In this document: piece after piece, positions 1 to 45,639 of the stretch
Layout: each line of letters opens with the position of its first letter
Position numbering within the stretch: the first letter of the stretch is position 1
NCBI GenBank assembly: GCA_020833255.1
Contig: JAJHQR010000004.1
Span: 1 to 45,639, forward strand
From: Desulfurococcaceae archaeon
GTDB taxonomy: Archaea; Thermoproteota; Thermoprotei_A; Sulfolobales; NBVN01
Direction: 5' to 3'
Length of the DNA stretch: 45,639 nucleotides
Notes under the pieces: model-generated
The model's database searches: none
What the model was told of the DNA's origin: nothing
Seen by the model: the letters and a program-made list of their open reading frames with translations, nothing else
Program-made: the position numbers and the translations under genes

Positions 1-71
1 TCAAAATCACTACTTAAATCATAAGCTGTTAGAGTCCCTACGCTACCAGAACCCAACACCAAAACTCTCAT
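1..71 (-). CDS. NAD(P)-binding dehydrogenase, N-terminal fragment (saccharopine dehydrogenase-like)
   Basis: Only the first 23 codons are inside the window; the gene continues beyond base 1. It is not in the ORF track. The reverse strand from an ATG at base 71 reads MRVLVLGSGSVGTLTAYDLS, a beta strand followed by a GxGxxG dinucleotide-binding loop and a helix, which is the usual start of a Rossmann-fold protein. The GSGSVG loop followed by a small hydrophobic helix resembles the saccharopine dehydrogenase / lysine 6-dehydrogenase group, but 23 residues cannot fix the subfamily or substrate. The Rossmann start is clear; the family is a guess. Confidence 0.6.
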   Translation of the reverse strand, partial: MRVLVLGSGSVGTLTAYDLSSDF

Positions 72-164
72 AACTTAACCCTCATGTGAAAATATTTCAG
101 AATTCAATTAATAAATTTTAAGCATACCCGCGACCGGAAGCCCGCATTTCAGGGCAGAAAGCTT

Positions 165-189
165 GTTTCGGGTTTCATACTAGAGTTTG
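165..189. repeat. Copy 1 of a repeat shared with 7351-7371
   Basis: GTTTCGGGTTTCATACTAGAGTTTG here corresponds to GTTTGGGTTTCATAGAGTTTG at 7351. The copies differ by one base inserted, one substituted and a three-base CTA/TAC insertion. In both places the segment contains the stop codon of a leftward decayed reading frame. This is the main evidence that the two remnants come from one element family. Confidence 0.55.
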
Positions 190-395
190 TGAGCTACCGT
201 TTCTCAGCAGATAGTGGTTCATTTGTTTGTTCCCCACCATCTGCTTCTCAACGGTCTCCCCGAGCCCCCTCACCGCAGAGCTCATCACCCTGCGGGCTAT
301 GACGCATATATAAAGCTCTGTGAAGCTCTCGAATAACTCGCTAACAGATACCACAAGATAGCTAATCGCTTTGGGCAGGTGTGTTCTGGAGCTAG

Positions 396-404
396 TATTT
401 AAAT
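396..404 (+). promoter_or_regulatory. TATA box for the MoaD-like gene
   Basis: TATTTAAAT lies about 50 nt before the ATG at 450. Transcription would start near 425-428, giving a short leader that carries a TTAGGTGG ribosome-binding site at about 433-440. Confidence 0.5.
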
Positions 405-449
405 TTGTTGAGGGAGTATCGGGTTTAGAGACTTAGGTGGTAGTTAGAG

Positions 450-725
450 ATGCTTAAGATTACGCTAGAGGTATTCACTACTCTTAAGGAGAGACTTGGT
501 TGGTCTAAGAAGGAGTTAATTATCGATGCTTCTGAGTCAGCGACCCTGAAGGATGTTTTAGACGCTGTGCCGGAGCTGAAGTCTTTAATAGTGGAGCAGG
601 ATCTCCTCAAGAAAGGCTTCATAATCTTAATCAACGGTAGGCACGCCGAGTTTTTAGGAGGTCTTCACGCGATCGTCAGGGACGGCGATACGGTAGACGT
701 ATTCCCTCAGAGCGGTGGGGGTTAA
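450..725 (+). CDS. MoaD/ThiS-family ubiquitin-like sulfur carrier
   Basis: A 91-residue beta-grasp protein ending in SGGG, the glycine tail that E1-like enzymes adenylate in MoaD, ThiS and SAMP proteins. The end VDVFPQSGGG matches the usual MoaD pattern of F-P-P before a double glycine. In the pterin pathway MoaD donates sulfur to make the molybdopterin dithiolene; archaeal relatives can also act as protein modifiers. A partner E1-like enzyme (32328) and a tungstopterin enzyme (AOR at 29887) are in the same window, which fits pterin synthesis but does not prove it. The ATG start has a TTAGGTGG site upstream. The gene converges on the DHH gene with a 4-base overlap. Sulfur-carrier family membership is secure; the exact pathway is inferred. 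Confidence 0.85.
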   Translation: MLKITLEVFTTLKERLGWSKKELIIDASESATLKDVLDAVPELKSLIVEQDLLKKGFIILINGRHAEFLGGLHAIVRDGDTVDVFPQSGGG

Positions 726-1663
726 TCAGAACACGCTTGAGTTGACACTAATTGTTTAAGTACTTTATTAACGCACCACTCAGCATAGAAGCTTCTGAGA
801 CCTAGGAAGTACATGAGCCTCCTTACCAGATCCGGCTTGAGGCTAGCTCCGGCAGCTCTCGGGTGACCTCCCCCACCCATCGAGAGCGCTACCTCCCTCA
901 CGTTAAGGGTTCTGGACCTTAAGCTGATAGAGCCTCTGCGACATATTACCGCGATGTCTGCTTCATACCTGGATAGCAAGATGTTCGCAATATACGATGT
1001 GAGATGTTCTTCCTGATCCTTCAGATAGTAAACTACCTTAACACCGCCGCACTCCCTTATCTTCGCTTTCTTCAGAGCTTTATCGTAGATTTTCAGCTCT
1101 TTGGTGATGGCTTTCTCAACCATATCACTTATCTCAGAGTCTATAGTGCCGTCGAAACCGGCTAGCTTCTTAAGAGCTTTCTCCTTCCAGGAAGCCCCCC
1201 CTACGTAACCCACGTATCTTGAGAGGAAATTCCCTCTCCAGTCATTCATCAACCATAAATCAACGGAACATGCCGCCCTAACTAACTCCTCGGAAGCCTC
1301 AACCCCTAAATACTTGTAAACCACTCCAGCACTGCAGGTCGATCTATCGACGTAGAGGCTCACCCCTAGCTCGGCGAGTTCCTTGATCCAAGACTCTTCC
1401 CACACGTGGTGATCAAACCAGAAGACCTCGCCGCCGGAACTCAAGACCCTCTTAACGTTCTCCTTAATTTTATCGAAGGATGTTTTGTTGACGCCTATGT
1501 CCGTTATGTAGACAGCGCTACCGTTAGGTACCCCGGCTAACCTCACGTGGAGATTGTGCGGTTGTGTGAAGTATATCCTGTCTAGGTGTCCGAATTTCTT
1601 CAGAATTAAGGCTCCTGAAGCAACCCCGTCTAGATCCGTATGAGTTATTAGTACTCTCCGCAC
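722..1663 (-). CDS. DHH/DHHA1-family phosphoesterase
   Basis: A 313-residue protein. The N-terminal DHH domain has HTDLDGVASG (about 7-16), an ITDIG segment (about 53) and FDHH (about 83-86), the aspartate and histidine ligands for two metal ions. The C-terminal DHHA1 domain carries GGGGHPRAAGA (about 263). Relatives hydrolyse phosphodiester or phosphoanhydride bonds in short oligonucleotides, pAp or cyclic dinucleotides. All catalytic motifs are present, so it should be active; the substrate cannot be read from sequence. The GTG start at 1663 follows a GTGAGGTG site. A second intact DHH gene lies at 21803 and a degenerate relative at 16754. Confidence 0.85.
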   Translation of the reverse strand: MRRVLITHTDLDGVASGALILKKFGHLDRIYFTQPHNLHVRLAGVPNGSAVYITDIGVNKTSFDKIKENVKRVLSSGGEVFWFDHHVWEESWIKELAELGVSLYVDRSTCSAGVVYKYLGVEASEELVRAACSVDLWLMNDWRGNFLSRYVGYVGGASWKEKALKKLAGFDGTIDSEISDMVEKAITKELKIYDKALKKAKIRECGGVKVVYYLKDQEEHLTSYIANILLSRYEADIAVICRRGSISLRSRTLNVREVALSMGGGGHPRAAGASLKPDLVRRLMYFLGLRSFYAEWCVNKVLKQLVSTQACSD

Positions 1664-1718
1664 CTCACGTTACCTCAATATATGTCTTCACCGACTATAA
1701 GCATTACCTACCTGCTCC

Positions 1719-2927
1719 TCAGCCGACCGCCTTAGAAGCTATGTACTCGATAGTTCTCTTGATTACTTCCCTCACCTGCTGCGGTAGCTTAGGTTCTTCG
1801 ATGTTTAGGAAGCCTTTCACTATCGCCGCACGCGCCTCCTCCTCGGAGAACCCCTTACTCAATAAGTAGCTGATTAAGTCCTCACTTATCTTTCCTATAG
1901 CCGCCTCATGAGTTAAGACTGCTTCAGGACTTGAGGAACTTATCTCGGGCAGTGACTCTATAATGGCGTTATCGCCTTCTATCAACCCTAAACACTCTAT
2001 ATGACCTCTGGAGGGGCCTGCACGCCCTTCTATCCTTGACCTAGCGTATATGAGTGAGGACCCCCTACCTAAATTCCTTGAGAGTATCTCACCAGCCGAG
2101 TCCTTGCCCTCCAACACTATGGCTGAACCAACGTCGTAGACACTTTTACCATCACCGACAACTATGGAATTTAAGGTTGCTTTAGCGCCTTCACCTAAAT
2201 AGACCTTCGGGTAAGTCTGTAAGGACTCTACGGAAGAGTAAATAACGTAGTAACTCACGTACTCACCCCCCTCCCCAACCTTAACGACTGTGCGAGGTCT
2301 TACAACCATGTCGGGAGCCCAAGCGTGTATCATTGTGTAAGTCAGCTTACTCCCTCTCCCCACGTAATACTCTGAAATACCGACGTGCAGGGAGCCTAAA
2401 GGCTGGTCAGGAACGCCGCAACCAGTAACTAGGTTTAGCTCAGCGCCATCATCTACTACCACTATGTTATGGAGTAACTGAGCGTACTCCTTCCTAGTTA
2501 TGAAGAGGCACGTGTATATGGGGTCCTTGATCTTAATGCCTGGCGGGACGTATATGAAGAATCCTAGCTCGTTACCGTAGAGTTTTGTTGCCGCAGTGTA
2601 CTTGTCTGTATCGGGCTTCACCAACCTCCACGAATACTCTCTAACCCAGTCAAGCTTCTTCAGAGCCTCACTAGTCGGTAGAACCACCGCGCCACGCTCA
2701 GTTAGCTTCTCACGCATAAACTTAGAGAGAACTGACTCGTTGACTTGTAGGTAGTCAGCCTTTCTTAAGAGACCACTACCTAGTCCCAACCTACTTGAGA
2801 TCTTATCAACCTCTCCTTCCTCAAGAACCCCCTCCCCAGCTAACCCGACGTTAAACCTGCTTAAGTCGACGTCAGGACCGTAAGGCGAGGGTTTATTAAG
2901 TGCTTTCAAGAGCGTTTCACGATCCAC
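1719..2927 (-). CDS. sufB: SufB/SufD-family iron-sulfur cluster scaffold
   Basis: A 402-residue beta-helix protein of the SufBD family and partner of the SufC ATPase encoded immediately upstream. The C-terminal part has GHIECLGLIEGDNA and then THEAAIGKISEDL, matching the cysteine and the His-Glu pair that SufB/SufD use to assemble nascent Fe-S clusters. It ends with the helical S-K-G-F-S-E-E-E-A-R segment typical of the family. With only one SufBD gene and one SufC gene, this is the minimal two-gene system seen in many anaerobic archaea (SUF-like minimal, SMS). A GTG start at 2927 lies 4 nt after the sufC stop, so the two are co-translated. No SufS, SufE or SufU is nearby, so the sulfur source is not indicated. 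Confidence 0.9.
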   Translation of the reverse strand: MDRETLLKALNKPSPYGPDVDLSRFNVGLAGEGVLEEGEVDKISSRLGLGSGLLRKADYLQVNESVLSKFMREKLTERGAVVLPTSEALKKLDWVREYSWRLVKPDTDKYTAATKLYGNELGFFIYVPPGIKIKDPIYTCLFITRKEYAQLLHNIVVVDDGAELNLVTGCGVPDQPLGSLHVGISEYYVGRGSKLTYTMIHAWAPDMVVRPRTVVKVGEGGEYVSYYVIYSSVESLQTYPKVYLGEGAKATLNSIVVGDGKSVYDVGSAIVLEGKDSAGEILSRNLGRGSSLIYARSRIEGRAGPSRGHIECLGLIEGDNAIIESLPEISSSSPEAVLTHEAAIGKISEDLISYLLSKGFSEEEARAAIVKGFLNIEEPKLPQQVREVIKRTIEYIASKAVG

Positions 2928-2931
2928 GCGA

Positions 2932-3672
2932 TCACCCCATCCTAGCTAGTTGGGTTAAAGCTCCTGAAAACCCGTACCTTTCTATAGAAGGCACTACCTC
3001 ATCGTAAAGCCCTGAATGCACGACGGTCCCCCCGTAAAGCACGTGAACAGAGGTTATGTGATCGCGCAGAAGCCTAAGCATGTGTAGGGAGTGAGTAACT
3101 AACACCATAGAAGTACCCTTACTCAAAGCAACCTTCAGAGCTTCAGACATCCTGTTGAGGGACTCCACGTCCACACCGCTATCGGGTTCGTCAAGCAACG
3201 CAACCTTAGGCTTAGTAAGTAAGGTCAGGAACGTCTCTAACCTCTTCTTCTCACCACCACTCATCTTATCAAACAAATACTTACTGAGAAGATCCCTAAC
3301 CTCTAAGACCTCGGAGAGGACTTCCGCGTAACTACTCTCAACATTAAATCTCCTCATAAGTTCTTCCGCGAACCTCCCCGCCACCAACCCCTTAATGGGG
3401 GGAGGTATCTGATACGCTACCACTACCCCCTTCCTAGCCTTGACGTGTGGGGGTTCCTGAGTTATATCGGAGCCCTCAAAAATAATGCTACCCTTAATCA
3501 CTTCGTAAGGCTTAATACCCATCACCGCGTTGAGGAGGGAAGTCTTGCCGGAACCGTTAGGCCCTAATACCACGTGTAGCTCCCTAGGCTTGACGACCAT
3601 GTTAATGTTTGAAAGTATCTTCCTCTTACCAACAGCTACGTCAACCTCCCTCAACTCAAGCACCCAGACCAC
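2932..3672 (-). CDS. sufC: SufC-type ABC ATPase for Fe-S cluster assembly
   Basis: A 246-residue soluble ABC ATPase. The Walker A is GPNGSGKTSL (about 39-48), the signature is KMSGGEKKR (about 137) and the Walker B is VALLDEPDSGVD (about 158), the SufC version of this motif. It powers conformational change in the SufB/D scaffold in the cytoplasm. First gene of the leftward sufC-sufB pair, with a clear TATA box about 35 nt upstream. The tracked start is GTG at 3672. A second GTG at 3663 (protein starting at LELREV) follows a GGGTGG site and may be the true start. Nothing suggests a transporter partner. Confidence 0.92.
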   Translation of the reverse strand: MVWVLELREVDVAVGKRKILSNINMVVKPRELHVVLGPNGSGKTSLLNAVMGIKPYEVIKGSIIFEGSDITQEPPHVKARKGVVVAYQIPPPIKGLVAGRFAEELMRRFNVESSYAEVLSEVLEVRDLLSKYLFDKMSGGEKKRLETFLTLLTKPKVALLDEPDSGVDVESLNRMSEALKVALSKGTSMVLVTHSLHMLRLLRDHITSVHVLYGGTVVHSGLYDEVVPSIERYGFSGALTQLARMG

Positions 3673-3704
3673 CCAAAATATAGTAGTCTGTGTTTGTTAA
3701 TAAC

Positions 3705-3714
3705 TCTTTTATAC
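3705..3714 (-). promoter_or_regulatory. TATA box for sufC-sufB
   Basis: The reverse strand reads GGTATAAAAG, a near-ideal archaeal TATA element, 33-42 nt before the sufC start. Transcription should begin near 3683, giving a leader of about ten bases. The rightward HDAC-like gene starts at 3787, so the gap holds divergent promoters. Confidence 0.65.
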
Positions 3715-3786
3715 CTTAACACTTTAAGAACCAGCGCTCCTTAAGTAGCGTTTTAACTTTAATAGCATTGGAAGTGTTCTGATGTA

Positions 3787-4848
3787 GTGGGGGGTTCCGT
3801 GCTAGTAGTTTATGACTCTAGGCATAGACTCCACGCAGACCCGCAACTCAGGCATCCTGAAAACCCTTCCAGGACGATCAAAGTTATTGAAGCGTTAATC
3901 AAGTCCGAGGTCTCCAGTCAATTAAGTTTCGTAGGTGTTCGAGAACCTGAGGAAGAGGTTCTACTCCTAGTTCACGACCCTGAGTACGTTGAATACGTTA
4001 AGAAAGAATCGTCCAGAGGTTTTCACTACATAGATCCTGACACCTACGTAAACGAGCACACGTACCTCATCTCAGCCTCATACATGACTACCACGTATTA
4101 CGTGACGCTCGATTCTCTTAGCAGTAGGGAAGCCGCGTTAGTCGTCCCTAGACCGGGGGGACACCACGCCGGCAGGTCGGGCAGGGCTTTAGGAGCTCCA
4201 ACACTAGGCTTCTGCATCTTCAACTACGCGGCCGTAGCTTCCGCCGCTCTTCTGAAGAAAACGGATAAGGTGTTGATAATCGATTTCGACGCTCACCACG
4301 GCAACGGAACACAAGAGATATTCTGGGATGACGGCCGTGTGGTTCACGTAGACATACATCAGGAAGGTATCTACCCAGGGACCGGGGACGTGCTAGATGT
4401 TGGGAGTGGCGCGGGGGAGGGTAAAATGATTAACATACCCGTGTCTGCCGGGGCCGGGGACGAAACCTACATGTGGGTTCTTGAGGAAATCATTAAGAAG
4501 CTGGTAGAGGTTTTCAAGCCGGGCGCGCTAGTGGTCTCGGCAGGTTTTGACGCACACTTAAACGACCCGTTAACGTCGCTAGCGGTGACCAAGATTACCT
4601 ACAGGAACATAGGGGCGTACTTAGGCGAGTTACTAGCGAGAAACGAGGTTATGAGCGTGGTCTCTGTGGTTGAAGGAGGTTACGGGGAGGGTTTAGTGCC
4701 CGGCGTAATTAACTACGTGAACGGGCTCTTAACACGTAGTAAGCACCCGAACGACGTTAAAGCTATCCCGGCAGGTCTCAGGAAGAGGGTTAAGGATTCC
4801 TTGAAGTCTAATCTAAGCAGGTATTGGGGGATAGAGATCCGAACATAA
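3787..4848 (+). CDS. Histone-deacetylase-family (AcuC-like) zinc amidohydrolase
   Basis: A 353-residue protein with the full arginase/deacetylase active site. HPENPSR is near residue 21, GGHHAG near 124 (the catalytic His pair), DFDAHHGNG near 165 (zinc ligands Asp and His), SAGFDAH near 256 (third ligand), and EGGYGEG near 299 supplies the oxyanion tyrosine. Bacterial and archaeal relatives deacetylate small amines, polyamines or acetyl-lysine, for example acetoin-utilisation AcuC or acetylpolyamine aminohydrolase; the substrate here is unknown. GTG at 3787 is the tracked start. GTG at 3799, after a GGGGGG run, is an equally good candidate and fits the family N-terminus (VLVVYDSRH). A PadR regulator lies downstream. 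Confidence 0.88.
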   Translation: MGGSVLVVYDSRHRLHADPQLRHPENPSRTIKVIEALIKSEVSSQLSFVGVREPEEEVLLLVHDPEYVEYVKKESSRGFHYIDPDTYVNEHTYLISASYMTTTYYVTLDSLSSREAALVVPRPGGHHAGRSGRALGAPTLGFCIFNYAAVASAALLKKTDKVLIIDFDAHHGNGTQEIFWDDGRVVHVDIHQEGIYPGTGDVLDVGSGAGEGKMINIPVSAGAGDETYMWVLEEIIKKLVEVFKPGALVVSAGFDAHLNDPLTSLAVTKITYRNIGAYLGELLARNEVMSVVSVVEGGYGEGLVPGVINYVNGLLTRSKHPNDVKAIPAGLRKRVKDSLKSNLSRYWGIEIRT

Positions 4849-4931
4849 ACACAAACCTAAGTGTTTCTTGAGTTTATTTTTCAATCGTGGTTGTATGTAT
4901 TTGAGGTAGTAGGTGCTGAGGTGTTTAACCG

Positions 4932-5261
4932 TTGCCAAAACCCTTGATCAGGCTTAAGAGGAAGCTGACTACGGAGAACTTATGGGTTTACGTGATTGCC
5001 TCATTAATGATTAAGCCGACTTACGCTTACGACGTGCGGAAACTAATCAACGAATTATTCGGTTTTAACCCTACGACCATCACCCTCTACTCAGTCATAT
5101 ACCGGCTGAAGAAGGACGGCTTAATAAAGGAAGAGTTGGTGTCCGGCGAGAAGATCTACAAGCCTACTGAGGAGGGCGTTAAGGAATTGGAAGAAGCCAT
5201 ATCTTATATGGAGCAAGTGATTAAGCGTCTTAAAGAGATCACGCATCCCGCCCGGAAATAG
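4932..5261 (+). CDS. PadR-like winged-helix transcriptional regulator
   Basis: A 109-residue protein with a single PadR winged helix: LWVYVIASLMIKPTYAYDV is the first helix pair, TLYSVIYRLKKDGLI the recognition helix and wing, and KIYKPTEEGVKELEEA the start of the dimerisation helix. It lacks the longer C-terminal domain of classical PadR, like the short s1-PadR and archaeal types. Such proteins usually repress nearby genes or themselves in response to small molecules. The TTG start at 4932 is preceded by a weak site. It stands between the deacetylase-like gene and the DUF429 gene, and the target is not evident. No palindrome is obvious in its 80-base upstream region. Confidence 0.85.
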   Translation: MPKPLIRLKRKLTTENLWVYVIASLMIKPTYAYDVRKLINELFGFNPTTITLYSVIYRLKKDGLIKEELVSGEKIYKPTEEGVKELEEAISYMEQVIKRLKEITHPARK

Positions 5262-5300
5262 TTAGGATATGGAACTAGTTTTTAAGTCTGGGGAGCGCGA

Positions 5301-5843
5301 ATGCGCTACGCTATAGGGCTAGACTTAGCTGCTAAGCAAGACAGGTGTTCAGGAATTGCGGTAATCGATTCTTGCTACAGGGAGGTCGTGAGGTCGGGTT
5401 GCTTGAGAACAGACAACGAAATAATAAGCTTCGTTTCCGATCTAAAACCCTCTGTTATAGCGATTGACGCGCCATTGACTAACAAGCCTGAGATGAGGGA
5501 AGTGGATAAGTTAATGATAAAGCTTGGCTACAGGGTCTTCCCACCTAGTTTTAAGTGGATGAGGCAACTCTCACTAAGAGGTTACGAGTTAATGACCAGG
5601 CTCAACACCCCGGAATTCACCGTCATCGAGACGCATCCTAGGAGCGTCTTAAAGCATGCCGGAGTAAAGAACTTTAAAGAACTTCTTGATTTGATAGGCG
5701 TTAAATTAGGTGAGTTACGGGTGATGAATAAACACGTTGAAGACGCTTTAATAGCTTCTGCAGTCGCTTACTGTTACGTATTAGGTTGCGTTAGTAAAGT
5801 AAGTTCTTATGACGGAGCCATCTACTTAGTCGAGAAAATGTAG
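5301..5843 (+). CDS. DUF429 family protein (predicted RNase H-fold nuclease)
   Basis: A 180-residue protein of the DUF429 family. GLDLAAKQDRCSG at the N-terminus, VIAIDAPL near residue 52 and THPRSVLKHAG near 111, then HVEDALIASAVAY near 148, give a set of acidic residues in the order expected of an RNase H-like fold. The family is predicted to be a nuclease; its substrate and role are unknown. ATG at 5301 follows a GGGGAGCG site. It is encoded 39 nt after the PadR gene on the same strand, and converges on the AAA ATPase with a 12-base gap. Confidence 0.8.
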   Translation: MRYAIGLDLAAKQDRCSGIAVIDSCYREVVRSGCLRTDNEIISFVSDLKPSVIAIDAPLTNKPEMREVDKLMIKLGYRVFPPSFKWMRQLSLRGYELMTRLNTPEFTVIETHPRSVLKHAGVKNFKELLDLIGVKLGELRVMNKHVEDALIASAVAYCYVLGCVSKVSSYDGAIYLVEKM

Positions 5844-5855
5844 CGTAAGAACGCC

Positions 5856-7286
5856 CTAAACCTCAGTCTCTGAAGGTAAGTAGGTTATTAGTATTCCTTG
5901 AAATCTTCTAGCCCACCACTTCAGGTATTCCTGAGTAGATTTCCTTTCCTCAACACTAATCATGAACTTCTTCTTAGCCCACTCAACCTCCTCGTTTCTT
6001 ACGATTCCGTCGCCCTTGCTAGCAGCGAGTCTTAAAAAAGCGTCTAGCTCTGCGAGAGAGAACCACTTACTTAACTCCACGATCCTGTCTATCACGGACT
6101 CTTCCGCGAACTTGATCGCGTATCTCCTAGCGTTATTGAGTATGGCTTTCCTCCTCATTTCCCTGTCAGGGTACCCTAAGACTATGGTCGTATCTATCCT
6201 GCCAGGCCTTAAGAGTGCAGGATCTATTAAGTCTGGGTTATTAGCTGTAAGTATCGTGAAAGGTCTTTCAGGTTTCTGAAGGTGGTAGAGGATGGTTGAG
6301 ATCTCGCTCACGTGTGCTTCATGTATAGTGTACTTCCTGGAAGATATGAACTCAGCATCATCTATCACTAAAGCAACCCTGTTCTTCTGCCTGAATATCT
6401 GCTGAAATATCGCGTTAAGAGCTTTCTCGGTAGCGCCGTACCACATAGACCTGTAGTTCTGGGGTCTTAGCTCTATCACGCTTAAGTTAAGAGCTGACGC
6501 CAGAGCCTCAGCTAACACGGTCTTGCCAACGCCTGGAGGTCCCGTTATGAAAGCTCCCTTAGCTGAGAAGGTAAGGCCTTTGAATATAGGGTTGATTAAG
6601 ACTATCCTGATCTCATCTATCAGCTTATGGGGCAGGTCGCTTAAGCTCCATGAAGGTCTCCTTATAGGTATCCTTATGTCCCTATACTCGTTCCCGTCGC
6701 TCACGATGACCCGGAGCTCGCTGTGCTCAACAGGTCTTAAACTAACAACAGAGATCGGCTGAAGCACTTCGTAGGGAGCGATATCTATTCTCTGCTTCCC
6801 CAGATCCTCCGCAAGTCTCGACCAACAATTACTCACCACACCCGCAACCCTGCTCTTGATTCTCTCATCTTCCTCGTCAGGAGATACTAAAATCACGACA
6901 GGTCTTAAGCCCTCAACCTCCTTACCCTCCGCGAAGGTGATTGAGGCTGAGAGTAGCTCGGCTCTCTTAAAACCTCTCAGAACCAGACCTAGTATCCCGT
7001 AATACTTCTTCCTAGAAACAATCTTGGAGAATATGTTGAGTGAGAGCGGTACTAACGCGAACGAAATATCGCTTTCCTTCACCGTGAACCTCGACCTAAT
7101 CTTCAGGTAGTAAGCGAAGTCAAGGTTCTCAAGGTTCTCTAAGTAGTTGTAGTGTTTGCTAAGCGTTGCGAGGAGCCTGTAAGATATGTAGGAGTCTCTG
7201 TAAGGAACGTAAGATACGAAGAGATTCTTAACGTCTCTGTAGAGATTGCTCCAAAGCACTTTAGCGTCCTTAAGTTTCCTCGACAT
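5856..7286 (-). CDS. AAA-family ATPase with an unassigned N-terminal domain
   Basis: A 476-residue protein with one AAA module of the Cdc48/FtsH type. The Walker A is GPPGVGKTVLAEAL (about 248-261) and sensor 1 is in LTANNPDLIDPALL. The arginine-finger region is RPGRID, followed by a small C-terminal helical lid. The Walker B segment reads VALVIDDAEF, so the usual catalytic glutamate (DE) is aspartate (DD). That could slow hydrolysis or make the protein a long-lived ATP-bound switch. The first 230 residues do not resemble the VAT/Cdc48 N-domain or a protease, membrane or nuclease domain that I recognise. It is therefore a stand-alone AAA protein of unknown substrate. ATG start; no clear operon partner. 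Confidence 0.8.
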   Translation of the reverse strand: MSRKLKDAKVLWSNLYRDVKNLFVSYVPYRDSYISYRLLATLSKHYNYLENLENLDFAYYLKIRSRFTVKESDISFALVPLSLNIFSKIVSRKKYYGILGLVLRGFKRAELLSASITFAEGKEVEGLRPVVILVSPDEEDERIKSRVAGVVSNCWSRLAEDLGKQRIDIAPYEVLQPISVVSLRPVEHSELRVIVSDGNEYRDIRIPIRRPSWSLSDLPHKLIDEIRIVLINPIFKGLTFSAKGAFITGPPGVGKTVLAEALASALNLSVIELRPQNYRSMWYGATEKALNAIFQQIFRQKNRVALVIDDAEFISSRKYTIHEAHVSEISTILYHLQKPERPFTILTANNPDLIDPALLRPGRIDTTIVLGYPDREMRRKAILNNARRYAIKFAEESVIDRIVELSKWFSLAELDAFLRLAASKGDGIVRNEEVEWAKKKFMISVEERKSTQEYLKWWARRFQGILITYLPSETEV

Positions 7287-7350
7287 CTCTAACCCAATGT
7301 AGGATATTCAAACAACACATATAAACATTATCTCCGGTAAGGAACACGGG

Positions 7351-7371
7351 GTTTGGGTTTCATAGAGTTTG
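7351..7371. repeat. Copy 2 of the repeat shared with 165-189
   Basis: GTTTGGGTTTCATAGAGTTTG contains the TGA stop (reverse strand) of the decayed frame at 7360-7569. It matches the first copy apart from small gaps. It may represent the conserved 3' end of one insertion-sequence family. Confidence 0.55.
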
Positions 7372-7569
7372 GTATTGTTTGATACCAAGCTCTCTTCCCT
7401 TGGCTTCACTGCCCTCGGGATCTCTTTTCATCGGGATCCGCTTCATCGGGCTCCGCCCGCTCAGGGTAACCCCTACCCACAGCTCCTCCCTCATCGCTTT
7501 CTCAGGTTCATTGCTGTGGGGAAACCCCACATCCTGGCTCCCCGAAGACGCCTCTCTTAGGTCTCTACA
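7360..7569 (-). pseudogene. TnpB/OrfB-like C-terminal tail (remnant 2)
   Basis: This occupies the 427-base gap between the AAA ATPase and the nucleotidyltransferase. The reverse strand is open for about 69 codons between an in-frame TAA at 7572-7570 and the TGA at 7362-7360. The peptide has the low-complexity, Arg/Pro/Glu-rich repeats common in archaeal IS605 TnpB tails (SGRSPMKRIPMKRDPEGSEA). The zinc-finger and RuvC motifs of an intact TnpB are absent, so this is a fragment. The rightward ORFs 7369-7560 and 7379-7573 in the track are shadows of it. An 8-base TAGAGTTT motif recurs inverted at about 7637-7644 and might mark the other edge. Confidence 0.45.
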
Positions 7570-7713
7570 TTAAACCCGCATCTCGAGGCGTCCCCCAGTA
7601 GAGAAAGCACCAACAACCCCTAATAAACCTTTACGAAACTCTACACAGTTGCAAAAGGCTAACCACGTTCACTTAATTAGTTCCTCCTAAAATAATTTCT
7701 TAGGGGTTGTGGG

Positions 7714-8958
7714 GTGTTAAGGGTAGCGGTAGTGCCTGTTGGTGGTGAGGCCGTTAGGTTAAGACCGCTCACTATAGAGACTTCGAAGAGCATGGTGAGA
7801 TTCCTCAACAAGCCTCTACTAGAGTTAGCGTTACTTCGATTAGCTAGGTCAGGTATTAGGGAGGTCTACTTAGGTGTTAGGGGTTACTACAACTACAAAG
7901 ACTTATTCGATTACTTCAGGGAGGGCTACTGGTTCAGGGAAAGATATGGCTTAAGAGAAGATCTGAGAATTCGCTACATGCCTAGATACGACACTCTCGG
8001 CAACGCTGACGCCGTAAGAATAATCATGGAGTACTACGAGATCAAGGAGCCTGTCGTAGTGATTCAGGGGGACAACCTATTCGATCTAGACGTGCAGGAA
8101 GTCTTTAAGGAACACTTAAGAAAGAATGCTTTCATGACGATAGGGCTTAAGGAAGTTGAGGACGTCAGGGAGTTCGGGGTTGCCGAGGTCTGTGAGGATT
8201 TAAGGATAAGGAGGTTTGTGGAGAAGCCGAGGCCGGAGGAGGCTCCGAGCAGGCTAGCTAACACAGGGATTTACGTGATTAACGCGGAGATAGTGGATTT
8301 CTTTAGGGAGGGTGAGGGTAGGAAGCTCCTTAAGGAGGGTAGGATGGATTTCGGGAATGACGTGATACCTAAGCTGATAGAGTTGGGGTTCCCCGTATAC
8401 GGATACTTAGTGAGTGGTTACTGGTTTGATGTGGGAACTCCTGAGAGATACTTGAAAGCCATGATCTACTTGCTCTACAACATGAGGGTTGAGGATCTGG
8501 AAGCTAAGGAGATATACGGCGGTGTCTTAGGGATGGGTAAATCTAAGATGTCGCTGAATTTACATGAAAGTATACGTAGGAGAATAGTTGAGAAAGACCT
8601 TGTCTTCGTAGGTAAGGCTTTGATAGGTAGGCACGTATCCATAGGCAGTAAATGCTACATAGAGGATTCAACAATAGATAACTACGTGGTTGTGGGGAAC
8701 AGGTGCGAGATAGTTAGGTCGGCAGTCATGGATAGGGTTAGGGTGGGTGATAGGGTTAGGATCGTTGACTCAATCATCGGTAGGCACGCGCTCATAGGCA
8801 GTAACACCACGATAATAAACAGCGTCATAGGGGATAATTCCGTGATAGGGGATAGCGTTAGGTTGGTTAACGTGAGGGTGTGGCCGCACGAGCAGGTATC
8901 GAGCAACGCGTCAATAGAGAACTACGTCGTCAGACCGCATTACACGCAGCAATACTGA
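7714..8958 (+). CDS. Sugar-1-phosphate nucleotidyltransferase with left-handed beta-helix
   Basis: A 414-residue GlgC/ManC/RmlA-like enzyme. The N-terminal nucleotidyltransferase domain has the activation loop in variant form (VGGEAVRLRPLT, then SKSMVRFLNKP), QGDNLFDLD near 117-125 for metal and sugar phosphate, VEKPRPEEAP and an FDVGTPERY segment. From about residue 295 to the end, hexapeptide repeats (VSIGSKC, VVVGNRC, ALIGSNT, SVIGDN) form a left-handed beta-helix. It should join an NTP to glucose-1-phosphate or a related sugar phosphate. The glycogen synthase gene follows 14 nt downstream, so ADP- or UDP-glucose supply is the simplest role. The GTG start follows a TAGGGG site. Confidence 0.87.
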   Translation: MLRVAVVPVGGEAVRLRPLTIETSKSMVRFLNKPLLELALLRLARSGIREVYLGVRGYYNYKDLFDYFREGYWFRERYGLREDLRIRYMPRYDTLGNADAVRIIMEYYEIKEPVVVIQGDNLFDLDVQEVFKEHLRKNAFMTIGLKEVEDVREFGVAEVCEDLRIRRFVEKPRPEEAPSRLANTGIYVINAEIVDFFREGEGRKLLKEGRMDFGNDVIPKLIELGFPVYGYLVSGYWFDVGTPERYLKAMIYLLYNMRVEDLEAKEIYGGVLGMGKSKMSLNLHESIRRRIVEKDLVFVGKALIGRHVSIGSKCYIEDSTIDNYVVVGNRCEIVRSAVMDRVRVGDRVRIVDSIIGRHALIGSNTTIINSVIGDNSVIGDSVRLVNVRVWPHEQVSSNASIENYVVRPHYTQQY

Positions 8959-8972
8959 CGGGGGAACCTACC

Positions 8973-10547
8973 TTGATAATCGCGCCTTCACAGATAAAGA
9001 AAGTGTGGATTATTACGTTTGAGTACGCGGGCTTAAAGAAGGTTGGTGGTTTGGGTGAGGCAGTCAAGAACATATCGGTAGCTTTAGGTTGCTTAGGTTA
9101 TGAAGTGACTGTGATCATGCCTTCACACGGGATTGACGCGGGTCAGGTCTTAGAGGGTGTTACGTGTAGTGGGGTGCGTGTTGGGGAGGACCGGTGGCAC
9201 TACCCCTACAACATAGGGTTTAGTACCTTGAACGTTGACGATAGGGTCAGGGTCGTGTTGGTTAGGGGGAATGACTCCAGGACGTCCACGATATTGGAAG
9301 ACCCCTACGTCTACGGCAGGGTTGAGGAGAAAGCTTGCCTGCTGTGTAAGGCCTTAATATGCTTAGCCGAACGTCTAGGCTTTCCAGACATTATTCACAG
9401 CAACGACTGGCACTCTGCGTTAGCCGCCATCACCCTGAAAATATACGCGGAGCATAAAGGACTAGCACTCCCCTACCTACATCAAGTACACTTACCAGGC
9501 TCCCCCAGGTTTTCCTGGCACTACGTATCGCCTGAGTGGTGCGGGGTTCCGGTAGGTCAGCACCGTGTTTGGAGAGTTTGCTGCCACCGTCTCGAGAACA
9601 CATACGATTTGTGGAGATCCGTGGACGGTAATCTAGAGGCGTTCGCTGTGTTAGAAGCTGACGCCGTCGCTACAGTGAGTCGCAGCATGATTAACGAGTT
9701 GCTGAGTAGGTACGGTGATTGGATTAGAGAAAAGACTTGCTTCATCTATAACTCAACTGACTGGAACTTGAGGGAAGTGGTTGATTACGCCTCAAGGAGT
9801 TACGGGGAGGTTGATAGAGCTAGGTTGAGGTGGGTCGTAGTCAGGGATTTACTCAGTAGGTATAGGGGTTTCGGTCAACTAACCGAGGGAGACGCTTTAG
9901 TGCTTAGTACCGGGCGCTTAACACCGCAGAAAGGCTTCGAACACCTGCTCAGAGGCTTCAGGGGGGTTGAGGAGGGTTTAAGGCTAATCATACTCGGTGT
10001 TTCAGTAGGTGATTTAGGTTACGAAGACTACATACGTCAGCTAATACTAGACTTAAGCGGGAGAGCGGTCTTAATCACTGAGAAAATAGATCAGCAAACG
10101 TATAAGTTACTACATTACGTAGCCAACGCTTTCGTAGTCCCCTCGATTTACGAACCTTTCGGGATAGTGGCTGTCGAGTCAATGGCTGTCGGCACCCCGG
10201 TAGTAGCGAGCGATGTCGGGGGGTTGAGCGAGATAATCAAAGACCTAAGGTTTCACGATGACGGATGCGGGCTCAAGGTTCGGCCAGGTAATGAGTCGGA
10301 ATTAGGTGAAGCTATACAGAACTTGTCATACCTAACGCTAATTAGCGAGACAGGTAAGGGTATCGAATACCTAACGTACGAGAACCTGAAGCAACTAGCT
10401 CGTAAAGACCCGGCGATAGGGCACGTAGTTAGGGAAAACTGTGTTAAGCACGTTGAAAGGAACTTCAGATTACTTAACACAGCCGAGCAAGTAGTTAAGT
10501 GTTATGAGTTAAGTAGGAAGATGGCTTACTACAGAGCAATAACCTAG
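8973..10547 (+). CDS. glgA: Glycogen/starch synthase (GT5 family)
   Basis: A GT-B glycosyltransferase that adds glucose from ADP- or UDP-glucose to alpha-1,4-glucan. The N-terminal domain has KKVGGLGEAVKNI (donor-binding KxGGL) and SNDWHSALAA. The C-terminal domain has STGRLTPQKGFEHLL and SIYEPFGIVAVES, the E-x7-E motif, then GTPVVASDVGG. The track gives a start at 8880, which overlaps the upstream gene by 79 bases. The in-frame TTG at 8973 follows a GGGGG site and begins with the expected MIIAPSQIKKVWIITFEYAG, so I place the start there (524 residues). It forms an operon with the nucleotidyltransferase. Neither branching enzyme nor phosphorylase is in the window. Confidence 0.9.
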   Translation: MIIAPSQIKKVWIITFEYAGLKKVGGLGEAVKNISVALGCLGYEVTVIMPSHGIDAGQVLEGVTCSGVRVGEDRWHYPYNIGFSTLNVDDRVRVVLVRGNDSRTSTILEDPYVYGRVEEKACLLCKALICLAERLGFPDIIHSNDWHSALAAITLKIYAEHKGLALPYLHQVHLPGSPRFSWHYVSPEWCGVPVGQHRVWRVCCHRLENTYDLWRSVDGNLEAFAVLEADAVATVSRSMINELLSRYGDWIREKTCFIYNSTDWNLREVVDYASRSYGEVDRARLRWVVVRDLLSRYRGFGQLTEGDALVLSTGRLTPQKGFEHLLRGFRGVEEGLRLIILGVSVGDLGYEDYIRQLILDLSGRAVLITEKIDQQTYKLLHYVANAFVVPSIYEPFGIVAVESMAVGTPVVASDVGGLSEIIKDLRFHDDGCGLKVRPGNESELGEAIQNLSYLTLISETGKGIEYLTYENLKQLARKDPAIGHVVRENCVKHVERNFRLLNTAEQVVKCYELSRKMAYYRAIT

Positions 10548-10599
10548 GTCATCACGACGTCGTAACCCATCAACGAAAGTCCAAAAACACGTGAAAACC

Positions 10600-10607
10600 T
10601 TATATAA
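10600..10607 (+). promoter_or_regulatory. TATA box for the cysteine-rich microprotein
   Basis: TTATATAA lies 34-41 nt before the ATG at 10641. Transcription would start near 10629, leaving about 12 nt of leader that includes a GTGAGGAG ribosome-binding site. This supports the small ORF as a real gene. The rest of the 358-base gap (10548-10905) shows no other clear gene. Confidence 0.6.
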
Positions 10608-10640
10608 CCCTTCTTACAAACATACTTTTATGTGAGGAGC

Positions 10641-10772
10641 ATGGATGGCTTAAGTTCTTCCCTGATAAGGTGTGAGGATTTCTGTAGCGAGTTTTGCGAG
10701 TTAAAAGAAGATGAAGAGCTTGAGTTATGCTTAAACTCGTGTATGAGGTACTGTCTCTCAGCAAAAGACTAA
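10641..10772 (+). CDS. 43-residue twin C-x3-C-x3-C microprotein
   Basis: A short gene absent from the ORF track. It encodes 43 residues with cysteines at 11, 15, 19 and 30, 34, 38, so each half has C-x3-C-x3-C (CEDFCSEFC and CLNSCMRYC). The halves are joined by an acidic linker (ELKEDEELEL). If helical, each half would place its three cysteines on one face, and the two helices could pair as a hairpin with disulfides, or bind a metal or Fe-S cluster. There is no signal peptide or membrane segment. A TATA box, a GTGAGGAG site 1-2 nt before the ATG, and a CcdA-like thiol-redox membrane protein downstream all support a real gene with a redox or metal role. I do not recognise a family. Confidence 0.7.
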   Translation: MDGLSSSLIRCEDFCSEFCELKEDEELELCLNSCMRYCLSAKD

Positions 10773-10905
10773 GCTAGGGCTTGATCCTCACGTAGTTGAA
10801 TCCTGTCTAAAGATTTTAAACTTACTAAGCTAACAATTGTAGTGGCTAAAACGGGTGATTTCAAGGAAGTGATAATAATGTGTTCAGTGATGGAGGGGTT
10901 GGTTT

Positions 10906-11586
10906 TTGCTAGATCTTTCTAGCCTTATCTTCATGATCGTTTATTGGGCTTTGATAGATTCCGTTGATCCCTGCGTATTCGCTCTCTTCGTGGCTATACT
11001 GATTTCCGCGTCGTTAATAAGTGTCGGACACTTGATTAAGGTGGGGTCTGCCTTCATATTATCGACTTTCCTCGGTTACTTAGCCTTCGGCGCCCTACTA
11101 AGGTTCTTGGCCGGGGGGTTGCCTAAGTGGTTATTAAGTCTTGCGACACTATCTTACGGCTTAGTTACGCTAGTTAATAATCTCAGGAGCGGTGAAGTCG
11201 CTACCCAGCTCTTCGTGTGCAGGGAGGATGAACTACCTTGTAGGATAATCAATACCCTGAAACTCAACAAGATGTCGGGAACTGACGTCCTATCAACAGT
11301 TATGATAGGGTTTATAGCGTCCTTCACACTACTCCCGTGTAGTGCAGGCCTCTACATAATCTACAACGTCATAATGTCGGGGTATGGCTTCCTGACATGG
11401 TTGCTGGTATCCGTGTTATACGTAACCATATTCGAGACCCCCTTAATACTGATACTGCTGTTCTTCGCAGGTTTTTCCAGGATTAAAAAAGTGAACGAGG
11501 CTTTAATGAGTAAACAAAAAATCATTAAGATAATCGGGTCACTAACCATGATCTCTGTCTCAGCTTACATGCTCGTTTCAACTTAA
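10906..11586 (+). CDS. CcdA/DsbD-like membrane thiol-disulfide carrier
   Basis: A 226-residue membrane protein of about six hydrophobic segments. DSVDPCVFALF near residue 18 and TLLPCSAGLY near 143 match the two transmembrane Cys-Pro sites of CcdA/DsbD, which pass electrons from cytoplasmic thioredoxin to outside thiols. A loop between them has an additional cysteine pair (FVCREDELPCR), not part of the minimal CcdA core. The TTG start at 10906 follows a GGAGGGGTTGG site. The microprotein with six cysteines ends 133 bases upstream on the same strand, so the two may form a thiol-redox pair. No DsbA, thioredoxin or cytochrome c gene is nearby. Fit to the CcdA group is good though the sequence is divergent. 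Confidence 0.75.
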   Translation: MLDLSSLIFMIVYWALIDSVDPCVFALFVAILISASLISVGHLIKVGSAFILSTFLGYLAFGALLRFLAGGLPKWLLSLATLSYGLVTLVNNLRSGEVATQLFVCREDELPCRIINTLKLNKMSGTDVLSTVMIGFIASFTLLPCSAGLYIIYNVIMSGYGFLTWLLVSVLYVTIFETPLILILLFFAGFSRIKKVNEALMSKQKIIKIIGSLTMISVSAYMLVST

Positions 11587-11646
11587 GCTTTTATTACTGA
11601 AACGTATTACTGTATTCGGTGATTTCTAGCGAGTGAAGCGAGTGGT

Positions 11647-11973
11647 GTGCAGGAGGAAACTACTTGGGGGATAATTGCTTGGATCATACCCTTGATAGGA
11701 GCCATACTAGCATTAATTCTGAGACCCAACTATAAGTACGCTAAGTACTGGGCATATCTAAACTTATCTTTCTTCATAGTAATAATCGTGAGCGCTATCA
11801 TAACGGGGGTCCTGAGCCTCATACCATTCATCGGCTGGATCATAAGCGCTCTAGTATGGGTTGCCTTACTCATCCTGTGGATCATAGGAATAATCAAGTC
11901 TGCTAGTAACGTGTATTGGAAGCCCCCGGTAATATACGACGTGGCTAGGATGTTAGGTATTGAGAAAATATGA
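11647..11973 (+). CDS. Small multi-pass membrane protein (DUF4870-like)
   Basis: A 108-residue protein with about three hydrophobic segments: WGIIAWIIPLIGAILALIL, a YLNLSFFIVIIVSAIITGVL segment, and a long FIGWIISALVWVALLILWIIGII stretch. A short hydrophilic C-terminus follows (PPVIYDVARMLGIEKI). The layout resembles the DUF4870/TM2-like group of small membrane proteins of unknown role. The GTG start at 11647 is weakly supported; no strong ribosome-binding site precedes it. It lies 60 bases after the CcdA-like gene and could be co-transcribed, but no functional link is visible. Confidence 0.6.
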   Translation: MQEETTWGIIAWIIPLIGAILALILRPNYKYAKYWAYLNLSFFIVIIVSAIITGVLSLIPFIGWIISALVWVALLILWIIGIIKSASNVYWKPPVIYDVARMLGIEKI

Positions 11974-12058
11974 TTGCGTGGAAGTTTTTATGAGGTAATC
12001 GCGTTAACTATTCCTCAACACGTTTTTATGCTTTATTCGAATAGAAAGTGGTGTTGGT

Positions 12059-12289
12059 ATGGGTGATGCCGAGACTAAGGAGAGGGAGTTAAGGATTGGA
12101 GACGTTAATCAGTTATGGTTTGAGTATGATAGGCAGACAGACATTCTCTACATAAACTTTGGTTACGACGTAGAAGAAGTCGATGAAGCTTTGCTAACGG
12201 AAAATAACGTGGTCGTGAGGATTAAGGGGGGTAGAGTGGTTTCCCTCACGGTGTTCGATTTCATGAAGAGAATAGGTTTTGAGACATGA
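12059..12289 (+). CDS. DUF2283 family protein
   Basis: A 76-residue protein with the DUF2283 core: WFEYDRQTDILYINFG, then a DEALLTENNVVVRIKGGRVVSLTVFDFMKR segment. DUF2283 proteins are small beta-rich proteins of unknown function, often near toxin-antitoxin genes or, in archaea, other short operons. Here it is joined to a large M28-type peptidase by an ATGA stop/start overlap, so the two are translationally coupled. A TATA-like TTTTTATG lies about 35 nt upstream. No toxin partner is present. Confidence 0.75.
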   Translation: MGDAETKERELRIGDVNQLWFEYDRQTDILYINFGYDVEEVDEALLTENNVVVRIKGGRVVSLTVFDFMKRIGFET

Positions 12290-13962
12290 GCGCCTCATCA
12301 ATACTCAAAGAAGTTAAGTCTGCTGCAAGGCCTTACGAACTCGTAGAACTGGTTGTGAGGTTATCCTCATATCACAGGATACAGGGCTCGCGCGAGTTGC
12401 TGGATGCAAGCGACTTCATAAGAGGGTTCTTAGAGGGAGCGGGCAATGAAGTGGGTGTCGAGGTCTTCAGCTACGCGAACCCCCCGAAGTGGTTGAGCCC
12501 CTTAGTTGGTTGGGACTTGATTGACGGTGAAGTACGTGTCACGCACCCGGAGAGAGGGGTTCTTTCCTCCGTTAAGAAAGCTTCTACAGCTGTCGTAGCA
12601 CACTCACCGCCAGGCGAGTTCTCAGGTCGAGTTAGTTACGCGGAGAGCGAGGATCTAATACCTGATGATGTTGAGGTACTACTAACTAGTAATAGGAGCC
12701 TGGACATGTATTTCGAGGCCGTCAGAAAGGGGGCTAAAGCCCTCCTAATATATAGGAGGGACGCCCCCTTAAGAGGCATACCATACGTGGGTCTTTTCCC
12801 CACCCCAGACGAAGCTTACAGGATGAAGGCCCCGGTATTATGCGTTCCTAGAGGGGGTGCGGAGAAAATTAAGACGTTGCTTAGTAAGGGTGAGAAAGTG
12901 TTTGTCGAGGGTTTCGTTAAATCAACGTATAGCGATCCGAGAGAGTTGAGGGTAGTCATGACCGAGTTCGGCGACGGCGGCAGGGAGATACACGTAACCG
13001 CACACTACTGCCACCCTAGAGGAACGGTCAACGATAACGTCAGCGGCGCGGCGACATTGCTATACGTAGCTAAGCTACTCAGCAAGCATTCCCGCGAGAT
13101 AGCGAGTAACTCACGAGGCTTTAAGGTCAGGCTCGTGTGGGTACCGGAACATTACGGGTCGGTAGCGTTAGTCAAGAAACTACTTGATGAGAACGTCGAG
13201 ATTTTGGGCGCTCTCAACCTAGACATGATCGGCGAAAAACAAGCTTTAACGAATTCCGTGTTAAACTTCATACGCCCTCCAGTACTACTCTTAAGCGAGT
13301 TCGAGGCACACGCATACAAAAACTTCTTCACAGGCTTAAGTAGTGTTCGGGGTTTAACAACAGCGATTACTAGGAAGCATCAACTTAGATTTGAGTTAAG
13401 GCCTTATGAAGCTGGGAGCGATCACGACGCGTACGTGGTTTTCGGGATACCCGCTATCTCACTAACTAACTGGCCTGACAGGTTCTACCACACGAACCTA
13501 GACTCAATCAATAAATTCAGTCCGTCCAACGCTCTGAGAATCGCGATCACAGCACTCAGGGCGGCACTGACCTTCGAGTTTAATAATCGACTCAAGCACT
13601 ACGTGAGCTTCGTGAGAGAATCAGAGTATTTCAGCCTCACAGCACCTATCTACAGGATACGTCAAGACCTTTACGAGCAACGAAGGATCTGCAGGTTCGC
13701 GAGGGAGTTGGCCGGGTACCCCTCCCCGCAATACCTTCTCAGAAAGGTCAAGGATGTTGAGGTTCGCGAGGAAATAAAGAAGTTCCTCAGTAAGGCTTCG
13801 TGGGCTGTGACAGCTTACGTAATAGCGAATACCTACTCTTCTTGCGGCCTAAGCGGCAACGACTTAAGGAAATCCTTGATTGGTGAGTTAGGGATTAAAG
13901 TAGGTGAGAGAGAGCTCGACATCGTTTTGAAGTCTCTGGAGTTACTGAAGGGGTCTCCCTAG
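12286..13962 (+). CDS. M28-type zinc aminopeptidase with C-terminal extension
   Basis: A 558-residue protein. After an N-terminal PA-like inserted domain (about 90-215, SNRSLDMYFEAVRKGAKALLI), the peptidase core has HYCHPRGTVNDNVSGAATLL (about 243), VWVPEHYGS (about 285), LNLDMIGEK (about 308) and GSDHDAYVVFGIPA (about 382) with FYHTNLDS. These carry the His, Asp, Glu, Asp and His residues that bind two zinc ions in M28 peptidases. The C-terminal 120 residues are helical and may be a winged helix. The closest fit is the archaeal M28/DUF4910 group. ATGA coupling to the upstream DUF2283 gene suggests an operon. Cytoplasmic; no signal peptide. Peptide specificity is unknown. Confidence 0.82.
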   Translation: MSASSILKEVKSAARPYELVELVVRLSSYHRIQGSRELLDASDFIRGFLEGAGNEVGVEVFSYANPPKWLSPLVGWDLIDGEVRVTHPERGVLSSVKKASTAVVAHSPPGEFSGRVSYAESEDLIPDDVEVLLTSNRSLDMYFEAVRKGAKALLIYRRDAPLRGIPYVGLFPTPDEAYRMKAPVLCVPRGGAEKIKTLLSKGEKVFVEGFVKSTYSDPRELRVVMTEFGDGGREIHVTAHYCHPRGTVNDNVSGAATLLYVAKLLSKHSREIASNSRGFKVRLVWVPEHYGSVALVKKLLDENVEILGALNLDMIGEKQALTNSVLNFIRPPVLLLSEFEAHAYKNFFTGLSSVRGLTTAITRKHQLRFELRPYEAGSDHDAYVVFGIPAISLTNWPDRFYHTNLDSINKFSPSNALRIAITALRAALTFEFNNRLKHYVSFVRESEYFSLTAPIYRIRQDLYEQRRICRFARELAGYPSPQYLLRKVKDVEVREEIKKFLSKASWAVTAYVIANTYSSCGLSGNDLRKSLIGELGIKVGERELDIVLKSLELLKGSP

Positions 13963-13973
13963 GGTGATTTCCC

Positions 13974-14516
13974 TTGTTACTGGTTTATTACGGTAAGGGT
14001 AAGGGCAAGACCACGGCCGCTCTAGGTATAGTGTTGCGTGCTTTAGGGAGGGGTTGGAGAGTCGTAGTGATTCAATTCATGAAGAGCGGCGTGAGTGGGG
14101 AGACCCGCTTCTTGAGGAGCTTATCACGCACGTATAGGAAGAGGATACACGTAATCAACGTGGGTGTGGAGGGATTCGTCAACCCGGAAAATCTAGGTGA
14201 TTTTAGAGCGTCAGCGACTATGGCGCTGATTTACGGCTTCTTCAAGGAGGTTTACCCGTCTTTAATGCGTAGGTCACGTCCTAACCTGGTTGTTTTCGAT
14301 GAGCTAGGCATAGCGTCCCATATGGGGCTAGTTGATGAGGGTCTACTAATCGATGTTCTAAGGAAGTTCGTAAGCAATCCCCGTAGACACGCCGTAATTA
14401 CTGGACGGTACGTACCTAGAACCGTTAAAGACCTCGCTGACTTAGTCACTGAGGTTAGGGAAGTAAAGCATTACTATAAAAAGGGTTTCGTTAATATTGA
14501 GGGCTTAGATGTTTAG
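13974..14516 (+). CDS. cobA: Cob(I)alamin adenosyltransferase (CobA/BtuR type)
   Basis: A 180-residue P-loop enzyme that transfers the adenosyl group from ATP to cob(I)alamin, forming adenosylcobalamin. YGKGKGKTTAALGIVLRALG is the nucleotide loop, followed by VIQFMKSGVSGET (a family motif) and VFDELGIASHMGL. VITGRYVPRTVKDLADLVTEV and KHYYKKG follow near the C-terminus. Length matches CobA. The TTG start at 13974 is 12 nt after the peptidase gene; the site upstream (AGGGTGAT) is good. No other corrinoid genes are nearby, so it probably serves salvaged cobalamin. Confidence 0.9.
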   Translation: MLLVYYGKGKGKTTAALGIVLRALGRGWRVVVIQFMKSGVSGETRFLRSLSRTYRKRIHVINVGVEGFVNPENLGDFRASATMALIYGFFKEVYPSLMRRSRPNLVVFDELGIASHMGLVDEGLLIDVLRKFVSNPRRHAVITGRYVPRTVKDLADLVTEVREVKHYYKKGFVNIEGLDV

Positions 14517-14527
14517 CCATTCCTGAC

Positions 14528-16639
14528 TTAAGGAACAAGCAACTGGTAGAGGTTATTGCTTATCATGTAGTAAGCGAAAACAAGCGATACTATGCTCATC
14601 AACTTTATCAATATGTTTATGGAAGGACCTGCAGCGTCTTTCATGGGGTCGCCGACCGTGTCCCCTATAACAGCAGCTTTATGAGCTTCACTACCCTTAC
14701 CCCCGTGATACCCTGCCTCAATGTATTTCTTGGCGTTATCCCAGGTATTCCCGACGTTCCCCTGGAAAAGCCCGAGCAGTAATCCGGAGATCGTTGCCGC
14801 GAGTAGCATGCCTGCGAGAGCGTGAGGCCCTAGAACAAACCCGACGACAAGCGGGGATACTATAGCTATCAACCCAGGAAGCACTAACCTCTTAATCGCG
14901 TAGGAAGTCACTATAGCTACCGCTTTACCGTAGTCAGGTTTCTCCTTAAATTCTAGTATCCCGGGCTTCTCCTTAAACTGCCTCCTAATCTCCTCTATTA
15001 GGACGAACGCTGAATCACTGACAGCGAGTATGACTATCGAGGTGAAGAGTGCCGGCATCACCACCCCTATGAACATCCCTGAAATCAACCCAGCATCCAG
15101 TATCGTTAACGACTGGAAGAGGTTACTTAAGTTCGCTCCAGTATAGTATTGAAGTATTGACGCGTAAGCACCTATGAAAGCAAGGGCGGTTAGAGCCGCC
15201 GAACCTATCGCGAAGCCTTTACTAACGGACTTCATAGTATTCCCGGCAGCATCCAATTTATCAGTTATTCTCCTAACATCCTCCCCTAAGTCAGCTTGTT
15301 CGGCTATCCCGGCAGCGTTATCTGTTATGGGTCCGTAAGCATCAGCACTTACGACAACCCCTGTTAAGGACAACATGCCTACCGCCGAGAGCGCTACGCC
15401 GTAGATACCTAGCCAGAATTCCTGCGTAGGTAACCACAAGACCAGGAATGATGTTAGGGACGCAATAGCTATAACCACGGTTGGCACGAAAGCGCTTAAG
15501 AAGCCGTAGGCGAAGCCCGTTAAGATGGTGAGGGCAGGCCCTGCCTCAGACATCTTAGCAACCCTTCTCACCGGCGGGTACTTAGAGTTAGTGAAGTAAT
15601 CGCTAGTCACTCCTATCACTACCCCCGCTACAAGACCAGCAACTATCACGACCCATATCCTGACGCCTAACTCACCACTAATTAGCTGAGTGATCCCGAA
15701 GAAGGACATGAGAGCTATGAGGATAGAAGCTACCACAGTAGCTAGAGTTAACGGTCTCGACGGGTCGCCGCCCTCCCTCGTACGCACAACAAACGAGGAC
15801 AGTATCGAGGCTATTACACCTACCGCAGCCACTACTAGCGGTATTAAAACGAAGCTACTCCAAGGAAATGATAAACTGAAACCCCTAAGCTGTGTGGACG
15901 CTATAATCATAGTGGATATTATGGCGCCAACATAAGACTCGAAGAGGTCGGCGCCCATCCCCGCAACGTCGCCCACGTTATCGCCCACGTTATCAGCTAT
16001 CACACCGGGATTTCTGGGGTCATCCTCAGGTATCCCTACCTCAACCTTACCTACGAGATCGGAGCCTATGTCCGCTGCCTTAGTGTATATCCCGCCCCCC
16101 ACCCTAGCGAATAACGCTACTGAGGAAGCCCCGAAACTGTAGCCGATTATATCGTTTATTGCTTCCGGAGTCTCCCCGTAGACTAAACCGTAGACTAAAT
16201 ATTGAAGAGTTATTAGCATGAGCCCTACGCCAACAGTCATTAAGCCCATCACTAAACCACCGTTGAAAGCAAGTCTTAAAGCTCTGTTAAGTCCTTTCTC
16301 TTTAGCTAAGTTAGCTGTTCGCACGTTAGCGTTCACAGCTATCTTCATGCCTACGAAGCCCGCGGTTATCGAGGAAAGCGCTCCTAAGACGTAGCTAACA
16401 GCCATCCTATACCACCCTAGAAGCGTGAGCAACACTACAATCACCGCAACGATGCTGGAAATGACCGTATACTGTTTTTTGAGGTAAGCGTTAGCGCCCT
16501 CCTTTATATACTCGTGAATCTCTATCATCCTACCAGATCCCGGAGGTTCTTTAATGACTTTATAAGAAGTCAGTAATGCGTAGATTATCGCTATCGCCGC
16601 AGCACCTAGGACGACGAGCACAGTAATCACTTCACACAC
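14528..16639 (-). CDS. hppA: Membrane-bound proton-pumping pyrophosphatase
   Basis: A 703-residue integral membrane protein of the M-PPase family, which couples PPi hydrolysis to ion pumping. Conserved acidic motifs are present: [13 protein letters not shown] (about 223-235), [27 protein letters not shown] (about 429) and [15 protein letters not shown] (about 662). The site that separates K+-dependent from K+-independent enzymes reads [17 protein letters not shown] lysine follows GNT-x as in K+-independent H+ pumps; K+-dependent enzymes have Ala. So I predict a K+-independent H+ pump. The gene converges on cobA. GTG start at 16639. It probably recovers energy from biosynthetic PPi. Confidence 0.92.
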
Positions 16640-16753
16640 CGAGAATAGTTAGATAAGCTTAATGCTTAAAAGCTTTATTTTGTTTTGTAAGTGATAAGTA
16701 GAGTCTACGGACTCAGGTAGTTAATTAGGTGTTGTTGGGGTGAGGAGGAGGGA

Positions 16754-17758
16754 TTGAGCACGCAATACACGACCATATACGCTAAGACAGGACTTGACGA
16801 CATCTTAGCGACCGCGATACTCTCAACGGCTCTAGCTAGCAAGGGCGTTAAAACGTATGTGGAATTCGTTCCTCAAGTAATTAAAAACCCTCTCAAAATA
16901 GTTAGAAGCTATGCTATAGGCATAGTCCCCTCCCAAAACGTGAGCATATATAGCTCGGTAGGTTTCCAGCTAATCCCGGAGAAAAGGCTGGGCGTCGTCG
17001 TTAAGTACGATGACTCGGGGAAAAGCGAGATTTTAATGAGTCTTTCCGAGACGTACACATTAACTCAGGTAGTGTTAGAGTACGCCCAGACCTTAAACGT
17101 CTCGATAGATCCTCCGGAGCAACTCATTAAAGACGTAACATCATTGACTACCGGGAAACCTGCTGAAGCAAGCAAGATAGGTAAGGCCCTAGCTAAAGCT
17201 ATTAAAATAGATTATAGCTCTCCGGACTTCATAAACACTCTCTACACGTACTTCCTGAACGTGTTAAGGACTAAGTCATATAAGTTGAGTCCTGAAATAG
17301 CTGAAAGAGCCGCAAAATATGATGAAGCCTTGAAACTAGTTGATGAATTACTGAAGAGCGATAATCTACTAAGTTACGGTCCTTTAAGAGTAGCTGTGAT
17401 CTCACGCGGTTTTGAAAAACCCTTGATCCGTGATAACTACCGGTTACTGAAGCCTCTGGTTAACGACATACTGCTCAGGCTGTGTAAGGAGGACGGGGTT
17501 GGCATGGCGGTTCTTGAGACAGACTTAGGGCATACCTTAAAGATATGTTTAGGTTCTAGGAAGATCAGCTTCGTGAACATAATATCTTCACTACCCAAAG
17601 AACTCTCAAGCGAGCTTAACGTGAATTTGAAAGGTAATCACGTGCTAATAACATTTAAAGACCCTTCCAAGAGCTCCTTAGACGCTATATTAAGTATAGC
17701 GGACTCTATAGCTACGGGCCTAGCACCCTTACTAACCACATCACCTAAGACTCAGTGA
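16754..17758 (+). CDS. Degenerate DHH-like protein of unknown function
   Basis: A 334-residue protein I do not recognise as a named family. The N-terminus, TIYAKTGLDDILATAILSTAL, aligns with the first motif of DHH phosphoesterases (HTDLDGVASGALIL in the gene at 722). The metal-binding His is replaced, and the expected DHH motif is missing: VVVKYDDSG occupies that place. A helical middle region and a C-terminal alpha/beta domain follow. It may be a catalytically dead paralogue. The TTG start follows a very strong GAGGAGGAG site. The GalE-like gene starts 8 nt downstream, so they form an operon. DHH kinship is inference from pattern only. Confidence 0.55.
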   Translation: MSTQYTTIYAKTGLDDILATAILSTALASKGVKTYVEFVPQVIKNPLKIVRSYAIGIVPSQNVSIYSSVGFQLIPEKRLGVVVKYDDSGKSEILMSLSETYTLTQVVLEYAQTLNVSIDPPEQLIKDVTSLTTGKPAEASKIGKALAKAIKIDYSSPDFINTLYTYFLNVLRTKSYKLSPEIAERAAKYDEALKLVDELLKSDNLLSYGPLRVAVISRGFEKPLIRDNYRLLKPLVNDILLRLCKEDGVGMAVLETDLGHTLKICLGSRKISFVNIISSLPKELSSELNVNLKGNHVLITFKDPSKSSLDAILSIADSIATGLAPLLTTSPKTQ

Positions 17759-17765
17759 GCGTTAA

Positions 17766-18728
17766 ATGAAAGCCGTAGTTACGGGCGGTGCAGGCTTCAT
17801 AGGCTCCCACGTAGTAGAGTATCTAGTTAATAAAGGGTTTGAGGTAGTGGTCGTAGACAACTTAAGTTCCGGTAGCTTAGAAAACATCAATCACTTAATT
17901 AGGGACGGGAAGGTTAAGCTCTTAATCAAGGACTTAAAGATTTTCGATAATGAGTTAAGAGAGGCTCTTAAGGGAGCAACCACCGTATACCACTTCGCAG
18001 CTAACCCTGAGGTAAGGGTCTCGATAACGGAACCACGCACACACTTCGATGAGAACGTGTTAGTAACGTTCAACGTTCTCGAGTATTGCAGATTAAACGA
18101 TATCGGTGAGGTGGTTTTCGCGAGTTCATCAACTGTTTACGGCGACGCTCAAATATTCCCTACCCCGGAAGAATACCCGGCCAGACCTATATCTATCTAC
18201 GGCGTGTCGAAACTCTTGTCAGAGAACTTAATCACCGGGTACAGCGATATTTACGGCGTGAGAGCCCTGATACTCAGGTTCGCTAATATAGTAGGGCCCA
18301 GGCAAACACACGGCGTCATCGTGGACTTCATTAAAAAGCTGAGGAAGAATCCTGAGGTACTCGAGATATTAGGTGACGGAACGCAGAAGAAGTCATACCT
18401 CCACGTAAACGACTTAATAGACGGTATGCGCACAGCTTTAGAATACTTAAGAAGCTCAAGCAATAAATACGAAGTTTTTAACGTGGGTAATGTGGACTGG
18501 ATAACCGTTAAGGAGATAGCTGACCTAGTCGTTGAGGAAATGGGTCTCAGGAACGTTAAGTACGTCTACAACCCGGCAACACTTGATGGTAGGGGGTGGG
18601 TGGGGGACGTCAAACTCATGTTGCTTGACGTGAGGAAGTTGATGAGTTTGGGATGGAAACCGAGACTCACTTCGAAGGAGGCTTTAAGAGAAGCTATTAG
18701 ATGGGTTAAGGGAAATCTCGAGAAATGA
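17766..18728 (+). CDS. NAD-dependent nucleotide-sugar epimerase (GalE-like)
   Basis: A 320-residue short-chain dehydrogenase of the extended type. VTGGAGFIGSHVVEYL is the NAD-binding loop, SSSTVYG near residue 121 supplies Ser/Thr, and YGVSKLLSE near 145 supplies the Tyr-x3-Lys pair. RFANIVGPRQTHGVI and DGTQKKSYLHVNDL shape the sugar pocket. Closest to archaeal UDP-glucose 4-epimerases and related dehydratases; exact sugar unknown. It likely works in glycan or lipid sugar synthesis. ATG start 8 nt after the degenerate DHH gene; converges on EF-2 with about 20 bases between. Confidence 0.85.
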   Translation: MKAVVTGGAGFIGSHVVEYLVNKGFEVVVVDNLSSGSLENINHLIRDGKVKLLIKDLKIFDNELREALKGATTVYHFAANPEVRVSITEPRTHFDENVLVTFNVLEYCRLNDIGEVVFASSSTVYGDAQIFPTPEEYPARPISIYGVSKLLSENLITGYSDIYGVRALILRFANIVGPRQTHGVIVDFIKKLRKNPEVLEILGDGTQKKSYLHVNDLIDGMRTALEYLRSSSNKYEVFNVGNVDWITVKEIADLVVEEMGLRNVKYVYNPATLDGRGWVGDVKLMLLDVRKLMSLGWKPRLTSKEALREAIRWVKGNLEK

Positions 18729-18749
18729 GTTTCGAGCTTCTGCCCATGC

Positions 18750-20966
18750 TTAGAACGGGGATATGAAGTCGTCAGGTCTCGGAGGCTCGGGCTTCAAGCC
18801 TTTCCTTTGCCTTATCTTAGCTACTATATCCATTAACAGGGACTCCGGCACCGGCGCCCACCTACTGAATTCAGTGCCCCAGAAAGCTCTGCCAGCAGTT
18901 GCTGATCTCAGCTCATTAGCTAAGTCTAGCGACTCAGCTACCGGTATCTCAGCTATTACTCTGGAAGCGTTGCTACTCAAAGTAATTACGTCAAGAACCT
19001 TACCCCTCTTCCTGGTTATGACTGAGATAGCTGAGCTCATTAAGTCTACCGGGACCCTAATATCTATCTTCTGTATCGGTTCTAGAAGTGTAGGCTTGGA
19101 TAGCAACATCCCGGCATATATCGGGTTTCTAACCGCTGGGAATATCTGAGCCGGACCTCTGTGCGCTGGGTCTTCATGGACTACCGCGTCATGCAGAATA
19201 ACCTTAACTCCCCTAACCCTCTCCATGCAGAGAGGTCCCTCACTCATCGCTAACCTGAATCCCTGAATGATTGTGTCCTTAATCTCTCTCAAGTACTGAA
19301 CGCCTGTGGTCTTGTCAACGAATACGTTAATGCCTTCATCTATCGCCCAGATCCTCTTCGCCTCGTCGTAGTCCCAACCGGCTTGATCTCTTAAAATCTT
19401 AGCTACCTCCCTAGGATCCATGTTCTCGGTCACAGCTCCTTGCTGAATCAACGAGATTGTTTCCTCGTTGAGGGGCTCGACACTTATGTAGAGCTTGTTG
19501 TGCTTGTTAGGAGACTTACCTTCAAGAACTTGCGAGGACCCCCTTATAGTCTCCCTATACACGATTATCGGGGGAGTCGTGTCAACCTCTATGCCGTAAT
19601 TCTCTTTAAGTAGCGTGAGGGTTATCTCTAGGTGGAGGGGGCCCATACCGGCTATCAAGTACTCCCCCGTCTCCTCGTTTATCTTAACTATTAAGTTAGG
19701 GTCTTCTATAGCCATCTTCCTCAGAGCATCGATAAGCTTCGTTAAATCCTGTGTTTTCTTAGGTTCTATAGCCATGGTAACGACAGGTTCCGTAACGTAC
19801 CTTAACCTCTCGAACGGCGCGGCCATGTCCTTAAACGCTACGTTAACTGCCGTCTCCCCTGCCCTAGCTCTCTCAAGACCTAGGACAGCACCTATATTAC
19901 CTGCAACAACCTGATCTACCTGCTCTCTAAACGGGCCCATGTAAAGCGATACTTGAAGAATCTTTTGCGGGGTTCTCGCGTTAACTAGCCAGACCTCCTC
20001 ACCAGCTCTCAGAGTTCCTGACATCACCCTCCCGGTAGCCACGAACCCTGCGTGGGGATCTAGCCTCATGTCGTTAATCATGTATACTAGCGGCCCGTTA
20101 GGGTCTGCCTCAAGCATAGCTTTCCCGAGCTCGGTGTTTATATCTCCCTTCCATATTTTAGGTATCCTGTACTTCTGCGCTATTCTCGGGTTAGGGACGT
20201 GGGTGATCACGGCTTCAAGCAGGGTTTCATGTAATGGAGCTATTTTCTGAAACTCCTCAACAGCTTCCCTGCCTTTCTCGTAAGCTTTAATCAACTCCAT
20301 TATGTTGGTTCCTTTCCTCTGAGCGTGCGGGACTGTCAAGCCTATCTTATCCTTCGCTGAACCGAATATCACCTGACCCTTCGACGCGTCCAAGACCCAC
20401 TTATCTCTGAACTCTGGGTCAGCGTTCTCTATAATCAGCCTGTTAACTTCCTTTATTATGTCAACGAACCTTTTCTGTATCTCCTGCGGCGAGAGCTTTA
20501 ACTCCTTTATCAACCTATCTATCTTATTTATGAATAAGAGAGGCCTCACCCTCTCTTCCAAAGACTGCCTAAGCACGGTCTCCGTCTGGGTCATCACACC
20601 CTCAACAGCGTCGACCACAACTATCGCGCCGTCAAGAACACGTAAAGACCTAGTCACCTTACCTGAGAAGTCCACGTGTCCGGGGGTGTCAATCAAGTTT
20701 ATGACGTACCCCCTACCACCCAACTCGTGATACAGGCTTATGTTAGCTGCCTTCACCGTAACGCCTCTCTTCTGTTCTACGTCAAGGTAGTCCAGAGCCA
20801 GAGCCTCACCAGCAACTTTAGCGGAGATTATGCCGGCCGCCGCCAACAACACGTCGGAGGTAGTGGTCTTGCCGTGATCCACGTGCGCAATTATACCTAT
20901 GTTCCTCACGTGCTCTAAATCACTCATTATCTTCTGGATCTGCTCTACCGTCTTATACCTAGGCAT
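18750..20966 (-). CDS. fusA: Translation elongation factor 2
   Basis: About 738 residues of the aEF-2 GTPase that drives ribosome translocation. [14 protein letters not shown] is G1, DTPGHVDF the G3 motif, and FINKIDR the G4 motif. Domain IV has [15 protein letters not shown], including the histidine that becomes diphthamide in archaea and eukaryotes. The track starts at TTG 20981 (MWVVG), but the ATG at 20966 (MPRYKTVEQ) fits the archaeal N-terminus and follows a GTAGTAGG site, so I prefer it. A TATA box sits about 35 nt upstream. It lies at the end of the large leftward gene block but has its own promoter. Confidence 0.96.
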
Positions 20967-20996
20967 ACCTACTACCCACAAAAGTAACTTTAAGAA

Positions 20997-21006
20997 AGTT
21001 ATAAGC
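20997..21006 (-). promoter_or_regulatory. TATA box for EF-2
   Basis: The reverse strand reads GCTTATAACT, 31-40 nt before the ATG at 20966. Transcription would start near 20975. It suggests EF-2 is transcribed apart from the upstream XPF gene. Confidence 0.5.
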
Positions 21007-21050
21007 TTAATCCCAACATTCAGGGGTGAAACCGGACGTGAACGACCTAC

Positions 21051-21752
21051 TTACTTCTTGCTAATAAATCTATCTAGTGAGGTGCCCGCAGTGTTCTGCG
21101 ACCCCTCCTCAACCACTCTCTTAAATAACTTTGCTTTATCCTCGCTCATCCCCTCAACCCTCACGAGCTCCGTTACTTGAGCGTTTACCACGGCTTTCAA
21201 GCTACCGAACTTACGGAGTAGTCTCTCCGCTAAGGTAGGACCTATCTTAGGGAATGAGGACAACACGTAGATCTGCCACGCCCTCAAATCACTTGTTTTA
21301 GGTTTCCTAACCTTCCTGTACGTGGGTAGGGAGACAGGAGCTTTCTTACCGACTTTCTGCGTTTTCTCCGCAATATACTTTATTAACTCGGCAGTATGCC
21401 TGGAATTCCTCGTGTAAAGCACTGGGATGTTGAAGGATAAGACAGCGCTAACTAAGGCGGCCTCAATAGACTTAGGGTTCTCAACATACTTGTCTATGTC
21501 GAGTAAGTCACCCTCCACTATCAAGACGGCTTTAAGGCCTTCCAGACCCCTCAACCTCTTTAACTGATCGAAAAACCTTCCCTCATAAACAGACTTAATT
21601 AAGTCGTCTAACCTCTTCCTCTCCAGAACTACTAGATCATTAACTACGTAGTCACCGACTTCTAAAACCTTGAAAATAACTGAGAGCCCCATGCTAGCCA
21701 GGTATTGAGGGATCTCAGACGATTTCTCGCGTTCATCAACGTAAACCCTCAT
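21051..21752 (-). CDS. xpf: XPF/Mus81-type structure-specific nuclease (short crenarchaeal form)
   Basis: A 233-residue protein with the ERCC4 nuclease domain (VGDYVVNDLVVLERKRLDDL; catalytic ERKxxxD near residue 49-55) and a C-terminal helix-hairpin-helix pair (LSSFPKIGPTLAERLLRKFG, VNAQVTELVRVEGMSEDKA). It lacks the N-terminal helicase of eukaryotic XPF and euryarchaeal Hef, as in Sulfolobus XPF, which cleaves 3'-flap and splayed DNA with PCNA. The C-terminal SLDRFISKK is a weak match to a PCNA-interacting peptide. It sits last but one in the leftward block, 50 nt after the DHH gene. Confidence 0.88.
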   Translation of the reverse strand: MRVYVDEREKSSEIPQYLASMGLSVIFKVLEVGDYVVNDLVVLERKRLDDLIKSVYEGRFFDQLKRLRGLEGLKAVLIVEGDLLDIDKYVENPKSIEAALVSAVLSFNIPVLYTRNSRHTAELIKYIAEKTQKVGKKAPVSLPTYRKVRKPKTSDLRAWQIYVLSSFPKIGPTLAERLLRKFGSLKAVVNAQVTELVRVEGMSEDKAKLFKRVVEEGSQNTAGTSLDRFISKK

Positions 21753-21802
21753 CTCAAGACCAACCCGAAAAATATTAGTTCACGGAACCATTAAAATTAC
21801 TG

Positions 21803-22870
21803 CTAACTCGAGCATTTATCAACCCACCTACCCTCCTCTAAAACGCTGACCTTCATGCCCTGCCTAGCGAAGAATTGCTTTACCAACCTCAACAACTCGT
21901 TAACGTTCGCTTCATAATTTAAGAGGAGTCCTGCAGCGCCTTCATGACCGCCGCCCGAACCACCGAGTTCTCTAGCCATGTACGTAACTAAATCAGACGC
22001 TATAGGGGATTTCAAGACTTCTATTATCTTCTGAGACGCTCTAACATAGACTCTTGTTTCACCGGATCTAAGCGATATAGCTATCGCTACGTCAGCTCCC
22101 GACGCTATGAGTGTCTTCAGCACCGAAGCTTCGTGAGCGCCCACACAAGTTAAAGCAAGTATGAAATCTTTATTTAATTCGTAGAGCCCCGTCCTCGAGA
22201 TGCCCTTAAGAACGGCTATCTTCTCACTCCTATCAACCTCCGTGCTAGTCATGAGGGAGAGGGCTTCATTAAAACACTCACTACACGATTCAGTCAGGTA
22301 GTACAGTGCTCGGAAAGTGGAGGGCTTAGCTAACCTCAAGTTTTTAGTATCGTACAGGATCCCAGTTATTAAGAGTGTAGCTAAGCGGGTGTCCGGCTTC
22401 AAGGAAAGTATCTCCAACATTAACGCGATGATCTCACTAGCGGAGGCCATCCCCTTTAAGTGAATAGATAGCAAAGCGTTCTCAGCCAACTCATTAGTTT
22501 CGTGATGATCTATGACCACGTAGTCGCGACCGCTCTCAACGCCCGGCACGAACACCTGCGACTTACTTGAGGCGTCAACGTATACTATTAAATCACAAGA
22601 GGTTGCCGTGGTCAGGTCCTTCTCAAACCCTAAACTCTTGAGTATCTTGGTAGCGACTCTGTTAACCCCCTCAGGGAAGATAACGCCTGCCCTAACGTTG
22701 CTGATCAGTGATTCCGTCATGAACTTAGCTCCCAGGACTGAGGCTACGGCGTCGGGATCCGCGTCCCTATGAGTACAGAAACATATTGATGAGTAATTTC
22801 TCAGAGTATCCACTAGCTTACGTGCTAGCTTCGTTAATTCCCCTACTCCCGTATCTCCTAAGTAATTCAT
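21803..22870 (-). CDS. DHH-family phosphoesterase (NrnA-like)
   Basis: A protein of about 355 residues with CFCTHRDADPDAVASVLG near the N-terminus, VYVDAS, VIDHHETNE near residue 130 and SGGGHEGAAGL near 310. These are the metal-binding and DHHA1 motifs of NrnA-like exonucleases and pAp phosphatases. The family acts on nanoRNA, pAp or cyclic dinucleotides; archaeal members may also degrade single-stranded DNA or RNA. The track starts at 22891, overlapping DUF3194 by 74 bases. ATG at 22870 follows a GAGG site and overlaps by 53 bases; GTG at 22813, just past the stop, is another option. Gene order with DUF3194 and prefoldin is common in crenarchaea. Confidence 0.82.
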   Translation of the reverse strand: MNYLGDTGVGELTKLARKLVDTLRNYSSICFCTHRDADPDAVASVLGAKFMTESLISNVRAGVIFPEGVNRVATKILKSLGFEKDLTTATSCDLIVYVDASSKSQVFVPGVESGRDYVVIDHHETNELAENALLSIHLKGMASASEIIALMLEILSLKPDTRLATLLITGILYDTKNLRLAKPSTFRALYYLTESCSECFNEALSLMTSTEVDRSEKIAVLKGISRTGLYELNKDFILALTCVGAHEASVLKTLIASGADVAIAISLRSGETRVYVRASQKIIEVLKSPIASDLVTYMARELGGSGGGHEGAAGLLLNYEANVNELLRLVKQFFARQGMKVSVLEEGRWVDKCSS

Positions 22871-23153
22871 CCTCAAACGACTCCAGAACATTATCGATTA
22901 CTTGATCTAATAAGACCTCTAAACCTGGGTCAGGAGCTTTAAGCCCCTCATACTCTAGCTCGATGCCTACGTTAATCTGTCCTGAGTCGAGGCTTAAAGT
23001 AATTATCGCGTTGTAATCATCTGCTCGGCTAGACATAGAGTTAAGAAGCTTACTTAGTTTCTCCTCAATTAAGAGGATCAGCTCCCTAAGGTCTTCTTGA
23101 GTTACTCGACTTAAGTCAAGACCTAAAGCCTTCACATATTTTTTACTAGCCAC
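22818..23153 (-). CDS. DUF3194 family protein
   Basis: A 111-residue archaeal protein. Its middle and end (YNAIITLSLDSGQINVGIEL, then PGLEVLLDQVIDNVLESF) match the DUF3194 pattern of strands plus two amphipathic helices. Function unknown. It usually sits between prefoldin beta and a DHH gene, as here, overlapping prefoldin by 8 bases and the DHH gene by several tens. That context suggests a link to chaperone or RNA metabolism, but no mechanism is known. Confidence 0.72.
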   Translation of the reverse strand: MASKKYVKALGLDLSRVTQEDLRELILLIEEKLSKLLNSMSSRADDYNAIITLSLDSGQINVGIELEYEGLKAPDPGLEVLLDQVIDNVLESFEDELLRRYGSRGINEAST

Positions 23154-23511
23154 TCTTCCCCTCGCCCGGCACTATCCTATACTTCTCTAGCTCTTTCTTC
23201 ACAGACTCAAACTGCTTCCTCAAAGATTCCTCAATCTTCTCAAAACTCTGGAGCCTTACCTCAAGCTCCTCCTTCTTCTCCTGAAGCTCCTTTATCGTAG
23301 AATCCCTATCCACCCTAACGAAAACGAACCCGGTATTCTTGTATACGGCCGTGTCAGGCGAGACACTCTGAAGTATGCTTAAAGCTCTCTCAACGTCTTT
23401 TAGCTCCGAGGAAATCACCGATTTCTGAGTTATTACTGAAGCAAGCTGAGACTCTATCTGCTGATACTTAAGTATTATCTGCTCGAGCTCGGGAGGTATT
23501 TTCTGAGCCAT
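23146..23511 (-). CDS. pfdB: Prefoldin beta subunit
   Basis: A 121-residue coiled-coil protein. Two long helices (IPPELEQIILKYQQIESQLASV..., and ...LRKQFESVKKELEKYR) flank a short beta hairpin (VYKNTGFVFVRVDR), the typical beta-prefoldin layout with one hairpin. With alpha subunits, not in this window, it forms the hexameric holdase that passes unfolded proteins to the thermosome. ATG start; a 57-base gap separates it from the Pcc1 gene upstream. Length and topology fit the family exactly. Confidence 0.92.
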   Translation of the reverse strand: MAQKIPPELEQIILKYQQIESQLASVITQKSVISSELKDVERALSILQSVSPDTAVYKNTGFVFVRVDRDSTIKELQEKKEELEVRLQSFEKIEESLRKQFESVKKELEKYRIVPGEGKSG

Positions 23512-23568
23512 TCCATCGCCTCACATAGATAACGCCACACACCTTAAAAACTTCATTCCCGCCGACCC

Positions 23569-23862
23569 CTACGAGGAAGACTCAGTTAACGTGAGATTCT
23601 TTAAAGTCTCTAAGACCGTGCTAACCAGCCTTAACGAATTTGAGAGGGGAGGTATCAACAATCTTGGGTCAGAACTCCTGAAGACTAGCTTGAGGGCGCA
23701 GTCAACTCGCGCGACCTCGAACGAAATCCCTCTCAGCTTAAGATTGCTCTCAGGTAGTAGGGACTTAAAGAGTGCTTCACTAAGTAGGCAATCATCTAAG
23801 TCAAGCAATACCTCAACGAGGATTTCGCCGGTGCCGGAGCTATATGTCACCAACCGCAACAC
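23569..23862 (-). CDS. pcc1: KEOPS complex subunit Pcc1
   Basis: A 97-residue alpha/beta protein of the CTAG/Pcc1 family. Strand pairs such as EILVEVLLDLDDCLLSEALFKSLLPE, then RVDCALKLVFRSSDPRLLIPPLSNSLRLVSTVLETL, match the archaeal Pcc1 fold. Pcc1 dimerises the KEOPS complex that makes t6A37 on tRNAs with Kae1, Bud32 and Cgi121. Position between the Brix gene and prefoldin is conserved in crenarchaeal superoperons. GTG start at 23862. Confidence 0.8.
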   Translation of the reverse strand: MLRLVTYSSGTGEILVEVLLDLDDCLLSEALFKSLLPESNLKLRGISFEVARVDCALKLVFRSSDPRLLIPPLSNSLRLVSTVLETLKNLTLTESSS

Positions 23863-23877
23863 CTAATTAAGACTACC

Positions 23878-24429
23878 TCAAAGATAGGTATATGCCTTTA
23901 CTACGTTAAACGCGGGTCCGCACACCCTCCCCGTGTTAGAGCAGTAGAAAGCTACGGAAGCGGCGTTTTCATCGCCAGTTACTTCAAGTTCTATAGCGTC
24001 AGAAAGTCCTTCAGACTCTTCCACCAGCACCGGCCTGAAAACCTCTACTAAAACCTCACACACTCTCTGAGGAAATCCCTGAGGGACTTTACTAAAGTTG
24101 AGTGCGAGCTTCCTCACGTTGTAAGGTATTTGATGACCCCTAATCTCCCTAAGTAGTTTCAGGGAAGATATCAGCACCAAGTATTTCCTAACTAAGTCTT
24201 TAGCGCCCCCTAGAACTAGGTACGCGAGCGCTGACGGGTTGCCCTTCCTCTCTAAAACCATTAAGACACCGTATGAGGAATGAAGCCTCATCACCGTGGC
24301 CAGATCCTCGTACGTCGCCTTACCCCTGTTAAACTTGATTGAGTTAGGGATTACCTTAACGAGGTCATTAACGAAGCTCCTGGTTCTCCTAGAAGGCTCT
24401 CTAGAGGTAGTTATCAGTAAGCTACTCAT
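23878..24429 (-). CDS. Brix-domain rRNA-processing protein
   Basis: A 183-residue single Brix domain. The N-terminus SSLLITTSREPSRRTRSFVNDL, then HSSYGVLMVLERKGNPSALA and LNFSKVPQGFPQRV are typical of archaeal Brix proteins related to Imp4, Rpf1 and Rpf2. These bind rRNA and aid large- or small-subunit assembly. The gene is 14 nt after eL43 and 12 nt before pcc1, fully in the operon. Confidence 0.85.
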   Translation of the reverse strand: MSSLLITTSREPSRRTRSFVNDLVKVIPNSIKFNRGKATYEDLATVMRLHSSYGVLMVLERKGNPSALAYLVLGGAKDLVRKYLVLISSLKLLREIRGHQIPYNVRKLALNFSKVPQGFPQRVCEVLVEVFRPVLVEESEGLSDAIELEVTGDENAASVAFYCSNTGRVCGPAFNVVKAYTYL

Positions 24430-24442
24430 AAAATGATTCCAC

Positions 24443-24691
24443 TTACTGTTGGGCTTTCTGAGTCCCTACCTCTGTTGTAGGCGTGTACGCGCCTCCAGCG
24501 AAAACAGTCTCACACTTAGGGCATTGCCAGATCCCCACGGAGAGTCTCCTCATAGTCACCCTAGCTTTACAGAAAGGACACACGACGTCAGAGTATCTTT
24601 TCTCCATTATTTCCTTCCATTTCTTCCTCAATGAAGAGCCGTACCTAGCTCCGAACCTCCCGGCGATGCCGGTGACCTTAAGCCTCCCCAC
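24443..24691 (-). CDS. rpl37ae: Large-subunit ribosomal protein eL43 (L37Ae)
   Basis: An 82-residue zinc-ribbon ribosomal protein. After the basic N-terminus (GIAGRFGARYGSSLRKK), C-P-F-C and C-P-K-C pairs (VCPFCKARVTM, WQCPKCETVF) bind zinc, then AGGAYTP near the end matches L37Ae. GTG start at 24691. Its place after Rrp42 is conserved in the archaeal exosome superoperon. Confidence 0.95.
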   Translation of the reverse strand: MGRLKVTGIAGRFGARYGSSLRKKWKEIMEKRYSDVVCPFCKARVTMRRLSVGIWQCPKCETVFAGGAYTPTTEVGTQKAQQ

Positions 24692-24726
24692 GACCTCATC
24701 CCCTCACACAAAAACATTTGAAGATT

Positions 24727-25632
24727 TTAAGCGTTACTCTCAGGAGGCTTCTCCCCCTCGACTGAGGGAGTTCCCGCGGACCCAGCGCTCGTAGCTTCAG
24801 GTGACTTAACGGATTCAGCGATTTTCGCGAGTAGCTCGCCGCCTTTCTTTAAAGCTAGCTGAATAGCTTTCTCAACTTCCTGTAGTGTTAGGTAGCCGTC
24901 ACCGGATTTCTGCAACCCCGCTATAGAACCGTCCTCACCAACCCCTACTATCAGCTTAGAGCTCACCACCTTCTCCTCCTCTATCGTGGGGTCGACTATC
25001 AGCGAATCACCTAGTTTCCCTACGGTGACCGTTACGGCCTTCCTTACTACGGGCAACGGACCCGAGAACGAGGACTTATCCACCTGTATTGACTCATTCT
25101 CCGAGACCGTGTACTTAGGGATTCTAGTGGTTAGTAGAGCCGCTAGGGTGGCTATGGCTGAGGCATCAATTAAGTTCCCTCCGTGATCTAAGACGTAAAT
25201 ATCTATCCACACAACCCAGGCCTTCCTCCCAGGTATTATGGCCAGCTTGCTAGTATCGATAACGCCGTACTCTCTTAACACCCTATCAATCACTCTAGCT
25301 AACTCGATAGCGTTCTCGTCAGGCGGTCCTGGCTCGAAAGCGGGTGACGCGGTAGGCACGAACTCCGCGGAAACGACTAAGACCCCCTCCTCCGGTGTAT
25401 CGGGGTACGGCGAGCCGAGCTCTATCTTCACGCCGACTAGTACTTGGGTATCCCCGAGCTTCACTAACGCGGAGCCGTCCGCTTTAGGTAGGTAATTAGT
25501 GATTATCTTTACCTCCCTGAAGTCTTCTAAGCCCCTCCCGTCAGCTCTCACACCCTTCTTCGTGAGTGAGGACAGTGTTTCCGCCTTAAGCCTAGGTATT
25601 ATCGAGTCTGGAGACGTAGGCGTTACAGACAT
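24727..25632 (-). CDS. rrp42: Exosome non-catalytic RNase PH-like subunit Rrp42
   Basis: A 301-residue RNase PH-fold protein forming heterodimers with Rrp41 in the hexameric exosome core. GVRADGRGLEDFREV, ALVKLGDTQVLVGVK and SAEFVPTASPAFEPGPPDE match Rrp42. It lacks the paired Asp catalytic site of Rrp41 but contributes to RNA binding. The last 25 residues (SPEATSAGSAGTPSVEGEK...) are a low-complexity, Ser/Pro/Glu-rich tail beyond the fold. It starts 1 nt after the rrp41 stop. Confidence 0.93.
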   Translation of the reverse strand: MSVTPTSPDSIIPRLKAETLSSLTKKGVRADGRGLEDFREVKIITNYLPKADGSALVKLGDTQVLVGVKIELGSPYPDTPEEGVLVVSAEFVPTASPAFEPGPPDENAIELARVIDRVLREYGVIDTSKLAIIPGRKAWVVWIDIYVLDHGGNLIDASAIATLAALLTTRIPKYTVSENESIQVDKSSFSGPLPVVRKAVTVTVGKLGDSLIVDPTIEEEKVVSSKLIVGVGEDGSIAGLQKSGDGYLTLQEVEKAIQLALKKGGELLAKIAESVKSPEATSAGSAGTPSVEGEKPPESNA

Positions 25633-25633
25633 C

Positions 25634-26359
25634 TCACTCCACCCTAACCAAGTACTTATTGCGTAAAGTCTCTTTCTGAAGCTTATATACCTCGTTAACC
25701 CCCTTAAGCGCTAGGTTCAGCGCTTGACTAAACTCTTGAGGCGATAGAACGCCGTTCAACTGCAGCAACGTAACCATATTCAGTGAGGGTGCCATAGCTA
25801 CCGGCATGTCAGCCTCCCCGTAATTATCCTCGACCTGATCAATATCTAGAACTAGGTACCCGTCAACCTTACCCACAGCAACCGCCGCTACTAAATCCCT
25901 CATAGGCACGCCGGCATCCGCTAAAGCTAGTGAGGCCGCGTTGAGTGCGGCTGTCCTGGTCCCTCCGTCAGCGCTGATTACCTCTATGAACACGTCTATC
26001 GACGTCCTGGGGAACGCCTCACTCATCACCACAGGCTCTAAAGCCTCCCTAATCACTTTAGAGATCTCTATCTCCCTCCTGGAAGGCGCCGGATTCTTCC
26101 TCTCGTCGGTAGAGAAGGGCGCCATATGATACCTACACCTAAGGACGGCTCGATGCGGCAACACCATATACCGTTGAGGAGGTTCCCTAGGGCCGTACAC
26201 GGCAGCTATAACCCTGGTCTTGCCGAACTCGACGTACGCGGAACCGCTAGCGTTGCTGAGAACGCCGACCTCCATCTTAACAGGCCTTAACTCATCTAAC
26301 CTCCTGCCGTCGTGACGTACCCCGTCCTCACTCACTAACTTAGGCTTTTCTCTCTTCAT
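25634..26359 (-). CDS. rrp41: Exosome catalytic subunit Rrp41
   Basis: A 241-residue RNase PH-family enzyme, the phosphorolytic 3'-5' exoribonuclease and tailing site of the archaeal exosome. [16 protein letters not shown] and [20 protein letters not shown] begin the fold. [16 protein letters not shown] binds phosphate and RNA, and [19 protein letters not shown] carries the metal-binding aspartates. ATG start overlaps Rrp4 by 20 bases, so translation is coupled. Confidence 0.95.
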
Positions 26360-27083
26360 TTCCTACTAAACCCTTCTTAACCTTTTCTACTAGAATAAAT
26401 TCTTTTACACGATCCGTTAAACCGGATATATGAGCCTCCACATCGATTTTCCTGATCGCCCTAACAACGATTTCCTCATAACGCTTATCCTCGCAAAGAA
26501 CGAGGACCCTCCCGTTATTACCGATGATTAGTTTACAGTTCGTTTCAGACTCGATCAGTGACTGCATGGAGCCCTTCTTACCTATGAGTCTCGGGATTTT
26601 AACAGGGCTTATCTCCACTAGAGCCCCGTCAACTACCTTACCGAATTCCTTACCCTTAGTAGAGATCACCGGGTTTCTGGTCCTGTCAAAGACTTCCACC
26701 TTACCTACGATGACGTCACCCACGTCTAGGAAGTCCTTCAGGTTCTCCTTAGAAGGGTTGATCGCTCTGCCAAGATAGTCAACCGCGTAGAGGATGCCTG
26801 GGAACGGCGCTCTTATATCTAGCTCCCAGTTAGTGAGCCCCACATCACTCACTATCCCTATCACGACATCGCCTACTCTAGGATAGTAAGAACCCTTAAG
26901 AGGTATCACCTTAAGGCTTTTCTCTTGAGGGTTAAGCTCCAGCAAACCAACTATTGAGGAGTAGTAGGAGGTCCCCACCCTATAAGCCGTTGTCGGCGTT
27001 AAGATCTTGTAGTCTCCTTCAGCGAGCTTATCACCCGGGGTTACAAGAACCCTCTCAACCCTCTGCTCGGTCTGAGCACTCAC
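26340..27083 (-). CDS. rrp4: Exosome cap subunit Rrp4
   Basis: A 247-residue RNA-binding protein of the exosome cap. The N-terminal domain ([21 protein letters not shown]) is followed by an S1 domain ([20 protein letters not shown]) and a KH domain with [13 protein letters not shown] near residue 160. It guides RNA into the Rrp41/Rrp42 ring. It starts about 1 nt after SBDS ends and overlaps rrp41. Csl4 and DnaG, other cap parts, are not in the window. Confidence 0.94.
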
Positions 27084-27084
27084 C

Positions 27085-27780
27085 TCAAATCACCTTAACA
27101 CTTAATTCCACGTCCCCCTTAGTAATCCTGTTCACAGAATCTATCACGTCATTCTGCATGCCGGCCGGTATCTCTATCTCCATATAGAGTGAGCCGTCAC
27201 TCAACCACTTCTCGTTCTTAACCTCCCCCAACCTCCTTAAATCGCTGTACGCCTTACCAGCGGTCGCAGGGGGTACCTTAATCGTTATTAAGGCTCTAGC
27301 CACCTTTATCGGGAGTACCTTAGTTAGCTCCTTAATTATCTTAGATGCTTGCTCCTCCACAGTCTTATATAGATCTACCGTGATCTTCGCTTCCTCCATA
27401 GCCTTCTCTATGCGTTGTGGAGGGATAGGGGTCTTGGTCTTCGGGTCTATGACTGACCTGCTGATATAGTTTATTATCAGCCTCTTCTTCTGCTCCAGCA
27501 GCTTCCTCCTCTGCTCGGTAGTTAGCTGTAACTCACCCTTCTTTATCACGGTATCTGCAATGACTCTTATGTCCGTCGTACCGAAATTTTTCTGTAGTTC
27601 TTGAGGTGATGCCTTATCCCCCCTCTTAACGTCCTTGTAGACTATATCCCCTACCAAAACCTCGCTCACGTCTTTCAATTCTCCCTCTCTATACTTGAGA
27701 GCCTTATCAGGGTTTACCAATATCTCGAATTTAGTGCCGCCCTTCTCTAGCCTGGCTATCACGTATTCCTTACTACTCAC
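27085..27780 (-). CDS. sbds: SBDS ribosome maturation protein
   Basis: A 231-residue protein with the three SBDS domains: FYSH at the N-terminus (YVIARLEKGGTKFEILVNPDKAL), a helical middle (LTTEQRRKLLEQKKRLI, and PQRIEKAMEEAKI) and a ferredoxin-like C-terminus (LPIKVARALITIKVPP). SBDS/Sdo1 helps release aIF6/eIF6 from the 50S subunit, working with an EF-2-like GTPase; EF-2 is encoded in this same window. GTG start overlaps the psmA stop (GTGA). Confidence 0.94.
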   Translation of the reverse strand: MSSKEYVIARLEKGGTKFEILVNPDKALKYREGELKDVSEVLVGDIVYKDVKRGDKASPQELQKNFGTTDIRVIADTVIKKGELQLTTEQRRKLLEQKKRLIINYISRSVIDPKTKTPIPPQRIEKAMEEAKITVDLYKTVEEQASKIIKELTKVLPIKVARALITIKVPPATAGKAYSDLRRLGEVKNEKWLSDGSLYMEIEIPAGMQNDVIDSVNRITKGDVELSVKVI

Positions 27781-28508
27781 CTGTTCACACCTGTCTTAAG
27801 TATGAAGTCAGCGGTTTCCTCATAAGTTAATTTCCTGAAGACCCCCTCCTCCAAGGTGACTAACCCTACCTCAACCAAGTCTGGCGAAAGACCTTCCTCA
27901 GTAGACGCTCTGAGAGCTTTCAAAGCTAACTCGACAGCACCTTCCTTACCCAGCTTCCTATCGTAGTTCTTCTCCAAGTACTCCATAGCCGGCTGCTCCC
28001 CGGACCCCACCGCTAGAGCTAAGTAAGCGAAGTAATACCCGTTTATCTCGGTCTTAAAAACGTGAATACCCCTCTTATCCCTGCCAACGAAAATCAACGA
28101 GACACCGAACGGTCTCACACCAGCGTGTTGGGTGTAGAGTTGCTTCACGTCGCACACCGACTTAACCACGTACTCCACGTCAGCGGGCTCGTCGTATATG
28201 AACCTGTAATTGAGTGCTTCCCTCCTAGCGTAATCTATCAGTATCCTCCCGTCAGCCGCTAAGCCGGCGAAGGAAGCCCCCATATGGGAATCAACCAGGA
28301 ATATCTTGTTTATTGAAGCCATGTCTATGAGTGAAGATATCTTCCTCTTCTCAGCTACTAAGACACCTATCTCATCCGTTTTTAGAGCGACCGTAGTCCA
28401 GCCCTTCCTAACGTTCTCAGCCGCGTACTCAACCTGATATAGCTTGCCGTCAGGAGAGAACACGGTTATTGCTCTATCATAGCCGAGAGCCGGCGGACCG
28501 AAAGCCAT
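27777..28508 (-). CDS. psmA: Proteasome alpha subunit
   Basis: A 243-residue alpha-type 20S proteasome subunit. The gate-forming N-terminus has ALGYDRAITVFSPDGKLYQVEYA and no propeptide or catalytic threonine. VAEKRKISSLID and SVCDVKQLYTQHAGVRPFGVSLIF are typical alpha-ring sequence. It begins the leftward exosome block, with a TATA box about 35 nt upstream and a GGGGTTAGG site before the ATG. No beta subunit is in the window. Confidence 0.96.
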   Translation of the reverse strand: MAFGPPALGYDRAITVFSPDGKLYQVEYAAENVRKGWTTVALKTDEIGVLVAEKRKISSLIDMASINKIFLVDSHMGASFAGLAADGRILIDYARREALNYRFIYDEPADVEYVVKSVCDVKQLYTQHAGVRPFGVSLIFVGRDKRGIHVFKTEINGYYFAYLALAVGSGEQPAMEYLEKNYDRKLGKEGAVELALKALRASTEEGLSPDLVEVGLVTLEEGVFRKLTYEETADFILKTGVNR

Positions 28509-28540
28509 TTCCTAACCCCTTAACTCTTAATCGCGTGAAG

Positions 28541-28550
28541 CAATATAAAC
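28541..28550 (-). promoter_or_regulatory. TATA box for the psmA-exosome operon
   Basis: The reverse strand reads GTTTATATTG, 33-42 nt before the psmA ATG. It probably drives much of the long leftward block. No comparable spacing occurs inside the block until the 57-base gap before prefoldin. Confidence 0.55.
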
Positions 28551-28569
28551 TTGACTTAAGAAGCCGGGT

Positions 28570-29694
28570 TTAGAGAGGGCATCTAACGACGTCGTGTGAG
28601 TAAGGGCATGAAGCGCATGTGGGGGTATTACCCCAGCAATCGGATTCGTTGCTTGTCGTTATGTAGCAATACTCCCGCAAGCCGCACTCAAAGCATGAAG
28701 GCATCTTAAAGAAGTACACGTTCATCCTGAACTTAACGTACTCCTGCTTCCTCCATATGTCTAGTAGGTGTTCCTTAGTTAAGTTACCGAAAATCACTTC
28801 CTTAATGGTTCTAGTCACTGAAGCGAAGTTTGAAACCCATGAATGCGCGTACTGTATGCATGGAGCTACGGAGCCGTCAAATCTTATGAAGCAAGCGTTC
28901 TTCGAGACGAAAGGACAGCTCCTCTCCGCTGTGTGGTGGAAGTTTGGTAGCGAGATCTTACCCCCTGAAGCGAAGACACGCTTCGCTAGCTTATCCCTAA
29001 GCTCGTTGATGATGGCCGAGCACTCGGTCTCGCCATAGCATGAAAGCTTTCTCTCTAGCTCCTTAGTTAGCGGGATCACGTTTGAGACAACCGCTTGGTT
29101 AGCGCCCACCTTCTTAACGTACTCAGGTAGTTCAAGAAGGTCGTGAACGTTAAGCTTGGTTAGAGTGAACTGTAGGTAGATCTCGGGCTTGAAGGAATTG
29201 CCCGCAAGCTTAAGCTCCTTTAACCTAATGAGACCCTCGGAAACTCTTGAGAGAACACCGCCCCTCCTTATCAGCTTGTAAACCTCCTCACTAACACCGT
29301 CGACACTCACGTATATCTCGTCAACACCGACCCGGAATAACTCGTCGACGTAGTCTGGCAACAGGTATCCGTTAGTGTTAAGCAATACCTTAAAACCTCT
29401 CCCCTTAGCTAAGGAAATAAAATCCATTATTTCCGGGTGTGTGAGCGGCTCACCCCACCCGGAGAAAGAAATTTTCTCCACCCCTGAGGCCTCAGCTTCC
29501 CTGAGAACACGTTTGAAAACTTCTGCCTCCATGACTTTATTGATGTCGTGATTCAGCATACTCCTCCTGAAGCAGTGGATACAGTCATAGTTGCAGGAAG
29601 TAGTTACCTCAACCATTACCTCCCTCGGATTGCTATCAACGTACTCAAGAAACCACTCACCAATTTTTTGTGTGTACGTCCCCACCAAACACAC
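28570..29694 (-). CDS. Radical SAM/SPASM maturase for tungsten oxidoreductase
   Basis: A 374-residue radical SAM enzyme. TTSCNYDCIHCFRRS (about 32-46) has the C-x3-C-x2-C cluster motif; FSGWGEPLTHPEI and LLNTNGYLLPDYVDELF follow the SAM-binding order. From about residue 265 the C-terminus has further cysteines, including CFECGLREYC, CWGNTPTCASC and C-P at the end, as in SPASM proteins with auxiliary [4Fe-4S] clusters. Pyrococcus tungsten AOR genes are paired with such a protein (cofactor-modifying protein, cmo), and the AOR gene here diverges from it, so maturation of AOR or its pterin is the likely job. GTG start at 29694; GTG at 29685 is possible. Confidence 0.82.
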   Translation of the reverse strand: MCLVGTYTQKIGEWFLEYVDSNPREVMVEVTTSCNYDCIHCFRRSMLNHDINKVMEAEVFKRVLREAEASGVEKISFSGWGEPLTHPEIMDFISLAKGRGFKVLLNTNGYLLPDYVDELFRVGVDEIYVSVDGVSEEVYKLIRRGGVLSRVSEGLIRLKELKLAGNSFKPEIYLQFTLTKLNVHDLLELPEYVKKVGANQAVVSNVIPLTKELERKLSCYGETECSAIINELRDKLAKRVFASGGKISLPNFHHTAERSCPFVSKNACFIRFDGSVAPCIQYAHSWVSNFASVTRTIKEVIFGNLTKEHLLDIWRKQEYVKFRMNVYFFKMPSCFECGLREYCYITTSNESDCWGNTPTCASCPYSHDVVRCPL

Positions 29695-29848
29695 CCTACC
29701 TAATTTGAGTGATTTTAAGGTTTTATTTATTGTGGGAGATCACGCAACGATAAACAATGAAAATCTTTTGTTTCTAGACATCTTATCGCGAGCTAAGTCT
29801 TTATGGTTAGGGAAGAGTCTTTATTTATTGTTTTATTGAATTTCTTAT

Positions 29849-29876
29849 GCAGTAAAAATTTATAAGGGTTTACTGC
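29849..29876. promoter_or_regulatory. Inverted-repeat operator straddling the AOR TATA box
   Basis: GCAGTAAA at 29849-29856 and TTTACTGC at 29869-29876 form a perfect 8-bp inverted repeat. Its 12-base spacer (AATTTATAAGGG) contains the TATA box. The TATA centre is about 25 nt before the ATG at 29887, so the mRNA is probably leaderless. A dimeric regulator bound here would block TBP, so repression is the simple model. One mismatch outward, two more pairs extend the repeat. Confidence 0.65.
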
Positions 29877-29886
29877 GTATATCTTA

Positions 29887-31788
29887 ATGCAGGTGTTCTC
29901 AGTGTTAGGAGGTTATATGGGTAGGTTAGCGAGAGTTGATCTTAGGACTGGTAGGGTAAGGTATGAGTTCCCGCCTGAGGAAGTGCTTAAGAAGTGGATT
30001 GGTGGTAGGGGGCTAGGCGTTTACTTAGCTCTTAAGGAGATAGATCCTAAGGTTGACCCGCTATCCCCGGCTAACAAGGCTTACGTCATGACAGGTCCTT
30101 TAACGGGGGTTGCGGGAGTTCCTACTTCCGGTAGGTGGTGTTCAGTAACTAAGGCCCCGTTAACTAACACCATACATGACGCTCAGAGCGGTGGTAAGTT
30201 CGGTCCTGAGTTAAAGTTCGCGGGATTTGATGGCGTGATTTTAGAGGATGCTGCGGAAGACCCCGTCTATCTGTGGGTGCATGACGGGAAGGTCGATATC
30301 AGGTGTGCGAGGCATTTATGGGGTAAGGACGTACACGCTACGACGGATCTCATTAAGGAGGAGCTTAAGGCCGAGGTTGGTGACGAAGCTAAGAACATCA
30401 AGGTGTTAGCTATAGGTCCCGCCGGTGAGAACTTGGTGAGGATAGCGGCTTTACTGAACGACAAGTCTAGAGCGGCTGGGAGAGGAGGTCACGGCGCTGT
30501 ATGGGGTTCTAAGAAGATAAAGGCTATAGCCGCGTTAGGCCATGAGAAACCCAAGGTCGCTAAACCCGAGCTTTTCAGGGAAGCTGTCGTCGAAGCTATG
30601 GATAAACATAAGAAGAGCCCGGTAACGTCGGAAGCACTACCTAAGTACGGTACCGCGGTCTTGGTAAACATAATCAATAAGGCGGGCATATACCCGACAC
30701 GCAACTTCCAGACAGGCTACTTCCCTACAGCCGATAAAACCAGCGGTGAGGTAATAACTGAGAAGTACATGGATTGGGAGAAGTACAAGGAGGAGATTTG
30801 CTGGGGTTGCCCGATAGGATGCGCTAGGTATACTAGAGTCACTAAATCCCCGTTCAGCGGTGAGGGCGGGGGACCCGAGTACGAGACTACCTGGGCTTTC
30901 GGTGCTCAGACAGGGACGGATGACATAGAGGCTATAAGTAAGGCGAACTACCTGTGCAACGAGTTAGGTCTAGACACTATATCGATGGGACACACCATAG
31001 GTACGTTCATGGAGTTGGTTGAGAAGGGTAAGATACCGCCTGACCTCCTGAGAGGTCTCAACGTTAAGTGGGGCACGCCGGAAGCGATAGTGGAGTTGGT
31101 GTGGCGTACCGCCTACAGGTCCGGCGTAGGAGACGATCTCGCTGAAGGCGCTTTAAGACTCGCTACCAAATACGGAGCTCCTGAGCTAGCTATGGTTGTT
31201 AGAGGGCAGGAATTACCTGCTTACGACCCGAGAGGCGTTCAAGGCCATGGACTAGCTTACGCCACGAGTAACAGGGGAGGCTGCCACCTCAGAGCATACC
31301 TAATATCCCCCGAGATCTTAGGAGTTCCGGAACTGGTTGACAGGTTCTCGACTAAGGGTAAGGCAGCGTTAGTGAAGCACTTCCAAGACGTGTTCGCCGT
31401 CATAGACTCGCTAGTCCTCTGCAAGTTCAGCTCGTTCGCGATATGGGCTGACGACTACGCTAAGTTACTGAGCGCAGTGACTGGTGCGGACTTCACGGGC
31501 AAGGACCTGGAGAAGATAGGTGAGAGAATATACAACGCTGAGAGAGCTTTCAACGTACTCTCATTCGGTGACGGCAGAGCTTACGACACACTACCTAAGA
31601 GACTTCTAGAGGAGCCCATGCCTGAAGGACCTAGCAAAGGGTACGTAGTCAAACTACATGAAATGCTCGACGAATACTACAGCCTGAGAGGGTGGATAGA
31701 CGGACGCCCAACCAAAGCAAAACTAGAGGAACTAGACCTTAAATGGATCGCTTACAGACTAGAGGAAGAGAAACTCTTACCAGGCTAA
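29887..31788 (+). CDS. aor: Tungsten aldehyde:ferredoxin oxidoreductase
   Basis: A 633-residue tungsten-bispterin enzyme oxidising aldehydes to acids with ferredoxin. The N-terminal domain has YMGRLARVDLRTG and IGGRGLGVYLALKEIDP; the Fe-S ligands are CWGCPIGC (C-x2-C-x3-C, about 297-304) and the lone cysteine in SLVLCKF (about 515). EYETTWAFGAQTGTDD and LGLDTISMGHTIG line the cofactor region. Length and motifs match the AOR rather than the GOR group only loosely, so substrate range is not settled. The ATG start lies 25 nt after the TATA box; ATG at 29917 follows a GGAGG run and is an alternative start. Expression looks controlled by the palindrome around the TATA box. Confidence 0.93.
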   Translation: MQVFSVLGGYMGRLARVDLRTGRVRYEFPPEEVLKKWIGGRGLGVYLALKEIDPKVDPLSPANKAYVMTGPLTGVAGVPTSGRWCSVTKAPLTNTIHDAQSGGKFGPELKFAGFDGVILEDAAEDPVYLWVHDGKVDIRCARHLWGKDVHATTDLIKEELKAEVGDEAKNIKVLAIGPAGENLVRIAALLNDKSRAAGRGGHGAVWGSKKIKAIAALGHEKPKVAKPELFREAVVEAMDKHKKSPVTSEALPKYGTAVLVNIINKAGIYPTRNFQTGYFPTADKTSGEVITEKYMDWEKYKEEICWGCPIGCARYTRVTKSPFSGEGGGPEYETTWAFGAQTGTDDIEAISKANYLCNELGLDTISMGHTIGTFMELVEKGKIPPDLLRGLNVKWGTPEAIVELVWRTAYRSGVGDDLAEGALRLATKYGAPELAMVVRGQELPAYDPRGVQGHGLAYATSNRGGCHLRAYLISPEILGVPELVDRFSTKGKAALVKHFQDVFAVIDSLVLCKFSSFAIWADDYAKLLSAVTGADFTGKDLEKIGERIYNAERAFNVLSFGDGRAYDTLPKRLLEEPMPEGPSKGYVVKLHEMLDEYYSLRGWIDGRPTKAKLEELDLKWIAYRLEEEKLLPG

Positions 31789-31808
31789 CGAGCCGTAAAA
31801 ACAACCTA

Positions 31809-31814
31809 TTTTTT
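31809..31814 (+). terminator. T-run after the AOR gene
   Basis: Six T residues lie about 20 nt after the stop codon. Archaeal RNA polymerase often stops at such runs. The call rests on position only. Confidence 0.35.
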
Positions 31815-31827
31815 AAATAAAACTGGG

Positions 31828-31845
31828 ATCTCTATCTAAAGAGAT
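31828..31845. repeat. Short inverted repeat upstream of the YjbQ gene
   Basis: ATCTCT and AGAGAT flank a 6-base loop (ATCTAA). It could be a weak hairpin or a regulator site about 70 nt before the next gene. No T-run follows, so it is not a clear terminator. Confidence 0.3.
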
Positions 31846-31911
31846 TCTTAACAATAATAAGCTATCTCGCGAGAAACAGTAAATTTTAGATTTTGTAAGT
31901 AGTTAACTGAG

Positions 31912-32331
31912 GTGTTGGTTTTGAGGATATACTCTGAGGAAGTAAGTGTTAAGACGGAGAGGAGGTTTCAGGTAGTTAACATAACGGGGTATGTTGAGGA
32001 GGTTGTTCGTAGGAGTAAGATTGTTGAGGGGTTTTGCTTAATCTTCGTCCCGCACGCTACTGCGGCTTTAATAATAAACGAGTATGAGCCGAGGATAGTG
32101 AGTGATTACATTAAGTGGATTACGGAGGTCTTCAAACCCGGCGGTGGGTGGAGGCATGACGAGATAGACGATAATGCTCACGCACACATAGCGTCGAGCG
32201 TCATAGGGACTAACAGGTTTATGCCGGTGAGGGGAGGTTCCCTGGTCAGGGGTGCGTGGCAGGAAGTGATGTTGGTCGAGTTAGACGGTCCTAGAACGAG
32301 GAGGGTTCTTATTCAGGTAGTGGGTGAATGA
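31912..32331 (+). CDS. YjbQ/UPF0047 family protein
   Basis: A 139-residue protein of the YjbQ family. VPHATAALIINEYEP near residue 46 and WRHDEIDDNAHAHIASSVIG near 82 hold the conserved histidine and acidic residues, and the core is a beta barrel. Family members have been reported to make thiamine phosphate when overproduced, but the natural reaction is unsettled. The GTG start at 31912 overlaps no gene; its stop overlaps the E1-like gene start by ATGA. Pairing with an E1-like enzyme hints at sulfur or cofactor chemistry, as inference. Confidence 0.82.
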   Translation: MLVLRIYSEEVSVKTERRFQVVNITGYVEEVVRRSKIVEGFCLIFVPHATAALIINEYEPRIVSDYIKWITEVFKPGGGWRHDEIDDNAHAHIASSVIGTNRFMPVRGGSLVRGAWQEVMLVELDGPRTRRVLIQVVGE

Positions 32332-33110
32332 ACACAGCGCTTTTTATTTTACCACTTACTCATCAATTGAATGGGTATGACGCCTTGAGCGAGGATTTTG
32401 AGAGGTACTTGAGGCAGCTAGAGATGCTCGGTCTCGAAGGGCAGAGGAGGCTACGTAAAGCCAGGGTCGTCATAGCCGGGGTGGGGGGTTTAGGGTCCGT
32501 GGTATCCATGTATTTAGTTGCGGCCGGCGTCGGGCGCGTGATCTTGTTCGATAGCGGCACCCTAGAACTCAACAACCTTAACAGGCAGATAATCTACACC
32601 GAGGAAGACTTAGGAACCTATAAAGTCGCCGCGGCGGTGAAGAGGCTTAAGAAACTTAATAGTGAGGTGGAGGTTATCGGGTACGCGGAAGACGTTAGAT
32701 CAAGCAGGTTTAGGGAGGAGGTGAGTAACGCGGATCTAATAATTGATTGCCTCGATAACTGGGTCTCCAGGATCGCGGTGGATAAGGTCTCGTGGGAGTT
32801 GAGGAAACCCTTAATACATGGGGGTATCTCGGAATTTTACGGTCAAGTAACCACGGTGGTTCCCGGGATCACGAAATGTCTTAGGTGTATCTTGAACCTG
32901 GATGAGGAGAAGTTAAGCACTTCACCAGAGAGACCTCCTCAAGTCATAGGACCTACCCCGGGCGTTGTAGGATCTATTGAGGCGGCTGAAGCAATAAAGC
33001 TAATCACCGGCGTGGGCGAGCTACTGACTAACAAGCTCTTGATAATAGATTTGAAGAGGCATGATTTCACACTACTTAAACTGAGCGTGAGCGACGAGTG
33101 CCAATGCTAG
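32328..33110 (+). CDS. ThiF/MoeB-family E1-like adenylyltransferase
   Basis: A 260-residue protein with the E1 core: VIAGVGGLGSVVSMYLVAAG (ATP loop, about 48-67), LNNLNRQI (about 84; the arginine finger) and DCLDNW (about 140). It should adenylate the C-terminal glycine of a MoaD/ThiS-like carrier such as the protein at 450. CLRC and a terminal C-Q-C are candidate zinc ligands. The crossover-loop cysteine usual in UbaA and other E1s is not visible: the loop reads SPERPPQVIGPTPGVVGS. So thioester transfer seems unlikely. TTG at 32385 (LSEDFERYLRQ) is an alternative start that matches the usual MoeB N-terminus better. Confidence 0.85.
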   Translation: MNTALFILPLTHQLNGYDALSEDFERYLRQLEMLGLEGQRRLRKARVVIAGVGGLGSVVSMYLVAAGVGRVILFDSGTLELNNLNRQIIYTEEDLGTYKVAAAVKRLKKLNSEVEVIGYAEDVRSSRFREEVSNADLIIDCLDNWVSRIAVDKVSWELRKPLIHGGISEFYGQVTTVVPGITKCLRCILNLDEEKLSTSPERPPQVIGPTPGVVGSIEAAEAIKLITGVGELLTNKLLIIDLKRHDFTLLKLSVSDECQC

Positions 33111-33850
33111 TGAGCGGTGGGAGGAGGCACGAAGCCTCTCTAAACGAGCCCGGCTTGATCGCTAAGGTACTTGATATTCTCAGCGTGTGGGGTCGGGAAA
33201 ACCTTGGAAGGCTTGGTTGGCTTGTTTCAGACCCGTACTCATACGAGTGGTGGGGTGGTTTTAAAGACCCTTTCGAGATAGGTGTCTCAGCCATACTAGT
33301 ACAGCTCAGTAGGTGGGAAGCCGTTGACAAAGCTATCACCAGGTTAAGAGAAAACAAGTTGCTTGATCCCTACGTATTGGCTGAGGCACCGCAAGACATG
33401 ATTAAGGAATTGATTAAGGGTGTAGGGTTTCATGAGAGTAAATCAAGAACTTTGAAGGAATTCTCAATACTCGTGGTTAGGAGGGGTGGGTGGGGAGCTT
33501 TCATCAACAGAGACTTAAACGAGGTGAGGAACGACTTAATCAAGATTAAGGGGATTGGCTACGAGACAGCGGACACCATACTCTTGTTCGCCGGGAATAA
33601 GCTCGTGCTACCTGTGTCTAGACTAGCTAGGCGCGTGCTGAGCAGGGTAGGCGTCAACCTACCTGCTAGTTACGTGAGAGCGCAACAGATGCTTGAGAAA
33701 CTGATTCCAGAAGATCTCGGTAGTTATAAGCTATTCCACGCCACCTTAGTATCCATCTCGAAGAAATACTGCAGGAGTAAGAAACCGTTATGTGCTGAAT
33801 GCCCGTTACAAACGATATGCGGTTTCCCTACGAGAAATCTTAAGACCTGA
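33098..33850 (+). CDS. Endonuclease III-like HhH-GPD protein with [4Fe-4S] loop
   Basis: A 250-residue protein with the HhH-GPD fold and a C-terminal C-x6-C-x2-C-x5-C cluster loop (CRSKKPLCAECPLQTIC). The helix-hairpin-helix reads KIKGIGYETADTILLFAG. In endonuclease III the hairpin holds a lysine nucleophile (GRKTA) and is followed by a catalytic Asp (VDTH). Here these read GYETA and VSRL, so both appear lost. Monofunctional archaeal relatives keep Glu in the first place but still have the Asp. It may be a non-catalytic damage-binding protein or use another residue. The 13-base overlap with the E1-like gene implies co-transcription. Start ATG 33098. Confidence 0.82.
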   Translation: MPMLVSGGRRHEASLNEPGLIAKVLDILSVWGRENLGRLGWLVSDPYSYEWWGGFKDPFEIGVSAILVQLSRWEAVDKAITRLRENKLLDPYVLAEAPQDMIKELIKGVGFHESKSRTLKEFSILVVRRGGWGAFINRDLNEVRNDLIKIKGIGYETADTILLFAGNKLVLPVSRLARRVLSRVGVNLPASYVRAQQMLEKLIPEDLGSYKLFHATLVSISKKYCRSKKPLCAECPLQTICGFPTRNLKT

Positions 33851-33851
33851 C

Positions 33852-35198
33852 CTACCTTCGAGGCTTTAAGGGAACGTAGGAACCCCTGAATTCCGGGAGG
33901 ATCATCTCCCTATCTCTCAAGACTAGCTTACCGTTAATTATGACGTGCCGCGGCCAGCCACACAACTCAAGTCCTTCGAAGGGGGTCCAGTCAACCTTGT
34001 GGTGGAGTTTACTTGCTGACACGCTGAAGCAGAGGTTAGGGTCTACCAAGGCTATGTCCGCGTCGGAGCCCACGCTCAGAGACCCCTTACTCGGGTAAAT
34101 ACCCGCTATCCTGGCGGGGTTTTTCGATGTGATCTCCACGTACCTCTCCAAGGTTAAGAGTCCTGACTTCCTAACCCCTAAAGTGAAGACTAGCGGTAGC
34201 ATGACTTCAAGGTTAGGTATCCCTCCCCAAGCATCCCAAACGTTGACTTCCTTCTCAGCCTTAGTTGAGGGAGCGTTATCTGAGGCTACCGCGTCAACAG
34301 AGCCTGAGGCAAGACCCCTCCACAGAGCCCTCACGTCATCACGTCGCTTAAGCGTGGGAGCAAGCTTAAGATAATTACCTAGTTTTGAGACGTCCTCTTT
34401 AGTGAAGTAGAGGTGGTGAGGGGTTGTCTCTACAGTTAGGTAAACCCCGTTTAAACGGGATTTCTCGACCTCCCGTAAGCCCTCGGCAGACGATAGATGA
34501 GCTATGTGTATGCCGTGCTTAAGACCCAGGAATCCGGCCACGTCGGCCACCCTCCTTATAGCCATGGCCTCAGCGATCGCCGGGCGTGACTCATGGTAAG
34601 ACACCGGGTCATTCATCCCGGATTCCTTAAACTCTCTAGTTAGGTATTCGGTTATGGCGTCATCCTCGGCGTGAACTATGAGTGTACCTCCCCTACCGAC
34701 CACAGACCTCACGACTTTAGTGAGCCCCTCATCACTCCTAGGCCTGAAAGGCTTGCAAGTAAAGACCTTGAATAAGTTAACTCCTAGGGATTGAAGCAAC
34801 TCTACTGAGGAAGCGTTGTCCTCGTTCATCATCCCGGCAATCACGCCGAAATTCACTAGAGACTCTTTCAGCCCTGCCTCATACTTAGCCTTGAAGCTCT
34901 CCTCGTCCTCAACATACATCCTCAGAGGCATATCGAAAAACGTGGTCACACCACCGTATAATGCGGCCTCACTACCGCTCCTGAAGTCTTCGTGATGTAG
35001 GTATTGGGGGTCGTGAACGTGTGCATGGATATCTATCCCTCCAGGCAGTGCTAGAAGCCCCCCACCCTCCAACACCTCGTCGTACCCGCTTGACGGCACA
35101 GACTTCCCGATATACACGATCTTGCCGTCCTCGATCACTAGAGAGGCTTCCACCAGTTCGTTACCGCCTACAACAAGCCTCACGTTCCTTACCAACAT
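33852..35198 (-). CDS. Dihydroorotase/hydantoinase-type amidohydrolase
   Basis: About 448 residues of the cyclic-amidohydrolase group. GGIDIHAHVHDPQ near residue 50 gives the His-x-His zinc site, LFKVFTCKP near 140 supplies the lysine that is carboxylated in this group, HAEDDA near 176 and HIAHLSSAEG near 229 supply two more His, and ASDNAPST near 300 the Asp. It should hydrolyse a cyclic amide ring; dihydroorotate, allantoin and hydantoins are all possible. The track starts at TTG 35216, overlapping the next gene; ATG at 35198 follows a GGTGATTG site, so I prefer it. Its partner upstream is adenine deaminase, which points to nucleobase metabolism. Confidence 0.84.
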   Translation of the reverse strand: MLVRNVRLVVGGNELVEASLVIEDGKIVYIGKSVPSSGYDEVLEGGGLLALPGGIDIHAHVHDPQYLHHEDFRSGSEAALYGGVTTFFDMPLRMYVEDEESFKAKYEAGLKESLVNFGVIAGMMNEDNASSVELLQSLGVNLFKVFTCKPFRPRSDEGLTKVVRSVVGRGGTLIVHAEDDAITEYLTREFKESGMNDPVSYHESRPAIAEAMAIRRVADVAGFLGLKHGIHIAHLSSAEGLREVEKSRLNGVYLTVETTPHHLYFTKEDVSKLGNYLKLAPTLKRRDDVRALWRGLASGSVDAVASDNAPSTKAEKEVNVWDAWGGIPNLEVMLPLVFTLGVRKSGLLTLERYVEITSKNPARIAGIYPSKGSLSVGSDADIALVDPNLCFSVSASKLHHKVDWTPFEGLELCGWPRHVIINGKLVLRDREMILPEFRGSYVPLKPRR

Positions 35199-35202
35199 CA
35201 AG

Positions 35203-37023
35203 TCAATCACCAACAACCTCTAAGACCGGGTTCACCAGGGTTCCCCTCATCACGTCAAAAAGTCCTTGCTCGGTAATCCTGATCTCAGGTATTACCGGTA
35301 GTGGGAGTAAGGATATCGTCATGAACGCGGCGTGGAAATTCATCCCTAAGTACTCACAAGCCTTCGTGAAGTTCTTAACGCTCACGTAAACCTCCTCGAA
35401 CGGCTTATCTGATACGAGGCCTGCTATAGGTAGCTCAACAACCCCTAAGACCCTGTCGTTGAGGACCGCCACAAGACCTCCCCCAACCCTAGTTAATTCC
35501 TTAACCGCTAAACACATCTCCTCAGGCGATTTACCTATAACTATTATGTTGTGGACGTCGTGCGCTATCGTTTGAGCAACCGCACCCCTAAGGATCCCCA
35601 ACCCTTTAACCACGCCTAAGCCCAGCCTGCCTGTAGAGTGGTGTCTATCTATTACCGCGACGTACGTGTGGTCCGTTGCGGGCGGTAGTGTTAGGTAGCC
35701 GTCCACCACCAAGAACTCATCGATTTCCGCCTTCGTTATGGCCTTACCTAAAACAGCTTTTATGGTTAAGTACTTAACGCGGCCTCTCCTCCCGGGGATC
35801 TTGATTCTGAAGTCTTCGGGTGTGAAGGCCTTACCTGTTCTTATAGTCTCGTAGAAATGTTTGGGGTACTCGTAAGTCTTGGTAGTGCCTAAGTAACGCC
35901 CCTCACTAACCACTAACTCCCCGTTAACTATTACTGCCTGCACTTGGAACGACCTGAAATTCTTCAGTAACACTACGTCAGCTAACCTCCCGGGGTTGAT
36001 GGAGCCTAACTCATTAATGCCTAGGTATTCGGCCGCGTTTATGGTAGCCATCTGAACAGACGTTATAGGGTCTATCCCTAAAGAAACAGCCTTTCTCAAA
36101 ATCCTGTTCATGTGACCCGACTCAACCAGATCAGTGACTTCTAAGTCATCGCTTGAGAAACTCAAATACCTGGTGTTTATCCTCATGTAGGTCAGTATCT
36201 TAGATAACTCCTCTAAATCCCTCCAAGCACTCCCCTCCCTAACCAGTATCCTCATACCGCTCCTCAACTTACTGAGTGCCTCATCCATGAACACGGACTC
36301 GTGATCTCCTCTAATCCCTACGGCCGCGTAAGGGATTAACATGTCCTCAGGTAGTTGGGGCGCGTGGCCGTCAACTATCTTCCCTGAAGTCAGCGCGGAA
36401 GATATCTTCTCAAGCATCTCCTCGTCCCCGTTAATGACTGAGAGGAAGTCCATCACCTCCCCTAAACCAATCACTTCCTTGTAGTCGAGGAGCTCCCTCA
36501 CCTCATTAAGCGTTATCTCAGAACCCTTCGTCAGACCTGACTTGATTGGAGGGACGCAGGAAGGTGCGTAGAAGAACAGACGTAGAGGCGTGTACCTAGA
36601 TTCCTCGATGAAAGCTTTAACCCCTTCAACCCCTAACACGTTAGCTATTTCATGAGGGTCTGCAGCGACTGTGGTCGTTCCGTTCATCAGCGCTAACTTA
36701 CCGAACTCAGTCACTCTCAGCAGTGACGACTCTATGTGTACGTGAGGGTCTATGAAGCCCGGCGTCACCACCTCACTGGAGGAAGCGTCGATGATTAAGG
36801 TGTCAGGACCTCTATACTTATCCGCGTCGAAGTAACCCACCCTCACCACGTAGTTACGCCACACAGCTATGTTGACCTTCTCCCTTATATCACCTAATAT
36901 CACGTCGACTAGGTTAGCGTTCTTGATTATGATATCTGATTTCAACTCACCCCTCGCAGCCAGAACAATACCCCTCAATTCCTTTAACGTGTATTCTCTC
37001 CTCAACAACTTACCTGACAACAT
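35203..37023 (-). CDS. ade: Adenine deaminase
   Basis: A 606-residue amidohydrolase that converts adenine to hypoxanthine and ammonia. PGFIDPHVHIESSLL (about 95), TVAADPHEIANVLG (about 118), VDGHAPQLP and SFSSDDLEVTDL match the metal-binding and substrate motifs of Ade, and the C-terminal domain has AQTIAHDVHNIIVIG. Cytoplasmic purine salvage. It is cotranscribed with the dihydroorotase-like gene (4 nt apart if that gene starts at 35198). The 83-base gap to the divergent amidohydrolase gene is very AT-rich and probably holds both promoters. Confidence 0.94.
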   Translation of the reverse strand: MLSGKLLRREYTLKELRGIVLAARGELKSDIIIKNANLVDVILGDIREKVNIAVWRNYVVRVGYFDADKYRGPDTLIIDASSSEVVTPGFIDPHVHIESSLLRVTEFGKLALMNGTTTVAADPHEIANVLGVEGVKAFIEESRYTPLRLFFYAPSCVPPIKSGLTKGSEITLNEVRELLDYKEVIGLGEVMDFLSVINGDEEMLEKISSALTSGKIVDGHAPQLPEDMLIPYAAVGIRGDHESVFMDEALSKLRSGMRILVREGSAWRDLEELSKILTYMRINTRYLSFSSDDLEVTDLVESGHMNRILRKAVSLGIDPITSVQMATINAAEYLGINELGSINPGRLADVVLLKNFRSFQVQAVIVNGELVVSEGRYLGTTKTYEYPKHFYETIRTGKAFTPEDFRIKIPGRRGRVKYLTIKAVLGKAITKAEIDEFLVVDGYLTLPPATDHTYVAVIDRHHSTGRLGLGVVKGLGILRGAVAQTIAHDVHNIIVIGKSPEEMCLAVKELTRVGGGLVAVLNDRVLGVVELPIAGLVSDKPFEEVYVSVKNFTKACEYLGMNFHAAFMTISLLPLPVIPEIRITEQGLFDVMRGTLVNPVLEVVGD

Positions 37024-37106
37024 AAACCAACACTTCTTAATTTTTAATGTAGTTCAATCAATTAATAAATATTAATAAACGTGCCGCTTTTAACGTAGGT
37101 GATTGT

Positions 37107-38507
37107 TTGGTAGACATATACGTTAGGGGTGGGTTTGTAATAACCATGAATAAAAGAAGGGAGGTTTTGAGGAACGGTTGTGTAGCTATTGAGGACGGGG
37201 AGATAATCGCGGTAGGTAAGTGTTCGGAGCTTGATAAGGATTTCAAGGGTAAGGCGTTCGAGGAGATAAACGCTGATAAGCATGTCGTGATGCCGGGATT
37301 GATTAACACGCACGTACACTTAGTTCAAGGAATGCTTAAGGCTTGCGCTAACTATAGGAGGTTGATTCCTTGGCTTAAAGAACGTGTTTGGCCTCTTCAG
37401 GGGAACATGACGCGTGAGGAAGCGCTTGCTTCAGCTACCTTAACAATCCTTGAGCTGATAAAGTCCGGGACAACGACCTTCTTAGAGACGGGCCTGGTTG
37501 GGAGGTACGGGCCTGACAACATAATAGAAACCATACTTAAGTCAGGGCTTAGAGCAGCTGTCGCAAGACACGTAATGGACATGAGTGGTTACGCGTTGGA
37601 GAAGGGGGCTCTACACGAAGGCCTCGTTGAAGACGGCGAGACTAGCATGGGGGATACCCTGAGGTTATACAACAAATACCACGGGAGGGACGGGAGGATA
37701 TACGTGTGGTTCGGTCCTAGGACGCCCGGGGCTGTAAGCGTAGAGCTCTACAGGGAGATAGCTCACGAAGCTGAGAGACTGGGGACCGGGATCACCATGC
37801 ACTTAGCTGAGGTGAGGGAGGACGTGGAATACACCCTCAAGACATTCAACATGAAACCCGTGGATTTCGTTAAGTGGTTAGGTCTTGTAGGGCCTAACGT
37901 AGTCTTAGTGCATGTTGTGTGGGTTACTGACGAGGAAATAAAGACCTTAGCTGAAACCAAAACCAACGTGAGTCATAACCCATCCAGCAACGGCAAGCTA
38001 GGTTCGGGGATAGCCAGAGTCTCAGACATGCTTCGAGCAGGCGTTAACGTGGCTTTAGGGACTGACGGCGGGCCGAGCAACGACAACTACGACTTAATAG
38101 AGGAGATGCACGTAGCCGCAATAATCCAAAACGCGTATAAGGCGGATCCAGAAGCCCTGAGAGCCGAGGACGTTCTTGAGATGGCTACCGTAAGAGGCGC
38201 TAAGGCGTTAGGTCTTTCAGACAAGGTAGGTTCTATCGAGGTAGGTAAGCGTGCAGACCTAATAACCATAAAGTACTGGGACCCCAAACTCATGCCGATG
38301 AACGACCCCGTATCACACGTGGTCTTCGCCGCTAACGGCTCACACGTTCAGGACGTCATAGTAGACGGGAAGATAATCATGAGGGGTAGGAAAGTGCTGA
38401 CACTAGATGAGGAGGAGGTCTTGAGGGAGGTTGAGTCAAGGTCTCGCGAACTCTTCAGTAGGACGGGCATATGCGTAGAACCCGACGTTAAGTACCCCCT
38501 GATATAG
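37107..38507 (+). CDS. S-adenosylhomocysteine/methylthioadenosine deaminase-like amidohydrolase
   Basis: A 466-residue protein of the TrzN/MtaD group. MPGLINTHVHLVQGML (about 62) gives the His-x-His site, MHLAEVREDVEY near 230 and LVHVVWVTDEE near 270 the next His residues, and ALGTDGGPSNDNYD near 315 the zinc-binding Asp. Group members deaminate SAH, methylthioadenosine, adenosine or guanine; archaeal ones mostly belong to the first kind. Two other amidohydrolase genes lie next to it on the opposite strand. TTG start at 37107 is preceded by a GGTGATTG site. Confidence 0.82.
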   Translation: MVDIYVRGGFVITMNKRREVLRNGCVAIEDGEIIAVGKCSELDKDFKGKAFEEINADKHVVMPGLINTHVHLVQGMLKACANYRRLIPWLKERVWPLQGNMTREEALASATLTILELIKSGTTTFLETGLVGRYGPDNIIETILKSGLRAAVARHVMDMSGYALEKGALHEGLVEDGETSMGDTLRLYNKYHGRDGRIYVWFGPRTPGAVSVELYREIAHEAERLGTGITMHLAEVREDVEYTLKTFNMKPVDFVKWLGLVGPNVVLVHVVWVTDEEIKTLAETKTNVSHNPSSNGKLGSGIARVSDMLRAGVNVALGTDGGPSNDNYDLIEEMHVAAIIQNAYKADPEALRAEDVLEMATVRGAKALGLSDKVGSIEVGKRADLITIKYWDPKLMPMNDPVSHVVFAANGSHVQDVIVDGKIIMRGRKVLTLDEEEVLREVESRSRELFSRTGICVEPDVKYPLI

Positions 38508-38565
38508 TTGAGTGAGTCAAGCAAAATATTTAGCTTTAACCAATGAATACTATTAGTGAACCCCT

Positions 38566-39297
38566 GTGGAGTACGACTTCGTGCTGGAGCTAATAGCTCA
38601 GAAGATTGCCGGAGATATAGTGATGAGCGAGAATTGCGGGGCTTCTCTTAGGAAGTGGAGGGAGGTCTTCAAGCTAACGCAGACTGAGGTAGGGGTGCTT
38701 ATGGGCGTTAGTGCTTCCGTTATAAGTGATTACGAGAAGGGTAGGAGATCCCCCGGCGTCAAGTTCGTGAGGAGGTTTGTTAAAGCTTTGATAAACCTTG
38801 ATAAGTCGAGAGGGTATCCTGTAGTTAAGCAGATAGCTAGCTCCCTGAACTTAAGTCTAGGAGCTATAATGGATCTCAAAGACTTCAGCGTCCCCATGAA
38901 GCTTGACGAGCTAGTCACCGTTGTAGAGGGCTTCATAGCGAACTCAAACATGCATAGAGACGTCATCATATACGGCTACACAGTGCTCGACAGCTTGGAA
39001 GCTATAGAGAGGTTAAGCGGCAACGAGTTCTGGCAGATAATGGGGGCTACGACTAGGAGAGCCCTGATATTCACTAAGGTCAGTACCGGGAGATCCCCCA
39101 TGATATCAGTGAGGGTGAGTCCCGTGAAGCCTGTGGCAGTCGTTCTGCACGGGACTAAGAAGATTGACCCGCTAGCTATTAGGTTAGCTGATAGAGAGGG
39201 TCTTCCGCTGATAGTGTCTCTGAAGCCTACCGCCGAAGACTTAATAAAATCTCTTAGGAAGTGGTTTTCTGAGAGGGAGGAAGCATTCACTACATGA
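38566..39297 (+). CDS. XRE-family helix-turn-helix regulator with C-terminal domain
   Basis: A 243-residue regulator. CGASLRKWREVFKLTQTEVG then MGVSASVISDYEKGRRSPGV (about 40-72) is a clear XRE/Cro helix-turn-helix. The remaining 150 residues are alpha/beta, with TVVEGFIANSNMHRDVIIYGYTVLDS and VRVSPVKPVAVVLHGTKK, like an uncharacterised group of archaeal predicted regulators. No DNA target or ligand is apparent. The GTG start at 38566 has TATA-like AATATTTAGC about 35 nt upstream. It converges on NAC with a 12-base gap. Confidence 0.8.
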   Translation: MEYDFVLELIAQKIAGDIVMSENCGASLRKWREVFKLTQTEVGVLMGVSASVISDYEKGRRSPGVKFVRRFVKALINLDKSRGYPVVKQIASSLNLSLGAIMDLKDFSVPMKLDELVTVVEGFIANSNMHRDVIIYGYTVLDSLEAIERLSGNEFWQIMGATTRRALIFTKVSTGRSPMISVRVSPVKPVAVVLHGTKKIDPLAIRLADREGLPLIVSLKPTAEDLIKSLRKWFSEREEAFTT

Positions 39298-39309
39298 AGT
39301 CAATCATAG

Positions 39310-39678
39310 CTAACGCTTCTCAGTCAGCATGAGTATGGCTTGAGGTATGTCACCGCCCGCTTTCCTCAAAGCCTCTATTGCCTCTTCTCTCGAAGCACCT
39401 GTCTGCTCCATAACGAATCTCACATCATCCTCACTTATCGCCTGCGCTGACTCCACGCTCACCTCCTTACTAGAGACCTCCTCGACCCCGCCGCTCACGT
39501 AGTATATCTTCTGATCCTGGAACTTCATCACGACTACTTGAGGCTCCCTTATAATTAATTCCTTATCGGAGAACTCGATCGTGATTGACTTAACCTCCTT
39601 CAGCTCCTCGACATCAATCCCTAACTGCTTCATTCTCCTCTTCAATTCTCTCGGGTTGGTTGGGAACATCCTGAACAC
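39310..39678 (-). CDS. nac: Nascent polypeptide-associated complex protein (archaeal NAC)
   Basis: A 122-residue protein with the NAC domain (VKSITIEFSDKELIIREPQVVVMKFQDQKIYYV) and a C-terminal UBA domain (EDDVRFVMEQTGASREEAIEALRKAGGDIPQAILML). It binds nascent chains at the ribosome exit as a homodimer in archaea. The first Met is at 39678; Met 4 (MFPTNPRELKRRMKQL) is an equally good start. It diverges from the beta-CASP RNase gene with a 47-base gap holding a promoter. Confidence 0.93.
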   Translation of the reverse strand: MFRMFPTNPRELKRRMKQLGIDVEELKEVKSITIEFSDKELIIREPQVVVMKFQDQKIYYVSGGVEEVSSKEVSVESAQAISEDDVRFVMEQTGASREEAIEALRKAGGDIPQAILMLTEKR

Positions 39679-39725
39679 ACTCCCAAATATTAATTACTTA
39701 ATCAATCCCTTATATAGGGTTTGAA

Positions 39726-40997
39726 GTGCTTAGAGTGAGAGTGTTAGGCGGAGGTCGTGAGGTAGGTAGGGCGGCTGTTACGGTTAGCTTAGGTGATGGC
39801 AGGCAGTCGCTACTGCTAGATTACGGAGTGAATTTCGATGAGGAGGATAAGCCGAGGTTTCCTGAACACGTGAAGCCTTCCGAGGTTGCTGGGCTTGTGC
39901 TGACGCACGCTCACCTAGATCACGTGGGGGCAGCGCCGATGTTGCACGTGACGTCCAAGGTGTCCACCGTAGCTACCGCGTTGACTAAGAGGTTATGTGA
40001 GATAATGATTAAGGACTTCATAAAGATCTCGGGTTATTACCTACCCTACGAGGAAGTAGATCTCTACAACATGATTGACGGCATCCCAGACTACTCATAC
40101 GAGAACGAGGTTCAGTTAGGTGATTACAGGGTTAAACTCCTTAACGCCGGACACATACCGGGTAGCTCAATGGCTTACGTTGAGGCAGGCGAGTATAGCG
40201 TGGTTTACACGGGCGACGTAAACACCATAGATACTAGGCTAGTCTCGAGAGCTAGGGTTTCAGGGGTTAAAGCCGACGTAGTGATTATTGAGGGGACCTA
40301 CGGCTGGGTAAAACACCCGCCCAGAGAATTAGTTGAGAAAGAATTTCTGGAAGCTATTAAGGAAGTCACTGATAGGGGAGGTAACGTGCTTATCCCGGCG
40401 TTTAGTCTCGGGAGAGCACAGGAAATACTGACGCTACTTTATGAAGGGTTTGAAGGCAACGTTTTCTACGATGGCATGATAAGGCAGATTTACGAGGTCT
40501 TCATAAGCTACCCCGAGTACATAAATAAGTACGAGGAGCTCTTGAAGTCTAAGGAAGAGTTTAAGCCTGTGGTAAGACCCTCACAGAGGAGGAGGATAGT
40601 TGATGGGAGAGGTAATGTCATAGTAGCGTCGGCAGGGATGCTTAAGGGCGGTCCAGCAGTCTACTACCTCAAGAAACTGGCCGGGGACCCCCTCAACGCG
40701 GTCTTCATGGTTTCTTACCAAGCCCCGGGAACTCCCGGCAGGCACCTCTTAGAGGACGGGATCCCCTCGGAAGAGGTAGGGCCTGTTAAAGCCAGGGTTC
40801 AGTGGTTTGATTTCTCGAGCCATGCAGGGGTTGACGGCCTCCTAGAACTCCTCAAAAGCTTCAGTAACGTCAAGCACGTCGTGGTAGTACACACAAGCGA
40901 GAAAGCAGGGAAGTACTTCACTGAGAAGATTAGGGAGACCATGAACGACGTCTCAGTACACCTACCGCATAACAACGAGGAAATAATGATTGAGTGA
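39726..40997 (+). CDS. Beta-CASP metallo-beta-lactamase ribonuclease (aCPSF2/RNase J type)
   Basis: A 423-residue MBL/beta-CASP nuclease. LTHAHLDHVGAAPML (about 59) is the zinc motif, GHIPGSSMAYV (about 140) and YTGDVNT (about 160) follow, and the beta-CASP segment has VIIEGTYG, LIPAFSLGRAQEIL and DFSSHAGVDGLL, then VVHTSE. It lacks the KH domains of aCPSF1, so it fits aCPSF2 or archaeal RNase J, which act in RNA maturation or 5'-3' decay. The GTG start at 39726. It is joined by a GTGA overlap to the TFE-beta-like gene. Confidence 0.9.
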   Translation: MLRVRVLGGGREVGRAAVTVSLGDGRQSLLLDYGVNFDEEDKPRFPEHVKPSEVAGLVLTHAHLDHVGAAPMLHVTSKVSTVATALTKRLCEIMIKDFIKISGYYLPYEEVDLYNMIDGIPDYSYENEVQLGDYRVKLLNAGHIPGSSMAYVEAGEYSVVYTGDVNTIDTRLVSRARVSGVKADVVIIEGTYGWVKHPPRELVEKEFLEAIKEVTDRGGNVLIPAFSLGRAQEILTLLYEGFEGNVFYDGMIRQIYEVFISYPEYINKYEELLKSKEEFKPVVRPSQRRRIVDGRGNVIVASAGMLKGGPAVYYLKKLAGDPLNAVFMVSYQAPGTPGRHLLEDGIPSEEVGPVKARVQWFDFSSHAGVDGLLELLKSFSNVKHVVVVHTSEKAGKYFTEKIRETMNDVSVHLPHNNEEIMIE

Positions 40998-41299
40998 TTA
41001 CTTTGGTTAAGACAGATTTACTCAGCGACGTCATGAAATTCCTATGTTCTTCGAAAGCCTCAACACTACAGGACCTAATGAAAGAATTCAAACTAACTGA
41101 AGCGGAGGCGGAAGCTCTGCTATCAACCCTGCTAGGTGAGGGTCTCCTAATCAAGGTTGAGGCAGGGATTATCAACCCCTGCGTTGGATGCCCCCTAAAC
41201 ATGGCATGCAAAATCAAAACAACAAGGTACGAGAACACGACCACCCACTATAGATTAAGTAATTCAGGCCTCAAATTCTGCGAAAAACTTAAAACTTAA
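40994..41299 (+). CDS. TFE-beta-like transcription factor (RPC39/RPC34 family)
   Basis: A 101-residue protein. The first 55 residues are a winged helix (TLQDLMKEFKLTEAEAEALLSTLLGEGLLIKVEAG). Then comes INPCVGCPLNMACK, a C-x2-C-P-x4-C motif, with a fourth cysteine near the end (LKFCEKL). This is the layout of archaeal TFE-beta and of the C-terminus of human RPC39, both of which hold a [4Fe-4S] cluster. TFE-alpha/beta helps open the promoter at transcription initiation. The GTG start overlaps the RNase gene by GTGA. A general FeS winged-helix regulator is the alternative. Confidence 0.78.
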   Translation: MITLVKTDLLSDVMKFLCSSKASTLQDLMKEFKLTEAEAEALLSTLLGEGLLIKVEAGIINPCVGCPLNMACKIKTTRYENTTTHYRLSNSGLKFCEKLKT

Positions 41300-41418
41300 C
41301 TTCCCCAACCACACCACCAGTACCCGGAATCTTCTAACAGGAGCAGGTCTTGAGCCGTGAAGTACGTCACTACAATAAAAAGAGTAAAATAAAAGACTAA
41401 ACCTACGTCGTGAGGAAC

Positions 41419-42318
41419 CTAACGTGTTAGTTCCTCAGGTAATGAGTAGGTCGTGATTCTCCACATCCTCTTACCTACTTCGCTGAGTTTTCTCAGGGCT
41501 TCAGCGCCGTTGATGACCGCGCCTTCCCTCAACTCAATTCTAACGCCTACGATCACGCCGTCCTTGATTAAGACCCTGACTTTATTTCCTTCCGTGTCCG
41601 CGGCGAGCGCGTAGAGGGTTTTCAGTTTTGCCTCCGCGCACTCCTTACTTAATCTCGTCAAGAGCTCGGGGCCGCCTAGCTCTTCCCTAACCTCGTTTAA
41701 CGTTCTTGATTTGAGTATTATTTTGCTTAGTAAGACCTCGTCTTCAAGAGCTGCGGGGTTCTCGGCAAGACCTACCTTCACTACCTCAGCAGAGGGTTTA
41801 GGTAGTTCCTCACGCTTGACCTGCTCTACAGGAACTACTTCCGTCGCTGGTTGCGCGACCCCTGCTCTCTTAACAAGCCCTTTCTTCCAAGCCTCAATCA
41901 CTGCAGGCAACTCTTCTATCAGCCTATTAGTGTATGACTCGATGAATTCCTTAACACGAGGTTTCAAAGCTTTCTCATTAGCTGACTTAACTGAGACCCT
42001 ACCCCTAACTATGGTTAAGGGCTTGCCAAGCAATTCCCTGCCCACAACGCTCAACCTAAGCTCAAGACTTAAGTCGTCACGTCCCTCAATCACTATGATA
42101 ACGACCTCGCCCTCCCTACTAGTGCTCACTCTGAAGCGTGCCTTACTCGAATAATCACCTATCCTCAAATTAGCTAAGACCTCGCCACCACTCAATACCT
42201 CGATTAAAGACTCTATAATAGGCCATAAACCTAGATGTAGCTGAAGATCTGATAAAATAGGGAGAACCTCGTCAACGTGTAGGGAAAGAGCAACACTAAA
42301 CTCATTAACTATGACCAA
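41419..42318 (-). CDS. Unrecognised protein, possible SRPBCC-like N-terminal domain
   Basis: A 299-residue protein I do not recognise. The N-terminal 145 residues alternate strands and helices and end with a long helix (PRVKEFIESYTNRLIEELPAVIEAW), which would fit a START/SRPBCC-like lipid- or ligand-binding fold. A Pro/Glu-rich linker (about 165-185) joins a helical and beta-rich C-terminal domain (SKIILKSRTLNEVREELG, then VRVLIKDGVIVGVRIELREG). No transmembrane segment or catalytic motif is evident. The ATG at 42318 is 40 nt from a TATA-like TATATATTTTT on the reverse strand. Stands alone; the 119-base gap to the TFE-beta-like gene holds nothing I can name. Confidence 0.6.
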   Translation of the reverse strand: MVIVNEFSVALSLHVDEVLPILSDLQLHLGLWPIIESLIEVLSGGEVLANLRIGDYSSKARFRVSTSREGEVVIIVIEGRDDLSLELRLSVVGRELLGKPLTIVRGRVSVKSANEKALKPRVKEFIESYTNRLIEELPAVIEAWKKGLVKRAGVAQPATEVVPVEQVKREELPKPSAEVVKVGLAENPAALEDEVLLSKIILKSRTLNEVREELGGPELLTRLSKECAEAKLKTLYALAADTEGNKVRVLIKDGVIVGVRIELREGAVINGAEALRKLSEVGKRMWRITTYSLPEELTR

Positions 42319-42356
42319 TCTCTCAGGCCCCGAAATATTTACGTGACGGCGCTAAA

Positions 42357-42365
42357 AAATATATA
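42357..42365 (+). promoter_or_regulatory. TATA box for the C/D box sRNA (possibly bidirectional)
   Basis: AAATATATA is centred about 25 nt before the predicted sRNA 5' end at 42386. On the reverse strand the same AT-rich block could serve the gene starting at 42318. Confidence 0.45.
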
Positions 42366-42385
42366 CTCTATAAGAATCTTTTGAT

Positions 42386-42443
42386 TAGGTGATGTGATAC
42401 TAGGATAACTGATTTAATGATGTTGTGGCGGCTGTCTGACTCG
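42386..42443 (+). ncRNA. C/D box guide sRNA
   Basis: The boxes come in the right order and spacing: C box GTGATGT (42389-42395), 13-nt guide GATACTAGGATAA, D' CTGA (42409-42412), 4-nt spacer, C' ATGATGT (42417-42423), 12-nt guide TGTGGCGGCTGT, D CTGA (42436-42439). C and C' differ from consensus RTGATGA only in the last base. Archaeal C/D sRNAs have exactly this plan. The second guide pairs with the 16S rRNA 530-loop sequence around CAGCCGCCGCG (8 Watson-Crick pairs in a row, then G-U, C-G, G-U). By the N+5 rule it would methylate the C that follows CAG. I could not assign a target to the first guide. Flanked by TATA boxes on both sides. Confidence 0.75.
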
Positions 42444-42444
42444 A

Positions 42445-42452
42445 TTTAAATA
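42445..42452 (+). promoter_or_regulatory. TATA box for the MoxR gene
   Basis: TTTAAATA is centred about 36 nt before the ATG at 42485 and six bases after the D box of the sRNA. It argues for the ATG at 42485 rather than the tracked start at 42461. Confidence 0.55.
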
Positions 42453-42484
42453 CCTAGATTTTGCTTTTTCTATTAGGTTGCGGT

Positions 42485-43411
42485 ATGAGCTGGGCTCTAG
42501 TTCTTAAGAAGGCTTCGGAGATTTTGGTTGAGAAGGATTATGAGGTAAGGCTTATTATCGCGTCCCTGCTTGCCGAGGGCCACGTCCTCATAGAGGGAGT
42601 GCCCGGCATAGCTAAGACCTTAACCGCTAAGACCGTGGCTAAGCTCCTGAACCTAGACTTCAAGAGGGTTCAGATGACGCCGGATTTACTGCCCACAGAC
42701 ATAGTAGGTGGTTACGTTTATGACGCTAGGCAGGGATCCTTCACCCTCAAGAAGGGCCCTGTATTCACTAACGTATTACTGATTGACGAGATTAATAGGG
42801 GGTCGCCTAGAACCCAGTCAGCCCTGCTTGAAGCAATGCAGGAGAGGCAGGTAAGTATTGAGGGCCAGACATTCCCTCTCGAGAAACCCTTCATAGTCCT
42901 AGCTACTCAAAACCCGATAGAGTTCGAGGGTGTTTTCCCCTTACCTGAGGCACAGCTAGATAGATTCTTAGCCAGGATAGAATCAACCTACACCTCAACG
43001 GAGGGCTTGAAGAGAATCATTAAGGAGATAGACCAGATCGAGGAAGGGTTTAATGCGTTAAGCCCGGTGATGGGTAGAGAGGAGGTCCTTGAGTCTATTA
43101 AGGAGGTCCGTAAGGTCAGGGTCGACGACTCAATATACGACTACACAGTTAGGTTGGTTGAGGAGTCGCGCAAGCATCCTGCGGTCAAGCTAGGTGCTTC
43201 CCCTAGAGCGGGCATAGCCCTCGTAAGACTTGCTAAAGCGCTAGCCTACATAGACTCAAGAAATTACGTGATCCCGGACGATATCAAGAGCGCGGCTAAG
43301 CCCGTACTATCACATAGAATAATACTTAAGCCTGAGTACGAGATCAGCGGCGTCAACTCAGGGAAGGTTATTGAAGACCTCCTAGCAAGCGTGGAGGTCC
43401 CGAAGCCTTGA
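42485..43411 (+). CDS. MoxR-family AAA ATPase
   Basis: About 308 residues of the MoxR AAA+ class. Walker A is EGVPGIAKTLTAKTVA (about 43), the Walker B is LLIDEINRGSPRTQSALLEAMQERQV (about 105), sensor 1 is LATQNPIEFEGVFPLPEAQLDRFL, and the lid has GASPRAGIALVRLAKALA. MoxR proteins act as chaperones for von Willebrand-type or membrane complexes. The tracked start at 42461 adds eight residues and lies too close to the TATA box; ATG at 42485 (MSWALVLKK) is better. Followed by the DUF4129-like gene with a TTGA overlap. No DUF58 gene is seen in the window. Confidence 0.9.
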   Translation: MSWALVLKKASEILVEKDYEVRLIIASLLAEGHVLIEGVPGIAKTLTAKTVAKLLNLDFKRVQMTPDLLPTDIVGGYVYDARQGSFTLKKGPVFTNVLLIDEINRGSPRTQSALLEAMQERQVSIEGQTFPLEKPFIVLATQNPIEFEGVFPLPEAQLDRFLARIESTYTSTEGLKRIIKEIDQIEEGFNALSPVMGREEVLESIKEVRKVRVDDSIYDYTVRLVEESRKHPAVKLGASPRAGIALVRLAKALAYIDSRNYVIPDDIKSAAKPVLSHRIILKPEYEISGVNSGKVIEDLLASVEVPKP

Positions 43412-44637
43412 GTAACCCTATCGAAAAAGTCAAGAAAGCCTTACTACTCACACTACCACTCATAATCTTCCTAACACAGACCGTAGCGATAGCCACTGAA
43501 GCTACCGAGATACACACCCCTGACTTCCCCAACTACCTAGATATGCTGTACGACTACAAACCAGGCACCCAACTAAACTACACGGAATACCTCCAATTAC
43601 TCAAGGAATTCTTTAACTCAATCAACAAGGGTCGGGACCTAGAAGACGTAATGAGTGATCCAAACCTAAGTAAGTTGCAGTCCTTGATGAGGGAGGGCGG
43701 GGACCTAGATAACGCGCGCAAGCTCGACGCCTTAATGAGCTACAGTACCCTCAGCTCAGACGAACTCATTCAAGGCATTAGGGATGATGAGTTAAGGTCG
43801 CTTATCCAGGAAGCAGCCTTAACAGGTAATGTGAGCAACTCCTTACTCAACCTTATTAACGAGATGTATTCCTCAGGTAAGATCAGCTTCGACGACTACG
43901 TGAGAGCGCTCTACGCGTTAAGAAATATAAGTAGTGATGCTGAGTCAAGGAAGCAGATAGACTCACTGCTTTTGAGGGTTTTAGGTAATAGCTTGATTAA
44001 TTCCTCGCTTAACGTGTTAGGGGGTTCGGAATCACTAACTCAACTAACTGACCAGGAGTTAGTCAGGGATGCAGTAAATTCGATGCTTCAATTCTTGAAT
44101 AGGGAGCCCGAAGCTAACGCAGACTTCATTAAGGGTCTTGAGGATCTCTTGAAGTCCTCGCAAACCTCACCATCAATACCTAGCCTCAAAATACCTTCAG
44201 CCGGTCTAGCACTACCCCCGCTAACGTCCTTGAGTATTGACTTAGGTACCGCTCTACCATTCATCGTATTAACTCTAGCCCTCACGATATCCTTGGTAAT
44301 ATTCCTGAAGCAAGACAAGATTAGCTCTGCTCTAGCACGCATAACCCCACGCGGTAGCAGGCCCTCCTACGGACTCGGCAACATCGAGTCAAGAATTATT
44401 AGAACCTACTGGAACTCTGTTGAGTTGTTGAGAAAGAAGGTTCAGAGAAGTCCTAGCGACACTCATAGAGAGTACTACGAGAGAGTATCTAGAACACTCC
44501 CTGAGGCTGACTCAGTGTTCAGGAACATCACATTCGCTTACGAGAAGGTTAGGTGGGGGGCATTAGATGAGAGTGCGTTAGCGGATGAGGTAGACAGTAA
44601 TTACGTGAGGTTAAAGGATTTGGTGGGTAAGTCTTGA
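43408..44637 (+). CDS. DUF4129-like membrane protein of a MoxR operon
   Basis: A 409-residue protein. A signal-like segment (VKKALLLTLPLIIFLTQTVAIA) starts it, and a helical, Asp/Ser-rich outer region follows (about 30-270). One transmembrane segment (LPFIVLTLALTISLVIFL) comes near residue 290. The cytoplasmic tail, ESRIIRTYWNSVELLRKK... REYYERVSRTLPEADSVFRNITFAYEKVRWG, matches the DUF4129 domain common next to MoxR, DUF58 and transglutaminase genes. TTG start overlaps the MoxR stop, and its own stop overlaps the next start (TTGA again). Probably a MoxR-served membrane complex; role unknown. Confidence 0.7.
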   Translation: MSNPIEKVKKALLLTLPLIIFLTQTVAIATEATEIHTPDFPNYLDMLYDYKPGTQLNYTEYLQLLKEFFNSINKGRDLEDVMSDPNLSKLQSLMREGGDLDNARKLDALMSYSTLSSDELIQGIRDDELRSLIQEAALTGNVSNSLLNLINEMYSSGKISFDDYVRALYALRNISSDAESRKQIDSLLLRVLGNSLINSSLNVLGGSESLTQLTDQELVRDAVNSMLQFLNREPEANADFIKGLEDLLKSSQTSPSIPSLKIPSAGLALPPLTSLSIDLGTALPFIVLTLALTISLVIFLKQDKISSALARITPRGSRPSYGLGNIESRIIRTYWNSVELLRKKVQRSPSDTHREYYERVSRTLPEADSVFRNITFAYEKVRWGALDESALADEVDSNYVRLKDLVGKS

Positions 44638-45639
44638 GGGTTAAGCCGGTCCTAGAACTGGTTGGTCGAGTCATAGTCCTCTTAGTGTTCTGGACCTCAA
44701 TAAATAACCTCTTAACCAGCACTTTCTCGGGAAAGCTAGTTAATGATTTATTGAGGATTACCGCGATCTTCTCTATCAAGGACTTAACGGCTTTGACGAG
44801 CTTGTTCACACTAATCGCTCCCTTACTAGCAGTACTCACGGTCGTAACCATGAGTCATAAGCTGTACGTGATTACCTCACTACTCGCTTTCCTGAGCTCG
44901 CGGCCGGATCCCACTTACTTAGTGTTGGTTACGCTGGGCTTACTCACGTTACTATCGATTAACACGTACCTAACTAGCCTCAGGGGTTCTAGGGAGGGGG
45001 TGTTAAGGGACGTTAAGGTTGAGGGTTCTAAGGCTTCTTACCCTCTCCTCGCTCTGGTGGTGTGCTTACTGGTTATTAGCTCAACGTATTTAGTTTACCT
45101 CTACATAGATCTATTCTTCTCGTTCGTGGGGGCAATACCAGCCTACTCTAGGGTTAGGGTGCTCAGCGATTTCCTCGTGAACAACCCGCTCGGTAAGGCT
45201 TTACTAACCATCACATTCCTGGCAGCTTTCATAGAACCCTCACACAACTTGGTGGAGGCGCTCGCTTACTTCATCAGCCCTAACCCAACGTTAGCTAGGG
45301 CTGAGTTGAGGACCGCTATCAAGACTTTCGACGAGATTAAGTACCCCTTCTATTCCTTAATGAGCTTCATCCTAGCTCTCTACGTCGCCCCACCACTCTA
45401 CGTAGTCTCCGGCTTCATCTACTCTAACTACATTCTTAGAGTGTTTCCAGCCCTGAAATCTGTTGCGGGCTCCATAACTAATTCACCAATCATTCAATTA
45501 CTCGCCGAGATCCTTTTCTTCATGGTTGTCTGGGGTGTCTTCAGGTACGTGACCAAGTTCTTCAGGGGTTACGTTAGTAGGGGCATTATCTCGGCATTCC
45601 TAGTACTGCTTGCTCTAGTGGTGTTCGCTCAATACTTAG
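44634..45639 (+). CDS. Polytopic membrane protein, incomplete at window end
   Basis: Absent from the ORF track because it has no stop in the window. From a TTG at 44634, overlapping the previous stop, the frame is open for 335 codons to base 45639. It has about eight hydrophobic stretches, for example VGRVIVLLVFWTS, LVLVTLGLLTLLS, YPLLALVVCLLVISSTYLVYLY and IISAFLVLLALVVFAQYL, with basic loops between. No motif identifies a family. It is the third gene of the MoxR operon and probably a component of the same membrane system. Some further genes, perhaps DUF58, are likely downstream. Confidence 0.7.
   Translation, partial: MRVKPVLELVGRVIVLLVFWTSINNLLTSTFSGKLVNDLLRITAIFSIKDLTALTSLFTLIAPLLAVLTVVTMSHKLYVITSLLAFLSSRPDPTYLVLVTLGLLTLLSINTYLTSLRGSREGVLRDVKVEGSKASYPLLALVVCLLVISSTYLVYLYIDLFFSFVGAIPAYSRVRVLSDFLVNNPLGKALLTITFLAAFIEPSHNLVEALAYFISPNPTLARAELRTAIKTFDEIKYPFYSLMSFILALYVAPPLYVVSGFIYSNYILRVFPALKSVAGSITNSPIIQLLAEILFFMVVWGVFRYVTKFFRGYVSRGIISAFLVLLALVVFAQYL

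Follow-up and report, generated by a model that had tools for sequence, protein, structure and literature searches.

The window, a stretch of 45,639 nucleotides from a Desulfurococcaceae archaeon (genome G000), carries a short open reading frame for a protein with six cysteines (six-Cys), which lies between genes for a glycosyltransferase and a CcdA-like membrane protein. The features of this region are listed below.

8880..10547 (+): glycogen/starch synthase-like glycosyltransferase, the upstream neighbour (Pfam PF08323, PF00534)
10600..10607 (+): TATA box TTATATAA of the six-Cys gene, from sequence alignment with G003 and G001
10632..10640 (+): candidate alternative start, an in-frame GTG that G003 and G001 also have; the product would be leaderless and 46 aa long
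10641..10772 (+): six-Cys helical-hairpin miniprotein, 43 aa plus stop; helices predicted at residues 2-18 and 24-41 (AlphaFold2)
10814..10821 (+): TATA-like box TTTTAAAC between the six-Cys and CcdA-like genes
10906..11586 (+): CcdA/DsbD-like membrane protein, 226 aa; a neighbour through rearrangement, outside the six-Cys system
12059..14516 (+): DUF2283, M28 peptidase and CobA/BtuR genes (Pfam; synteny table)

The codons of the six-Cys ORF occupy positions 10641-10769 (+), followed by a stop at 10770-10772, and its translation is MDGLSSSLIRCEDFCSEFCELKEDEELELCLNSCMRYCLSAKD. The cysteines at residues 11, 15, 19, 30, 34 and 38 are spaced C-x3-C-x3-C-x10-C-x3-C-x3-C and are mirror-symmetric around a centre at residue 24.5, in agreement with the coordinates and spacing reported by the first-pass annotation. 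At the DNA level the pattern has a single match in the window, and 100 dinucleotide shuffles produced none. No model in Pfam or NCBIfam covers the protein, and it is absent from these family libraries.

A TATA box belonging to the six-Cys gene had been proposed, and it is kept in the two closest genomes, G003 and G001, where a counterpart CTTTATATAA aligns at the same distance. The 'strong ribosome-binding site' described along with it is unsupported, because the GAGGAG motif stops one base short of ATG 10641 and lacks conservation. ATG 10641 is itself replaced in G001. GTG 10632 is conserved and located ~30 nt downstream of the TATA box, which points to a leaderless start; judged from the alignment, the 46-residue product of such a start is no less likely than the 43-residue form. 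G003 and G001 have AT-rich boxes resembling TTTTAAAC at comparable positions, and the box at 10814-10821 is probably a separate promoter for the CcdA-like gene.

Homologues were sought in 60 relatives with tblastn and, with a profile, in 214 genomes of the order. They were detected in 30 of the 31 genomes of the window's family, covering all 11 genera and including Zestosphaera, with one strong copy per genome; the sole family genome with no match is 82% complete. Two further families of the order also carry the gene, f10 (G039, G049 and G058) and f7, there in genus g67 (G172 and relatives) with a linker of 13 residues. C11, E12, C15, C19, C30, C34 and C38 are invariant in 29 aligned members at identities down to 26%, and the divergent homologues (26-30% identity) still have six cysteines and Glu12. 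The linker is 10 residues long in 23 of these 29. The 30 loci retrieved were chosen by similarity and not by cysteine pattern, and all 30 retain the pattern. Differences at codon positions 1, 2 and 3 number 1, 1 and 14 between G002 and G004, and 3, 2 and 17 between G000 and G003; change is thus mainly at third codon positions and the gene is under purifying selection.

This conservation is far stronger support for the gene than the cysteine pattern itself. The ORF is short and has no entry in the family libraries, as would be expected of a spurious frame in which the cysteines fell into place by chance, but it is conserved over 11 genera in which synonymous change is saturated, and there is next to no chance that such a reading is correct; conservation has already refuted it. 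Absent homologues or lost cysteines had been put forward as the signs of a false gene, and what was found is near-universal presence in the family with the cysteines invariant. The six-Cys ORF is confirmed as a genuine, previously unlisted gene, and it defines a new, strongly conserved miniprotein family of hyperthermophilic archaea that lacks a Pfam or NCBIfam model.

An exact pattern scan of a collection of 85,462 genomes used C-E-[DE]-x-C-x3-C-x10-C-x3-C-x3-C, in which the linker is fixed at 10 so that the f10 and g67 members are missed. There were 41 matches, 21 of them short ORFs of the six-Cys kind that all belong to the window's archaeal family. The others are low-complexity or unrelated cysteine-rich proteins, together with one protein from Geobacteraceae, apparently exported, that has a hairpin-like segment, C-E-E-K-C-x3-C-x10-C-x3-C-x3-C [L128:4304-4387 (+)], and is probably convergent. 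Among 398 sampled genomes of the phylum, none outside the window's family gave a full six-Cys match. Four exact matches in viral contigs are all cysteine-rich repeats, and a viral link was set aside.

AlphaFold2 with 22 homologues predicts a two-helix hairpin (residues 2-18 and 24-41; mean pLDDT 87), and a helical wheel places the cysteines on the hydrophobic face of each helix. The top Foldseek matches in the PDB are a 70-residue chain of Tetrahymena complex IV, Tim9-Tim10, nigellin-1.1 (2NB2) and a vicilin-buried peptide, the last three being helical hairpins held by disulfides. Their E-values of 1.2-4, weak because the chain has only 43 residues, are not significant on their own, and the top matches agree in kind. 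A sequence profile search of the PDB gave three chance-level matches, including nigellin-1.1 (E 4.8) and TIM8.

The analogy drawn earlier with twin-CX3C hairpins holds in that a symmetric helical hairpin is predicted and the inner four cysteines form a twin CX3C. The accompanying statement that the triple spacing differs from both twin-CX3C and CHCH hairpins overlooked the plant 6C alpha-hairpinins, which have a solved structure (2NB2). These are defined by CX3CX3CX4-20CX3CX3C, with 10-residue linkers commonest (PMC11591084), and the six-Cys protein shares this pattern and modal linker and has no other cysteine clusters. It also shares the helix-loop-helix of nigellin-1.1, as predicted (Foldseek TM 0.64/0.70), though there is no significant sequence similarity between the two (E 4.8). 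Disulfides in the plant class are 1-6, 2-5 and 3-4. However, plant 6C alpha-hairpinins are secreted peptides cut from longer precursors with a signal peptide, whereas the archaeal protein is the product of a single-copy, long-conserved gene and has neither precursor nor signal peptide. The ORF starts at most 13 codons before C11, which leaves no room for a signal peptide, and the N-terminus is polar.

Small Tim proteins, whose twin CX3C is joined by two disulfides and whose hexamers bind hydrophobic clients, share the twin CX3C and the predicted antiparallel hairpin (Foldseek TMq 0.83 to 2BSK), but the six-Cys protein has an additional outer cysteine pair, shorter helices and a linker of 10. 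The window protein has no match to zf-Tim10_DDP (PF02953), and 5 of 29 homologues match it with a best E of 0.07, none above the gathering score. CHCH (twin CX9C) proteins are different, having nine residues between the cysteines of each helix rather than 3 and 3. The modelled six-Cys protein resembles an alpha-hairpinin or a small Tim hairpin but is placed in neither group, as it lacks the secretion of the former and the Pfam membership of the latter. On the predicted fold, the six-cysteine hairpin known from plant peptides also occurs as a signal-less archaeal protein.

A further unlisted miniprotein family came up with the six-Cys profile: H...CR..C...C...C, with only the inner four cysteines (4-Cys). 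The genes located are as follows.

G000:C64:2777-2911 (-): 4-Cys gene (L072, L197)
L185:3526-3660, L186:905-1060, L187:4947-5093: 4-Cys genes
L188:4974-5135, L189:4944-5102, L190:2873-3031: 4-Cys genes

The consensus is H-x-VR-x-CRExC-x-ExGxSGxxFxxCVExCV, and 57 of the order's 214 genomes carry such a gene, among them 29 of the 31 in the window's family. The 4-Cys family occurs in the same genomes as the six-Cys proteins and is similar in size, but lacks C11 and C38, has an invariant His and Arg, and is more widely spread. In profile-profile comparison the twin CX3C aligns with C15/C19/C30/C34 (probability 92-95%), which would mean that C11 and C38 were lost or gained as a pair; the alignment rests largely on the cysteines and is suggestive, though no proof, of homology between the families. 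Weak similarity to zf-Tim10_DDP was seen in 9 of 34 4-Cys members (best E 0.0064). Within the 4-Cys family, 8 of 10 cases with additional N- or C-terminal cysteines have both together (Fisher p 4e-6, without correction for relatedness); more than one family is involved. Gain or loss of cysteines in N/C pairs points to cross-helix links, and paired gain would also fit a metal site. In several genomes the 4-Cys gene is near or head-to-head with dnaG.

Given its position, the six-Cys protein could have been part of a redox relay with the adjacent CcdA-like carrier, or a disulfide substrate of it. The two genes are in tandem in G000 and G003, and adjacent in G001 after a local inversion, but these three genomes of one genus are the only ones in which they are linked. 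Both genes are present but apart in G002 and G004, of the same genus, in G005 (Zestosphaera), and in other family genomes where both were found. In G002, G004 and G005 the six-Cys gene is convergent with the gene for S-adenosylhomocysteine hydrolase (AHCY) and divergent from DUF2283/M28/CobA, a block that faces it head-to-head in many related genomes, and the CcdA-like gene is head-to-head with an exported thioredoxin-like gene (in G002 matching PF13098, E 9e-4). In G000, G001 and G003, AHCY sits directly before the thioredoxin-like gene elsewhere in the genome; the G000 copy of the latter has a CPHC motif. Cuts at the six-Cys/AHCY and thioredoxin/CcdA junctions, with movement of the intervening segment, would give exactly both observed junctions, and since the reciprocal AHCY-thioredoxin junction is found in the same three genomes, the six-Cys/CcdA adjacency arose incidentally, through a single event within one clade. 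The breakpoint common to these genomes corresponds to window positions 10772-10906 and to G000:C13 (L195). Through this rearrangement ccdA lost its partner gene, the one for an exported thioredoxin-like protein, which came to lie next to AHCY. Elsewhere CcdA either faces the exported thioredoxin-like gene or carries a redox-type N-terminal extension, the six-Cys and CcdA-like genes each have their own TATA-like box, and the thioredoxin is extracytoplasmic while the six-Cys protein has no signal peptide. A CcdA relay or substrate role is hence very improbable. The suggested search for pattern homologues beside CcdA genes found no conserved linkage with ccdA, and the partnership proposed in the first-pass annotation falls with the single exchange of neighbours, a case of how one chromosomal rearrangement can yield a tempting gene-neighbour inference.

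Over the whole family no constant neighbour was found in the synteny table, and the six-Cys gene travels alone. It is beside AHCY in most genera, in an RNA-binding-protein/radical SAM context in g8, with FeoB in f10 g28, and with SerRS and a SufT-like gene in g67. The homologue in G049 is beside FeoB and an iron-dependent repressor and that of G058 is also beside FeoB; a SufT-like gene accompanies the homologue in G172, and a pyridine nucleotide-disulfide oxidoreductase that in G039. FeoB, SufT, the disulfide oxidoreductase and radical SAM were considered as metal or redox partners and rejected, each being confined to one lineage. The radical SAM gene, a convergent neighbour in most g8 genomes, and weak matches of a few members to NCBIfam models of Cys-rich RiPPs (E 0.055-0.34) raise the question of a radical-SAM-modified RiPP precursor. 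However, the scores are all poor and none of the models is matched at an E below 0.05, the radical SAM gene is convergent rather than co-directional, none was recognised beside the six-Cys gene in other genera, and the protein has no leader peptide, making such a precursor extremely unlikely.

What survives of the original proposals is a cysteine-bridged or metal-binding protein. We favour, as the reasonably probable reading, a cytosolic three-disulfide hairpin that serves as a binding module outside any CcdA relay. The TATA promoter would serve this gene only, and its product would be a helix-loop-helix miniprotein, soluble and located in the cytosol, with three disulfides (C11-C38, C15-C34 and C19-C30) joining the two helices like the rungs of a ladder. 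The cytosol of thermophilic Crenarchaea is typically oxidising, and the bonds would form there, probably via the protein disulfide oxidoreductase (PDO) of this genome (G000:C37), the gene for which scores above the NCBIfam cut-off. Cytosolic disulfides are reported as universally abundant in Crenarchaea (PMC3177088), and this, together with the presence of PDO, favours three disulfides. The protein may then act as a small heat-stable adaptor, subunit or holdase-like partner of another protein, and if the disulfides are real it is among the smallest candidate cytosolic disulfide scaffolds. The main rival, serious though we consider it rather unlikely, is a reduced, thiolate-rich metal binder, in which a dimer of hairpins would form a four-helix bundle with CXXXC holding Cu(I), as in Csp proteins, or Zn, and the protein would be a metal buffer or chaperone. 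In cytosolic Csp3, Cu(I) is held by CXXXC within one helix (PMC5171941); in the six-Cys protein the cysteines are on the hydrophobic face of both helices, and the FeoB, iron-dependent repressor and SufT-like neighbours in G049, G058 and G172 are in keeping with a metal role. Csp1 and Csp3, however, are four-helix-bundle monomers, with 18-19 cysteines in Csp3, compared with two helices and six cysteines here, and a Pfam search with the six-Cys protein gave no Csp/DUF326 match. No copper gene was seen among the neighbours examined, which vary between lineages, and the crenarchaeal cytosol with its PDO argues for the disulfide hairpin.

A broader and distinctly speculative proposal, to which we give little credence, is that the six-Cys and twin-CX3C miniproteins belong to a single archaeal family of disulfide hairpins in the cytosol and act in hyperthermophiles as small-Tim-like chaperones for hydrophobic or aggregation-prone clients. 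If true, a fold known elsewhere from mitochondria and plant peptides would have a functional equivalent in prokaryotes.

The identification of the downstream neighbour as a CcdA-like thiol carrier stands in part. The 226-aa protein itself has no Pfam or NCBIfam match, and AlphaFold from two sequences gave a pLDDT of 38, but longer relatives in the family match PF11139 (SfLAP) below the curated cut-off and one weakly matches PF02683 (DsbD_TM), a distant CcdA/DsbD likeness that makes 'CcdA-like' a reasonable description and not a proven assignment. In other genera the protein is 376-500 aa long (L178:4600-5838, L181:5007-6137 and L183:5226-6728), and the N-terminal extension has a CP-type redox motif in some and one weak glutaredoxin match. 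A DUF4870 membrane protein gene (window 11647-11973) adjoins the CcdA-like gene in G000, G002, G003, G004 and G005, and is nearby in G001.

Follow-up and report, generated by a model that had tools for sequence, protein, structure and literature searches.

Archaeal C/D box sRNPs are formed when L7Ae binds two k-turns within a guide sRNA, after which Nop5 and fibrillarin assemble upon the complex (PMC4644070). Helix 18 of the 16S rRNA is recognized as a hotspot for the predicted C/D guides of archaea, and crenarchaeal double guides directed to this helix, namely Sac sR115, Tte sR114, Pca sR28, and Iho sR21, have the equivalents of E. coli A535 and G515 as their targets (PMC4644070). Separate evolution of the two guides carried by a single molecule is likewise a known trait of archaeal C/D sRNAs (PMC4644070, PMC7994747). 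The locus described here lies within a 45,639-nt stretch of a thermophilic Desulfurococcaceae archaeon (hereafter the window, meaning the whole stretch of DNA analyzed) and, with high confidence, encodes a C/D box sRNA that is similarly directed to helix 18 but to a different base, C522: its D guide would direct 2'-O-methylation of that residue, and it represents an order-wide family in which the D guide is conserved while the D' guide has been replaced (Table 1).

A scan of both strands of the window for the C-D'-C'-D layout returned a single occurrence, at 42389-42439 (+), against a chance expectation of 0.007 per window as estimated from dinucleotide-preserving shuffles, confirming the four boxes, standard spacing, and two guides of 12-13 nt (here 13 and 12 nt) recognized in the original prediction; guides in archaeal C/D box sRNAs typically measure about 10-13 nt. 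Both CTGA boxes are exact, while boxes C and C' read RTGATGT as opposed to the consensus RTGATGA; since each ends in T and not in A, these C-type boxes are good without being perfect. By inspection, and using the pairing criterion for C/D boxes of PMC7994747, k-turn potential is present at both C/D and C'/D', including the tandem G.A pairs, the U-U pair, and the base pair between the sixth position of the C-type box and the first position of the D-type box. The terminal stem is short (approximately two pairs by eye), and RNA folding yielded no stable fold, as is usual for C/D RNAs.

Putative signals for transcript initiation and termination flank the boxes (Table 1), and a search for a hairpin terminator following the sRNA found none. 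Gene order is intact in the congener G027, where a symporter gene, an ORF of 120 aa, the sRNA, and moxR follow one another, and is partly kept in G028, G029, and G030, in each of which the 120-aa ORF adjoins the sRNA. The sRNA, which lies upstream of the moxR gene, is probably transcribed from a promoter of its own. A 299-aa ORF at 41419-42318 (-), divergent from the sRNA, has no match in Pfam.

Table 1. Features of the sRNA locus and its surroundings, with positions given in the window.
Feature	Position	Strand	Basis or remark
C/D box sRNA gene	42386..42443	+	Architecture scan and matches to models R1 and R2; span approximates the mature RNA according to the original prediction
TATA-like archaeal promoter element AAAAAATATATAC, putative	42354..42366	+	Read from sequence; ~25 nt upstream of box C
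Box C, GTGATGT	42389..42395	+	Sequence and layout scan; core kept in homologues
D' guide GATACTAGGATAA, 13 nt	42396..42408	+	Target searches: no credible target
Box D', CTGA	42409..42412	+	Sequence and layout scan
Spacer, TTTA	42413..42416	+	Between D' and C'
Box C', ATGATGT	42417..42423	+	Sequence and layout scan
D guide TGTGGCGGCTGT, 12 nt	42424..42435	+	Complementary to 16S 519-529 (E. coli numbering); C522 is the base predicted to carry the 2'-O-methyl
Box D, CTGA	42436..42439	+	Sequence and layout scan; invariant in homologues
T-rich stretch TTTTGCTTTTTC, possible sRNA transcript end	42459..42470	+	Inferred from sequence
MoxR-type AAA ATPase gene (AAA_3 + AAA_lid_2)	42485..43411	+	Downstream neighbor of the sRNA

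Homologues, collected within the order by DNA search, pattern search, and model searches, retain all boxes and were found across the order, with named carriers including Zestosphaera tikiterensis, of the same family, and the Sulfolobales archaea Acd1 and HS-7. The pattern search identified 21 places as compared to four for a reversed control pattern, and where the GTGGCGGCTGN core lies beside CTGA a C box is found upstream at the right distance; bacterial matches of the pattern scan were without this upstream C box, look like chance, and were set aside. Model R1 matches the window at 42385-42442 and, at a cutoff of E<=0.01, a total of 111 among 211 genomes from the order, the weakest of these matches being partial and uncertain, and it also matches genomes outside its building set at E below 1e-9. 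Model R2 was built from other families only, and contains no sequence of the taxonomic family to which the window belongs; its sole match in the window is nonetheless the sRNA locus (42407-42439, E 1.8e-7), and in a 300-genome sample of the phylum it matches 38 genomes, 35 of which fall inside the order. The patterns and models used for collection include the D guide and so bias the homologues toward that guide, but this bias does not explain the independent boxes, the synteny, or the pattern of substitution. Within one homologue (L019, from G185, about 1445-1522), a GC-rich hairpin-like insertion precedes C'.

These homologues also bear upon whether the locus might instead be an unexpressed sequence that resembles a C/D RNA by chance or through decay. 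No Rfam family matches the window locus at its gathering score, a result that, together with the terminal T of both box C and box C', would fit such a sequence; sub-threshold matches to sR11, sR2, and snR51 are weak and do not constitute membership. The rarity of the layout in shuffled sequence and the presence across the order of homologues with boxes and guide intact argue against chance or decay, which is considered extremely improbable. Architecture and homologues together support the identity first proposed for the locus, that of a C/D box sRNA.

Within the same genome, the 16S gene was located with an Rfam model, and its 530 loop, GUCUGGUGUCAGCCGCCGCGGUAAUACC, contains the exact target GUGUCAGCCGCCGCGGUAA. 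The D guide forms 11 pairs with this site, two of which are G-U, with a mismatch at guide position 1, such that the match originally proposed from the near-universal loop sequence is borne out in the organism's own rRNA; the N+5 base, paired at guide position 5, is C522 (E. coli numbering). Taken by itself, however, the complementarity of the D guide has no statistical significance as evidence for a target: when 150 random 12-mers were drawn from the window, 23 of them (~15%) reached a run of at least 11 pairs with the organism's own rRNA, and 8.5% of shuffled D guides score as well as the real one. Complementarity was therefore rejected as sole proof of the target. Because a run of this length is not significant, and because sites in 23S rRNA and tRNA-Gly score about as high, sequence matching within one genome cannot settle which RNA is targeted.

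Comparison with relatives is considerably more informative. The register of the D guide, placing C522 at N+5, is identical in all 69 homologues examined (from 69 genomes of the order), guide positions 3-10 pair with 16S in every one of them, and the G at position 11 pairs with C528 in 67. The 530 loop is itself identical in all readable 16S genes. Where the guide does vary, a C-to-U change opposite G524 occurs together with a U-to-C change opposite G527, giving either GUGGCGG or GCGGUGG; these variants exchange which of the two pairs is G-U, and pairing with 16S is kept.

A site in helix 91 of 23S rRNA, GCAGCCGCCAAG, could be the target of the D guide instead of or besides C522, with methylation at approximately the equivalent of E. 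coli 2536. The organism's own helix 91 offers 10 contiguous pairs, nine of them Watson-Crick, in the same N+5 register; the helix sequence is shared by G026, G027, and G029 of the genus, and helices 90-93 are established as a hotspot of methylation (PMC4644070). Yet the site varies between species by compensated changes in the stem that the guide does not follow: among the 32 genomes with a readable 23S site, positions 3-10 are fully paired with 23S in only four, all belonging to the window's genus, as compared to 32 of 32 for 16S. Moreover, the G at guide position 11 pairs with C528 of 16S and not with the A found in 23S, and variants whose tenth guide position is C remain paired with 16S but break with 23S. 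Helix 91 was accordingly rejected as the conserved target on account of the variation of the site, and a role for it beside or in place of C522 is regarded as unlikely. Similarly doubtful is a scenario, limited to the window's genus, in which one guide would serve two rRNAs, acting on C522 of the 16S decoding centre as well as on helix 91 of 23S, close to the peptidyl transferase centre, the 23S stem having drifted into the same sequence and the D' guide having fallen out of use.

The 3' acceptor strand of tRNA-Gly, CCGGCCGCCGCA, was also weighed as a target for the D guide, as the organism's own tRNA-Gly reaches a score of 27.6, equal to that of the 530 loop. Both sites contain GCCGCCGC, so that a match to one entails a match to the other. 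What distinguishes them is guide position 3, a U in 69 of 69 homologues, which forms a Watson-Crick pair with A520 of 16S but a mere wobble with the G of the tRNA, and on this basis the tRNA was rejected; in addition, guide position 12 does not track the A of tRNA-Gly, and the acceptor strand is already base-paired in the folded tRNA. This target is thus judged very improbable. Taken together, the register and pairing of the 69 guides, the substitutions that they have undergone, the variability of the 23S site, and the U at position 3 identify 16S as the conserved target.

The D guide, then, very probably directs methylation of 16S C522, in the decoding region of the ribosome. This base had been named in the original prediction, and its assignment is supported by conservation of guide and register, by substitutions that keep pairing, and by exclusion of helix 91 as the conserved target; it is a predicted target well supported by comparison with relatives. 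In the mechanism proposed for C522, the expressed sRNA would assemble with L7Ae, Nop5, and fibrillarin, its D guide would pair with residues 519-529 of the 530 loop (helix 18), and fibrillarin would methylate the 2'-O of C522 in accordance with the N+5 rule. Pairing of the D guide probably also aids the folding of helix 18, which would amount to a chaperone role.

The history of the D' guide appears quite different. When compared to the organism's own 16S, 23S, and 39 tRNAs, it yielded no convincing site; the initial observation that it lacks a recognizable target therefore holds, while the accompanying suggestion that it might act on a tRNA or on 23S finds no support in these searches. The D' guide of several other families, AUCCCGACCRCUC, forms 12 pairs with 16S GAGYGGUCGGGA, placing N+5 at the equivalent of G550, 28 nt from C522, while in the Sulfolobaceae it reads AGACCUUUGGGA and forms 10 pairs with a 23S site. 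Within the window's genus it differs species by species, with no shared or credible target, and looks like an orphan. A pattern search within the taxonomic family for a further sRNA bearing the G550 guide recovered none in the genus, its only hits, in G002 and G003, being the homologues themselves. As judged from these sequences, the sRNA family thus spans the order, with a conserved D guide and a D' guide that has repeatedly been replaced.

Conceivably, the D' guide has a target that is neither rRNA nor one of the collected tRNAs, or it works through one of the weak sites; the sRNA would then be a true double guide in this organism. Orphan guides elsewhere have later been matched to non-ribosomal targets (PMC7994747), and the D' guide has an 8-pair match to the D-arm of one tRNA gene, probably tRNA-Glu, that 3.7% of shuffles also reach. 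This match begins at guide position 5 and thereby omits positions 1-4, however, and the D' guides of congeners are mutually different and share no common target; a second active guide is accordingly considered rather improbable.

The rRNA genes of these organisms display features of their own. By model match, the 16S of the window's genome measures 2405 nt and its 23S measures 3273 nt, and because of these lengths both appear to be intron-bearing (L001, about 1847-2500, and L002, near the A-loop, respectively); the apparent 23S intron interrupts the A-loop immediately following GGGGCT (about position 2552 in E. coli). The 16S of Zestosphaera tikiterensis (G030; L202, from about 2000) has an apparent intron directly after CCCGCGAG, within the sequence targeted by the D' guide of other families. 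Finally, the 23S of G028 (L088) differs from that of its congeners at helix 91, possibly reflecting contamination of this MAG from another archaeon.

The significance of these observations is twofold. They provide a firm comparative case, holding order-wide, for the guided methylation of a single base of the 530 loop, and one that can be tested in the culturable Sulfolobaceae. They also show clearly that both guides of a single sRNA can follow separate evolutionary courses, the D guide being fixed while the D' guide is directed to 16S G550 in some families, to 23S in another, and to nothing recognizable here.

Among described families, Rfam RF01139 (sR2), a C/D box sRNA family of Pyrococcus, has in common with the window sRNA a GGCGGCU core in the D guide. 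Its gathering score of 42 is not reached by the window (15.2 bits), nor by a Sulfolobaceae homologue, L157 (29.6 bits, E 1e-4). In the sR2 consensus the core directly abuts box D, two nt nearer than in the window sRNA, which would shift its N+5 base onward by two nt, to near G524; in their other guide, sR2 and the window sRNA are unrelated. A text search of the literature with the guide sequences returned no paper, and the family may already have been described under the name of a Sulfolobus sRNA. Relative to archaeal C/D box sRNAs as a class, the L7Ae-Nop5-fibrillarin guides, there is no difference of kind: the four boxes, the two guides of 12-13 nt, the short spacer, the N+5 geometry, and an rRNA target in the helix 18 hotspot are all alike, and the particulars here are C and C' boxes that end in T and a D' guide that is orphan-like in the genus. 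Viewed comparatively, this is an RNA of an ordinary kind for which the case for the predicted target is unusually clear.
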